Source: Bacteroidota bacterium
GTDB lineage: Bacteria; Bacteroidota; Bacteroidia; Bacteroidales; F082
Assembly (NCBI GenBank): GCA_003232915.1
Contig: QIKE01000147.1
Span: 1-42,554 of the forward strand
Length of the DNA: 42,554 bases
Reading direction: 5' to 3'
Made by a program: the position numbers and the translations under genes
Notes under the pieces: generated by a model
The model's input: only the letters and a program-made list of their open reading frames with translations
Told to the model about the DNA's origin: nothing
The model's database searches: none
Shown: piece after piece, positions 1 through 42,554 of the stretch
Position numbering within the stretch: the stretch's first letter is position 1
Layout of the letters: each line of letters starts with the position of its first letter

Positions 1-687
1 TATTTTGAATATCGCTATAAAGTTTCCCAGCGTTTTGACTTGTCGCTCTCTGCCGGTCTTACACATTTTTCCAACGGTGCTACCAAAACGCCAAATTACG
101 GACTAAATTTGCTTACTTCAAGTTTCGGAATAGCGGTTTATCTACAAAAGTCAAATCCATATCTCGACAAAAAACTTCTTCCCAAACTTTATCCTTACGA
201 ATTCGACGGCCGCAAAAGTATTGGTTTTGAGTTTTCAACGGCAATAGCATCAAAAGATATGAGCCAGCAATTGGGTGAAAAGTTTATGGTCTATACTGCT
301 TTTTTCAACGTTTTAAAACAAATTTCTTACAAAAGTAAATTCGGTATAGGCCTTGACGCTACTTACGATGCATCCGACAAGTTTATTCTTTTACATAAAG
401 GCTTTCCGCTTAAAAACGAATTTCAAGTATTGAAAACCGGTGTAAACTTAGCATACGAATTGATGGTGTCGAAATTATCGTTTTTGTTCAATGCAGGAGT
501 CTATCTGTCGGGGAAAGAACATAGTGAAGGCGATGTTTATCAGCGTCTTACGCTTAATTATCTTATTTTCAATAATTTCTTTGCTAATCTTGTGCTTAGC
601 GTTCATCTTGGCAGAGCCGAATATGTGGGCTTTGGAATCGGTTATCGTTTCGATGTAATTTACAAACGTAAAATAAAACACCAATGA
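1..687 (+). CDS. Acyloxyacyl hydrolase / PagL-like lipid A deacylase, 5' truncated
   Basis: The frame is open to the left edge (it begins YFEYRYKVSQRFDLS), so the TTG at 40 in the ORF track is not the start and the gene is cut by the window. The key motif is THFSNGATKTPNYGLN, which matches the His-Ser-Asn motif of PagL-type outer-membrane lipid A 3-O-deacylases. The rest alternates amphipathic strands and ends in an aromatic beta-barrel-like C-terminus (GFGIGYRFDVIY). The family removes an ester-linked acyl chain from lipid A in the outer membrane. Its TGA overlaps the ATG of the next gene (ATGA), so the two are probably translationally coupled. The family call is good; the substrate is inferred. 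Confidence 0.8.
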   Translation, partial: YFEYRYKVSQRFDLSLSAGLTHFSNGATKTPNYGLNLLTSSFGIAVYLQKSNPYLDKKLLPKLYPYEFDGRKSIGFEFSTAIASKDMSQQLGEKFMVYTAFFNVLKQISYKSKFGIGLDATYDASDKFILLHKGFPLKNEFQVLKTGVNLAYELMVSKLSFLFNAGVYLSGKEHSEGDVYQRLTLNYLIFNNFFANLVLSVHLGRAEYVGFGIGYRFDVIYKRKIKHQ

Positions 688-1433
688 AAAAACTTATTTT
701 TATTTTTTTGTCTTATGTTTTTATTTTACCGGCTTGTAAAAAGGCGGCACCAGGCGATTGTTTTAACAGTACCGGGAAAATTACCGAAGAGATGAGAACA
801 ACAGGAAATTTTAGAAACATAATTCTTTACGACAACGTGAACTTGCACTTAATACAGGACAGCCTCGCTGAGAAAGTAAAAGTGGAAGCAGGTAAAAACC
901 TGTTGAAAAAAATAATTACACGAATCGATAGTGCTGGCTGGCTTGAAATAAGAAACAATAATCGTTGTAATTGGATACGCAACTTCAATATTCCGGTGGA
1001 TGTATATGTGTGGTTTCCTACACTCGACAGTATCGAATATCACTCGGTAGGGAATGTGGACAATGTCGACACATTGCGTATTAAAAAATTTGTAATCAAC
1101 GTAAAAGAAGGAGGTGGAGAGATTCGCCTTAATCTTCATACCGACGAGTTGTTCACCAATTTGCATTCTGGGACAGCCGATATTCGTTGCTTTGGACAAA
1201 CCTTAGTATCGTTTGTGTATTCCGCAGGTTTCGGAAAAATTGACAATAGCGGTTTAAAAGCAGAACAGGTATATGCCTTAACCAAGAGTGGTAACAACAT
1301 GTGGATTTATGCGAACAAAATCCTTGTTGTAGCCATCAAAGGACTTGGAAATGTTTATTACAAAGGTAATCCTTCACAAATAAGCGTGTCGGGAAATGGT
1401 AGCGGCAAGTTGATTAAATCAGATGGCAAATAA
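684..1433 (+). CDS. DUF2807 (head GIN domain) lipoprotein
   Basis: 249 aa. It starts with a lipoprotein signal (MKKLIFIFLSYVFILPAC; lipidated Cys about residue 18). The remainder is a repetitive beta-rich fold with Asn/Gly turns (DNVNLHLIQD, SVGNVDNVDTL, GSGKLIKSDGK), typical of the DUF2807 'putative auto-transporter adhesin head GIN' family common in Bacteroidetes. The molecular function of the family is unknown and an envelope location is inferred. The ATG overlaps the stop of the PagL-like gene by 4 nt, so they form one transcription unit. No downstream partner is seen, because the next gene is on the opposite strand. Confidence 0.8.
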   Translation: MKKLIFIFLSYVFILPACKKAAPGDCFNSTGKITEEMRTTGNFRNIILYDNVNLHLIQDSLAEKVKVEAGKNLLKKIITRIDSAGWLEIRNNNRCNWIRNFNIPVDVYVWFPTLDSIEYHSVGNVDNVDTLRIKKFVINVKEGGGEIRLNLHTDELFTNLHSGTADIRCFGQTLVSFVYSAGFGKIDNSGLKAEQVYALTKSGNNMWIYANKILVVAIKGLGNVYYKGNPSQISVSGNGSGKLIKSDGK

Positions 1434-1495
1434 TCGCAAGCTATTAAATACACATACAGTTATTTACAAATACTACTCGAATTAAACACTAAAAT

Positions 1496-2254
1496 TTATT
1501 TCTTAACAAAAGTTGTGGCATTTGCCTGTGCCATTGGCATAATCACCAAGTCGTTGATGTTGACATGCGTTGGCAGCGTAGTAGCAAAATACACTACTTC
1601 AGCAACATTTTCGGGATGTAAAGGCTCATAACCTTTATAAACGCCGGCAGCCTTATCGCCATCGCCCTTGAACCGAACAATTGAAAACTCGGTTTCGACA
1701 GCACCCGGAGCAATTTGTGTTACTTTTATCCCGTATTGCACAGTGTCGATACGCATTGCTTTGGTTAACGCATCCACAGCGTGTTTGGTGGCACAATAAA
1801 CATTGCCGTTGCGATACACTTCTTTGCCTGCAATAGAACCGATGTTGATTATATGACCCTTTTTTCGTGCTATCATCAGTGGCAAAATTTTACGTGATAT
1901 GTACAGCAATCCTTTGATATTGGTATCGATCATACGCTCCCAGTCATCGGTGTTGCCCGATTGTACGGGGTTGAAACCAACAGCAAGACCCGCGTTATTT
2001 ATCAGAATATCAATTTGTTTTTGTTCTTCTTCAAGGTTGTCAATAGCCGTGGCCACTTCCGCTTTGTTCCTTATGTCGAAACAAAGACTTTGTACTTCAA
2101 CCTTGTGCTTTTTACTTAATTCACGGCTAATACTATCCAATTTTTTCTGTCGTCTGCCGGTAAGTATTAAGCAATAATTGTGTTTGGCAAATTTGCGTGC
2201 ACATGCCAGTCCGATTCCACTCGTGGCGCCTGTAATCAATACGATTTTTTTCAT
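1496..2254 (-). CDS. SDR family oxidoreductase, YdfG-like
   Basis: 252 aa from the ATG at 2254. The ORF track begins 20 codons earlier, but the fold starts at MKKIVLITGATSGIG, so the internal ATG is preferred. It is a classical short-chain dehydrogenase/reductase with the nucleotide-binding TGATSGIG near the N-terminus, NNAG, a catalytic Ser in IGSIAG and the YCATK active site. The C-terminal half (MIDTNIKGLLYISRKILP, PTHVNINDLVIMPM) closely resembles E. coli YdfG, an NADP-dependent 3-hydroxy acid dehydrogenase that also acts on serine and malonic semialdehyde. The exact substrate is inferred. It is cytosolic and a single-gene unit, convergent with the DUF2807 gene. Confidence 0.88.
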   Translation of the reverse strand: MKKIVLITGATSGIGLACARKFAKHNYCLILTGRRQKKLDSISRELSKKHKVEVQSLCFDIRNKAEVATAIDNLEEEQKQIDILINNAGLAVGFNPVQSGNTDDWERMIDTNIKGLLYISRKILPLMIARKKGHIINIGSIAGKEVYRNGNVYCATKHAVDALTKAMRIDTVQYGIKVTQIAPGAVETEFSIVRFKGDGDKAAGVYKGYEPLHPENVAEVVYFATTLPTHVNINDLVIMPMAQANATTFVKK

Positions 2255-2516
2255 TGTTTTAAAAAATATTTTTGACGAAAATAGAAAAAATATAAATAGA
2301 TAGTACCCCATCACGCCCTGATAATAATAATTTGTGTCAGTAAGAAAACTCTCAAATTAGGTAGCACTTTTAAGCTATTGAGAATTGCACCTATAAAAGA
2401 GTAGCTTCAAACAGAAGTGAAAAAATAAAAAATAAAAAATATACCCGTAATCCAAGGGCGTTTTATTGGAAAATAGGCTAAATAATCTTGAGTTATTAAT
2501 ATCTTTGTCAGAAAAA

Positions 2517-3638
2517 ATGAAGCGGTTTATAGAATCATATTTGGCCTTGTGGAAAAATAATTCCTATCACAAATCGCTCATTATCTGTAAAACAAGACAA
2601 GTTGTGAAAACTTATACTGTTGACAAATCCGGTAAGGAAAACTTTGAATACTTTTTAAAGGTAAATATAAAGCAAGACGAGAACATAAAAATGATTTTTA
2701 ACGTTAAAACCCAGCAACTTGCCATTAGTGAACTTACTATATTTTACCACATACCCATACAGAGGAAGGCATTGCTTTTTATTGATGATATACAAATGGT
2801 TCGTGAGGCAATTGCCGCTTTATGCTATTTTGATGAGCAAATACCCGAAGCAGTTAAAGTATATATTGAATCTAAAAATTTGGCGGAAGTTGAAAATACA
2901 CAATCCGTAATTTTAACTCCTCTTCAGTATGAGTTTGCAAAGTACAGTTCACATAAGAAACAAGAATGTTTAAAGGAATGTATCAAATGTGCTGAAAATA
3001 ATGTTGGCAAAAAAGTAAAATATACGGCCATTAATAAAAATGCATCGTCGAAACTTGAACTCAACCATGTTATTCATCTTGTGCGTAAAGCAAAATTGTT
3101 AAAAGTGCCGACAAATCAATGTGCTGACAATAATGTATTTAGACCTGGTTTTTTAGTTGTCGGACTTGTTTATAATCTTGCTAAAATAAAATTTACGTGT
3201 AAAAATAGCGTTATTGCCGACTTTGTGAGGGTATTAAAGCAATTTGCCGGACAGAAATTGATAGCTTCTTTTGGATTTTATGAAGATACGAAGTTACATT
3301 ATTGGACCCGCGAGGCGAAAAATGCGAACATCGAAATGTATTTTCTTTGTCAAATTGAAAACTGTATTTATCACGTTGAAGTTAAAGCGGGAAAAATAGG
3401 TATATTAAAATCATTTCAAGGATATCTTGGTGAGAAACAGGGAAATACAGAGATACATCTTAATACCAATATGCCATCTGTGAAAAGAGGACTTTCGGCT
3501 TTTGTTAGTTTAAAAAACCAGAAACAAAACCTAAGCTATGATCTGATTTTATTACCTAATATATATTGCATTCGTTTTCAGAAAAATAATGGCTTTTTGA
3601 CAAAAACAAAATTGATATGGAATTTTATAATATTATAG
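2517..3638 (+). pseudogene. Degenerate AAA-type ATPase with DUF4143 C-terminal domain
   Basis: The best start is the ATG at 2517 (MKRFIESYLALWKNN), which aligns with the usual family start; the track begins at an upstream TTG. Recognisable parts are the P-loop region, now KTRQVVKTY where the family has GARQVGKT; the Walker B region LLFIDDIQ; a segment like the C-terminal helical part (FAKYSSHKKQECLKEC, NNVGKKVKYT); and the DUF4143-type nuclease-fold end (HYWTREAKNANIE, YHVEVKAGK). The glycines of Walker A are lost and the roughly 100-residue middle domain is missing between Walker B and FAKYSS. The frame is still open over 373 codons, but the protein cannot be a normal ATPase. It overlaps the next gene by 22 nt. 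Such ATPases are usually accessory genes. Confidence 0.65.
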
Positions 3639-4135
3639 AGCAACGGGAATCCGTACGCAGTTACGACCCACACAAAAAGGTTCCCAAAACGGTTTTAGAC
3701 AGGATTATGAATGCCGGACGTCTGGCACCATCTGCCGCCAATCGTCAACCATGGACATTTGTTCTGGTTTCGTCGGAAGAAAAGCTAAAAGAGGTGAAGG
3801 CTTGCTATAAACGTCAATGGTTTCGGGATGCGCCTTATGTGCTGGTTGTTACGGGCAATAAGACTAAAACATGGATACGTTCCTACGATGATTACAATCC
3901 CATAGAAACCGATTTGGCTATTGCTATGGATCATATGATTCTTGCCACCGAAAACGAAGGAGTTGGAGCCTGTTGGATTATTGATTTCGATTATGAAAAA
4001 CTAACCAAAGCCATCGGCCTGAAAAAAAATGAAGTGGTTTATTGCATTACACCTCTTGGTTATCAACCCGAAGGTTATAAAAAAAGGGGAAATAAAATAA
4101 GAAAATCGTTAGATGAAGTTGTGAGGAGAATATGA
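3617..4135 (+). CDS. Nitroreductase family protein
   Basis: 172 aa, a short single-domain member of the FMN-dependent nitroreductase family. Visible signatures are the N-terminal RESVRSYDPHKKVP segment that contacts the FMN phosphate, the APSAANRQPWTFVLV block, and the central AIAMDHMILATENEGVGACW helix. The length is normal for the shorter (about 165-175 aa) clade. The ATG lies inside the 3' end of the degenerate ATPase gene. Members use NAD(P)H to reduce nitro, quinone or flavin substrates in the cytosol; the real substrate cannot be read from sequence. Confidence 0.88.
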   Translation: MEFYNIIEQRESVRSYDPHKKVPKTVLDRIMNAGRLAPSAANRQPWTFVLVSSEEKLKEVKACYKRQWFRDAPYVLVVTGNKTKTWIRSYDDYNPIETDLAIAMDHMILATENEGVGACWIIDFDYEKLTKAIGLKKNEVVYCITPLGYQPEGYKKRGNKIRKSLDEVVRRI

Positions 4136-4310
4136 AGTATTGATTATTCTATCCTCTTTTGAAAAATGTTTCTACTACCATTTTAGTGATGAACTTAATA
4201 GTTACAGTGATGAAAGTACAAAATTTATTTGAAACGGTAAGTCTTTTTGCAGGAATTTCTTGGCTAAATTTTAATTTGAGGTACTCATTATATTATTTAC
4301 CTTTTGTAAT

Positions 4311-4372
4311 ATCCGCTGAAGGCGAATAAACAATTATAGCCATAAGCTAAGCCTATGGAATAATAATCCGTT
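4311..4372. repeat. REP-like degenerate palindromes upstream of the IS200-type remnant
   Basis: Two imperfect hairpins sit in tandem. The first is TCCGCTGAAGGCGAA, with complementary CCGC/GGCG-like arms. The second is CCATAAGCTAAGCCTATGG, with 8-nt arms and one mismatch. The arrangement resembles the palindromes at 39850-39934 and lies about 40 bp before a Y1-type transposase remnant, so it is probably the decayed left end of that element. The 175 bp between the nitroreductase stop and this point show no gene. Confidence 0.5.
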
Positions 4373-4412
4373 GCAAATTAGAACTATGAACGGGATTCAA
4401 TAAAACTTGATT

Positions 4413-4619
4413 ATGTCAACCTATACTCAAATACATTATCAAATTGTCTTTTCAACAAAAAACGGCCAAAAAGTACTTATTAACGAACATCACGAAAAGT
4501 TATTCGGAAACATATGGGAAATTTTAAAAACCAAAGGATTGTTATGCGCATTTTTTGTAATTAATAATTGTTATTTATCTGATGACCCGATTATTAACAT
4601 GTTTTTTTCAAATTCTTAA
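4413..4619 (+). pseudogene. IS200/IS605-type Y1 transposase, truncated remnant
   Basis: The first 45 or so residues (MSTYTQIHYQIVFSTKNGQK, then LFGNIWEILKTKG) match the N-terminus of HUH/Y1 transposases of the IS200/REP-associated group. The frame then degenerates (LLCAFFVINNCYLSDDPII) before the metal-binding HUH motif and the catalytic tyrosine, so the protein would be inactive. The track starts two codons earlier at a TTG; the ATG at 4413 fits the family start. Degenerate palindromes lie just upstream. From about 4620 to 4748 I see nothing. Confidence 0.7.
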
Positions 4620-4748
4620 AATGGGATTTGATTTAAAAAGCATACGTATTAATTAATCAAAGTACGTTGAAAACGGCAAGTAGGGTATTTTCAAAATGTT
4701 TTTTGTTGATTACTTCTTCAAATAAAGTAAAAATGTAAGGTTTTACTC

Positions 4749-5242
4749 TTAGGATTCCTGAGATAGCGTAACTTTGTATTTACTTGTGGATTTAAGGGTT
4801 ACATTTTTTATTTCCGTAAAACTCTGTTCACGATCATTTTTGGCAAAAATATCAAACTACTATTGCCAAACGTAACCTCCTTCTTAACATAAGTATATTG
4901 ACTAAGCTTTTCGATACTTCCAGTTTTTAAGGCATCGAAATTAAGAGTGTTTGGTACGTAAGTATTGATTATAACTTACCCATCGTTGATATAAATCATT
5001 TCCCAAGTAAATTTGATTTTCCGTTTCGGGTTAGTTTGCCGCGAAAGATAAACGGATGTTCCTTGTCCAATACAGGTTTTCATCGAACCGGAATTGGTGT
5101 GCCGATAGAATACTATCTGTGTTGAGCCGAACACCGGCAAGAAAACGTTAGTTGGGACGGATAAGTCTGCTATGAACAAGCTTGATTTTAACTTCCAAAG
5201 GTTTTTTTCAAAAATAAGAAAAAGATTCTGGTAACTGCATTT
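4749..5242 (-). pseudogene. Unrecognised minus-strand gene relic with one stop and one frameshift
   Basis: Reading the minus strand, a frame begins after a TGA near 5243 (KCSYQNLFLIFEKN), runs through NVFLPVFGSTQIVFYRH and RKIKFTWEMIYINDG, meets TAA at 4978-4976, then continues in the same frame as VIINTYVPNTLNFDALKTGS and KLSQYTYVKKEVTFGNSS. Near 4851-4856 the sense moves to another frame (DIFAKNDREQSFTEIKNV) and ends at TAA 4751-4749. The continuity on both sides of each lesion suggests a decayed protein gene. I do not recognise the family and no start codon is evident. The 67-aa ORF in the track is only one piece of it. Confidence 0.45.
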
Positions 5243-5249
5243 TCAATAT

Positions 5250-5281
5250 TTTACGAATTTAATATAGAATTTGTATTTTTG
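5250..5281 (+). promoter_or_regulatory. Putative Bacteroidetes-type promoter for the GT2 gene
   Basis: TATTTTTG at 5274-5281 fits the -7 box TAnnTTTG. A weaker TTTA at 5250-5253 stands 20 bp upstream, where TTTG would be expected. The start codon lies 20 bp downstream, implying a very short leader. Confidence 0.5.
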
Positions 5282-5301
5282 CCTTTTTTTAAAATTTAAA
5301 T

Positions 5302-6036
5302 ATGATTTGGCAAAAGATTTCAATCATTATCCCTGCCTATAACGAAGGAGATATTATTAAACAAATTCTTGAAAAGATTTTAGAGGTTAAACTGATTGAA
5401 AATATTGAAAAAGAGTTGATCGTTGTTGACGACTGTTCTACAGACAATACAAATGAAACGGTAGCCACTTTTAAAAAGAAACATCCACAAGAAAACATTT
5501 TAATTTTTACGCAAGAAGTAAATAAAGGAAAAGGGGCAGCTATTCATCGCGGTATTGAAGAGGCAAACGGTGATTTTATTATTGTCCAGGATGCTGATAT
5601 GGAATACGATCCTAACGAGTACAATCGCTTATTGCAACCGGTATTTGATGGTTTTGCCGATGTGGTTTACGGTACTCGTTTTGTAGGAGGCGAACCGCAC
5701 CGGATTTTGTTTTTCTGGCATTCTATCGGCAATAAATTACTAACTACACTTTCTAACGTATTTACAAACTTGAACCTTACCGATATGGAGACCTGCTACA
5801 AATTGTTTAAAGCCAAACAATTGAAATCGCTTCTGTTAAAAGAAAATCGTTTTGGATTTGAGCCCGAAGTTACTGCCAAAATTTCTCGTATTCCTAAAAT
5901 AAGAATTTACGAAGTGGGAATCTCTTATTACGGCCGTACTTATGAAGAAGGGAAAAAAATAGACTGGTTCGATGGATTCCGTGCTATTTATTGTATTTTG
6001 AAATATAATCTTTTCGACCGGAAATATTTGAAATAA
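5302..6036 (+). CDS. Family 2 glycosyltransferase (DPM1-like)
   Basis: 244 aa. It opens with the GT-A nucleotide-binding motif SIIIPAYNEGDIIKQIL, followed by LIVVDDCSTDNT, the ribosyl/metal-binding DAD in IIVQDADMEYDP, the glycine-rich GKGAAIHRG, and GFGFEPEVTAKI-like sequence near the end (RFGFEPEVTAKISRIP). This is the layout of dolichyl/polyprenyl-phosphate mannose- or glucosyltransferase-like enzymes, with no C-terminal membrane domain. The likely role is transferring a sugar from a nucleotide donor to a lipid-phosphate carrier at the inner membrane; donor and acceptor are inferred. It is a stand-alone gene with its own promoter-like sequence. Confidence 0.88.
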   Translation: MIWQKISIIIPAYNEGDIIKQILEKILEVKLIENIEKELIVVDDCSTDNTNETVATFKKKHPQENILIFTQEVNKGKGAAIHRGIEEANGDFIIVQDADMEYDPNEYNRLLQPVFDGFADVVYGTRFVGGEPHRILFFWHSIGNKLLTTLSNVFTNLNLTDMETCYKLFKAKQLKSLLLKENRFGFEPEVTAKISRIPKIRIYEVGISYYGRTYEEGKKIDWFDGFRAIYCILKYNLFDRKYLK

Positions 6037-6389
6037 CTTTTGAATTAGTAAATAACCCAATATTAAAAAGATAATCGGTGTAAGCGTTGAAAACCGGTAT
6101 TGTCTCCTCTCCAAAATGATATACTGAAATTCAATCACTTTCCCTCTGTTAGATTAAAGGCTGAAAGTTATTTTATAATCTTTTTAAATCAGACGCATAG
6201 AGATTGCTTACCCGAAAATAGCAATTTTTTCGTTACGCTCGTTTTGTATATTAATCATTTGCTTTGATAATCTATTAGTTTTCTATTCATTAGCAAGACA
6301 CGAACGACTATTACAAAACAAATACAATAAAAATGGCAAATTTATGGATGCACTAAAGCAAAAAAAATTAACAATTAAATTTTTAAAAC
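6037..6389. other. Intergenic region holding a dispersed repeat copy (6211-6280)
   Basis: No gene is apparent. Positions 6211-6280 (CCCGAAAATAGCAATTTTTT onward, through ATATTAATCAT) resemble 37952-38022 and more loosely 9241-9325. The rest is AT-rich without clear structure. Confidence 0.5.
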
Positions 6390-6421
6390 TTTGGCTAATT
6401 GAAAAATAGTTTCTATTTTTG
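6390..6421 (+). promoter_or_regulatory. Promoter of the rplM-rpsI-rpsB-tsf cluster
   Basis: TTTG at 6390-6393 and TATTTTTG at 6414-6421, with a 20-bp spacer, match the Bacteroidetes sigma-70 consensus (-33 TTTG, -7 TAnnTTTG) almost perfectly. Transcription would begin near 6428, about 45 nt before rplM. Confidence 0.75.
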
Positions 6422-6455
6422 CAGCCCAATTTTCAGGAGAAATAGCAAAACGACT

Positions 6456-6476
6456 ATGAAACAAAAAGATAGATGA
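6456..6476 (+). promoter_or_regulatory. Possible six-codon leader ORF (MKQKDR) coupled to rplM
   Basis: ATG at 6456 opens a frame of six codons whose TGA (6474-6476) overlaps the rplM ATG (6473-6475). An AGGAGA stretch at 6435-6440 precedes it. Overlapping stop/start geometry can couple translation of the two frames. It may be chance, and expression is inferred only. Confidence 0.3.
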
Positions 6477-6928
6477 ATACTTTGAGTTATAAGACCGTTA
6501 GCGCCAATAAAGAGACCGCCAATAAAGAGTGGGTTTTAATTGATGCAGAAAACAAAGTTTTAGGAAGGTTGGCTTCGGAAGCTGCAAAAATTCTTAGGGG
6601 GAAATACAAAACCGATTTCACTCCTCATGCCGATGCCGGTGATTATGTTATCATCATCAATGCTGACAAAATAAGATTGACCGGTGAAAAATGGCAGCAG
6701 AAAGAATACATTAGGTACACGGGCTATCCGGGAGGGCAGCGCATAACTTCGGCGAAACAGTTGATGGCAAAAAAACCTACTGCTATGGTAGAGAAAGCTG
6801 TTAAAGGGATGCTTCCTAAAAATAAATTGGGGAGTCAGTTATTTCGCAACTTGCACGTATATTCCGGTGCCGAACACAACCACCATGCCCAGAAACCCAA
6901 ACAAGTTAATTTAAAATCAATTAGATAA
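6473..6928 (+). CDS. rplM: 50S ribosomal protein L13
   Basis: 151 aa, the family's normal length. Clear L13 signatures include WVLIDAENKVLGRLAS near the N-terminus, RGKYKTDFTPHADAGDYVI, the GYPGG loop and the MLPKNKLGSQLFRNLHVYSG block. L13 is an early-assembly large-subunit protein. It is first in the conserved cluster L13-S9-S2-EF-Ts, behind the promoter at 6390-6421. Only 5 nt separate its stop from rpsI, so the two are cotranscribed. Confidence 0.98.
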   Translation: MNTLSYKTVSANKETANKEWVLIDAENKVLGRLASEAAKILRGKYKTDFTPHADAGDYVIIINADKIRLTGEKWQQKEYIRYTGYPGGQRITSAKQLMAKKPTAMVEKAVKGMLPKNKLGSQLFRNLHVYSGAEHNHHAQKPKQVNLKSIR

Positions 6929-6933
6929 AAGAT

Positions 6934-7320
6934 ATGGAAGTTGTTAATGCACTCGGTAGAAGAAAAACTGCTATTGCACGTATCTATTTAAAAGATGGCG
7001 ATGGCAAAATCATCATCAATAGGCGTGATTACAAAGAGTACTTCCCTTCAGCTACTTTACATTATGTTGTTGAACAGCCTTTGGCACTAACCGAAAATCT
7101 CGGTAAATACGATATTAAGGTAAACTTGAAAGGAGGAGGTTTCAATGGTCAGGCCGAAGCTCTTCGTCTTGCCATTTCAAGAGCAATGGTGAAAATTGAT
7201 GAAGAGTACCGTCCCGTTCTCAAAGAAAACGGCCTAATGCGTAGAGATCCACGTATGGTTGAACGTAAAAAACCTGGGCAACCCAAAGCTCGTAAAAAAT
7301 TCCAGTTCTCCAAACGTTAA
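6934..7320 (+). CDS. rpsI: 30S ribosomal protein S9
   Basis: 128 aa. Starts MEVVNALGRRKTAIARIYL and ends with the basic tail KPGQPKARKKFQFSKR, whose final Arg reaches the P-site tRNA in ribosome structures. The central GGGFNGQAEALRLAISRA helix region is typical. It is the second gene of the cluster, 5 nt after rplM. Full length with no anomaly. Confidence 0.98.
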   Translation: MEVVNALGRRKTAIARIYLKDGDGKIIINRRDYKEYFPSATLHYVVEQPLALTENLGKYDIKVNLKGGGFNGQAEALRLAISRAMVKIDEEYRPVLKENGLMRRDPRMVERKKPGQPKARKKFQFSKR

Positions 7321-7429
7321 TATTTTCACAGATATTGGAATGGGTTTAGTATCCAAATTGCTGTAACTTCCCTTGAAGGAACTATTCAGTAATTGCTTTA
7401 GCGAATGTAAACAAATTAAAAATTAAAAA

Positions 7430-8311
7430 ATGATTCAAGTTAGTTTTGATGAATTGCTTGAGGCCGGCGTACATTTCGGACATCTCAGGCGTAAATGGAA
7501 TCCCAACATGGCTCCTTATATTTTTATGGAGCGCAATGGTATCCATATTCTTGACCTCTACAAAACACAGGCTAAATTAGAAGAAGCTGCCAACGCAATG
7601 AAGCAAATTGCGAAATCGGGTAGAAAAATTCTTTTCGTCGCCACCAAAAAGCAGGCGAAAGATATTGTTTCCGAAACCATTAAAAAAATTAATATGCCTT
7701 ATGTCACCGAACGTTGGCCCGGTGGTATGTTAACAAACTTTGCCACTATACGCAAAGCAGTAAGAAAAATGACCAATATTGACAAGATGATGACTACTAA
7801 TTCGTGGAAAAATCTCTCGAAGCGCGAACGGCTTCAGGTTACCCGTGAACGAGCAAAATTGGAAAAAAACCTCGGGAGTATTGCCGACATGAATCGTCTT
7901 CCTGCTGCTTTGTTTGTTGTCGATATTATCAAAGAAAACATTGCCGTTGCCGAAGCACGCAAACTCAACATCCCCATTTTTGCAATGGTTGATACTAATT
8001 CCGATCCTACATTGGTTAACTTTCCTGTTCCGTCTAACGATGATGCTTCAAAATCAATAGCTCTTATTGTTAATGTGGTTTCTTCTGCTGTTGCCGAAGG
8101 ACTTGCGGAAAGAAAAATGTCTAATGAAAAAAATGCAAAAGACAGAAAAGATACTGAGACTTTAGCTCGTCAAAGCAAAGAATCCAAAATAAAAGCTGAA
8201 TCGGTAAAACAAGCCGAAGACGAAGAGGATATGAAAGTGGAAAAATCTACTACCAAAAGGCCACGAACAAAAATTGCTAAAAAAGTATATAAACAAGGGA
8301 ATACAATTTAA
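7430..8311 (+). CDS. rpsB: 30S ribosomal protein S2
   Basis: 293 aa. The conserved core covers about residues 1-225: ELLEAGVHFGHLRRKWNPNM, FVATKKQAKDIV, ERWPGGMLTNFATI, and IPIFAMVDTNSDPTLVNFPVPSND. A lysine- and glutamate-rich tail of about 60 residues (ending KIAKKVYKQGNTI) extends beyond the bacterial core and looks disordered; long charged S2 tails occur in this phylum. A 109-nt gap after rpsI leaves room for a second promoter or processing site, though none is obvious. Followed closely by tsf, the usual pairing. Confidence 0.97.
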   Translation: MIQVSFDELLEAGVHFGHLRRKWNPNMAPYIFMERNGIHILDLYKTQAKLEEAANAMKQIAKSGRKILFVATKKQAKDIVSETIKKINMPYVTERWPGGMLTNFATIRKAVRKMTNIDKMMTTNSWKNLSKRERLQVTRERAKLEKNLGSIADMNRLPAALFVVDIIKENIAVAEARKLNIPIFAMVDTNSDPTLVNFPVPSNDDASKSIALIVNVVSSAVAEGLAERKMSNEKNAKDRKDTETLARQSKESKIKAESVKQAEDEEDMKVEKSTTKRPRTKIAKKVYKQGNTI

Positions 8312-8330
8312 AATCAAGCATTTTATTATA

Positions 8331-9161
8331 ATGAAAATAACAGCTCAACAAGTTAACGAACTCCGGAAAGCCACCGGTGCCGGAATGATGGACTGCAAAA
8401 AAGCGTTGGTGGAATCAGAGGGCAATATGGAAAAAGCCATTGACTACCTTCGTAAAAAAGGCCGGAAAGTTGCTGCCAAACGTGCTGACCGCGAAGCCGG
8501 TGAAGGTGTAGTTCTCGCCAAAATTAGCGAAGATAAAAAATTCGGTGCAGCTTTGATGATTAACTGCGAAACCGATTTTGTAGCCAAAAATCAAGACTTT
8601 ATTAACTATGTTCAATCGGTTATTGATCTTGGTATTGAAAAACATGCCAAAAATATCGACAACTTGAAAGCTCTCATTTTGAACAATTTGAGTGTTGAAG
8701 AAAGTATTATCGAAAGAACCGGCGTTATCGGCGAAAATATTCAATTGGGACATTACGTGATTGTTGAAGGCGTCAATGTATCTGCATATATACATTCGGG
8801 CAATCGCATTGCAACCATTGTTGCTTTTAATAAAGCCGGTGAGCAAATTGAAGTTGCCGGTCATAATATTGCTATGCAAATTGCTGCAATGGCCCCAGTT
8901 GCTATCGACAAAGACGGCGTACCCGAAGAAACCGTTCAACGCGAATTGGAAATAGGTAAAGAACAGGCTCGCCAAGAAGGTAAACCCGAAGCCATGATTG
9001 AAAAAATTGCTATGGGTAAACTTGGTAAATTCTTTAAAGAAAATACATTAATGAATCAGACATTTATTAAAGATTCGAAAAAAAATGTAGGAAACTATTT
9101 GAAGGAATTCGACAAAGACCTTAAAATTATTGCCTTCAAACGGCTTGCCCTCACACAATAG
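8331..9161 (+). CDS. tsf: Translation elongation factor Ts
   Basis: 276 aa from the ATG at 8331; the track extends into the rpsB 3' end, but MKITAQQVNELRKATGAGMM is the family N-terminus. The N-terminal UBA-like domain (GAGMMDCKKALVESEGNMEK) and the core with the EF-Tu contact motif (INCETDFVAKNQDF) are intact. The C-terminal part keeps PEAMIEKIAMGKLGKFFKEN. EF-Ts exchanges GDP on EF-Tu. It lies 19 nt after rpsB and ends the translation cluster. Confidence 0.97.
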   Translation: MKITAQQVNELRKATGAGMMDCKKALVESEGNMEKAIDYLRKKGRKVAAKRADREAGEGVVLAKISEDKKFGAALMINCETDFVAKNQDFINYVQSVIDLGIEKHAKNIDNLKALILNNLSVEESIIERTGVIGENIQLGHYVIVEGVNVSAYIHSGNRIATIVAFNKAGEQIEVAGHNIAMQIAAMAPVAIDKDGVPEETVQRELEIGKEQARQEGKPEAMIEKIAMGKLGKFFKENTLMNQTFIKDSKKNVGNYLKEFDKDLKIIAFKRLALTQ

Positions 9162-9523
9162 TGCAAAGATAAAGGATTATTTAAAAATCGGGTTAATATG
9201 CCGGCTTTTTTCTATACAGATAAGTACTTATCACAAAACTCCGATTTCTTTTTTTATGTTCACTTTGAGTAAATTAGTCATTTACTCAAATAAATTTTGC
9301 ACCCTATGTTTTGCAAGTCTCGAACTTTAGCTTTGCTGATTATATATTACAAAACCATGGATTTTATTACTTATTCACCGTAGAACTATCAATATAAAAA
9401 AACCGGTAATAAAAGTTTTCAGTTGTCAAGGACTTCTATCCATTGGCAAACTATCCTGGACATAAAAATATTACTTAGCCTAAAAAATGGTCTGATGAAT
9501 GTGGGAGGCTATCTTTTTTTAAT
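9162..9523. other. Intergenic region with a diverged copy of a dispersed repeat (9241-9325)
   Basis: No gene is supported; the 66-aa and 68-aa ORFs here have no recognisable content. Positions 9241-9325 (CACTTTGAGTAAATTAGTCA and flanks) align loosely with the repeats at 6211-6280 and 37952-38035. Confidence 0.4.
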
Positions 9524-9531
9524 TATCTTTG
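9524..9531 (+). promoter_or_regulatory. -7 box upstream of the GT5-like gene
   Basis: TATCTTTG fits TAnnTTTG and sits 31 bp before the ATG at 9563. No convincing TTTG is found at the -33 position, so this is a partial match. Confidence 0.45.
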
Positions 9532-9562
9532 CAAGCGCTAAAAAATCACTAAAGTTATTATT

Positions 9563-10375
9563 ATGCAGAAAAAAAGGGTACTCTATGTTGCTCAAGAAAT
9601 TATGCCCTATTTACCAGAGTCTTCAATGAGTAAGATAGGTCGGTTTTTGCCACAAAAAATTCAGGAAAAAGGAAAAGAAATCCGTGTTTTTATGCCTCGG
9701 TACGGCTTGGTGAACGAAAGAAGAAATCAGTTGCATGAAGTTATTCGTTTGTCGGGAATGAATTTGATAATTAATGATATAGACTACCCTCTTATCATTA
9801 AAGTTGCCTCAATACAGCAGGCGAGGATGCAAGTTTATTTTATTGAAAACGAAGATTTCTTCCACAGGAAGTTTCTGTTTCGTGATTCTGATGAGAAATT
9901 TTTTGAAGATAACGACGATCGAACAATATTTTTTGCCAAGGGCGTACTCGAAACGGTAAAAAAACTGGGTTGGGCACCCGATATCATTCATGCTCATGGT
10001 TGGTTTGCTGGGGTATTGCCTCTGTTGGTAAAAACTGCCTACAAAGACAATCCTATTTTTACAGAAGCAAAAATTATTGTTTCACTTTACGACGACAGCT
10101 TTGAAGAAAAATTCAGGGGAGATTTTCCCGAAAAAATAAAAATGAACGGCATTTTAACTAACCATCTCAAATACTATAAAAATGCCGATTACGTTTCATT
10201 GATGCAGGGAGCAATTGATTTCGCCGATGCTTTTATTCTCGGACACGCAAAAGTAAACGAAAAAGTTCTTGAATATGCCAAATCCTCAGGCAAACCAATA
10301 CTTGAATTTCAGGGTGAAGATGATTATTATGATACCTATAATGAATTTTATGACAAAATTATTGCAGAGAATTAA
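9563..10375 (+). CDS. Glycogen/starch synthase-like protein, N-terminal GT5 domain only
   Basis: 270 aa, about half the length of a full glycogen synthase. It matches the N-terminal Rossmann domain of GT5 enzymes: RVLYVAQEIMPYLPESSMSK where the family has the donor-binding K-x-GG loop, FFAKGVLETVKKLGWAPDII, and the HAHGWFAGVLPLLVK motif. There is no C-terminal nucleotide-sugar-binding domain, and the K-x-GGL signature is reduced to SKIGRFL, so normal synthase activity is unlikely. The short form and its place before a DUF4270 lipoprotein and glmS are characteristic of Bacteroidetes. The function is unknown; a regulatory or scaffold role near amino-sugar metabolism is only an inference. Confidence 0.8.
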   Translation: MQKKRVLYVAQEIMPYLPESSMSKIGRFLPQKIQEKGKEIRVFMPRYGLVNERRNQLHEVIRLSGMNLIINDIDYPLIIKVASIQQARMQVYFIENEDFFHRKFLFRDSDEKFFEDNDDRTIFFAKGVLETVKKLGWAPDIIHAHGWFAGVLPLLVKTAYKDNPIFTEAKIIVSLYDDSFEEKFRGDFPEKIKMNGILTNHLKYYKNADYVSLMQGAIDFADAFILGHAKVNEKVLEYAKSSGKPILEFQGEDDYYDTYNEFYDKIIAEN

Positions 10376-11699
10376 AAACTATTCCAAAGTTTTTCGGAAT
10401 CTGTTTTTTCTATTAGTGCTGGTATCAGCATTTATGTCATGCTACAAGAGTCCTCAACAGCTCGGAATGGAAATACTGCCGAAAGATAGCAAATTGAAAG
10501 TGTTTTACAGCGATACAGCAACTATTCATACCTTTTCAGTACCCATTGATTCAGTACGTAGCGATAAACTCAATTACAATATTGCCGGAAGTTTAAACGA
10601 TCCTGTTTTCGGACGAACAACAGCCGGATTTTATACACAATTTCAATTATCGACTAATGGCCACAGCTTTGGTGAAAACCCAAAACTTGATTCGCTGGTG
10701 CTTCAGCTACGTTATTATGGCTTTTACGGCGATACGACGACAACGCTAAAGCTACATACTTACGAAATGAAAGAGGGAATTGATTACGATAGCATTTATT
10801 ATTCCAACAAAATTGTTCCCGTTTACAGTACCGACTACAGTAATCTGGAGTTTGTCGGCAAACCACACAACAGTATCATTCTTTATCACGATACCATCAA
10901 AAACGCCATAAGGATTAACTTGAGCAATATTTATCCGGATCTTGGCGAAAAACTGTTAAACGCCGATTCGAATATTTTTAAAGACAACACAACGTTTCAA
11001 GACTATTTTAAGGGGTTATATATTGTTACAGAGCCAGTTGCGCAAGGTGGCGTATTACTGTATTTTAATCTCATATCGCATTTTTCGCATTTAACGATTT
11101 ACTATTCTAATACCGAACAAGATTCTTTAAATTATAGTTTTTTTATTACCACCACAGCGGCTCGTGTAAATCGTTTCGAACACGATTTTAACTTTGGCAA
11201 TTCCGCATTTCAACAACAGGTTGTTAATGGCGATTCGCTTTTGGGAGATGAAAAATTTTATATACAAGGTATTAGCGGTGTGAAATCATTAATTACATTT
11301 CCACATATTAAAGATTTTGCAAAACTCGGCAAAATAGGTATTAATGAAGCCAAATTGGAATTGTCCGGTTTTGCCGGTGATAAATTCTACAATCCACCTA
11401 AAAAGCTTGCACTCCTTAAGCGAATTGGAAACGGTGCTTACGATTTTTTACCCGACCAGTTTGGAGGTGAAGCGTATTTTGGCGGAATCTACGATGCCTC
11501 ACGCAATGTATATACATTTAGAATAACGCAATATATACAATCGTTTATTTTAGATACGACGCAACAAAACAACGGTTTATATCTTTTTATCGGTGGTAGT
11601 CCCGTTAATCCCGAACGTTTTATTTTCAACGGTCAGCATCCCGAAAGCGATACACTTTCGCCGATAAAATTAAAAATAGTTTATACCGATGTAGATTGA
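10350..11699 (+). CDS. DUF4270 lipoprotein
   Basis: 449 aa from the ATG at 10350. Earlier starts in the track add residues that read through the 3' end of the previous gene. The start gives a clean lipoprotein signal: basic KLLQRIKNYSK, hydrophobic FFLLVLVSA, lipobox ending at Cys31 (SAFMSC). The rest is beta-rich with the DUF4270 layout (QLGMEILPKDSKL, VRSDKLNYNIAGSLNDPVFG, FGGIYDASRNVYTFRITQYI). It overlaps the GT5-like gene by 26 nt and precedes glmS by about 60 nt. An envelope location is predicted; the role is unknown. Confidence 0.85.
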   Translation: MTKLLQRIKNYSKVFRNLFFLLVLVSAFMSCYKSPQQLGMEILPKDSKLKVFYSDTATIHTFSVPIDSVRSDKLNYNIAGSLNDPVFGRTTAGFYTQFQLSTNGHSFGENPKLDSLVLQLRYYGFYGDTTTTLKLHTYEMKEGIDYDSIYYSNKIVPVYSTDYSNLEFVGKPHNSIILYHDTIKNAIRINLSNIYPDLGEKLLNADSNIFKDNTTFQDYFKGLYIVTEPVAQGGVLLYFNLISHFSHLTIYYSNTEQDSLNYSFFITTTAARVNRFEHDFNFGNSAFQQQVVNGDSLLGDEKFYIQGISGVKSLITFPHIKDFAKLGKIGINEAKLELSGFAGDKFYNPPKKLALLKRIGNGAYDFLPDQFGGEAYFGGIYDASRNVYTFRITQYIQSFILDTTQQNNGLYLFIGGSPVNPERFIFNGQHPESDTLSPIKLKIVYTDVD

Positions 11700-11761
11700 T
11701 TATTAATTTGACAGCAAATAATATTCATTTTTTATTAAAACAATTTTAATTCTTTGATATT

Positions 11762-13600
11762 ATGTGTGGAATCGTGGCTTATATCGGACCAAAAGAGGCC
11801 TATCCTATTCTTGTTAAAGGTTTACACCGTCTTGAATATCGTGGATACGACAGTGCAGGCATTGCACTTCTCAACAACAAACTTGTGGTGCACAAAACCA
11901 AAGGCAAAGTTTGCGAACTTGAAAATTATGTAAAAGATAAAAACACCACAGGAACTATAGGAATTGCACACACACGTTGGGCTACACACGGTGAGCCCAA
12001 TGTGCAAAATGCACATCCGCATTATTCGCAAACCAAAAAGTTGGCAATTATCCACAATGGAATTATCGAAAACTACAACACACTGAAATCGGAATTGATT
12101 AACAGAGGCTGTCATTTTGAATCGGAAACCGATACCGAAGTTTTGGTCAACCTAATAGAAGATATTCAAGTAAACGAACATGTAGAGCTTGAAGAAGCAG
12201 TTCGTATTGCACTTAATCAGGTGATAGGTGCTTATTCTATTGTTATTCTGTCGTCCGAATATCCTGATATGCTTATTGCAGCCCGAAAAGGAAGTCCGCT
12301 GGTTATTGGCATCGGTAAAGACGATTTTTTTCTTGCCTCCGATGCTACTCCTATTGTTGAATACACCAAGAATGTTGTTTATCTTGATGATGAAGAAATA
12401 GCAATATTAAAACGGAATTCGGTGTTTAAAATAAAGACCATAAAAAATAAGGAAAAAACCCCTTATGTTCAAGAGTTGGAGTGGAATCTTAATGAATTGG
12501 AAAAAGGAGGTTATGAGCATTTTATGCTGAAAGAAATTTACGAGCAACCCCGTTCTATCACAGACAGTTTTAGAGGCAGGTTAAATGCAATCAAAGGCAT
12601 TGTTTCTCTTGGAGGGATTATCGACTACGAACAAAAGTTGCTTTATGCCGAAAGAATCATCATTGTTGCTTGTGGAACATCGTGGCATGCCGGTCTTGTA
12701 GGCGAATATCTTTTGGAAGAAATTGCTCGTATTTCGGTTGAAGTTGAATATGCTTCCGAATTTAGATATCGTGATCCTGTTATCAACGAAAAAGATGTGG
12801 TAATAGCCATTTCGCAATCGGGAGAAACCGCCGACACCCTTGCAGCTATTGATTTGGCCAAAGAAAAAGGGGCAACAGTTCTCGGTATTTGCAATGTGGT
12901 TGGTTCGTCTATTGCACGGGCTACCGATGCAGGTTCATACACGCACGCCGGCCCCGAAATAGGCGTGGCTTCTACCAAAGCTTTCACGGCACAGGTTACT
13001 CTGCTTACTTTATTGGCTTTAAGGCTGGCCCAGTTGAAAGGAACGCTACCCAAGTCACGTTTTATGCAAATTTTGCACGAATTGGAAATGATTCCCAAAA
13101 AAGTAGAAATAGCACTTAACGATAACGGTGTTGTGGAAAAAATTGCTCGCGAGTTTCAAAATGCCCGTAATTTTCTTTATCTTGGACGCGGCTTTAATTT
13201 CCCAGTAGCACTCGAAGGAGCTTTGAAACTCAAAGAAATTTCATATATCCACGCCGAAGGTTATCCGGCAGCCGAAATGAAACACGGCCCGATCGCCCTT
13301 ATCGACAAAGATATGCCGGTGGTGTTTATTGCACCTAACAAAGGCATTTACGATAAAGTTGTTAGCAATATTCAGGAAGTTAAATCGCGCAACGGAAGAA
13401 TCATCGCAATTGTTACCCAAGGCGACGAAACAGTTAAAAATATGGCCGACTACATTATCGAAATTCCAGAAACCGAAGAACTTTTGGTTCCTTTGCTTGC
13501 CACTATTCCATTGCAAAAGCTTGCATATCATATTGCCGTTCTCAGAGGATGTAATGTCGACCAGCCCCGTAATCTCGCCAAATCTGTTACAGTAGAATGA
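11762..13600 (+). CDS. glmS: Glutamine-fructose-6-phosphate aminotransferase (isomerizing)
   Basis: 612 aa, full length. After Met, Cys (MCGIVAYIG) is the N-terminal nucleophile of the class II glutaminase domain, which also shows RLEYRGYDSAG, HTRWATHGEPNVQNAHPH and HNGIIENY. Two SIS domains follow (ACGTSWHAGLVGEYL; ISQSGETADTLAAI; LGRGFNFPVALEGALKLKE), and the C-terminus DQPRNLAKSVTVE is the expected one. It makes glucosamine-6-phosphate for peptidoglycan and LPS. No glmS ribozyme is visible in the short leader, as expected outside Firmicutes. It is the end of the GT5/DUF4270/glmS neighbourhood. Confidence 0.98.
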   Translation: MCGIVAYIGPKEAYPILVKGLHRLEYRGYDSAGIALLNNKLVVHKTKGKVCELENYVKDKNTTGTIGIAHTRWATHGEPNVQNAHPHYSQTKKLAIIHNGIIENYNTLKSELINRGCHFESETDTEVLVNLIEDIQVNEHVELEEAVRIALNQVIGAYSIVILSSEYPDMLIAARKGSPLVIGIGKDDFFLASDATPIVEYTKNVVYLDDEEIAILKRNSVFKIKTIKNKEKTPYVQELEWNLNELEKGGYEHFMLKEIYEQPRSITDSFRGRLNAIKGIVSLGGIIDYEQKLLYAERIIIVACGTSWHAGLVGEYLLEEIARISVEVEYASEFRYRDPVINEKDVVIAISQSGETADTLAAIDLAKEKGATVLGICNVVGSSIARATDAGSYTHAGPEIGVASTKAFTAQVTLLTLLALRLAQLKGTLPKSRFMQILHELEMIPKKVEIALNDNGVVEKIAREFQNARNFLYLGRGFNFPVALEGALKLKEISYIHAEGYPAAEMKHGPIALIDKDMPVVFIAPNKGIYDKVVSNIQEVKSRNGRIIAIVTQGDETVKNMADYIIEIPETEELLVPLLATIPLQKLAYHIAVLRGCNVDQPRNLAKSVTVE

Positions 13601-13625
13601 TGGTCGTTGTGAAACAGTTTTTTTT

Positions 13626-14092
13626 GCTAAAGAATTTAATAAAAAGGAATATTTTAAAATCTTCTAACCTATTTGGACTGACATGGATCCCAATAGAAAT
13701 ATGCGTCATACGGTTTATAACGATTATGCAGTACAAATTAGGGTCGCACTTTTAAGTGATTATGGTTTTGATTTGAACAAATTAGAAGAATTACAACTTG
13801 GGCGCCTGTTTTGTTTAGTGAAGAAACTAAATTTTTTAGCGAAATACGTTTGGGAGATACTATTAAAGTAGATGTGCGAATTGCCGGCTTATCAAGAGAT
13901 GGCAGCAGATGGAAAATGGTACACCGTATTTTTAAAAATAACGAAAAACTTGCAGCCGTCATTACTGTGGAAAGCGCATAGATTGATATTTCTAAAAGAA
14001 AACTGAAACCACCTGTTAACGAAATTTTAAAACACTTTAGCAATTTACCTAAAACCGACGATTATCACAAAATTGTAAAAAATGTACGGTAA
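13626..14092 (+). pseudogene. Acyl-CoA thioesterase (4HBT) pseudogene
   Basis: Pieces of a thioesterase line up across three lesions. KKEYFKIF is followed by TAA (13665-13667), then PIWTDMDPNRNMRHTVYNDY and VALLSDYGFDLNKLEELQLG. At about 13800-13802 a run of three Gs where four would keep frame shifts the reading, after which APVLFSEETKFFSEIRLGDT, VRIAGLSRDGSRWKMVHRIF and AAVITVESA follow. A TAG (13979-13981) replaces the expected Trp, then IDISKRKLKPPVNEILKHFS to the final TAA. The family is the hot-dog-fold thioesterase group (DMDPNxxMRHT is its diagnostic block). The 62-aa ORF in the track is only the first fragment. Confidence 0.85.
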
Positions 14093-14231
14093 GTTTTAAA
14101 TATTCTCCTCTTTTGGCATACTGCTTTTTTTCACATTGTTAGCAAACTATACATAATTGTTGGCTGTCTAACTATATACTATCATATTTAAGAGTTTTCT
14201 TGCTGATAGTAATTACGTAAATAATTTGCTT

Positions 14232-15788
14232 ATGAAAAATTTTAGTCTCCTATTTTTATTGTTGTCTTTTGGGTTTCAAACGCTTGCACAATACAACAAT
14301 GTGCTTATTTCAAATATAAATCATCCCGAAGAACCTTCTATTACGATGAACCCAGCCAACCCGAATCAACTTGTTGCCGGTGCCAATATTCGCAGCTATT
14401 ACTTTTCCGTTGACGGGGGATCAACTTGGACACGAGGACAACTGACATCTCCACTCTATGGCGTTTGGGGTGATCCGTGTTTGATTACCGACACGGCAGG
14501 CAATTTTTATTTTTTACATCTTTCAAATCCTCCCGGCAGCAACTGGATAGACAGGATAGTATGTCAACGTTTCGACATCAACAACAATGTTTGGACCGAT
14601 GGTACATATATGGGGTTGAACGGGACCAAAGCACAGGACAAAGAATGGGCAGTTGTTGATAGTGCCAACAATACCATTTATGTCACTTGGACACAATTTG
14701 ATGAATACGGCACAAACGACCCAAGCAAATACAGCAACATACTTTTCAGTAAATCGTCCGATATGGGGGAAACATGGAGTAATGCCGTTCAAATTAACGA
14801 AATTTCTGGCGACTGCAGAGACAGCGACAGTACCGTTGAAGGCGCCGTACCGGCAGTAGGCCCCAACGGCGAAATTTATGTTGCTTGGGCCGGACCTGTG
14901 GGGATTGTTTTCAACCGTTCGCTCGACGGTGGGCAAACATGGCTCGACAGCAATATTTTCGTGAGTGATCAACCCGGCGGTTGGGATTATAATGTTCCGG
15001 GTATTTATCGTTGCAATGGCTTGCCTATTACTAGCTGCGATGTAAGCCAATCAATTTATCGAGGTACTATTTACGTAAACTGGACAGACCAGCGTAACGG
15101 TACCGGCGATACCGACGTGTGGCTGTCTAAGTCCACCGACGGTGGCAACACATGGAGCACCCCCTTACGTGTGAATGACGATCCACCCGGAAAACAACAA
15201 TTTCTTTCGTGGATGACTGTCGACGGTGCCAATGGCAATGTGGATATTGTTTTTTACGATCGTCGAAATTATGATGACCTCAATACTGATGTCTATCTTG
15301 CCCGCTCAACAGACGGTGGCGAGACTTTCGAAAATATTAAAATCAGCGAAAGCCCTTTTTATCCGGAAAGTGGTGTGTTTTTTGGCGACTATACCAACAT
15401 TACAGCTTACAACGGTTTTATACACCCCATTTGGACAAGAGCCGACGGTTCAAGTTTGAGTGTTTGGACAACGAGTATCGACATTAATGTGGGCTTACCC
15501 GTAAATAATAGTCTTGCGCCCTTGAGTTTGCAACAAAACTATCCTAATCCGTTCAACGAATCAACAACTATTGCCTTCCAACTACATCAAAATGCCATAG
15601 TAAGCCTGTATATAAATGATATTTACGGAAGAAAAATAGCCACTTTAGTTGATAATAAATTCCTTGAAACCGGAAAATATATTAAAACTTTTGACGCCCT
15701 AAATAAAAATCTCAAATCCGGTGTTTACTATTTCAGCCTGAAATCAGACGACAAACTATTTAAAAAGAAAATGATTTTTATACAATAA
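14232..15788 (+). CDS. Secreted Asp-box (BNR/sialidase-fold) protein with T9SS sorting domain
   Basis: 518 aa from the ATG at 14232 (the track uses a TTG two codons upstream). The signal peptide MKNFSLLFLLLSFGFQTLAQ puts Gln right after the likely cleavage site. Repeated Asp-box motifs occur through the body (SVDGGSTW, SLDGGQTW, STDGGNTW, STDGGETF), typical of six-bladed propellers in sialidases and exo-glycosidases. Catalytic sialidase residues are not obvious, so the activity is unassigned. The last 85 or so residues (LQQNYPNPFNESTTIAFQL, DIYGRKIATL, LKSGVYYFSL) are a type A T9SS C-terminal domain, so the protein is probably exported and surface-attached or released. It appears monocistronic. 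Confidence 0.9.
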   Translation: MKNFSLLFLLLSFGFQTLAQYNNVLISNINHPEEPSITMNPANPNQLVAGANIRSYYFSVDGGSTWTRGQLTSPLYGVWGDPCLITDTAGNFYFLHLSNPPGSNWIDRIVCQRFDINNNVWTDGTYMGLNGTKAQDKEWAVVDSANNTIYVTWTQFDEYGTNDPSKYSNILFSKSSDMGETWSNAVQINEISGDCRDSDSTVEGAVPAVGPNGEIYVAWAGPVGIVFNRSLDGGQTWLDSNIFVSDQPGGWDYNVPGIYRCNGLPITSCDVSQSIYRGTIYVNWTDQRNGTGDTDVWLSKSTDGGNTWSTPLRVNDDPPGKQQFLSWMTVDGANGNVDIVFYDRRNYDDLNTDVYLARSTDGGETFENIKISESPFYPESGVFFGDYTNITAYNGFIHPIWTRADGSSLSVWTTSIDINVGLPVNNSLAPLSLQQNYPNPFNESTTIAFQLHQNAIVSLYINDIYGRKIATLVDNKFLETGKYIKTFDALNKNLKSGVYYFSLKSDDKLFKKKMIFIQ

Positions 15789-15863
15789 CCGGAAAAAACT
15801 TTACGTTATAATATTTTAGGCTTGATTTTTGCAAAAGCCAACCAATTATTTATTTGTTGTTTT

Positions 15864-16469
15864 ATGAATCATGAGGATTATTCACAATTGTTTCGAACCC
15901 TAAGGAGGATTGCTAACAAAAAAGGAGTGAAAGAAATAAGTCTTAGCAAACTTTATAATAACCAAAATATTTCTGATACATTTCTTGACGAAAATTTTAA
16001 AACCGATAGTAATGTTGTGGAAAAACTTCTTGAAGAAGAGCGTAAGGGTTTTGAAAATATCTTTGAAAAGAACAATTTTAACGGAAACAATGCTATCGAC
16101 ATTCTTGTAATGGTAAGTCGCGAAATTGCTAATAATTTTTATCAGTTAAATCCTTCAATTACACAGGAATTTAGCCTGATTTTCCCGGAAGTTTATGAAA
16201 AACATCTCGAAAAACGTATTCATTTCGTTTACCAAAAAATACGAATCAATTTACACAAAGGAGTTTCCCAAGGATTTTATCGAAACGATTTCGGTATTGA
16301 ATTGGTTGCAAGGCTCTACATTAAACGCTTGATTGATTTGCACAATCCGGAAAATTTCCCTCCGCTGAAATTCACCTTCGACGACCTTTTCAAACAAATG
16401 TTCGACAATTTTGTGGAAAGTATTGCCACCGACAAAGGGCTGAAATATTGGAAGGAAAACAAGTACTAA
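15864..16469 (+). CDS. TetR/AcrR-like protein with weak HTH
   Basis: 201 aa from the ATG at 15864; the track start lies upstream without family support. An all-helical layout fits TetR regulators. The N-terminal part (IANKKGVKEISLSKLYNNQN, then ISDTFLDENFKTDSNVVEKL) aligns with the usual helix-turn-helix region, and the ligand domain follows (ISQ-like GVSQGFYRNDFGIELVARLY). The recognition helix normally ends in T-x-Y-x-Y/HF and here reads ISDTFLDENF, so DNA binding may be altered. It could regulate a neighbour, but the nearest genes are a T9SS protein and a pseudogene, so no target is evident. Confidence 0.65.
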   Translation: MNHEDYSQLFRTLRRIANKKGVKEISLSKLYNNQNISDTFLDENFKTDSNVVEKLLEEERKGFENIFEKNNFNGNNAIDILVMVSREIANNFYQLNPSITQEFSLIFPEVYEKHLEKRIHFVYQKIRINLHKGVSQGFYRNDFGIELVARLYIKRLIDLHNPENFPPLKFTFDDLFKQMFDNFVESIATDKGLKYWKENKY

Positions 16470-16675
16470 ACCAGCGGAAATTAAAATCTCCTAAGTTTTA
16501 TAAATAGTGGAAAAACAGCTTCCAAAACAACTGTTTGAGTTGAGGCGTTAGAACGACATATTCTTTTGCCATTTTTGAAACGGCAGCAACGTTTTTCTGC
16601 AATGAAAATAAATATGATAAATTTCGATTTAAACCAAAAACAAGTATAATATATTATTGTTATAAAACAGTGATA

Positions 16676-17770
16676 ATGATACCTCGTATTATTAAAGATA
16701 AAGTAAATTGCGAATTATCATTAAAAAGGATGATTATCATTCTTAGTAGGGGCAGAGTCGGAAAAGCCATCTTTCTCTATGAGTTATGAACAAAAAAAAG
16801 CAATGTTATAATCTTTAAGGGAGATGAACCCGACACAAAAGATAGACTACGCATTACATTTATATAGTTGAATTTTTTTTTAAGGTAAAAATAATGATGG
16901 TTGATGAAGCACTGTTTATTCCCGATATAGAAATTACACTGAAATTGAAAGCTGGTTATATTCCTGAAGTACAGTTATTTATTTACAGTTCATTATCCAT
17001 TGAGATGGCCATTAAAATAAACGAACCGTTGACAGAACGCAAAATAGGAATGTTTTTTATACCCTGTTTCTTTCAAAAAACGATCAATTATCACGGACTT
17101 ATTTGAGAAAAATTATTTTTATCTACACGCATACTTGATGGTTATTATCCCGACATCATTAACAATTGAGGGTATAAAATAAAGTTGTTAAAAAATCGTA
17201 ACTATTCAGCCGGTTTGTAATGCTAAATATAAACTTGATACTATAAAACTGATTTAATAAATATTCAAATATTATTTCATAATAAAATTTTATTTCATTG
17301 ATATTCTGTAGGTAACGTTTTGTTGAAATTTGATTAAAAAATATTAATGCTATAATGTTCAATGTGTTAACTATGTCATTTCGGCTGAATAGTTACGAAA
17401 AATCTTATGGGAAGTTACCATTATAAAGATATTCTTTCCTTAGGTGAAATTAAAAGACCAGTGATTTTCGACAAATTGTTGGAAGTACTTGCGTTGCAAG
17501 TAGGTAGCTAAATTTCATGCAACAAACTGAGTAGAATGTATGGAACGGATAAGGATACAGTGAAACAGTATATTGATTTACTGGAAAAGTTATTTATAAT
17601 TTTTCGATTAAATGCGCTGAGTCCCAATGTTAAGGAGTCAAATAAAAAAGGCAAGGAAATTAACTTTTTTGATAATGAGATTAGAAACGTCCTCATTGGC
17701 ATTTTTCAATCTTTTGAAAATAGAACTGACAACGAATCTTTATGAGAAAATTTTATCGTAAGCTGACGAG
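16676..17770 (+). pseudogene. DUF4143-type ATPase pseudogene, interrupted by a 201-bp insertion
   Basis: A nearly complete ATPase can be pieced together. It starts at ATG 16676 (MIPRIIKDKVNCELSLKRMI), has a Walker A relic ILSRGRVGKAIFLYEL, FKGDEPDTKDRL, then in another frame VDEALFIPDIEITLKLKAGY (Walker B area), IKINEPLTERKIGMFFIPCF, INYHGLI, DGYYPDIINN, then the insertion at 17197-17397, then SYHYKDILSLGEIKRPVIFD, LSRMYGTDKDTVKQYIDLLE and RNVLIGIFQSFENRTDNESL. Stops interrupt it repeatedly, including TAA at 17509-17511 and a TGA near 17743 where Trp is expected, and the DUF4143 C-terminal end is missing. The 70-aa and 69-aa ORFs in the track are fragments of this gene, not separate genes. 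Confidence 0.85.
17197..17397. mobile_element. 201-bp MITE-like insertion with 16-bp terminal inverted repeats
   Basis: The left end CGTAACTATTCAGCCG (17197-17212) is the exact reverse complement of the right end CGGCTGAATAGTTACG (17382-17397). AAAAAT flanks both sides (17191-17196 and 17398-17403), consistent with a 6-bp target duplication. The interior is very AT-rich and noncoding. Removing the element and one AAAAAT gives LLKN followed directly by LMGSYHYKDIL in the surrounding ATPase pseudogene, in frame. No transposase in the window is an obvious parent. Single copies of the terminal sequence occur near 40.3-40.5 kb. Confidence 0.8.
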
Positions 17771-17808
17771 TTAATAATCCACTTTTTTAGAAGTTGGTTT
17801 TTGAGCAG

Positions 17809-17991
17809 TTTCTATTTTTTTAAAAAAAACACCGGTTAACGATTTTAGAATCTTGAAGTTTTAATTTACATCTTAAATCTTGGTTCGTTAATTTATATTC
17901 GTCATTCAATTTATCTCAACAAACTAAGAGGTATTGCCAAAGGAACATTGTCACGCCTAAAGGATGTGTCTTTTCAAGTTGAAATAAATTT
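17809..17991. repeat. Direct repeat copy A (partner at 21096-21281)
   Basis: About 180 bp shared with copy B, including an exactly identical 42-bp core (17828-17869; starts AACACCGGTTAACGATTTTA). On the minus strand both copies read as similar peptides (FQLEKTHPLGV, then KLKLQDSKIVNRC), suggesting a decayed coding segment; copy A has a TGA in it. Family not recognised. Confidence 0.7.
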
Positions 17992-18009
17992 TAAAGTTCC
18001 AATTCCATT

Positions 18010-19290
18010 TTATTCTTTCACAAGTTTTTTAACAACTATATTATTATTTCCATCGCTAAAGCGAAGGATATATAATCCTTTGGCAAACTTCTCAAGCGGT
18101 ATGGAAAGCGTCGAACTTTCATTTCTGATATTTTGCTCCCGACTTAGAAGCACCTTTCCAGTAAGCGAAATAAGCTGAATTTTTAGTAAAGTATATTTAG
18201 CCGCCTTTATTCTTAAAATAAGATTGTTACGTACAGGATTAGTAAAGTTAATTTCCGAAAAAGCAGTATTTTTCCATTCGCTAATGCCAAGAGTTTTATC
18301 TACTTTAAGTTTTAATGTTACGGGTAAATGATCGGAATTATTATACAAAGCATTTAAAACATCTGCCGGCACACTAATATTGGGAGGATAATCGTTGATC
18401 GACTTATTAAAATGCTTTCCGTCTTGTCCTACCGGATGAAAGCTTCCTGGAATATAACTTACATCGTGGATTTGGTTTTTAATATCGTTGGAAATAAGAA
18501 TAAAATCAAAACGGTCGTCCATGCCGCCATACGAAGGACATCCGTTCGATTCGCTGTGGGTTGATTGAGTTTGAACATCGCTAAAATTTGTATTGTTATG
18601 CCAATTTCCCATACGGTTTACCGGATCGTTAAACCGGATTGTTTGGTTGTTGTTATACATAAATTGGGTAATGGCAGGTTCCTCATCTGAATAAACGTTA
18701 AAGTCGCCGCTCAACATCAAATTGGTGAAATGGTGGTTCGACAAATAGTCCATAAGGTTTTGCGCCATAATCTTACGTTTGTTTCTGTTTGCAGTACCCG
18801 ATCCGGCTTTTAGGTGAGTTACAATGCAGGTAATAAATGCCGTATCGCCCTGTTCAAGATCGTTTGAATAATAGTATAAAGTATAAATATCAATATCTCG
18901 AATATAGCTCTGGGCTATTACATGTGAGTAAATGCGAAGTTTCTTGGAGTTATAATACAGCATATTTACCAAATAGGAGTTGGCCACTTTTATGAAATTC
19001 GCCTTTTTGTAATAATTAATCCAACCGGTATTTAGCGTATTATCAAGCAAGCGTTGCTGCATTGAAGGCGACGACGACATCTCGTTTACCGTAAATATAT
19101 CGGGCTTAATGTAATGGGTAATTGTTTTTATATAGTTATCTTTGTTGTTCACATTGTTGTTGTTGCTATTGCAATAACCGGTATTGTTGCCGTAATTGAG
19201 CAAATTGTATTGTAAGATGGTAAGTGTATCCTGTGCACTGACAAAATAAAAACCGAGTACAAAAAATATTACTGTTGATAATTTTTTCAT
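18010..19290 (-). CDS. Secreted endonuclease/exonuclease/phosphatase-family protein with T9SS sorting domain
   Basis: 426 aa. The signal peptide MKKLSTVIFFVLGFYFVSAQ is followed by an EEP-fold domain: ILQYNLLNYGNN (first strand), DIFTVNEMSS (metal-binding Glu), LMLSGDFNVYSDEEPAITQF (Asp/Asn pair) and NSDHLPVTLKL (catalytic Asp-His). The C-terminal 85 or so residues (EINFTNPVRNNLILRI, ISLTGKVLLS, FAKGLYILRFSDGNN) are a T9SS type A sorting domain. Substrates of the fold range from DNA to phospholipids and phosphoesters; here an extracellular nuclease or phosphatase is inferred. It is divergent from trkH with 132 bp between them. Confidence 0.9.
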   Translation of the reverse strand: MKKLSTVIFFVLGFYFVSAQDTLTILQYNLLNYGNNTGYCNSNNNNVNNKDNYIKTITHYIKPDIFTVNEMSSSPSMQQRLLDNTLNTGWINYYKKANFIKVANSYLVNMLYYNSKKLRIYSHVIAQSYIRDIDIYTLYYYSNDLEQGDTAFITCIVTHLKAGSGTANRNKRKIMAQNLMDYLSNHHFTNLMLSGDFNVYSDEEPAITQFMYNNNQTIRFNDPVNRMGNWHNNTNFSDVQTQSTHSESNGCPSYGGMDDRFDFILISNDIKNQIHDVSYIPGSFHPVGQDGKHFNKSINDYPPNISVPADVLNALYNNSDHLPVTLKLKVDKTLGISEWKNTAFSEINFTNPVRNNLILRIKAAKYTLLKIQLISLTGKVLLSREQNIRNESSTLSIPLEKFAKGLYILRFSDGNNNIVVKKLVKE

Positions 19291-19304
19291 AGACTAATTT
19301 TTTA

Positions 19305-19312
19305 CAAATGTA
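19305..19312 (-). promoter_or_regulatory. -7 box of the secreted EEP-family gene
   Basis: On the minus strand TACATTTG fits TAnnTTTG and lies 15 bp before the ATG at 19290. The -33 element is not clear. Confidence 0.4.
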
Positions 19313-19385
19313 GTAAGATTATATCATCGCAATATATTTGCAATTTTTCAATTTTTTGAATGCTACATACAGTTTAAAGAAAAAC

Positions 19386-19393
19386 TACTTTTG
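19386..19393 (+). promoter_or_regulatory. -7 box of trkH
   Basis: TACTTTTG fits TAnnTTTG, 29 bp before the trkH ATG. No TTTG at the expected -33 distance. Confidence 0.4.
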
Positions 19394-19422
19394 CCGATAG
19401 CATAAAAAATACAAAGTTACTT

Positions 19423-20886
19423 ATGAAAAAACAACCGATTATACACATCGGAGCGGTTTTACACTTTCTCGGAATACTTGTTATTATCGAAAGCATTTTT
19501 ATGTTATTTGCTGTTTTTGTGGCGTTTATGGTTGATAATACGTCGGTGAAACCTTTGGCACTCTCCTTCGTCATCACCTTAATCACCGGATTTATTCTAC
19601 GGAATGCCACCATAAAATATCATTATGATTCGTTGCAAAAACGCGAAAGTATCATAGTGGTTATTGGTACGTGGGTAAGTATTTCTCTTTTGGGTGTTTT
19701 GCCATATTTGCTCAGTGGGAGTATTACTAATTTTACCGATGCATTTTTCGAAACAGTTTCGGGTTTTACCACAACGGGTTCATCCATTCTTACCAATATC
19801 GAAGCAGTACCCAAAGGCATATTATTTTGGCGTAGTTTGACACATTGGATAGGAGGAATGGGTATTATCGTTTTACTTGTGGCATTACTTCCGTTTTTAA
19901 AAGTAAGTAGCATTTATTTGTTCAACAACGAGGCCTCGGTAGTTATTGCCGACAAAGTAAATCCCCGAATGTTTAAAGATGCCCGTTCGGTATGGTTAAT
20001 TTATGTGGGAATGACAGTTCTCGAAATTATTTTTCTTCGATTTGGCGGTATGAGTTTATTCGAAAGTGCCTGCCAAGCTTTTGCTACTGTAGCCACTGGA
20101 GGTTTTTCGACACGAAATGCTAGCATAGCAGCATTTTCACCTTACATACAATATGTTATCACCGTTTTTATGTTTCTTGCCGGAGCCAACTTCTTTCTTT
20201 ATTTATTGATTATCAAAGGGAGACTTGGACGTGCTTTACACAATGAAGAGTTGAGATTGTATGCCAAAATTATTTTAATTGCGGGTGCAGCACTTACCAT
20301 TATTTTATATGTCAAGCAAAATATGGCGTTGGAAGCGGCTTTCCGCGATGCGTATTTTCAGGTTGTTTCTATTATAACGGCTACCGGTTTTGCTACCGAC
20401 GATTACCTGAAATGGCCGGTTTACGGATGGTTGATTATACTAGGTTTAATGTTCGTCGGCGCTAGTGCAGGCTCAACAGGCGGTGGAATAAAAGTTATCC
20501 GGCATTTAATTTTTTACAAATACCTGAGAATCGGGTTTCGTAAAATTTTACACCCCAATCTTATAGCAAGTGTGCATTATAATAATCACACTCTCGACGA
20601 CGAAACCTTAACAAAAGTTGCTAATTACATTGTCCTGTATATCCTTGTTTTTGTAATTGCTTCGTTGATACTTTCATTGATGAATATCGACCCCGAAACT
20701 TCTTTTGGTTCGGTAATAACCTGTATGGGAGGTATTGGCCCGGGATTTGGAAAGACCGGTCCTTCTTCCAATTTTGCTATGTTACCCGTAGCTGCCAAAT
20801 ATGTTCTTATGTTGATGATGATAATGGGCCGCCTTGAACTTTATACTTTTCTTATAATCTTTACTCCCTTGTTTTGGAAAAGATAA
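19423..20886 (+). CDS. trkH: Trk-type potassium uptake protein, membrane subunit
   Basis: 487 aa with ten or more hydrophobic segments. The four P-loop selectivity-filter regions are visible: SGFTTTGSSIL, FATVATGGFSTRNAS, SIITATGFATDDY and CMGGIGPGFGKTGP. ASAGSTGGGIKVIRHLIFYK marks the cytoplasmic loop linked to gating. TrkH forms a homodimeric channel that imports K+ under control of the peripheral NAD/ATP-binding TrkA. trkA, usually adjacent in this phylum, is not in this window, so it must lie elsewhere or be missing. Start ATG 19423 (MKKQPIIHIGAVLHFLG). Confidence 0.95.
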   Translation: MKKQPIIHIGAVLHFLGILVIIESIFMLFAVFVAFMVDNTSVKPLALSFVITLITGFILRNATIKYHYDSLQKRESIIVVIGTWVSISLLGVLPYLLSGSITNFTDAFFETVSGFTTTGSSILTNIEAVPKGILFWRSLTHWIGGMGIIVLLVALLPFLKVSSIYLFNNEASVVIADKVNPRMFKDARSVWLIYVGMTVLEIIFLRFGGMSLFESACQAFATVATGGFSTRNASIAAFSPYIQYVITVFMFLAGANFFLYLLIIKGRLGRALHNEELRLYAKIILIAGAALTIILYVKQNMALEAAFRDAYFQVVSIITATGFATDDYLKWPVYGWLIILGLMFVGASAGSTGGGIKVIRHLIFYKYLRIGFRKILHPNLIASVHYNNHTLDDETLTKVANYIVLYILVFVIASLILSLMNIDPETSFGSVITCMGGIGPGFGKTGPSSNFAMLPVAAKYVLMLMMIMGRLELYTFLIIFTPLFWKR

Positions 20887-21095
20887 TCCAGCCCGATAAT
20901 TGAATATAGTGTTTAAAACATAAAGCGAATTAATAATTGTCAAAAACCAATAACTGTTTTTAAATAAAAATTTTACTCCACTATGATCCCCCAACTTGAT
21001 CAGCGAATTTACACTAATTTTTTATTTCCCTTCAGGTTAGTAAATAATCCAACCTCAAAAAAAGAGACTTTGGTTTGCCCCTATAGTATGAACAT
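20887..21095. other. Intergenic spacer after trkH
   Basis: No gene supported. The sequence runs AT-rich into the repeat copy at 21096. Confidence 0.4.
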
Positions 21096-21281
21096 TTTCT
21101 ATTTTTTTGAAAGAACACCGGTTAACGATTTTAGAATCTTGAAGTTTTAATTTACCTCTTGAATTGTGATTCGTTAATTGATATGAATCATTAAATTTAT
21201 CTAAACAAACAAAAAGGTTTAGCCAAAAAAACGTTATCATGCCCAAAGAACGTGAGTTTTCAAGTTGAAACAAACAAATTT
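21096..21281. repeat. Direct repeat copy B (partner at 17809-17991)
   Basis: Shares the identical 42-bp core (21114-21155) and about 180 bp of lower similarity with copy A. On the minus strand it carries an open 72-aa frame (21273-21055) reading MFQLENSRSLGMITFFW and KLKLQDSKIVNRCSFKK, which parallels the copy A frame at the amino-acid level. Likely a relic of a repeated coding element; no family recognised. From 21282 to 21636 I see no gene. Confidence 0.65.
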
Positions 21282-21636
21282 ACAATCATTATTTATGCTT
21301 TAGAACTCCATTCAGGTATTTTTATCAGCACATATTTGCAATGATAGTAATTCAATGGTTATCTAAAATATAATATGTTGGTTATCTATGTTAATAGTAA
21401 ATAATATTACATAGGGTGACAACAAAGTATATTACGATATGTTAAAGAGTTTTATAATTACATTAGTGTAATAGTTTGCCAATAATAAAAACAATAGAAA
21501 GGCTTTGTATGGCCTGATTCAATATCACTTGTTAGAAATGTAATTACAATTTAATCGTGGCATATCAGCACCCACACGCCCGCACACCTTATTCAATATA
21601 TCAAAATATTATCTCGTCAACTTCACGCTTATTTTT

Positions 21637-21644
21637 TACATTTG
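21637..21644 (+). promoter_or_regulatory. -7 box upstream of the zinc-ribbon gene
   Basis: TACATTTG fits TAnnTTTG and lies 15 bp before ATG 21660. The -33 box is not recognisable. Confidence 0.35.
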
Positions 21645-21659
21645 CGGTCAATAAAAAAA

Positions 21660-21851
21660 ATGGAATATGTTTGTCCCAAATGCGGCAAAAAGCAATACAA
21701 AGTTGACCAAATATGCACTACAGGAGGTGTTCTTGCTAAAATCTTCGACGTACAAAACAGAAATTTCACCGTTATTTCGTGTGGATATTTCGAACTGTAC
21801 AAACGTCGTACAAATACTATCTGAAACATTGTTGGTTTTTTTACAGATTAA
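21660..21851 (+). pseudogene. YpzJ-type (COG3478) zinc-ribbon protein, truncated by in-frame TGA
   Basis: The frame starts at ATG 21660 (MEYVCPKCGKKQYKVDQICT, then GGVLAKIFDVQNRNFTVI) and stops at TGA 21822-21824 after 54 codons. Beyond the TGA the same frame continues NIVGFFTD to TAA 21849-21851, which matches the usual family C-terminus (a G-N-(V/I)-x-D-F-F-T block); a Gly codon GGA would become TGA by one change. The second knuckle reads SCGYFELYK, whereas relatives have C-x2-C followed by a Y-T-E-(L/I/F)-Y-K block, so about three residues and one zinc ligand also appear lost. The family is a small predicted nucleic-acid-binding Zn-ribbon of unknown function. It is probably inactive. The track's 60-aa version starts too early. 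Confidence 0.65.
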
Positions 21852-21902
21852 GATAGGGGATTTTTATTTTTTTCAAAAAAAATATATATAAACAAAGAGA
21901 AT

Positions 21903-23426
21903 ATGGCAAATCAGGCAGATTTATTAAAAACCATTATTGCACACGCCAAAGAATACGGCTTTGTTTTTCAATCAAGTGAAATTTACGACGGTTTGAGTGC
22001 CGTTTATGACTATGGCCCAAACGGTTCAGAGCTTAAAAAAAACATCCGCAACTATTGGTGGAAAACTATGGTACAGATGCACGAGAACATTGTAGGAATT
22101 GATACTGCCATTTTTATGCACCCCACAGTTTGGAAAGCTTCGGGACACGTGGATGCTTTCAACGATCCTATGATAGATAACAAAGACTCGAAAAAAAGAT
22201 ATCGTGCTGATGTGTTGATAGAAGATTATATTACGAAAATAGAAGCCAAGATTAACAGGGAAATTTTCAAAGCACAAAAACGTTTTGGCACGACCTTCGA
22301 CGAGAAACAATATCGCCAAACAAATCAGCGGGTACTAACCAGCATAAAGAAAATAGATGAGATAAAGGCCCGTCTTTATCCGGCTATGAACAAAAACAAT
22401 ATGGCAGCTATCAAGCACCTCATAGAAGATCTCGGAATAGCTGATCCCGTTTCAGGCTCGAAAAATTGGACAGAAGTGCGGCAGTTCAACCTGATGTTTT
22501 CGACACGAATAGGTTCAACTGCCGACGGAGCCACCGAAATATATCTGCGTCCCGAAACGGCGCAAGGTATTTTTATTAACTATTTGAATGTTCAAAAAAC
22601 AACCAGGATGAAAATCCCGTTCGGTATTGCTCAAACCGGAAAAGCCTTTCGTAACGAAATAGTTGCAAGGCAGTTTATTTTTCGTATGCGCGAATTTGAG
22701 CAGATGGAAATGCAGTTTTTTATCCGTCCTGGAACCGAAATGGAATGGTATCACTACTGGAAAGAAGAACGAATGAATTGGCATCTTTCCATGGGCATTC
22801 CCAAAGAAAAACTTCGTTTTCACGACCACGATAAACTAGCACACTATGCCAATGCTGCCGTCGACATCGAATTTGAATTCCCTATGGGTTTCAAAGAGCT
22901 TGAAGGTATCCACTCTCGTACCGATTTCGACTTGAGTGCACACGAAAAATTTTCGGGAAGAAAGTTGCGCTATTTCGACAGCGAGACCAACGAAAGCTAT
23001 GTGCCTTATGTGGTGGAAACTTCCATTGGTCTCGACAGGATGTTTCTTGCCATGCTAACGAACGCTTATACCGAAGAAAAACTTAATGACGGATCAGAAA
23101 GAGTGTTGATGAAACTGCCTCCACAATTTGCACCATACAAAGTGGCAGTATTTCCACTAACTAAAAAAGACGGCCTGCCCGAAAAAGCTCGTGGAATTAT
23201 GAATAGTTTGAAAAATAGTTTCATGTGTTTTTATGAAGAAAAAGACACCATCGGCAAACGATATCGTCGCCACGATGCCATCGGTACTCCCTACTGCATT
23301 ACAGTCGACTACCAAACCATAGAAGACGATACCGTAACAATCCGCGAACGTAACAGTATGCAACAAGAGCGTGTTTCCATTGATAAAATTGCAGGTATTG
23401 TGGCCGAAAGGTTAAAAGTTGTATAA
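21903..23426 (+). CDS. glyS: Glycine-tRNA ligase (class II, single-chain type)
   Basis: 507 aa, the eukaryote/archaeal-like homodimeric form found in Bacteroidetes rather than the alpha2beta2 form. It starts MANQADLLKTIIAHAKEYGF with the SSEIYDGLSAVYDYGPNG block. Motif 2 is FRNEIVARQFIFRMREFEQM and motif 3 is ETSIGLDRMFLAML. The anticodon-binding domain follows (APYKVAVFPLTKK, RYRRHDAIGTPYCITVDYQT). It charges tRNA-Gly in the cytosol. Full length and intact. It lies 51 nt after the extended zinc-ribbon frame and may share its transcript. Confidence 0.97.
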   Translation: MANQADLLKTIIAHAKEYGFVFQSSEIYDGLSAVYDYGPNGSELKKNIRNYWWKTMVQMHENIVGIDTAIFMHPTVWKASGHVDAFNDPMIDNKDSKKRYRADVLIEDYITKIEAKINREIFKAQKRFGTTFDEKQYRQTNQRVLTSIKKIDEIKARLYPAMNKNNMAAIKHLIEDLGIADPVSGSKNWTEVRQFNLMFSTRIGSTADGATEIYLRPETAQGIFINYLNVQKTTRMKIPFGIAQTGKAFRNEIVARQFIFRMREFEQMEMQFFIRPGTEMEWYHYWKEERMNWHLSMGIPKEKLRFHDHDKLAHYANAAVDIEFEFPMGFKELEGIHSRTDFDLSAHEKFSGRKLRYFDSETNESYVPYVVETSIGLDRMFLAMLTNAYTEEKLNDGSERVLMKLPPQFAPYKVAVFPLTKKDGLPEKARGIMNSLKNSFMCFYEEKDTIGKRYRRHDAIGTPYCITVDYQTIEDDTVTIRERNSMQQERVSIDKIAGIVAERLKVV

Positions 23427-23513
23427 AGAAAGTGTATAGCAAAGGGTGCCAATTTGTTTTGTATGTGATATAAAAGAATTAATGTTAAAGATGTATGAAC
23501 TTTTGATTCAAAC

Positions 23514-23550
23514 AAAAAACCCCTGACCATCATCATCTGACTATCAGAGG
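23514..23550 (-). terminator. Rho-independent terminator downstream of tRNA-Phe
   Basis: Reading the minus strand, CCTCTGA (23550-23544) can pair with TCAGGGG (23526-23520) as a 7-bp stem with one G-U, followed by TTTTTT at 23519-23514. It lies 20 nt past the tRNA 3' end, where a tRNA terminator is expected. Confidence 0.6.
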
Positions 23551-23569
23551 TTTCACTTCCTTTTTTTCG

Positions 23570-23642
23570 TGGTACCACCTGGAATTGAACCAGGGACACA
23601 CGGATTTTCAGTCCGATGCTCTACCGACTGAGCTATGGTACC
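23570..23642 (-). tRNA. tRNA-Phe (anticodon GAA)
   Basis: The reverse complement gives a 7-bp acceptor stem (GGTACCA paired with TGGTACC), a D arm GCTCAGTCGGTAGAGC, the anticodon loop CTGAAAA (GAA), and a T arm CCTGGTTCAATTCCAGG, with discriminator A. CCA is not encoded. The outermost pair of the anticodon stem is U-U. The ORFs called across this stretch are spurious. Confidence 0.95.
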
Positions 23643-23760
23643 CTTTATTTTAGGAGCGGCAAAACTAAGTATTTTTTTATCTCTTCAAAACTTTTTGACA
23701 AAAAAGTTAAGTTAATGGAAAAATTTTCATGTAAATGCTTTTTTCAAAGATTCATAGTCG

Positions 23761-23768
23761 TATTTTTG
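23761..23768 (+). promoter_or_regulatory. -7 box upstream of coaX
   Basis: TATTTTTG matches the -7 consensus, 22 bp before the TTG start of coaX. The -33 box is poor. Confidence 0.5.
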
Positions 23769-23790
23769 CATCTTTTGATATTAGTAGAAT

Positions 23791-24528
23791 TTGGATTTAA
23801 TTATTGACATAGGTAATACTAAAACCAAAATAGCGGTTTTCAATATCAATAAGTTGATATATCGTAAGGAGGTAATTAGTAACTCCGAAAAAGAGTTAGC
23901 ATCGATTCTCAGTAAATATTCCGGTATTTGCTCGGCAATAATTTCTTCCGTAAAAAACGATGATAAATTTTTTGACAAATATCTTTCGCTCAAAAAAGTT
24001 CATTACATAAGGCTTTCTCATACAACGCCTTTGCCTTTTAAAAACCTTTACCAAAGTCGGCAAACTCTTGGCCAAGATCGTATAGCCATTGCTGCTGCCG
24101 CTTGTTCATTATTTCCAGTTGAAAATGTGATGGCCATTGATACGGGCACTAGCATCACTTACGATTTTGTTAACAACCGCAACGAATATCTCGGTGGAGG
24201 CATAAGCCCCGGATTACAGATGCGTTTTTGGGCATTACATACTTTTACCGACAAACTACCGTTAATAAATTTTGAAACGGACAAACTTCCGTTATTGGTT
24301 GGAAGAAATACCGAAGAGGCAATATTATCGGGCGTTTTGAATGGAATGGTAGCCGAAATAGATGGCCTAATTGATGCGTATAGAATAACTTTCGGCGAGC
24401 TAAAAGTAATTCTTGGCGGTGGCGATTATAAATATTTTGATAAAAGATTAAAAAATAGCATCTTTGCACGCCCGAATTTAGTTTTGGAGGGCTTAAAGAA
24501 AATCCTTGATTTTAATGATGAAAATTAG
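23791..24528 (+). CDS. coaX: Type III pantothenate kinase (TTG start)
   Basis: 245 aa. The first step of CoA synthesis, with an ASKHA fold: DIGNTKTKIAVF (phosphate 1), GQDRIAIAAAACSLFP and MAIDTGTSITYDFV (phosphate 2), GGGISPGLQMRFWALHTFTD, and ILGGGDYKYF near the end. The start must be the TTG at 23791: an in-frame TAG stands two codons upstream (23785-23787) and DIGNTKT begins only a few residues in, so no ATG is available. A -7 box lies just upstream. It is first of a five-gene plus-strand run; the next gene overlaps its 3' end. Confidence 0.95.
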   Translation: MDLIIDIGNTKTKIAVFNINKLIYRKEVISNSEKELASILSKYSGICSAIISSVKNDDKFFDKYLSLKKVHYIRLSHTTPLPFKNLYQSRQTLGQDRIAIAAAACSLFPVENVMAIDTGTSITYDFVNNRNEYLGGGISPGLQMRFWALHTFTDKLPLINFETDKLPLLVGRNTEEAILSGVLNGMVAEIDGLIDAYRITFGELKVILGGGDYKYFDKRLKNSIFARPNLVLEGLKKILDFNDEN

Positions 24529-25795
24529 AGCGGGAATAGTAGCAGGATTGGTAATTTTGAGTTTGTTTGGTCGTGCACAAAACAATATTAACTCACCTTA
24601 TTCAAGGTACGGTCTTGGGGAATTATACGGCAAAAATATTAGTACCCGGCTTTTTAGTATGGGTGGTATTGCTTATGGTATTGCCGATCCTTATACCATT
24701 AATCAGGCTAATCCTGCTTCGTATGCCGCGTACGACTCGCTTTCGTTTTTGCTTGAAACCGGTATTTCAGGTAATATTGTTTCTCTTCAAAATACAGTTT
24801 CTTCCGAAAAGTCTAATTACGTTACACTCAGCCATTTTGCCGTGGGTTTTCCTATAACAAAATGGTGGCGTACAAGTTTAGGTATTTTACCTTATAGCAA
24901 AATAGGCTATAATGTGAAAGTAACGGTAAATTTGTCAAACTTTAGTAATGTAGTGAATGAACTAAATGGTGACGGTGGTTTGAATAGGTTATACTGGGGC
25001 AACGGATTTAAGTTGGGTAAAAATTTACGTGTCGGTTTCAATGCTCTTTATGTTTTTGGCGAAGAACGTAATAGTAGCATTATTTATTTCCCCGATTCGG
25101 CGTTTATCATTGGTACTAAATCGTTGTATAAAAACCGCGGCAGCGATTTTTTGTTCGACTATGGAATTCAATACGATTTTCACTTTAAAAATATGCGGAT
25201 ATTAACACTTGGCGCAACTTACAGCAATCAAACAAACTTTAAGGTAAAAAGAAGTTATTTGTTTGAAACATTAACAGGTGGACACAATGAAATTGTTGAA
25301 AAAGTAAAAGATACTCTTGCTTATCAATCTCAAGAAACGGGAACCCTGTTAATGCCCAATCGATTTGGTATAGGTTTTTCATATACACAAAAAGGAAACT
25401 GGACAGTAGGTGCCGATTATAATTGGGAAAACTGGAAAAGCTATCGTTTTTTTGGCACCAACGATTCATTGCAAAATTCTTGGAAAGTGGCTGTTGGCGG
25501 CGAATATATCCCTAAGCATACCAGTATTTCGCCTTTATATAAAAGGATGAGTTATCGCATGGGATTCAGATACCATCAAACTTATATCAACATACGGAAG
25601 CACTCCATCAATGTTCTTGGCATAAGTTTTGGTGTTAAATTTCCTATGAAACGTTCCAAAACCACCATTAACCTCGGTATTGAATTTGGCCAAAGAGGAA
25701 CATTGCAGGATAATCTACTTAAGGAAAACTTCTTTAATTTTTCTCTGGGACTTTCTATCTTAGAACACTGGTTTTATAAACAAAAATATCAATAA
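24515..25795 (+). CDS. Outer-membrane beta-barrel protein, FadL/OMPP1-like
   Basis: About 426 aa. Two consecutive ATGs (24515, 24518) overlap the coaX end by 14 nt; the track starts at a TTG. The signal peptide ends ILSLFGRAQ, with Gln next. The mature part starts NNINSPYSRYGLGELYGKN and has the PFSMGG/NQANPASYAAYDSLSF pattern of Bacteroidetes OMPP1/FadL-like barrel proteins, with alternating strands to an aromatic end. Proteins of this type occur beside coaX throughout Bacteroidetes. The transported substrate is unknown. Confidence 0.8.
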   Translation: MMKIRAGIVAGLVILSLFGRAQNNINSPYSRYGLGELYGKNISTRLFSMGGIAYGIADPYTINQANPASYAAYDSLSFLLETGISGNIVSLQNTVSSEKSNYVTLSHFAVGFPITKWWRTSLGILPYSKIGYNVKVTVNLSNFSNVVNELNGDGGLNRLYWGNGFKLGKNLRVGFNALYVFGEERNSSIIYFPDSAFIIGTKSLYKNRGSDFLFDYGIQYDFHFKNMRILTLGATYSNQTNFKVKRSYLFETLTGGHNEIVEKVKDTLAYQSQETGTLLMPNRFGIGFSYTQKGNWTVGADYNWENWKSYRFFGTNDSLQNSWKVAVGGEYIPKHTSISPLYKRMSYRMGFRYHQTYINIRKHSINVLGISFGVKFPMKRSKTTINLGIEFGQRGTLQDNLLKENFFNFSLGLSILEHWFYKQKYQ

Positions 25796-25813
25796 ATATA
25801 AACACTTGAAAAA

Positions 25814-27208
25814 ATGAAGACAAAATTGTTGATTCTATTATTCGTTTTGGGACTGGGTTTTTCAGTTGTTGCTCGGCAGCCGATAAAAAATCATCTACCT
25901 CAGAATGATAGTAGTAAATACGGAAAAGACAGCGCGACTTGCGTGATGAACTTATCGCTATATCGCGAGTCGTATCGCTTGTGGAGAGCTAGCCACTACA
26001 AAAATACTTCAATTAATGATATTACCAAACCATGGAGATGGTGTTTTTTAAACTGCCCTCGTTCTAGCGAAAATTTGTATGTCGATGGTGTAAAAATTTT
26101 TAAATACCGTATTAGAAAAACTCAAAATGAAAAAACAAAAGATGCCTTAATAGATACTTTAATGATGATTTTCGACCAACGTCTCAAATACTTTCCTAAT
26201 CATTATAAAACCCACAAATCTCAGAAAGGTATTGTCCTCGGTCGGAAAGGCGTAGCATTGTATCAGTTGAAGCCAAAAGATTATGAAGAGGCTTACCCGA
26301 TATTGAAAAAATCTATAGAACTTGAAAAACAAAATAGCAAAGGTGCCGTATTAATTTATTATTTTAGAACTATTACCAAAATGGCTATGGCAGGTAAAAT
26401 TGATACCGTTCAGGTGGTTGATGCTTACGACCAAATTAGTAATTATATTGATGCCGGTATTAAAAAATATAAAGCACTAGGCAATACTAAGAAACTTGCA
26501 GAGTATGAAAGTTTTAAAGGAAATATTGATGATACTTTCGATCCTTTTGCCACATGTACCGATTTAGTAAGAATTTATCAGAAAAAACTTGATGCAGCTC
26601 CGAATGATATTGATTTATTAAAAAAAATAATCTATTTACTCGAAAAAAAAAGATGTGTTGAATCGTCTTTGTATTTCAACGCCAATATCAGCCTATACAA
26701 AGCCGACCCATCACCCGAATCGGCTTATCTTATCGGAAAAATGATGTTAAACAAGAAACGGTATGCCGATGCTATTGCTTATTTGCAGAGTGCAACCAAA
26801 ATGGAGGATAAGGAAAAAGTCGACGATGCTTATATGTTTCTTGCTATGGCCTATCGTGTTTTGAATAAGTTTGTAAATGCACGTAATATGGCACTAAAAG
26901 CTGTTGAAATTAACCCGCATAACGGTAATGCATATTTTTTGATTGGCGATATGTATGCCGAAAGCGCCTCAAAATGCGGCAGTAACGATCTTACATCGAA
27001 AGTAGCTTATTGGGCAGCGGTGGATAAGTTTATTCAGGCAAAAAAAGCCGATCCCGAGTTAACCGATGTTATGAACAAACGGATAGCTATTTATAAGGCG
27101 CATTTTCCTACAACCGAAACATTGTTTTTTTATAATATAAAAGTAGGCGATAAATATACAGTTCCTTGTTGGATTAACGAAGTAACTATTGTTAGAGCTT
27201 CTAATTAG
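25814..27208 (+). CDS. Exported TPR-repeat protein
   Basis: 464 aa with an N-terminal signal peptide (MKTKLLILLFVLGLGFSVVA). Tetratricopeptide-like helices are clear in the C-terminal half: YLIGKMMLNKKRYADAIAYL, AYMFLAMAYRVLNKFVNARN and AYFLIGDMYAESASKCG. The N-terminal part has conserved-looking WRWCFLNCPRSSENLYVDG. Periplasmic scaffolding is likely; no enzyme motif is seen. It lies 18 nt after the barrel protein and 20 nt before lptC, consistent with a shared operon tied to envelope assembly. Confidence 0.85.
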   Translation: MKTKLLILLFVLGLGFSVVARQPIKNHLPQNDSSKYGKDSATCVMNLSLYRESYRLWRASHYKNTSINDITKPWRWCFLNCPRSSENLYVDGVKIFKYRIRKTQNEKTKDALIDTLMMIFDQRLKYFPNHYKTHKSQKGIVLGRKGVALYQLKPKDYEEAYPILKKSIELEKQNSKGAVLIYYFRTITKMAMAGKIDTVQVVDAYDQISNYIDAGIKKYKALGNTKKLAEYESFKGNIDDTFDPFATCTDLVRIYQKKLDAAPNDIDLLKKIIYLLEKKRCVESSLYFNANISLYKADPSPESAYLIGKMMLNKKRYADAIAYLQSATKMEDKEKVDDAYMFLAMAYRVLNKFVNARNMALKAVEINPHNGNAYFLIGDMYAESASKCGSNDLTSKVAYWAAVDKFIQAKKADPELTDVMNKRIAIYKAHFPTTETLFFYNIKVGDKYTVPCWINEVTIVRASN

Positions 27209-27228
27209 GAAAGGTTAAAAGATACTTC

Positions 27229-27798
27229 ATGAAGCCTGAAAATTTTTTGAAAAGCATCCTTATTATTTTAACAATGGGGGTGCTTTTTTCGTGTGAAAAT
27301 TCTTTGGAAAAAGTAATGCAAATTTCTTCTTCAGATACTCTTGCTCTGCTTACTGCCGATAGTATTGATTTCTTTCGCAGCGATTCGGGTCGATTGCAAA
27401 TGGAGTTGAAAGCTCCGTTGATGAGAAAATTCGGCGGCAAAAACCCTTATACCGATTTTCCCAAAGGCTTTTATGTGGTATTTTACGATACTTCCGGACA
27501 ACTTGTTTCGCGTATTTCAGCCAACTATGGTATTAACTTGGAAAATGAAAATCGTCTCGAAGCCCGCAACAATGTGATAATTTATAATTTTAAAACCAAA
27601 GAACAATTGAACACCGAAAGCCTTGTTTGGGACAAGAGAAAAAAGGAAATATTTTCGCATGCTTTTGTAAAAATAACTACTCCCGATAAAGTGATTTTCG
27701 GCGATAGTATATGGGCCAACGAGTCGTTCAGTAAACGTAAAATCTATGGGGTGAGAGCAACCATTGAAGTTGAAGAAGATTCAACATCAGATTATTAA
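27229..27798 (+). CDS. lptC: LPS export ABC transporter periplasmic protein LptC
   Basis: 189 aa. It begins with a lipoprotein-like signal (ILIILTMGVLFSC, Cys about 22). The body is a single LptC/OstA-like beta-jellyroll: SDTLALLTADSIDFFRSDSG, KGFYVVFYDTSGQLVSRISA, NNVIIYNFKTKEQLNTESLV and KVIFGDSIWANESFS. LptC links the LptB2FG extractor to the periplasmic LptA bridge. A lipid-anchored form instead of a transmembrane helix is usual in this phylum. Position: fourth gene of the coaX run, followed by the CBS/CorC gene. Confidence 0.85.
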   Translation: MKPENFLKSILIILTMGVLFSCENSLEKVMQISSSDTLALLTADSIDFFRSDSGRLQMELKAPLMRKFGGKNPYTDFPKGFYVVFYDTSGQLVSRISANYGINLENENRLEARNNVIIYNFKTKEQLNTESLVWDKRKKEIFSHAFVKITTPDKVIFGDSIWANESFSKRKIYGVRATIEVEEDSTSDY

Positions 27799-27853
27799 TA
27801 AATGTTATACTGTTTTTATGATTCTGAAAATTTGTACTTTAGCCTTTTAAACT

Positions 27854-29119
27854 ATGGTTACAATTTGGATAGTCATCATCACTCTTGGTTTCTCCGCTTT
27901 TTTTTCGGGGATGGAAATAGCTTTTGTTAGTTCCAATCGACTGAAACAAGAACTGGATATGAAGAGAAATATCTACTCGGCACGACTTTTATCAGAGTTT
28001 TATAATAATCCTTCGCGATTTATCGGAGCTTTGCTGCTCGGCAATAATGTGGCATTGGTAATTTACGGTATGGCTACGGCTGCTTGGCTCGAACCGGTTA
28101 TTCGGCAACATCTACCTGTTGCACTTCAATCTGAATTTATAGTGCTACTTACCCAAACCATACTGTCAACGTTGCTTATTTTGATAGTAGCCGAGTTCTT
28201 ACCTAAAATATTTTTTAGGCTAAATCCTAATGCCATTTTAAAATCGTTGGCTTTACCGGTTTGGGTACTGTATTATTTGCTTTATCCACTTATATTTATA
28301 TATATAGGTGTGGCCGAATTTATTTTGCAAAAAATATTCAGAGTGAAAATAAATGAGGAAACATATACTTTCAGCGCCTTCGACCTTGATGAATATGTGA
28401 AAAATTTTAGGATAGAAGACCAAGACACGGAAGAGTTGAACCAAGAAATGCAAATGATTCAGAATGCTATGGAGTTTAAAAATGTAAAACTCCGCGATTG
28501 TATGATACCCCGTACCGAAATAATTGCCCTCGAAATTAATGAAAGTGTTGACATTTTGCGAAAAATGTTTACCGAAACAGGTCATTCCAAAATAATGATT
28601 TACAAAGAAAATATCGACAACCTTCAGGCCTATGTTCATGCTTATGATATGTTTTGTAAACCCAAAAAGATTGGCGAAGTTGTCAGACCGGTGGATGTAT
28701 ATCCCGAAACTATGGCTGCCAAAGAATTGTTGAACCTTTTTATCCAAAATCATAAAAGTGTTGCAGTAGTAGTTGACGAGTTTGGCGGAACTTCGGGAAT
28801 GGTTACTATGGAAGATATTATTGAAGAAATATTCGGCGAAATTGAGGATGAATACGATTTGGAAGAAGAAGTGGAAAAACAAATTTCACACAGTGAATAT
28901 GTATTTTCGGCACGAATGGAAATTGATTACATAAACGAAAAATACAAGTTGAACATTCCCGTTTCGGAAGAATATGAAACCCTTGCCGGTTTTATCATCC
29001 ATCATTATAAGAGTATTCCCTGTATCGACGAGAAAATAAGCATTATACCGTTTCGTTTTACCATAACAAAAGCTAGCGACAATCGCCTCGAAGAAGTACA
29101 TCTGGTTGTGGAAAATTAA
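27854..29119 (+). CDS. CNNM/hemolysin-family protein with CBS pair and CorC domain
   Basis: 421 aa. An N-terminal DUF21/CNNM membrane region (about residues 1-140: LGFSAFFSGMEIAFVSSNRL, LLGNNVALVIYGMATAAW, AEFLPKIFF) is followed by a CBS-domain pair (about 200-320: LRDCMIPRTEIIALEI, VAVVVDEFGGTSGMVTMEDI) and a C-terminal CorC_HlyC domain (LAGFIIHHYKSIPCIDEKIS). The family is linked to Mg2+/Co2+ transport or resistance; related Flavobacteria proteins include GldE. The precise role is inferred. It ends the plus-strand run and a gap of about 690 bp follows. Confidence 0.9.
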   Translation: MVTIWIVIITLGFSAFFSGMEIAFVSSNRLKQELDMKRNIYSARLLSEFYNNPSRFIGALLLGNNVALVIYGMATAAWLEPVIRQHLPVALQSEFIVLLTQTILSTLLILIVAEFLPKIFFRLNPNAILKSLALPVWVLYYLLYPLIFIYIGVAEFILQKIFRVKINEETYTFSAFDLDEYVKNFRIEDQDTEELNQEMQMIQNAMEFKNVKLRDCMIPRTEIIALEINESVDILRKMFTETGHSKIMIYKENIDNLQAYVHAYDMFCKPKKIGEVVRPVDVYPETMAAKELLNLFIQNHKSVAVVVDEFGGTSGMVTMEDIIEEIFGEIEDEYDLEEEVEKQISHSEYVFSARMEIDYINEKYKLNIPVSEEYETLAGFIIHHYKSIPCIDEKISIIPFRFTITKASDNRLEEVHLVVEN

Positions 29120-29810
29120 CCTAACTTAAAAATAGTAAATCGTTATACCTTCACTAACAGAATACTGTGATTTTACTTTTGCAATTGGGGCACTACTTTT
29201 GTTTTTCTAATAAAAGACCGGTTTTTATAACAAAGTGCATCATAAATTTTTTGTTGGTCAGTTGTCGCATGTGTAATCAATTTGGAATATATTTTCTCAG
29301 ACCCTTTTTTATTGATACTTACTATTGAGACTTGTTGACTTTGCATTCTTTCAACAATACTAATTCAACTATAAATGATGTGGTGTTCTTTTAATTTGTG
29401 CCGAATACAATGCGCAATGTAACCGGATAAGCACAAACTTTTTGATTGCACTTATTCTGCTAAATTTTATTACGTTGTTGCCACCAGTGTTTTTTTGTCA
29501 CCAAGTTCATAATGAATATACCGGACATATTGCATTAAATATGATATAAGTGAATTACAATAGATCATAAGTTCCGAAATAAATGATTAGATATCAAAAC
29601 AAGTGTAACGAAGAAATTGGTGTTTTCTAACAATCACTAAATAATATATCAATAATAAAAGTCGACTCTTTGTGCCTTATTTTAATCACCTTAAAATTAT
29701 ATATGCTTGTTTATCAGCATAATATGAAGGTTATAATTTTAGTTACTTAACCAATACGTCGTTTTTGAAGATACTGGCTGGCAAATTATTAACAAGTTAG
29801 TACTTCAAAG
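29120..29810. other. Long intergenic gap with one unassigned short ORF
   Basis: No recognised gene. A 57-codon minus-strand frame (29346-29173; MQSQQVSIVSINKKGSEKIY, then HATTDQQKIYDALCYKNRSF) is the most protein-like sequence and may be a remnant; I cannot assign it to a family. The rest is AT-rich with no clear terminator or repeat. Confidence 0.3.
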
Positions 29811-31325
29811 CTATTTTATAAACCTGAATATTTTATTCCAACGGATTTTTCCATCTAACCACGTTTTGTTAGGATCGAGAGAGAGCCAAACAAATTCGGC
29901 TTTACCCTCAATATGATTTTCGGGAACAAAGCCCCAATAGCGTGAGTCGGCCGAGTTGTCGCGGTTATCGCCCATCATCCAATAATAATTCATTTTAAAA
30001 GTATAGCGGTCTGTAGCTTTACCGTTGATATACACTTTGCCGTTCTTTACTTTAAATTTGTTACCTTCATAAACTCTGATAGCACGCCGATAAATAGGTA
30101 TGGTTTTGGCATTGAGGGTAACAGTAGCGCCTTTTTTGGGTATCCAGATAGGCCCGTAATTATCACGATTCCAATGATGAAGCGAATCGTATGGGAAAAC
30201 ATCCCTATCCCATTCGCCAACCGGAGTGTTAAAGACTTCGATTTTTTTAACTATCGGCAATTTTTTCAATGCATCACGAGCTTCGCTGGTAAGCATATAA
30301 ACGAATTCGCCCGGCATAGCTGTACGGCCACCTTCGGTAATGTTTAAACGATCAAGAATTTTCGGATTGATGCTATTGCCGTCAGTGAAAACGTAATATT
30401 GAAATTGTGGTTTGCCGGGGTTATGATTTTCTATACCGTCAATAAAAACTTTTCTGTTGATAATTTGAAGTGTATCGCCGGGAAGTCCAATACAACGTTT
30501 GATGAAATTTTCGCGTTTATCAACCGGGCGATAGATAATGTCGCCAAAATTTCGTTTATCCGACCATACTCTTTTCCGGCCAAATTTTTTTACTAAAGAA
30601 TAGTAGCTTCTATTACTCTGAAATCGTGTGGATACCGTATCGCCGGCAGGATAGTTAAAAACTACAGCATCGTTGCGTTGCACTGTTCCCAAACCGGGAA
30701 AACGATAATAAGGTATGTGTATCCATTCGAGGTACGATTTTGTCGATTTCGTTAACGGCAATGTGTGATGTACGAAAGGAAAGGATAATGGCGTGTTGGG
30801 GACCTTAGGACCGTAAGCAATTTTACTGACAAATAAATAGTCGCCAACAAGCAACGACTTTTCCATTGACGACGTGGGAATGGTATAAGCTTCTATTAAA
30901 AACGTACGAATAATGGTAGCAGCCACTACCGCAAAAACGATGGCATCGGTCCATTCGCGTACAACACTTTTTTTTGGCTCTTCCCTTTTGTCGGGATCCA
31001 CAAAAATTTCACCTTTTTTAAAAGCAAGATACGGAAAATATAGAAAAGGAAATACAACAGCTAAAAATTGCTCACCCAACCCAAACTTTTTAAAACATTT
31101 GGCCATCTCCACTAACATTAGCATATACATAAACACGTTGATGAAAGGAAACAACAACAGGGCGTACCACCATAAAGATTTTTTGATGATTCTTAAAAAA
31201 ACATAGAGATTGTAAAAAGGAATCAATGTTTCCCAACCTTTACGTCCGGCTTTTTCAAATTGTATCCATAAAAAAAACGTGGGAACGGTAAACAAAATAG
31301 GAATAACAATAAGTAACTCTATCAT
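29811..31325 (-). CDS. lepB: Signal peptidase I, extended Bacteroidetes form
   Basis: 504 aa, much longer than the E. coli enzyme. Residues 1-100 are hydrophobic, with the WETLIPFYNLYVFLRIIKKS segment typical of DUF5684-like N-termini. Then comes the catalytic region: EAYTIPTSSMEKSLLVGDYL (the nucleophile Ser precedes Met, about residue 153), the general-base Lys in NFIKRCIGLPGDTLQI, and box E MMGDNRDNSADSRYWGFVPE. A long insertion separates Ser and Lys, as is usual in this phylum. It cleaves signal peptides at the inner membrane. Several exported proteins in this window would be its substrates. Confidence 0.95.
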   Translation of the reverse strand: MIELLIVIPILFTVPTFFLWIQFEKAGRKGWETLIPFYNLYVFLRIIKKSLWWYALLLFPFINVFMYMLMLVEMAKCFKKFGLGEQFLAVVFPFLYFPYLAFKKGEIFVDPDKREEPKKSVVREWTDAIVFAVVAATIIRTFLIEAYTIPTSSMEKSLLVGDYLFVSKIAYGPKVPNTPLSFPFVHHTLPLTKSTKSYLEWIHIPYYRFPGLGTVQRNDAVVFNYPAGDTVSTRFQSNRSYYSLVKKFGRKRVWSDKRNFGDIIYRPVDKRENFIKRCIGLPGDTLQIINRKVFIDGIENHNPGKPQFQYYVFTDGNSINPKILDRLNITEGGRTAMPGEFVYMLTSEARDALKKLPIVKKIEVFNTPVGEWDRDVFPYDSLHHWNRDNYGPIWIPKKGATVTLNAKTIPIYRRAIRVYEGNKFKVKNGKVYINGKATDRYTFKMNYYWMMGDNRDNSADSRYWGFVPENHIEGKAEFVWLSLDPNKTWLDGKIRWNKIFRFIK

Positions 31326-31570
31326 GGAAATAGTTTTTCGTTTTATAATGTTGCAAAATAATATCTTTCAACAAAAATCACAGGTTAAAATTTGTTAATA
31401 ATATCATAAGAAAAAAACAGACCCTGTGTATTTTGCTTTCGTTGCAAAACTACAAAAATTAAACTATGGATTTATAAAAAGGCAGAGAGCACGAAAACAA
31501 TCTTCATACTTCATATTTAATTTGGCAACAGTTTTCAGACGCTACGTCCGTGTTTCAGTTCTTAGATTTT

Positions 31571-33073
31571 CTACCAATTGATGTAATGCACTATAAACCC
31601 TGTAGCTTTGTACGACTTAATAATCTGACTACGAGAAACAGCAGCTTTGTTTTTTGTGAGAAATGCATTGGAGGTACGATGCCCGCTATCAGTTTTACCC
31701 CAGTTGGGAACGGTTTTCACCAAAATATCATTGAATTTATAATTCAAATCGTAATCGGTTTTTTCTAAATGTATATTACTGATATACAAATGATATTTGG
31801 ATTTTCCATTTCCCGATGGATTACAATAGCACGACGAAAAAACATAATAGTAGAAAGGTCCAACATCATAATTTGGTAAAGTTGAGTTAATAAAAATACT
31901 ATTACCGGTATCTTGTTTTTTTGCAGGATTAATATTATTGCGATATATGCTGCCGATAAATTCGTAGCAAATGGTAATGCCGGCCAAAAGAATATCTTGG
32001 TCGCCGTCGCCATCATAATCTCCCCACAATGCTATGCCATTGCTAACACCTGGCAAGCCGGTTATCACATTTTCGAAATCGAAGGCTAAATTATTTTTGT
32101 AAACCAAAGTGTAAGGTCGTTCCATCGACTCGCCTGTCAATAAAATATCCACAGCACCGTCGTTATCGTAATCGGCCACATCAATTGTGCAATTTTTCAA
32201 ACCTCTAATGGCCACTGGAACCTCTCTGAAAAAAGCACGACCATCGTTAGAATAAAGCATAAAAACCGGAAATCCATCGGCATCTTCACCACTAATAACA
32301 AAATCAAGATCTTTGTCGCCATCGAAATCTGCCCAAGCACAATCGCTATTTTTTAACGGGTAAAACGATTGAGCAAGACGAACATAATTTCCGTTTTCGT
32401 TTTTATAAACTGCCGTAAAAGGTTTTTCACCGATATTACCGGTTATTAATATATCAAGGTAGCCATCGTTATCAAAATCACCCCAGCGGGCACTTCCATG
32501 ATAAACACCAGGTACATTTATCATCTTTTCTGAAAATAAGCCTTTGTTATTTTGATAAATTACCGTAGCCAATTGGTTGTTGTATCGTTTGCCTGTAACC
32601 AAAATATCAAGATCGCCATCATGGTCGTAGTCGCCCCAATCCAAAGAGCCATCACTGACGGCGGCAAACGGTTCATTAACAGGAGAAAAACGGCGATTAC
32701 CATTGTTACGATACAATTTCATAATTAACTGATTGGACTTGTTAACACCGGTAATAATAATGTCATCATCGCCATTGTGGTCGTAATCGGCTATGGCGAC
32801 AGATCCTTGCGAAAGCGCCGGAAACGGCGAATTGATAATGTTGAATTTATCTTTGGCAACAATTTTTGCATATTGCGACACAACAAAATTGCTTTTAACG
32901 CTGTAATATTCTCCAGCAAGAAATGCGTTGGCATGGTTATTTTTCGTGTTTATCCAACCGGCAACCGGTTCGATAACACCACGAAAGCCACTGTGTATTT
33001 CGGTGAAAACTTGAGATTGACTATATGTTCCTAATATTGTTAGGATACTCAAAACAAATAAAAATTTTCTCAT
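31571..33073 (-). CDS. Secreted FG-GAP/VCBS repeat protein
   Basis: 500 aa with a signal peptide (MRKFLFVLSILTILGTYSQS). At least six repeats carry the Ca2+-binding D-x-D-x-D-G type loop: ADYDHNGDDDIIITG, GDYDHDGDLDILVTG, GDFDNDGYLDILITG, ADFDGDKDLDFVISG, ADYDNDGAVDILLTG and GDYDGDGDQDILLAG. This predicts an integrin-like beta-propeller. No T9SS sorting domain is obvious at the C-terminus (ATGFIVHYINW), so its export fate is unclear. It could be a surface adhesin or part of a polysaccharide-handling system; neither is shown by sequence. Confidence 0.88.
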   Translation of the reverse strand: MRKFLFVLSILTILGTYSQSQVFTEIHSGFRGVIEPVAGWINTKNNHANAFLAGEYYSVKSNFVVSQYAKIVAKDKFNIINSPFPALSQGSVAIADYDHNGDDDIIITGVNKSNQLIMKLYRNNGNRRFSPVNEPFAAVSDGSLDWGDYDHDGDLDILVTGKRYNNQLATVIYQNNKGLFSEKMINVPGVYHGSARWGDFDNDGYLDILITGNIGEKPFTAVYKNENGNYVRLAQSFYPLKNSDCAWADFDGDKDLDFVISGEDADGFPVFMLYSNDGRAFFREVPVAIRGLKNCTIDVADYDNDGAVDILLTGESMERPYTLVYKNNLAFDFENVITGLPGVSNGIALWGDYDGDGDQDILLAGITICYEFIGSIYRNNINPAKKQDTGNSIFINSTLPNYDVGPFYYYVFSSCYCNPSGNGKSKYHLYISNIHLEKTDYDLNYKFNDILVKTVPNWGKTDSGHRTSNAFLTKNKAAVSRSQIIKSYKATGFIVHYINW

Positions 33074-33123
33074 AAAGAAATGAGTTAATAATTAAGCCCC
33101 CAAAATAAAAAGAAATAGTTGTC

Positions 33124-33504
33124 TTAAGCTATGTATTGCGAAATCTTTTTCAACAAGATTTCCCTATTAATAGGCTTTATGATAACATCGTCGAAAACCT
33201 TTCGTTTATCTTCTTTTCTCAGCTCTGAAGTTCCGGTGGTTTGACATATAATAGGCAACGTATGTTTTTGCTGCTTAATTTTTAGTGCTGTTTCGTAACC
33301 ATCAAGACCGGGCATATGAAAATCCATTAATATTAAATCAAGTTGCATTTTCGAATTGAAAAAGTCGATGGCTTGGTAGCCGTTTTCCGCCCAAAAAACC
33401 TCGGCACCCGAATCTCGTAAGAGTCCTCTTATAAGAATATAATTGATTTTTACATCGTCAACCACAAGAATTACTTTTCCTGTAATCAGATTATTGATTA
33501 TCAT
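33124..33504 (-). CDS. Stand-alone response regulator receiver domain
   Basis: 126 aa, one CheY-like domain. The acidic pair is VVDD (Asp16, Asp17), the phosphoacceptor is Asp61 in LILMDFHMPGLDGY, the switch Thr is in CQTTG and the conserved Lys is Lys110 in VIIKPINRE. There is no output domain and no kinase nearby, so it may act by protein contact or serve in a phosphorelay. The track start (MIINNLITGKVILVVDD) is an ATG and gives a normal length. It lies 50 bp upstream of the FG-GAP gene on the same strand. Confidence 0.9.
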   Translation of the reverse strand: MIINNLITGKVILVVDDVKINYILIRGLLRDSGAEVFWAENGYQAIDFFNSKMQLDLILMDFHMPGLDGYETALKIKQQKHTLPIICQTTGTSELRKEDKRKVFDDVIIKPINREILLKKISQYIA

Positions 33505-33935
33505 TTTATTGTTGTTTGCATGTATTAGTACTGGAGATTTACTGTCTATATTAAATCAATTTTATCTATATCTAATATTGTGCCAAATTTTTAAAACACA
33601 AGTATATAGAATTTTGCAAGAGTAGTTTTGAATGTTTCTCTTTAAAATAATAAAGGGATATTCTCGAAATGGGAAAGTTGCTAAGCAATAAACATGGCTA
33701 GATAAAATTTTGATATGTCAGAAAAAGTAATATGTGGTTTTTCATTTACGTTGTCAAATTACAAAGAAATAGCTACTTCGTCGCATTTCAAATAGCAACT
33801 TGATTACCATATTACAACCAATTATCTCATTAACCAATTATCACATTATCACGAATTACGGCATCTTACTCCAATGTTCCCTTGCACGCTCTTACTTTAA
33901 CATTTTCCAATGAAAATTTTGAAAATAATTATTTA
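33505..33935. other. Intergenic region with short repeats
   Basis: No gene. Positions 33768-33795 are a reverse-complement copy (25 of 28 matching by eye) of 37915-37942. Positions 33816-33831 and 33832-33847 are a back-to-back 16-bp tandem pair (AACCAATTATCTCATT / AACCAATTATCACATT) with one difference. Confidence 0.55.
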
Positions 33936-35915
33936 TTAAAGTCGTTCTTTAATCAAGCCTTTGCGGTAAGCGGCGAGGAGTGTTTTCAGGTCGTCAATTT
34001 GGGTTTTAATTTCTCTACCGACATCGGTATTACTTACTCTTTTACGTTTAGCATTGGTTTCGATAAAAATTCTATTGGAAATAATGTCCTTTTCTTCTTC
34101 TATGGCCTTTTGTTTCGAGTAGAAATGTTTATGTTCTACCAAAACCAAGCCGTATGAATTGTAAATGAACGTGTAGCCGGAAACTCCTGTAACTTTTTGA
34201 TAAGGTATGGACATGCCACCGTCGATAACGAAAAGTTTTCCATTGGCTTTTATAGGACTTTCTCCTTTTATTGCTTTAACGGGAACATGGCCGTTTATGA
34301 TGTGAGATTTTTCGGGATCGAGGCCAAACTCTTCAAGAATGTTGTTGCAATATTTTTCTTCTTTATAGGCCAACTGATAATAAGGGTTGCGTTGTTCGGT
34401 TTGTGTTTCATTTTCAGCTACAAAATAGCGTTCGAAGGTCGCCATTTTAGCTTTCCCGAACAAAGGTGAAAGAGGGCCACACCACAAATACCAAATGTAA
34501 TCGGCATCAAAATTTTCCGATTTTTGAAAACGGTGTTGATAGGCTTTACGGGCGATCCTGTCAAAACGATTACAAAGTTCTTTTCCCGAATAGTTACTGT
34601 TTTCTATTGTTAATTTGGTAAAACCGCCATCTTCTTCCATAGGTATACACCCATGATACAACAAATTGGAGTTAAACGTAAGGTACATTCCCCCGTGCGA
34701 AAACAAAAATTCAATATGTTTTTGCAAACGTTCGCTATTTTTAATACTATTGCTTAATTTATTAATAACTTCTTCTTCTTCCGAGCTTAACCGGTAAGGA
34801 TTCCTATGATCAATAGTAGGGAATCTTTTATCAAGAAGTTTATACGTTTTTTCTCCGATGTTAATGCTTCCGTTTTTATAGTCTATTTTATCAAGAAGCA
34901 AACGATCGTTCATGCAAAAGTTTGGATTGCGCCGAATAATTTGCCCTTCGAGTTTAAATTGTATAATAGTTATTGCTTTGTGCATTTGTTTCACCAAAAT
35001 GTCGTCGTGAACGCTACTTTGTTCTTTAGCCTCAAAAAGTTCACATGGGTCGTCTTTATAGCATTTCATAGCAAAGGTGGCAAGCGGCAATAAATTAATA
35101 CCATAAGCATCTTCAAGGGTATCTAAATTATTATATCGCAGTGAAATACGTAACATATTTGCATCCAATGCTTTACTACCTGATACGGCTCCCATCCACA
35201 ACACATCGTGATTTCCCCACTGAATGTCCACCGAATGGTATTGCATTATACGGTCCATTACTTTTTCGGCAGAAGGGCCTCGGTCGAAAATATCGCCGAT
35301 AATATGCAATCTGTCGATGAGTAGATGCTGAATAAATTCGCAAATGGCTACAATAAAAGCTTTTGCTCTTTCGATATGAATAATGGTGTTAATAATGCTT
35401 TCGAAATAGTCTTCTTTGTCTTCACCGCTTTCGTTGAGCAGTTCGTCGATGATATAAGCAAAATCTTTAGGCATTGCCTTACGTACTTTAGAGCGGGTGT
35501 ATTTGCTTGCGGCGGCACGGGCCACTTTGGCCAAACGTTGTAATGTAATTGCAAACCATTCGTTGGGATCATCGTCTTTTGCCAATATCAATTCTTGCTT
35601 TTCACGCGGGTAATAAATAAGTGTTGCCAACATTCTTTTGTCTTTTTCGCGAATGGTTTTTCCGAAAACATCCTCAATTTTTCTTCTTACAACTCCCGAA
35701 GCGTTAGCCAAAACATGGCTAAACGTATCAAATTCGCCGTGAATATCGCTTAAAAAATGTTCGGTTCCTTTGGGTAGGTTTAATATGGCCGATAGGTTAA
35801 TGATTTCGGTACTGGCACTCTGAACGTTTGGAAATTTCTCGGATAACAGTTGAAGATATTTATTTTGTTTTTCAAGCTCGGCAGTTGTATATGATTGTTC
35901 ATCAAATTTTTCCAT
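33936..35915 (-). CDS. fbp: Fructose-1,6-bisphosphatase class III
   Basis: 659 aa, the large Firmicutes/Bacteroidetes form rather than class I. Metallophosphoesterase signatures are spread along it: HFLSDIHGEFDTFSHVLANA, LHIIGDIFDRGPSAEKVMDR (GD-x2-DRG), QWGNHDVLWMGA (GNHD) and NGHVPVKAIKGESPIKANGK. It converts fructose-1,6-bisphosphate to fructose-6-phosphate in gluconeogenesis, which also supplies GlmS substrate. Start MEKFDEQSYTTAELEKQN at ATG 35915. Neighbours are unrelated. Confidence 0.95.
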   Translation of the reverse strand: MEKFDEQSYTTAELEKQNKYLQLLSEKFPNVQSASTEIINLSAILNLPKGTEHFLSDIHGEFDTFSHVLANASGVVRRKIEDVFGKTIREKDKRMLATLIYYPREKQELILAKDDDPNEWFAITLQRLAKVARAAASKYTRSKVRKAMPKDFAYIIDELLNESGEDKEDYFESIINTIIHIERAKAFIVAICEFIQHLLIDRLHIIGDIFDRGPSAEKVMDRIMQYHSVDIQWGNHDVLWMGAVSGSKALDANMLRISLRYNNLDTLEDAYGINLLPLATFAMKCYKDDPCELFEAKEQSSVHDDILVKQMHKAITIIQFKLEGQIIRRNPNFCMNDRLLLDKIDYKNGSINIGEKTYKLLDKRFPTIDHRNPYRLSSEEEEVINKLSNSIKNSERLQKHIEFLFSHGGMYLTFNSNLLYHGCIPMEEDGGFTKLTIENSNYSGKELCNRFDRIARKAYQHRFQKSENFDADYIWYLWCGPLSPLFGKAKMATFERYFVAENETQTEQRNPYYQLAYKEEKYCNNILEEFGLDPEKSHIINGHVPVKAIKGESPIKANGKLFVIDGGMSIPYQKVTGVSGYTFIYNSYGLVLVEHKHFYSKQKAIEEEKDIISNRIFIETNAKRKRVSNTDVGREIKTQIDDLKTLLAAYRKGLIKERL

Positions 35916-35950
35916 AAAAAAAGATTAATGTATTTGTTCGTATGAAGATG

Positions 35951-35958
35951 CAAAGTTA
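35951..35958 (-). promoter_or_regulatory. -7 box upstream of fbp
   Basis: On the minus strand TAACTTTG fits TAnnTTTG, 35 bp before the fbp ATG. The -33 region has only a weak match. Confidence 0.45.
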
Positions 35959-36000
35959 CACAATCACTTTTAAATACTAACATAAAAAAAAGGACAAGAA

Positions 36001-36993
36001 TTATTCTTTATAAACCACCGTTAACAGCACTTGTCCAACTGCATTAAGCGTATTTTTGTCAATTTTGTCCATCGTATCGCCGGTGGTATGCCAATATTCG
36101 TAAAAAGTTCCGTTAGTGCTAGTTGTGTCGAGGTCGATTATGTCTAAAGAAGGGATGTTGGCAATTTCATTTACATATTTATGGTCGTCTTCGATGGGGT
36201 ATCCGTTACTGTTGATAAAATAGTTGTCGAAGCCTAAAGCGTAAGCAGTATTCCACACCATATCAACATAATAGCTGGCATATCGGCGTGAAAAGTACTC
36301 TTTGGGAAAAGTAGCGTTTTTTGCGCCTACCATATCAAGCAGTATTCCGAAAGTAGCCGTATAACCAGGTACATGGGGATTTTTCGACCAGTATTGCGAA
36401 CCCAATCCCCAGTAATCATCACCTTTTAAATGTAGATCGACAGGAGGTCCCCAGTCTTCGAGGTCGAAAAGTACAATATCAACACCTACATCTGGCGATT
36501 GGAGATGAAACTGCCGGGCCATTTCAAGTAAAACAGCCACTCCGCTTGCCCCGTCGTCGGCAGCATCAATAGGTGTACGATGTTTTGAGGGATTTTTATC
36601 GTGGTCGGCAAAAGGACGCGAATCCCAATGTGCCATTAGCAATACACGATTTTGATAAGCCTGATGAAACGTGCCTATAATGTTTTGACCTCTGCGTGCA
36701 ACGTTATCATAGGTTCGTGCCATAAAATTTTGTAGGTAAACGGTATCGCAATAGCTTCGCAATTTTTTCGTAAGCCACAAAGCACAGGCTTTATGGGCTT
36801 TACTACCAGGAACTCTTGGCCCAAAAGCTACTTGTTCTGCCGTAAACTTATAAGCCGAATCTGCATTGAAAACCGGTACTTCAACTCGCTTTTTTTCTTT
36901 ATGCCCAGCTTTGTTAATGCTATTACTTTGACTGTAATTTCCACAAGAGTCAAGTAAAAAAATCATTGCGAAAAAATAAATTAAACGTTTCAT
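36001..36993 (-). CDS. M28-family glutaminyl-peptide cyclotransferase-like lipoprotein
   Basis: 330 aa from the ATG at 36993. The track adds 42 upstream codons that overlap the next gene's 3' end and lack a signal, whereas MKRLIYFFAMIFLLDSC is a proper lipoprotein signal (Cys17). The M28 zinc site is seen as AHWDSRPFADHD, DAADDGASGVAVLLEMA and FDLEDWGPP, with later DMVGAKNATFPKEYF and DDHKYVNEIANIPSLDII. The pattern closely follows bacterial type II glutaminyl cyclases described in oral Bacteroidetes, which form pyroglutamate at N-terminal Gln of exported proteins. An aminopeptidase remains possible. It lies 50 bp downstream of a nitroreductase on the same strand. Confidence 0.88.
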   Translation of the reverse strand: MKRLIYFFAMIFLLDSCGNYSQSNSINKAGHKEKKRVEVPVFNADSAYKFTAEQVAFGPRVPGSKAHKACALWLTKKLRSYCDTVYLQNFMARTYDNVARRGQNIIGTFHQAYQNRVLLMAHWDSRPFADHDKNPSKHRTPIDAADDGASGVAVLLEMARQFHLQSPDVGVDIVLFDLEDWGPPVDLHLKGDDYWGLGSQYWSKNPHVPGYTATFGILLDMVGAKNATFPKEYFSRRYASYYVDMVWNTAYALGFDNYFINSNGYPIEDDHKYVNEIANIPSLDIIDLDTTSTNGTFYEYWHTTGDTMDKIDKNTLNAVGQVLLTVVYKE

Positions 36994-37042
36994 ATTCTCA
37001 ATTATTCGAATAAAAAAAAGCATTAAGCAATAAACTTTAGGA

Positions 37043-37645
37043 TTAAATATTTTCAAAACAATGACCGAATTGTTTTCCAAAAACAATCTCGTTAAAGTTT
37101 TTCCTTGAACGTTGTGCAAATTCCAATTTTTTCATATCGTCGGGAAGTTGAGCAAGACCGCCAAAATAGCCAAAAGCCGTTACCGATACTACTTGAAAAT
37201 CGCTAGGAATATTAAATAGTTTGGCAGCTTTTTCAGCGTTGAATCCACTCATTTGATGCGAAACTATGCCCCGATGCAAAGCCTCAATAACCATAAACGC
37301 AACAGCTTGCCCCAAATCGTATTTGAATGTAACATTTTGCTTGCCATTGTGGGTAAAAGTTTTTTTTCCGACATTCATAATCAATAGTGGCACATTTACT
37401 ACCCATTTTTGGTTCCATTCTACCAATGTTGATAAAATAGAATTGTATGCGTCATCATTTTTTTGTCCTATAAAAAAACGCCAAGGTTGTTCGTTGAAAG
37501 ACGATGGTGCCCAACGGGCAGCTTCGATCAAACTATGTAAATCTCTCTCCACTATTTCTTTGTGTGGATTAAAAGCACGCGGACTCCACCTTTCTGATAT
37601 TAAATCATTGATTTCGTGTTTGTTGTTTGCTTTTTTTCTCATCAA
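37043..37645 (-). CDS. Nitroreductase family protein
   Basis: 200 aa. Family signatures are the N-terminal ISERWSPRAFNPHKEI, the ARWAPSSFNEQPWRFFIG block and KYDLGQAVAFMVIEALHRGI. The start is one of two adjacent ATGs (37645 or 37642). It is FMN-dependent, cytosolic and of unknown substrate. It is longer and of a different subgroup from the nitroreductase at 3617 (that one ends YQPEGYKKRGNK; this one lacks that pattern). It may be cotranscribed with the downstream cyclase gene. Confidence 0.88.
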   Translation of the reverse strand: MMRKKANNKHEINDLISERWSPRAFNPHKEIVERDLHSLIEAARWAPSSFNEQPWRFFIGQKNDDAYNSILSTLVEWNQKWVVNVPLLIMNVGKKTFTHNGKQNVTFKYDLGQAVAFMVIEALHRGIVSHQMSGFNAEKAAKLFNIPSDFQVVSVTAFGYFGGLAQLPDDMKKLEFAQRSRKNFNEIVFGKQFGHCFENI

Positions 37646-38403
37646 TTCTATATCCTTTTTTTGATTAGCTTTTATGCTACAAACTTACTAAAATTAAACT
37701 GATTTTGAAACGGAAAGAATAGTTAATTAATATTTTAAATAGCGTATCTGATCTTCTCCCGTTAAATACGTAAACAAGTATATATCAAAATATTAAAAAG
37801 CATACGATATTTTTGTAATTCGCTGATTATCAAATTTATTAACAAAACTATGGGTCATCATCGGATACCCCCGTTATTTTAATATTCTTGATAGAACGGT
37901 ATAGCAAGGGCATACTATGTGAAATGCGACGAAGGAGTTATTGAGTACTCTCCCGAAAACGTCAATTTTTTCGTTATATTTACTTTGAATATTAATCATC
38001 TATTCGAATAAACTTTTTGTGTTCAAAACTTCGCATTCTTTAAACCTGACGTTTTCTGATTAGATACTATAAAAAAGGAATCGTTTTGCAGACCCTATTT
38101 AACTGTGAAAAGAAATAAGACATTGTTAAACAGGGATATAAACTTGTTATATTTTATTCATTAAAATTTTAAAATTATGAGCTCCAATGCTAATATTTTA
38201 TTGTGTTCGGGAAGTAAAGAGTAATTATGTTTTGAAAGTAAATATGTATGACAAAGAAATTTATTGATGAAAAAGGGCGCGGGTACAAAGGGATGTTTGT
38301 GTCAATGCCGTGCAAATATTGCAATGTGAAGTATGTTGAAATATTGTTAAAAGTCAGTTCGTACACTGAAACGGACTATTTTAGCAAAAATAAATTTGCT
38401 AAT
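37646..38403. other. Long intergenic region with dispersed repeats
   Basis: No gene is supported; the 52-codon extension upstream of the SDR ATG in the track has no family support. Positions 37915-37942 (CTATGTGAAATGCGACGAAG onward) match 33768-33795 in reverse complement. Directly after, 37952-38035 (CCCGAAAACGTCAATTTTTT onward) match 6211-6280 and loosely 9241-9325. TAAATTTG at 38391-38398 could be a -7 box for the SDR. Confidence 0.5.
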
Positions 38404-39222
38404 ATGATGAAAAACGTTTTTATTACAGGTGCTTCTTCTGGTATCGGTAAAGCTACTGCCCTATATTTTGCTAAAAAAAACTGGCAAGTAGCTGCTACTA
38501 TGCGCCATCCCGAAAATGAAAAAGAATTGCTTAACTATTCAAATATCAGGCTTTTTCGCCTTGATGTTACCCAAACCGAAAGCATTGAAAATGCTCTTAA
38601 CGAAGCAATTGCTATATTTAAAACCATTGATGTATTAGTAAATAATGCCGGCTATGGTGCAGTGGGGATTTTTGAAAAGGCAAATCCCGAACAAATTCAA
38701 CGACAATTCGACACAAATGTTTTCGGCTTGATGAATGTTACCCGGCTTTTTCTACCACTCTTCAGAAAACAAAAATCAGGAACAATCATCAACATTTCGT
38801 CAGTTGGCGGACGGATAACTTTTCCGGTTTACAGTGTTTATCATGCCACAAAATGGGCTGTTGAAGGATTTTCGGAATCGTTACAATACGAGCTGCGACC
38901 ATACAATATTCGCATAAAACTTGTGGAGCCGGGGGCAATAAAAACCGATTTCTATTCACGTTCAAAAGATGTTTTTCGGAAAGCCGGTTTAGAAAACTAC
39001 ACCGATTATGAAAAAATTGCGTTTACAAATGCCGACAAATTCGGGCAGAAAGCCCCAGGCCCCAATACGGTTGCAAAAACTATTTATAAAGCTGCTCTTA
39101 ATCATTCGAAAAAATTGCGTTATCCTTCAGGAACCGATGCTAAAGCTCTGCTGACGCTTCGGAAACTCATTCCGAATTCTTGGTTTTGTGCTTTGATTCG
39201 TAGAGTTATTGAAAAAAAATAA
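38404..39222 (+). CDS. SDR family oxidoreductase
   Basis: 272 aa from ATG 38404 (an adjacent ATG at 38407 is equally possible); the upstream part of the track ORF is not homologous. It is a classical SDR: MMKNVFITGASSGIGKATAL, VLVNNAGYGAVGIFEK, INISSVGGRITFPVYSVYHA with the catalytic Ser and YHATK, then VEGFSESLQYELRPYNIRIK and EPGAIKTDFYSRS. It belongs to the group of SDRs resembling 17-beta-hydroxysteroid-type reductases; the substrate is unknown. It is a different subgroup from the YdfG-like SDR at 1496. Confidence 0.9.
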   Translation: MMKNVFITGASSGIGKATALYFAKKNWQVAATMRHPENEKELLNYSNIRLFRLDVTQTESIENALNEAIAIFKTIDVLVNNAGYGAVGIFEKANPEQIQRQFDTNVFGLMNVTRLFLPLFRKQKSGTIINISSVGGRITFPVYSVYHATKWAVEGFSESLQYELRPYNIRIKLVEPGAIKTDFYSRSKDVFRKAGLENYTDYEKIAFTNADKFGQKAPGPNTVAKTIYKAALNHSKKLRYPSGTDAKALLTLRKLIPNSWFCALIRRVIEKK

Positions 39223-39270
39223 ATACAATAGCTGCCAAAAATAAACTTTACCATAGAGTAAATTTTACAG

Positions 39271-39597
39271 CTAAGTTCTAAAATACGCTAACAGCTTTGT
39301 TTCATTGCAGACTGGGTTTCCAAGGCGGCATATTTTTTTTACACAAATGGATTCGTCGTCGCAACCACTGCCGATAAACCATAAAATGTCAACTTCCGAA
39401 ATCGAACCGTCTTGCTCAACAACAAATCTAACATACACTGTTCTTTGAATTCCCGATTCTTTAATTTGTTGCGGATATTGAAATTTTTTTGCAAAATCTT
39501 TCGTCAGATCGTTATAACCTCCTGTAAATTTATGCATTTTCGCTAATGCCTCAAAGGGAATATTATCATCAATTTTCCATCTTTGGGAAAAGATTAA
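39271..39597 (-). pseudogene. TonB C-terminal domain relic
   Basis: The minus-strand frame is open from after a TGA at 39600-39598 and reads WKIDDNIPFEALAKMHKFTGG, then FQYPQQIKESGIQRTVYVRF, VVEQDGSISEVDIL and IGSGCDDESICVKKICRLGN. This follows the TonB C-terminal domain pattern (MPEFPGG; YP..A.E.GI.G.V.V.F.V...G; G.GCDEEA). The usual membrane anchor and Pro-rich spacer are absent and the C-terminus is eroded (ETKLLAYFRT). Another frame just upstream (SLINNFLEIDAGANDGTKVL) may be part of the same decayed gene. Probably not functional. Confidence 0.65.
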
Positions 39598-39791
39598 TCA
39601 AGAACTTTTGTTCCGTCATTGGCACCTGCATCAATTTCGAGAAAGTTGTTTATTAATGAAGAATTATCCATAATGTGGATATTGACTATACATCACACGG
39701 GATAAATCAGGACATTTTCATTTTTAAAAAATCGGAACTTCATCTGTTTATAATTTTGTATCTTACTGATCTATTTAGTTTTATGTTTTGT

Positions 39792-39934
39792 CATAATTTT
39801 CGGCTCCGCAATCGAAAATTATGCCAAAACGGTGCTGACATTTTTTGTACCACGGGTTTAAACCCGTGGAATGGCAAAGCCATTATTCCACAGGTTAAAC
39901 ACCAGTGGCTATTATTATTACGCTCCTTCGGAGC
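39792..39934. repeat. Cluster of REP-like palindromes
   Basis: Five palindromes follow each other: CATAATTTTCG/CGAAAATTATG (39792-39802 with 39813-39823); the perfect 20-bp CCACGGGTTTAAACCCGTGG (39850-39869); AATGGC-AAA-GCCATT (39870-39884); the imperfect CCACAGGTTAAACACCAGTGG (39888-39908); and GCTCC-TTC-GGAGC (39922-39934). Such stacks occur at the ends of IS200-like/REP-associated elements, and a REP-type transposase remnant lies at 42386-42554. The 74-aa and 88-aa ORFs across it are artefacts. Confidence 0.75.
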
Positions 39935-40583
39935 TCTATAATCATTCTTCTGTGCGTCGAATTTATTTATCATGGGGGGATTCATGTCAATAAATTCTTT
40001 AAATCGGCCTTGCATGTTTGATTAAGTGATTAGAAGAATCCGGTTACGGTTTTATGAAATTTGTCAGGGATTTCATAATATTTTGTATACAGTTTTTTCT
40101 TCTCTGAAAATGTATAAATTTATTCCGTTTTAAGTATAGCAAGGCAAAAATTACCCGGCATTTTGTGATATGTACAACAATAGTAACCAAGTATCAAAAC
40201 AGGGATGATGAAGAATATCAACAACATCTTCTTTAATACTCTAACAGAAAAAAGATTTTATTATGAAAAAAATTTGAATGTTCATTAAATCCACCTCATC
40301 GTATCATGTTGATTCTTAGTATTGTAAGTCGGATGAATAATTACGAAAATTTTAACCCAACAAACACTCTACCCTAATAAATTATTAATAATTAAGTGTT
40401 TATAACTTGTTCCTGTAAAATTGAAAGAGTTGGCCTATTTATTTGTACTTTTGGCGGCTGAATAGTTACGCCCATTTAAATCTATCGGTTCATCAGTAAG
40501 GTGTCTATGATATGATATAAAAAAAACCTGACATATCATCGGAATGTTCAACCCCTTTGTTTAAAAAGAATTGTTTCAAATCA
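39935..40583. other. Intergenic region with solo MITE-end copies and a hairpin
   Basis: No gene. CGGCTGAATAGTTACG at 40455-40470 is identical to the terminal repeat of the element at 17197-17397. CGGATGAATAATTACG at 40330-40345 is a two-mismatch copy in the same orientation. ATGATATG/CATATCAT (40507-40514 with 40532-40539) forms an 8-bp stem. Confidence 0.6.
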
Positions 40584-40823
40584 CTATTTTTCTACTGTCC
40601 CCAATTTATTACGAGACCACATTCCAAAAGGAAAATGGAGTCTGCTTGTTGCTACGTCTTCAGGTAAAATCATGTAATTATATTTCAATATATCCTCAGT
40701 CATTTGGTCAAGATATTGAAAGATTTCTTCAAGGGTATTTGGTTTTCCTTTCGGTTTTTCATTATTTCGTCCAAACGATAAGATAGAACGAACAGTAAAA
40801 ATAATTATAAGTGTTTTTTTCAT
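40584..40823 (-). CDS. Truncated small exported protein, DUF6794-like
   Basis: 79 aa. An N-terminal signal-like segment (MKKTLIIIFTVRSILSFG) is followed by KPKGKPNTLEEIFQYLDQM and HFPFGMWSRNKLGTVEK. The pattern (KP-x-NLEEA-x2-LD, then HF-x-LG-x-W-x-RN-x-WG) resembles the small Bacteroidetes DUF6794 family, whose members continue for tens of residues beyond this point. Here the frame ends just after the WSRN motif, so it looks truncated. The residue after the signal is Arg where Gln is usual. Function unknown; functionality doubtful. Confidence 0.5.
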   Translation of the reverse strand: MKKTLIIIFTVRSILSFGRNNEKPKGKPNTLEEIFQYLDQMTEDILKYNYMILPEDVATSRLHFPFGMWSRNKLGTVEK

Positions 40824-40852
40824 GCAACTTTATTCTCTTTTCTTGCGTTACC

Positions 40853-40978
40853 GCCAACGGATGGCAATATGAAAAGTTGGGCGTTTTGGAACACTAAACT
40901 TTCAATTTATCACGATGTTTATTTGATATTAAAATGCTCATATCACTATCTGCCCATTTTTTTATATTGCGTGTTAGC
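40853..40978. repeat. Imperfect inverted repeat, attC-like in size and ends
   Basis: The left arm (GCCAAC, GCAATAT, GGGC at 40853-40882) pairs imperfectly with the right arm (GCCC, ATATTGC, GTTAGC at 40952-40978), with about 70 bp between. The total of 126 bp and the xxxAAC...GTTxxx termini resemble integron attC sites, although the right end GTTAGCC is not an exact GTTRRRY. It lies between two minus-strand genes. Confidence 0.4.
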
Positions 40979-40994
40979 CAAAGTGCTTTGCTCT

Positions 40995-41951
40995 TTATTC
41001 TGTAATTATTATCTTTTCCTTCACTATTAGTTTATTTTTTTCTGTGACTAAGAGATAATAAAGTCCCGATGGCAGATTGTGTCTGTATAAAATAAATGTT
41101 CGACCTGTATTCCCTTCTGTCTGATTAACAACTTGACCGAAAGAATTATAGATTGTGATTGTTGAGTTATTTAAAAGGAAGTCTGCTTTTAAAGTCGTTT
41201 GAGACGAAAATGGGTTAGGGGAAATAGAAATCTTTTTTCCTATTTTCTTCCCTTCTATTCCACTACATAATTGCCGTTCCATCGAGTAAGTTAGTATATC
41301 GTCAATCATCCATCCTTCCTTGTGCGTGTCAATACTATCTGATATAAAAGTAAAGCGAATCATCAGGCTATCAGGAGGAACAATAATTGTATCTAATCTC
41401 ACTGGAAAATACCATTGCCAATTAAATAGGGACAATATCCATCCGTCAGATTTTCCTGATGTAATTAAATCATGAGCTGTGTAATTACCGGTTGTTTCAT
41501 GAAAATCGTAATCCCACCAAAATCGTGACCCCCAAGGGGATACGTTATTCGTGTCTGAAACAGTTACCCAGGAATTACCACCATCATAAGACGCATCAAT
41601 AATTCCTTTGTCGGTTAGCGTGTCCGTATCGTATTTATGCCAAAATTCCATGCTTGTATAGCAAGTAACAGTATATGGGTGTCTAATTACATAAATAAAA
41701 ACAGATGTGTCATTTGGTATGTAATTATTTATTGAATCCGTGAGAATTGCTTTTGTTCCCGAATGAGCAGAATCAAAAAATAATTTACTCGGAGTTCCTA
41801 TCTGCCACATGTTATTACTCGAAGTATCAATTAAAATTGTAGATGTTGGAGTTTCAAAAGAAACAGAATCATATGTGTATTGCGCATTTGTTTTCATAGA
41901 TGTAAATACTAATAAAAACAAAACAATCAGAGGAAACAGTTTTTTTTTCAT
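40995..41951 (-). CDS. Secreted protein with T9SS sorting domain
   Basis: 318 aa. The signal peptide MKKKLFPLIVLFLLVFTSMK...NAQ has Gln next at the cleavage site. The body (about residues 25-235) is a beta-sandwich-like region rich in Trp and Asp (SMEFWHKYDTDTLTDKGIID, DASYDGGNSWVTVSD, RFTFISDSIDTHKEGWMIDD), reminiscent of carbohydrate-binding or MAM-like jellyrolls; no catalytic motif is seen. The C-terminal 75 or so residues (ISISPNPFSSQTTLKADFLL, YNSFGQVVNQ, LPSGLYYLLVTEKNK) form a T9SS type A sorting domain. It is flanked by attC-like inverted repeats, so it may be a mobile cassette gene. Confidence 0.85.
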   Translation of the reverse strand: MKKKLFPLIVLFLLVFTSMKTNAQYTYDSVSFETPTSTILIDTSSNNMWQIGTPSKLFFDSAHSGTKAILTDSINNYIPNDTSVFIYVIRHPYTVTCYTSMEFWHKYDTDTLTDKGIIDASYDGGNSWVTVSDTNNVSPWGSRFWWDYDFHETTGNYTAHDLITSGKSDGWILSLFNWQWYFPVRLDTIIVPPDSLMIRFTFISDSIDTHKEGWMIDDILTYSMERQLCSGIEGKKIGKKISISPNPFSSQTTLKADFLLNNSTITIYNSFGQVVNQTEGNTGRTFILYRHNLPSGLYYLLVTEKNKLIVKEKIIITE

Positions 41952-41995
41952 AATACTAATTTTTTAATTATTTGGAATCATTTTTTTGCATTTTG

Positions 41996-42055
41996 GCTAA
42001 CTACCGGATATACGCAACCTGAAGTACGGATATTTCCGTTATATCATAAGTGTTA
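41996..42055. repeat. Second attC-like imperfect hairpin
   Basis: Starts GCTAAC (41996-42001) and ends GTTA (42052-42055). Between them GGATATACG and CGTTATATC are roughly complementary and ACGGATATTTCCGT forms an inner hairpin. It is weaker than the 40853 structure. It lies upstream of the T9SS gene on its coding strand. Confidence 0.3.
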
Positions 42056-42166
42056 TTTATTTTAAACGCCTGACTTTCAGTATTTATAAAAATATCATGA
42101 TGTTTCATATTATGTAGTTTTAGTGAGTAATGGCACAAAGTTAATACTATTTTTCATAATTTAAAA

Positions 42167-42380
42167 TTAAATGTTTAAAAAGTCACCCGAGCTTTTGATC
42201 ATGCTGATCTTTTTAGTGCTCACATGAGTATATATCTCTGTGGTTTTACTGCTTTTATCTCCGGGTAGTTCTCGATTATACCGGGCTATACACATTAGGC
42301 TACAACTTGTCTCTCTGCTACCGCTCTATCAGCAAAGTGTCAATGGTTATCCACCGCAGTTGCCGCACGATTGCATCCTG
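42167..42380 (-). pseudogene. Tyrosine recombinase/integrase C-terminal relic
   Basis: Reading the minus strand, the last part is clear: GDKSSKTTEIYTHVSTKKIS, MIKSSGDFLNI, stop. This is the LGHxSSKTTEIYTHVS block of XerC/D- and IntI-like recombinases, and the catalytic Tyr is at 42232-42230. Upstream the sequence is eroded: VRQ, ITIDTLL and a damaged LRHSFA region containing stops, with YNRELP where the family has YIQELLGH. The N-terminal domain is missing. It is a fragment without activity. Confidence 0.75.
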
Positions 42381-42385
42381 TAGTT

Positions 42386-42554
42386 TTACTTAATAACAAT
42401 AATATCATCCAACATTCCTTTTTCTTTTTGGCAATAATGTAAACTGTCAATTATTACGTCTTCGTATTCGTTTCTTGTAAATACATCTAACCGCTCCACT
42501 ACTGCAAAACTTATAAAATAAGTTCCTTCCGCATTATGAAATTTGTAATTTCTA
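42386..42554 (-). pseudogene. REP-associated tyrosine transposase (RAYT), 5' part, cut by window edge
   Basis: The minus-strand frame enters from the right edge and reads RNYKFHNAEGTYFISFAVVE, RLDVFTRNEYEDVIIDSLHY and CQKEKGMLDDIIVIK, then stop. This matches the first 50 or so residues of RAYT/Y1 transposases (YKFHNPEGTYFISFAVVEW-type start). It stops before the HUH motif, where the sequence turns into the integrase relic. The first two or three residues lie outside the window. REP-like palindromes of the type these enzymes mobilise lie at 39792-39934. Confidence 0.8.

Follow-up and report, generated by a model that had tools for sequence, protein, structure and literature searches.

An insertion in a DUF4143 ATPase pseudogene of a Bacteroidota bacterium as one copy of a putative IS66-linked MITE family

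The question raised by the locus

In a 42,554-nucleotide stretch of DNA from a Bacteroidota bacterium (hereafter the window), a degenerate ATPase gene is interrupted by a short AT-rich segment with inverted ends. Is this segment a mobile element, and, if so, which type of transposase moved it? The initial annotation, made from the window alone, had read it as a MITE-like insertion. Our analysis supports this interpretation and now names the probable parent type as IS66-family, single-ORF (ISBst12-like): judging from the sequence comparisons described below, the feature is very probably a copy of an IS66-type MITE that is non-autonomous and was mobilised by a transposase of this kind. The source genome comprises 2.53 Mb on 162 contigs and is 86.6% complete; the window corresponds to contig C7.

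Boundaries of the element and target duplication

The insertion is confirmed and, given its many copies in the genome, lies far outside what chance would produce. The two arms of its inverted repeat agree without mismatch for 17 bp (17196-17212 and 17382-17398). According to a comparison of copies, two of these 17 base pairs are flanking sequence, and the element's own ends measure 15 bp (Table 1). Thus, the terminal inverted repeats were rightly described as exact in the initial annotation, but not their length of 16 bp. Similarly, the proposed 201-bp insertion stands as an insertion, but its boundaries move by 1 bp at each end to give a 199-bp element, which contains no long reading frame.

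A 6-bp target duplication (AAAAAT) had been proposed to flank the 201-bp element. Since this cut and the 199-bp/8-bp cut each remove 207 bp, the reading-frame argument cannot separate them, but the other copies can. Among 28 full copies, the match fraction between the two flanks peaks at k=8 (0.68 vs 0.18-0.48 at other k), and a permutation test supports a duplication length of 8 bp (p<5e-5). A perfect duplication borders 8 of the 28 full copies with flanks, and 13 of 28 match at 7 or more of the 8 positions; for shuffled flanks, a mean of 0.64 was expected and the maximum was 5 in 20,000 trials. The shorter duplication around a 201-bp element is therefore ruled out by the population of copies, and the 8-bp duplication of the window copy contains one mismatch.

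Table 1. Features of the window and complete elements with the same ends in other genomes.
Feature	Position or source	Strand	Description
AAA/DUF4143 ATPase pseudogene, split by MITE	16676..17772	+	tblastn of intact homologues L112, L113; PF13635 E=3e-16
Target duplication, left copy AAAAAATC	17190..17197	+	compared across copies
MITE	17198..17396	+	199 bp, AT-rich, without transposase gene; 28 further full-length copies define the boundaries
Left terminal inverted repeat GTAACTATTCAGCCG	17198..17212	+	15 bp
Right terminal inverted repeat GTAACTATTCAGCCG	17382..17396	-	15 bp, as read on minus strand
Target duplication, right copy GAAAAATC	17397..17404	+	7/8 identical to left copy AAAAAATC
MITE-like left part	40137..40344	-	~208 bp; 85% identical to C75:9241; adjoins parent IS end
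Parent IS66-type left end (GTAACTATTCAGCCG...)	40345..40469	-	125 bp; 82% identical to C50 remnant left end
Complete element L166	Methanosarcina MAG		1602 bp
Complete elements L169, L178	Pseudomonadales genome		1527 bp, 479-codon frame

The interrupted ATPase gene and its empty site

Intact homologues of the ATPase, 62-66% identical, are encoded in the relatives G012, G004, and G009. All three read LLKNLAGSYLYKDIL unbroken across the junction, where the window has LLKN, the insert, and LMGSYHYKDIL. Because these intact DUF4143 ATPases read straight through, the empty site is confirmed. The earlier proposal that removal of the element restores the order of a DUF4143 ATPase thus agrees with the homologues in relatives, and loci without the insert, which it had suggested to look for, exist in the form of these genes. 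Insert and duplication together comprise 207 bp (3 x 69), and the frame is kept. A TAA stop codon can be read from the sequence at 17218-17220, soon after the start of the element; as it lies inside the insert, the gene product would be truncated. The MITE is one among several defects of this gene, which also has in-frame stops at several places, a change of frame around 16850-16861, and an altered Walker A motif. Compared with the intact homologues, no C-terminal part (the last fifth) is recognisable in the pseudogene.

Copies in the source genome

BLAST of the element against the genome yielded at least 41 matches, and a 25-bp core pattern at least 43 (reversed control, 0). Both searches together place the element, full or partial, at 48 or more distinct sites; this count is a lower bound, with 40 of 123 candidates scored. 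Full copies are about 196-217 bp long and occur in two length forms of ~198 and ~207 bp, which differ by a 9-bp AAAAATATT-like stretch. Their mean pairwise identity is 84%, and the family is hence not young. Nearly all copies for which this could be judged lie between, not inside, flanking ORFs of at least 100 aa; several are located at contig ends, and one adjoins the IS66 remnant C75 (see below). The initial annotation had suggested searching the genome for its end sequence in pairs, and this pairing is seen in many genome copies. Neither of the two outcomes that it had named as refuting the insertion, unpaired ends or intact homologues with the segment, was observed. In the 11 congeners searched, the MITE was not detected beyond short AT-rich partial matches.

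The elements are short, lack a transposase gene, possess terminal inverted repeats, and form dispersed copies with target duplications, as is characteristic of MITEs. Furthermore, they have their ends in common with autonomous elements, namely the IS66-type remnants in this genome and complete IS66 elements elsewhere. A different sequence at G000:C46:1618 (L010:1501) has the same GTAACTATTCAGCCGG end, is slightly longer than 200 bp, terminates with CCGGCTGAGTGGTTAT, and is flanked by AAAAATAT and TAAAATAT. It probably represents another MITE family with the same ends.

IS66 remnants in the genome and in the window

Three IS66 transposase remnants are the sole PF03050 matches identified in the genome by profile search. 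The C75 remnant matches PF03050 with E=5e-16 and also NF033517, the latter below its cut-off as expected for a fragment. In the C75, C33, and C14 remnants, the TAG stop codon of the transposase lies within the terminal repeat (...ATAGTTAC), and in the C50 remnant the left end GTAACTATTCAGCCGC precedes a degenerate transposase N-terminus. An intact IS66 transposase was not found in the 86.6%-complete assembly. As every IS66 copy found in the genome is broken, movement of the MITE seems to have stopped, and the family is probably immobile now. The interior of the MITE is unrelated to the IS remnants, with the ends alone common to both; an origin of the MITE by internal deletion of the IS is therefore unsupported.

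That the window lacks a parent transposase, as observed earlier, is correct as far as coding genes are concerned; it nevertheless contains a left end of the parent IS (Table 1). The first 99 bp of the adjoining MITE-like part are 77% identical to the MITE. Both this part and G000:C75:9241-9447 start with a MITE-like end, and no right terminus was seen in either; they may be partial elements or belong to another, longer family. An IS66-type element of ~683 bp at G000:C33 (L060), in which an internal deletion fuses the N- and C-terminal parts of the transposase between the ends, is a possible intermediate size class. Tandem short repeats (GGTTTAACCTGTGGAATAATGG) occur within the C50 IS remnant (L011 ~2050-2500) and in the window at 39850-39957 (-). 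Type IX secretion tail domains are found in proteins of the window contig, which points to Bacteroidota.

IS66 elements with the same ends in other genomes

A transposase fragment from another genus of the same family is 71% identical to the C75 remnant protein and terminates with GCGGCTGAATAGTTAC, which shares 15 identical bp with the MITE end. In each of the complete elements (L166, L169, L178), one IS66 transposase lies between two GTAACTATTCAG ends, and the flanking duplications are perfect and, as in the MITE copies, 8 bp long. These distant same-end elements are 1.5-1.6 kb long with one transposase frame, and their transposases have low similarity (about 24%) to that of the C75 remnant; in this genome, the remnants are too damaged for their ORFs to be counted. 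The IS66 transposases found in plasmid records had ~31% identity or less. A transposase with the same ends, the search for which the initial annotation had recommended, is thus found at three levels: as IS66 remnants here, as a fragment in a relative, and in complete distant elements.

Among described elements, ISDge4 (ISBst12 group, IS66 family) has the ends GTGACTACTCAGCA/GTAACTGCTCAGCA and a single ORF of 449 aa, duplicates 8 bp of its target, and has been observed to transpose (PMC12898284). Its GTAACTGCTCAGCA end closely resembles GTAACTATTCAGCC of the MITE, and both elements have an 8-bp duplication. The one IS66 transposase frame of the elements with the MITE's ends may correspond to the single-ORF arrangement of the ISBst12 group. 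Unlike insertion sequences of this group, the window element is non-coding, has ~15 bp per end in common with them, and its interior is unrelated.

Because the stop codon of single-ORF IS66 transposases falls within this same terminal repeat, the ends would identify the mover, and we infer that an IS66-type transposase did the moving. A single-ORF (ISBst12-like) enzyme would have recognised the 15-bp ends and inserted the 199-bp element into the DUF4143 ATPase gene, and fill-in of the staggered cut would have generated the 8-bp target duplication.

Alternative explanations

An 8-bp duplication by itself is not specific to IS66 and does not single out this family, so that the MITE might owe its movement to a different transposase family with 8-bp duplications (e.g., ISL3, IS256, ISAs1, IS6, or IS1595). 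The IS6-family element ISPpa9, for instance, is listed with such a duplication (PMC3281130). However, genes for IS66 transposases extend into this GTAACTATTCAG end here, in relatives, and in distant genomes, and since complete IS66 elements have such ends we regard a mover from another family as very unlikely. Still less credible is any kind of non-transposon repeat, including regulatory repeats and structured intergenic RNAs. The single strand does fold better than shuffles (z = -3.8), but the closing stem is the terminal repeat itself, and the inner pairs lack covariation: of 30 pairs, the 2 with double changes belong to the terminal stem, and the covariation term is -0.28. With covariation confined to this stem and an Rfam search that returned no match for the element, a conserved RNA is ruled out; moreover, only an insertion accounts for the 8-bp duplications and for the empty site seen in relatives. 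The idea that the segment belongs to the original ATPase gene, with repeats that arose by chance, can practically be dismissed, as the intact homologues lack it and it recurs at 48 or more places in the genome.

Comparison with known MITEs

The IS66-type MITE has counterparts in other bacteria. MITECca01 of Cardinium cOegib is an IS982-derived MITE with 169 copies, which are sometimes located within other mobile elements or genes (PMC9769881). The MITE described here likewise appears to be an IS-derived element that multiplied in a Bacteroidota genome and is mostly intergenic; however, MITECca01 has an IS982 parent with intact copies, whereas here the parent would be of IS66 type, and intact copies of it were not found. 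MITEPsy1 of Pseudomonas syringae, 100 bp long and probably derived from ISPsy2 (PMC3189936), is also a short non-autonomous element that has its ends in common with an IS and interrupts genes. It differs by a 4-bp duplication, a suggested IS5-type parent, few copies, and experimentally shown transposition (PMC3189936). In the open literature searched, we found neither a described IS66-linked MITE nor a quotation of the terminal inverted repeat sequence of this MITE. The window element therefore constitutes a new MITE family, but the type of element is already known, and it is a fairly ordinary mobile element. Its value lies in being a well-supported IS66-linked family, which shows such MITEs filling a genome whose matching transposases are broken, and in an end motif that can be used to find similar elements across phyla.

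Paired ends in other genomes

A scan of genome contigs retrieved 41 stretches with paired ends 150-180 bp apart, a spacing set by the search pattern, so that length is not independent evidence. They occur in Planctomycetaceae and Treponema MAGs, Methanosarcina, Methanolobus, Desulfobacteraceae, and others. Duplications match at 7 or 8 of 8 positions in 23 of the 41 distinct paired-end elements, significant similarity to the window element is restricted to the ends, and IS66 transposases are present in 14 of 18 genomes with such elements. These observations lead us to favour, with some reserve, the view that IS66 (ISBst12-like) transposases repeatedly gave rise to MITE families of ~180-210 bp across bacterial phyla and archaea, which would have only the GTAACTATTCAG end in common, with interiors unrelated between hosts, and would form a widespread, largely undescribed class. 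In a Planctomycetaceae MAG (L154, 763-961), a 199-bp element has the same end type, and the inverted match between its two halves continues far past the ends; by its sequence, it appears to be a near-palindromic form of MITE.

Follow-up and report, generated by a model that had tools for sequence, protein, structure and literature searches.

Background

BOX elements of Streptococcus pneumoniae have the organisation boxA-boxBn-boxC and, to our knowledge, neither a TTCAT target nor a position at start codons is part of their description. They cluster and nest in one another (PMC10969869). REP and REPIN sequences, moved by RAYT transposases (TnpA-REP; PMC6006769, PMC3733652), are short palindromes found between genes in high copy number. 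Non-autonomous derivatives of IS200/IS605 (PATEs; PMC3119063, PMC7290912) have internal hairpins but no terminal inverted repeats, and the BrickBuilt MITE of Porphyromonas gingivalis (PMC4596501) is a Bacteroidales element with a tandem repeat between a leader and a tail.

We analysed a hairpin stack near the right end of a Bacteroidales contig of 42,554 nucleotides (the whole stretch, hereafter the window). The source genome is a MAG of 2.53 Mb in 162 contigs, 87% complete. The stack is the interior of two nested mobile elements, which had escaped the first-pass annotation: a palindromic module and an outer MITE (Table 1). In its organisation the module resembles BOX elements, with fixed end modules around variable tandem core units, stable hairpins, many intergenic copies nested in one another and no transposase of its own; BOX elements belong to another phylum and the likeness is one of organisation, not of sequence comparison. 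It shares with REP and REPIN sequences their short, palindromic, intergenic and high-copy nature but lacks GTAG and a linkage to Y1 genes, and it has defined ends and a fixed insertion target. With PATEs it shares the internal hairpins, the missing terminal inverted repeats and a fixed short target, with insertion immediately on its 3' side; it differs in that no autonomous IS with its ends was found, its right end repeats the target and its interior is exchanged between species. BrickBuilt has a 23-bp repeat and IS5-type inverted repeats, different from those described here, which rules out membership of the same family; moreover, the tandem repeat at our locus is part of a separate element, which occurs outside the MITE as well. 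The module is most likely a REP/BOX-like, non-autonomous element, and its start-codon target is unusual.

Table 1. Features of the nested elements, in positions of the window
Feature	Position	Strand	Remarks
Composite MITE carrying the module	39687..40142	+	~455 bp; imperfect TIRs of ~33 bp, TA flanks; seven copies aligned
Left TIR of the MITE, TATACATCACACGGGATAAATCAGGACATTTTCA	39687..39720	+	end motif 49 times in the genome
Left TTCAT target of the module	39739..39743	+	
Palindromic module (inner element)	39744..39985	+	~240 bp; ends from non-MITE copies and module-free MITEs
Conserved left end, CTGTTTATAATTTTGTATC	39744..39762	+	54 genome copies with no more than 3 mismatches (1 for the reversed control)
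Hairpin 1	39785..39830	+	18-nt arms, 94% complementary
Perfect 20-bp palindrome, CCACGGGTTTAAACCCGTGG	39850..39869	+	with 39870-39887, one unit of the 37-bp array that is expanded in other copies
Hairpin AATGGC-AAA-GCCATT	39870..39884	+	
Imperfect palindrome, CCACAGGTTAAACACCAGTGG	39888..39908	+	
Hairpin, GCTCCTTCGGAGC	39922..39934	+	in many other copies a T run follows, as in a terminator
Right-end TTCAT of the module	39981..39985	+	
Right TIR of the MITE	40105..40142	-	

Ends, interior and copy number of the palindromic module

The stack forms the core of the module, which lies in the MITE directly 3' of TTCAT. Copies outside the MITE define conserved ends: TTTCAT followed by NTGTTTATAATTTTGTAA at the left, and AATCATGGATGTTTCAT at the right. 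All copy counts rest on sequence searches of the genome. Allowing up to 3 mismatches, the left end was found 54 times in the source genome, 74 times in genome G001 and 80 times in genome G002, against 0 to 2 times for the reversed control. The right end had 42 copies, versus 0 for the control. The module has about 50 copies in the source genome and about 70-80 in two sister genomes; the palindromes are not confined to this site. With up to 3 mismatches at least one left end was present in 30 of 60 relatives; with no more than 1 mismatch, a sample of 395 genomes from across the class gave only 4 that had one. Plasmid and phage records gave no match. Many contigs of G000 (C37, C74, C92, C95, C40 and others) start or stop inside these repeats; assembly breaks there, and the copy numbers are therefore probably lower bounds.

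A BLAST search of the hairpin stretch against the genome returned 157 pieces. They ranged from near full-length copies (86-95% identity) to tandem arrays whose period is 37 bp. In the source genome the interior of the module can hold such an array, of about 3 to 9 units (Tandem Repeats Finder gave 7.1 copies at locus L072 and 9.5 at L025). Across species the ends were kept and the interiors exchanged. Complete elements could be extracted in 96 cases, with lengths of 74-479 bp. They chain head-to-tail, the right-end TTTCAT of one doubling as the target of the next. The copies are intergenic and numerous, with unrelated flanks, and a TTCAT-like sequence stands directly 5' of nearly all left ends found by similarity rather than by motif; the target thus reads alike on both sides, each element lying 3' of a TTCAT-like site and ending in (T)TTCAT. 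The distribution of copies over genomes and species suggests that the module moves. No gene-bearing version was seen among the unpaired ends fetched from the source genome or at the other loci inspected.

Within the left end (39744-39762), TAATTTTG fits the Bacteroidota -7 promoter consensus TAnnTTTG. This candidate promoter would face into the element, away from the adjoining gene.

Structure of the hairpin stack

The first-pass annotation described a stack of five palindromes including a perfect one of 20 bp, and both descriptions hold, with five hairpins within 39785-39934. Both strands also fold far more stably than expected by chance. Folded as single-stranded DNA, the segment 39785-39955 reached -36.1 kcal/mol on the plus strand (shuffle mean -15.2, z -7.6) and -40.2 kcal/mol on the minus strand (shuffle mean -16.1, z -8.2), and none of 200 shuffles equalled the observed fold. 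Comparison of 37 distinct copies of hairpin 1 revealed some two-sided changes together with a conserved block of mismatches. A simple covarying stem therefore accounts for this hairpin only in part, its central mismatches being conserved. No RNA strand preference was detected among the elements (the minus strand was the more stable in 44 of the 96), and Rfam covariance models gave nothing above gathering score over the module.

Position at start codons

The reverse complement of TTTCAT is ATGAAA, a start codon and the codon after it. Since TTCAT and ATGAA are complementary, many copies coincide exactly with a start codon but leave the gene an intact ATGAAA, which the right end of the module recreates. 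Independent copies lay precisely where an ORF of at least 60 aa begins in 22 of 23 cases in G001, 25 of 40 in the pooled loci and 8 of 23 in the source genome. The corresponding backgrounds at ATGAAA sites were 11%, 31% and 16%, giving p values of 1e-20, 3e-5 and 0.02, which are approximate because the background loci were chosen for holding elements and because the left ends of G001 and of the pooled loci were found with a pattern containing TTTCAT. A cruder background was 16-32% and placed the source-genome p value between 0.02 and 0.46. At start codons G001 thus shows a strong excess, the pooled loci a clear one and the source genome a weak one. This excess may arise because the enzyme prefers such sites or because insertions at other places are selected against, two causes that cannot be separated here. 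Literature searches, of incomplete coverage, brought up no description of a bacterial repeat family that targets start codons.

Such positions could also be expected if the module were a native regulatory 5' leader, not mobile, whose copies had spread with their genes. The near-constant placement in G001 speaks for this, as does one feature of a second subtype: in 13 of 16 copies, which are mutually related, the base that follows TTTCAT at the left end complements an internal site; this site covers the start codon, and pairing between it and the left end is possible. The pairing would tuck the start codon into a predicted hairpin and is supportive rather than decisive. However, the genes behind the elements are functionally unrelated (pyrH, miaB, argG, lipoproteins and others), which argues against a regulon and for a mobile element. 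Orthologues in sister species can moreover do without the element. In the source genome pyrH has one at its start codon, directly before ATGAAATACC; it is absent in 11 of 12 relatives, and G001 carries there a degenerate element of its own type. By eye, argG has an element in both G011 and G001, which are different species. Finally, 15 of the 23 source-genome copies and the copies in MITEs lie away from start codons, and the elements chain and nest. We therefore regard a native leader as improbable.

Relation to RAYT and Y1 transposases

The first-pass annotation had likened the stack to REP sequences mobilised by RAYT transposases, and true REP or REPIN sequences moved by the RAYTs of these genomes would indeed be palindromic, intergenic and of high copy number. 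The likeness stands as far as the module is repeated, palindromic, intergenic, abundant and, by its distribution, mobile. It ends at the GTAG motif: neither GTAG nor CTAC occurs in 39744-39985 on either strand, and GTGG is present only inside palindrome arms. Y1 and RAYT genes and remnants do occur in these genomes. The RAYT remnant reported near the stack was confirmed on the minus strand, from 42554 to about 42414, where the encoded RNYKFHNAEGTYFISFAVVERLDVFTRNEYEDVIIDSLHYCQKEKGM matches the N-terminus of a RAYT of the genus at 47% identity (47 aa); this N-terminal piece of a Bacteroidetes RAYT runs off the contig end and has no Pfam match. The second remnant, at 4413 within 4310-4600 on the plus strand, is Y1-like (PF01797, E 0.006, below the family cut-off), but the hairpins preceding it, said to be similar to the stack, are not the module, and a whole-genome BLAST search with the module listed no match there. 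A sequence similar to positions 4310-4395 of the window, in front of 4413, recurs at locus L113 (contig C144) and represents a different repeat family.

Mobilisation by a RAYT found no support in either the position or the copy number of Y1 genes. Among 35 Y1 places in 14 genomes, good module ends were absent from the surrounding 1.5 kb. At one Y1 pseudogene of the source genome a degenerate end lies at a distance of about 750 bp, where 0.8 such cases are expected among the 35 places; the linkage does not exceed chance. Over the same 14 genomes the number of module copies was unrelated to the number of Y1 genes (Spearman 0.27, p 0.35), and G001, with 74 left ends, has only two weak or broken Y1 matches. 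No Y1 gene was found inside or beside module ends, nor any autonomous IS200/IS605 with the same ends. The RAYTs of the genus have palindromes of their own, for example GGTTCAAGCGTCCGCTTGG, which differ from those of the module. The palindromes are not unique to this site, as the first-pass proposal anticipated; the association with Y1 genes that it also expected was not seen. The RAYT reading of the stack is only partly supported, and that these are true REP or REPIN sequences appears unlikely, a little more so than a native leader.

The genus RAYT genes at loci L127, L128, L137 and L146 have such palindromes on their flanks (GGTTCAAGCGTCCGCTTGG and others like it), which are candidate true REPs.

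The outer MITE and its nesting

At least 7 composite copies align over 39687-40142, and their flanks beyond these limits are unrelated. TA stands at the left side in 7 of 7 copies and at the right side in 6 of 7. The element was classed as a MITE from its TIRs, the flanking TA and the missing transposase gene, although the TA may instead belong to the TIR; the TA and the inverted repeats suggest that it is IS630/mariner-like. At least 5 MITEs of ~190 bp have no palindromic module. At the junction these read TTCAATG, TTCCATG or TTCAGTG, as against the expected TTCATG, and no exact empty site was seen. Because module-free copies exist, the module entered the MITE first and the composite multiplied afterwards. 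The filled copies have their junctions in common, which favours a single entry.

No parent IS with the TIRs of the MITE was found; MITEs with similar ends and no transposase are present in genome G047. There, loci L332, L337, L338 and L340 hold a second MITE set of the order, with similar ends (TTATACTAAAAACGGGATAAATT ... GTATAA) and again no transposase. At locus L116 (contig C153) a MITE end lies beside a gene that by eye is transposase-like, perhaps of the IS66 family.

That only the MITE is mobile and the module its passive passenger is highly improbable: at least 7 source-genome copies do lie inside the MITE, but many others are without it, and G001 and G002, with their 74 and 80 left ends, have no match to the MITE end motif.

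Proposed mechanism and significance

We conclude that the palindromes probably represent a family of short, non-coding, non-autonomous mobile elements of a Bacteroidales family, which take TTCAT as target, are moved in trans and have one member nested in a TA-flanked MITE. The module itself is most likely a REP/BOX-like element that an enzyme supplied in trans inserts at TTCAT. Such an enzyme would recognise the module ends and the folded strands. It may be an IS200/IS605-type Y1 HUH transposase, since the module resembles those elements in having a fixed target but no terminal inverted repeats (PMC6006769, PMC7290912); none was identified among the Y1 genes and loci examined. The MITE would be moved separately, by a TA-targeting (IS630/mariner-like) transposase.

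A bolder proposal, which we put forward as speculative and doubtful, is that of a transposition system targeting the start codon itself (ATGAA). It would insert between promoter and coding sequence, recreate the start codon and become a structured, exchangeable 5' leader, the family then being one of mobile translation-control leaders.

Repeats that land on start codons without destroying them show a neat way of inserting without harm, and they can readily supply genes with new 5' leaders. With this family it can be tested whether target choice or selection brings REP/BOX-like repeats to gene starts, and which enzyme mobilises repeats beside which there is no RAYT.
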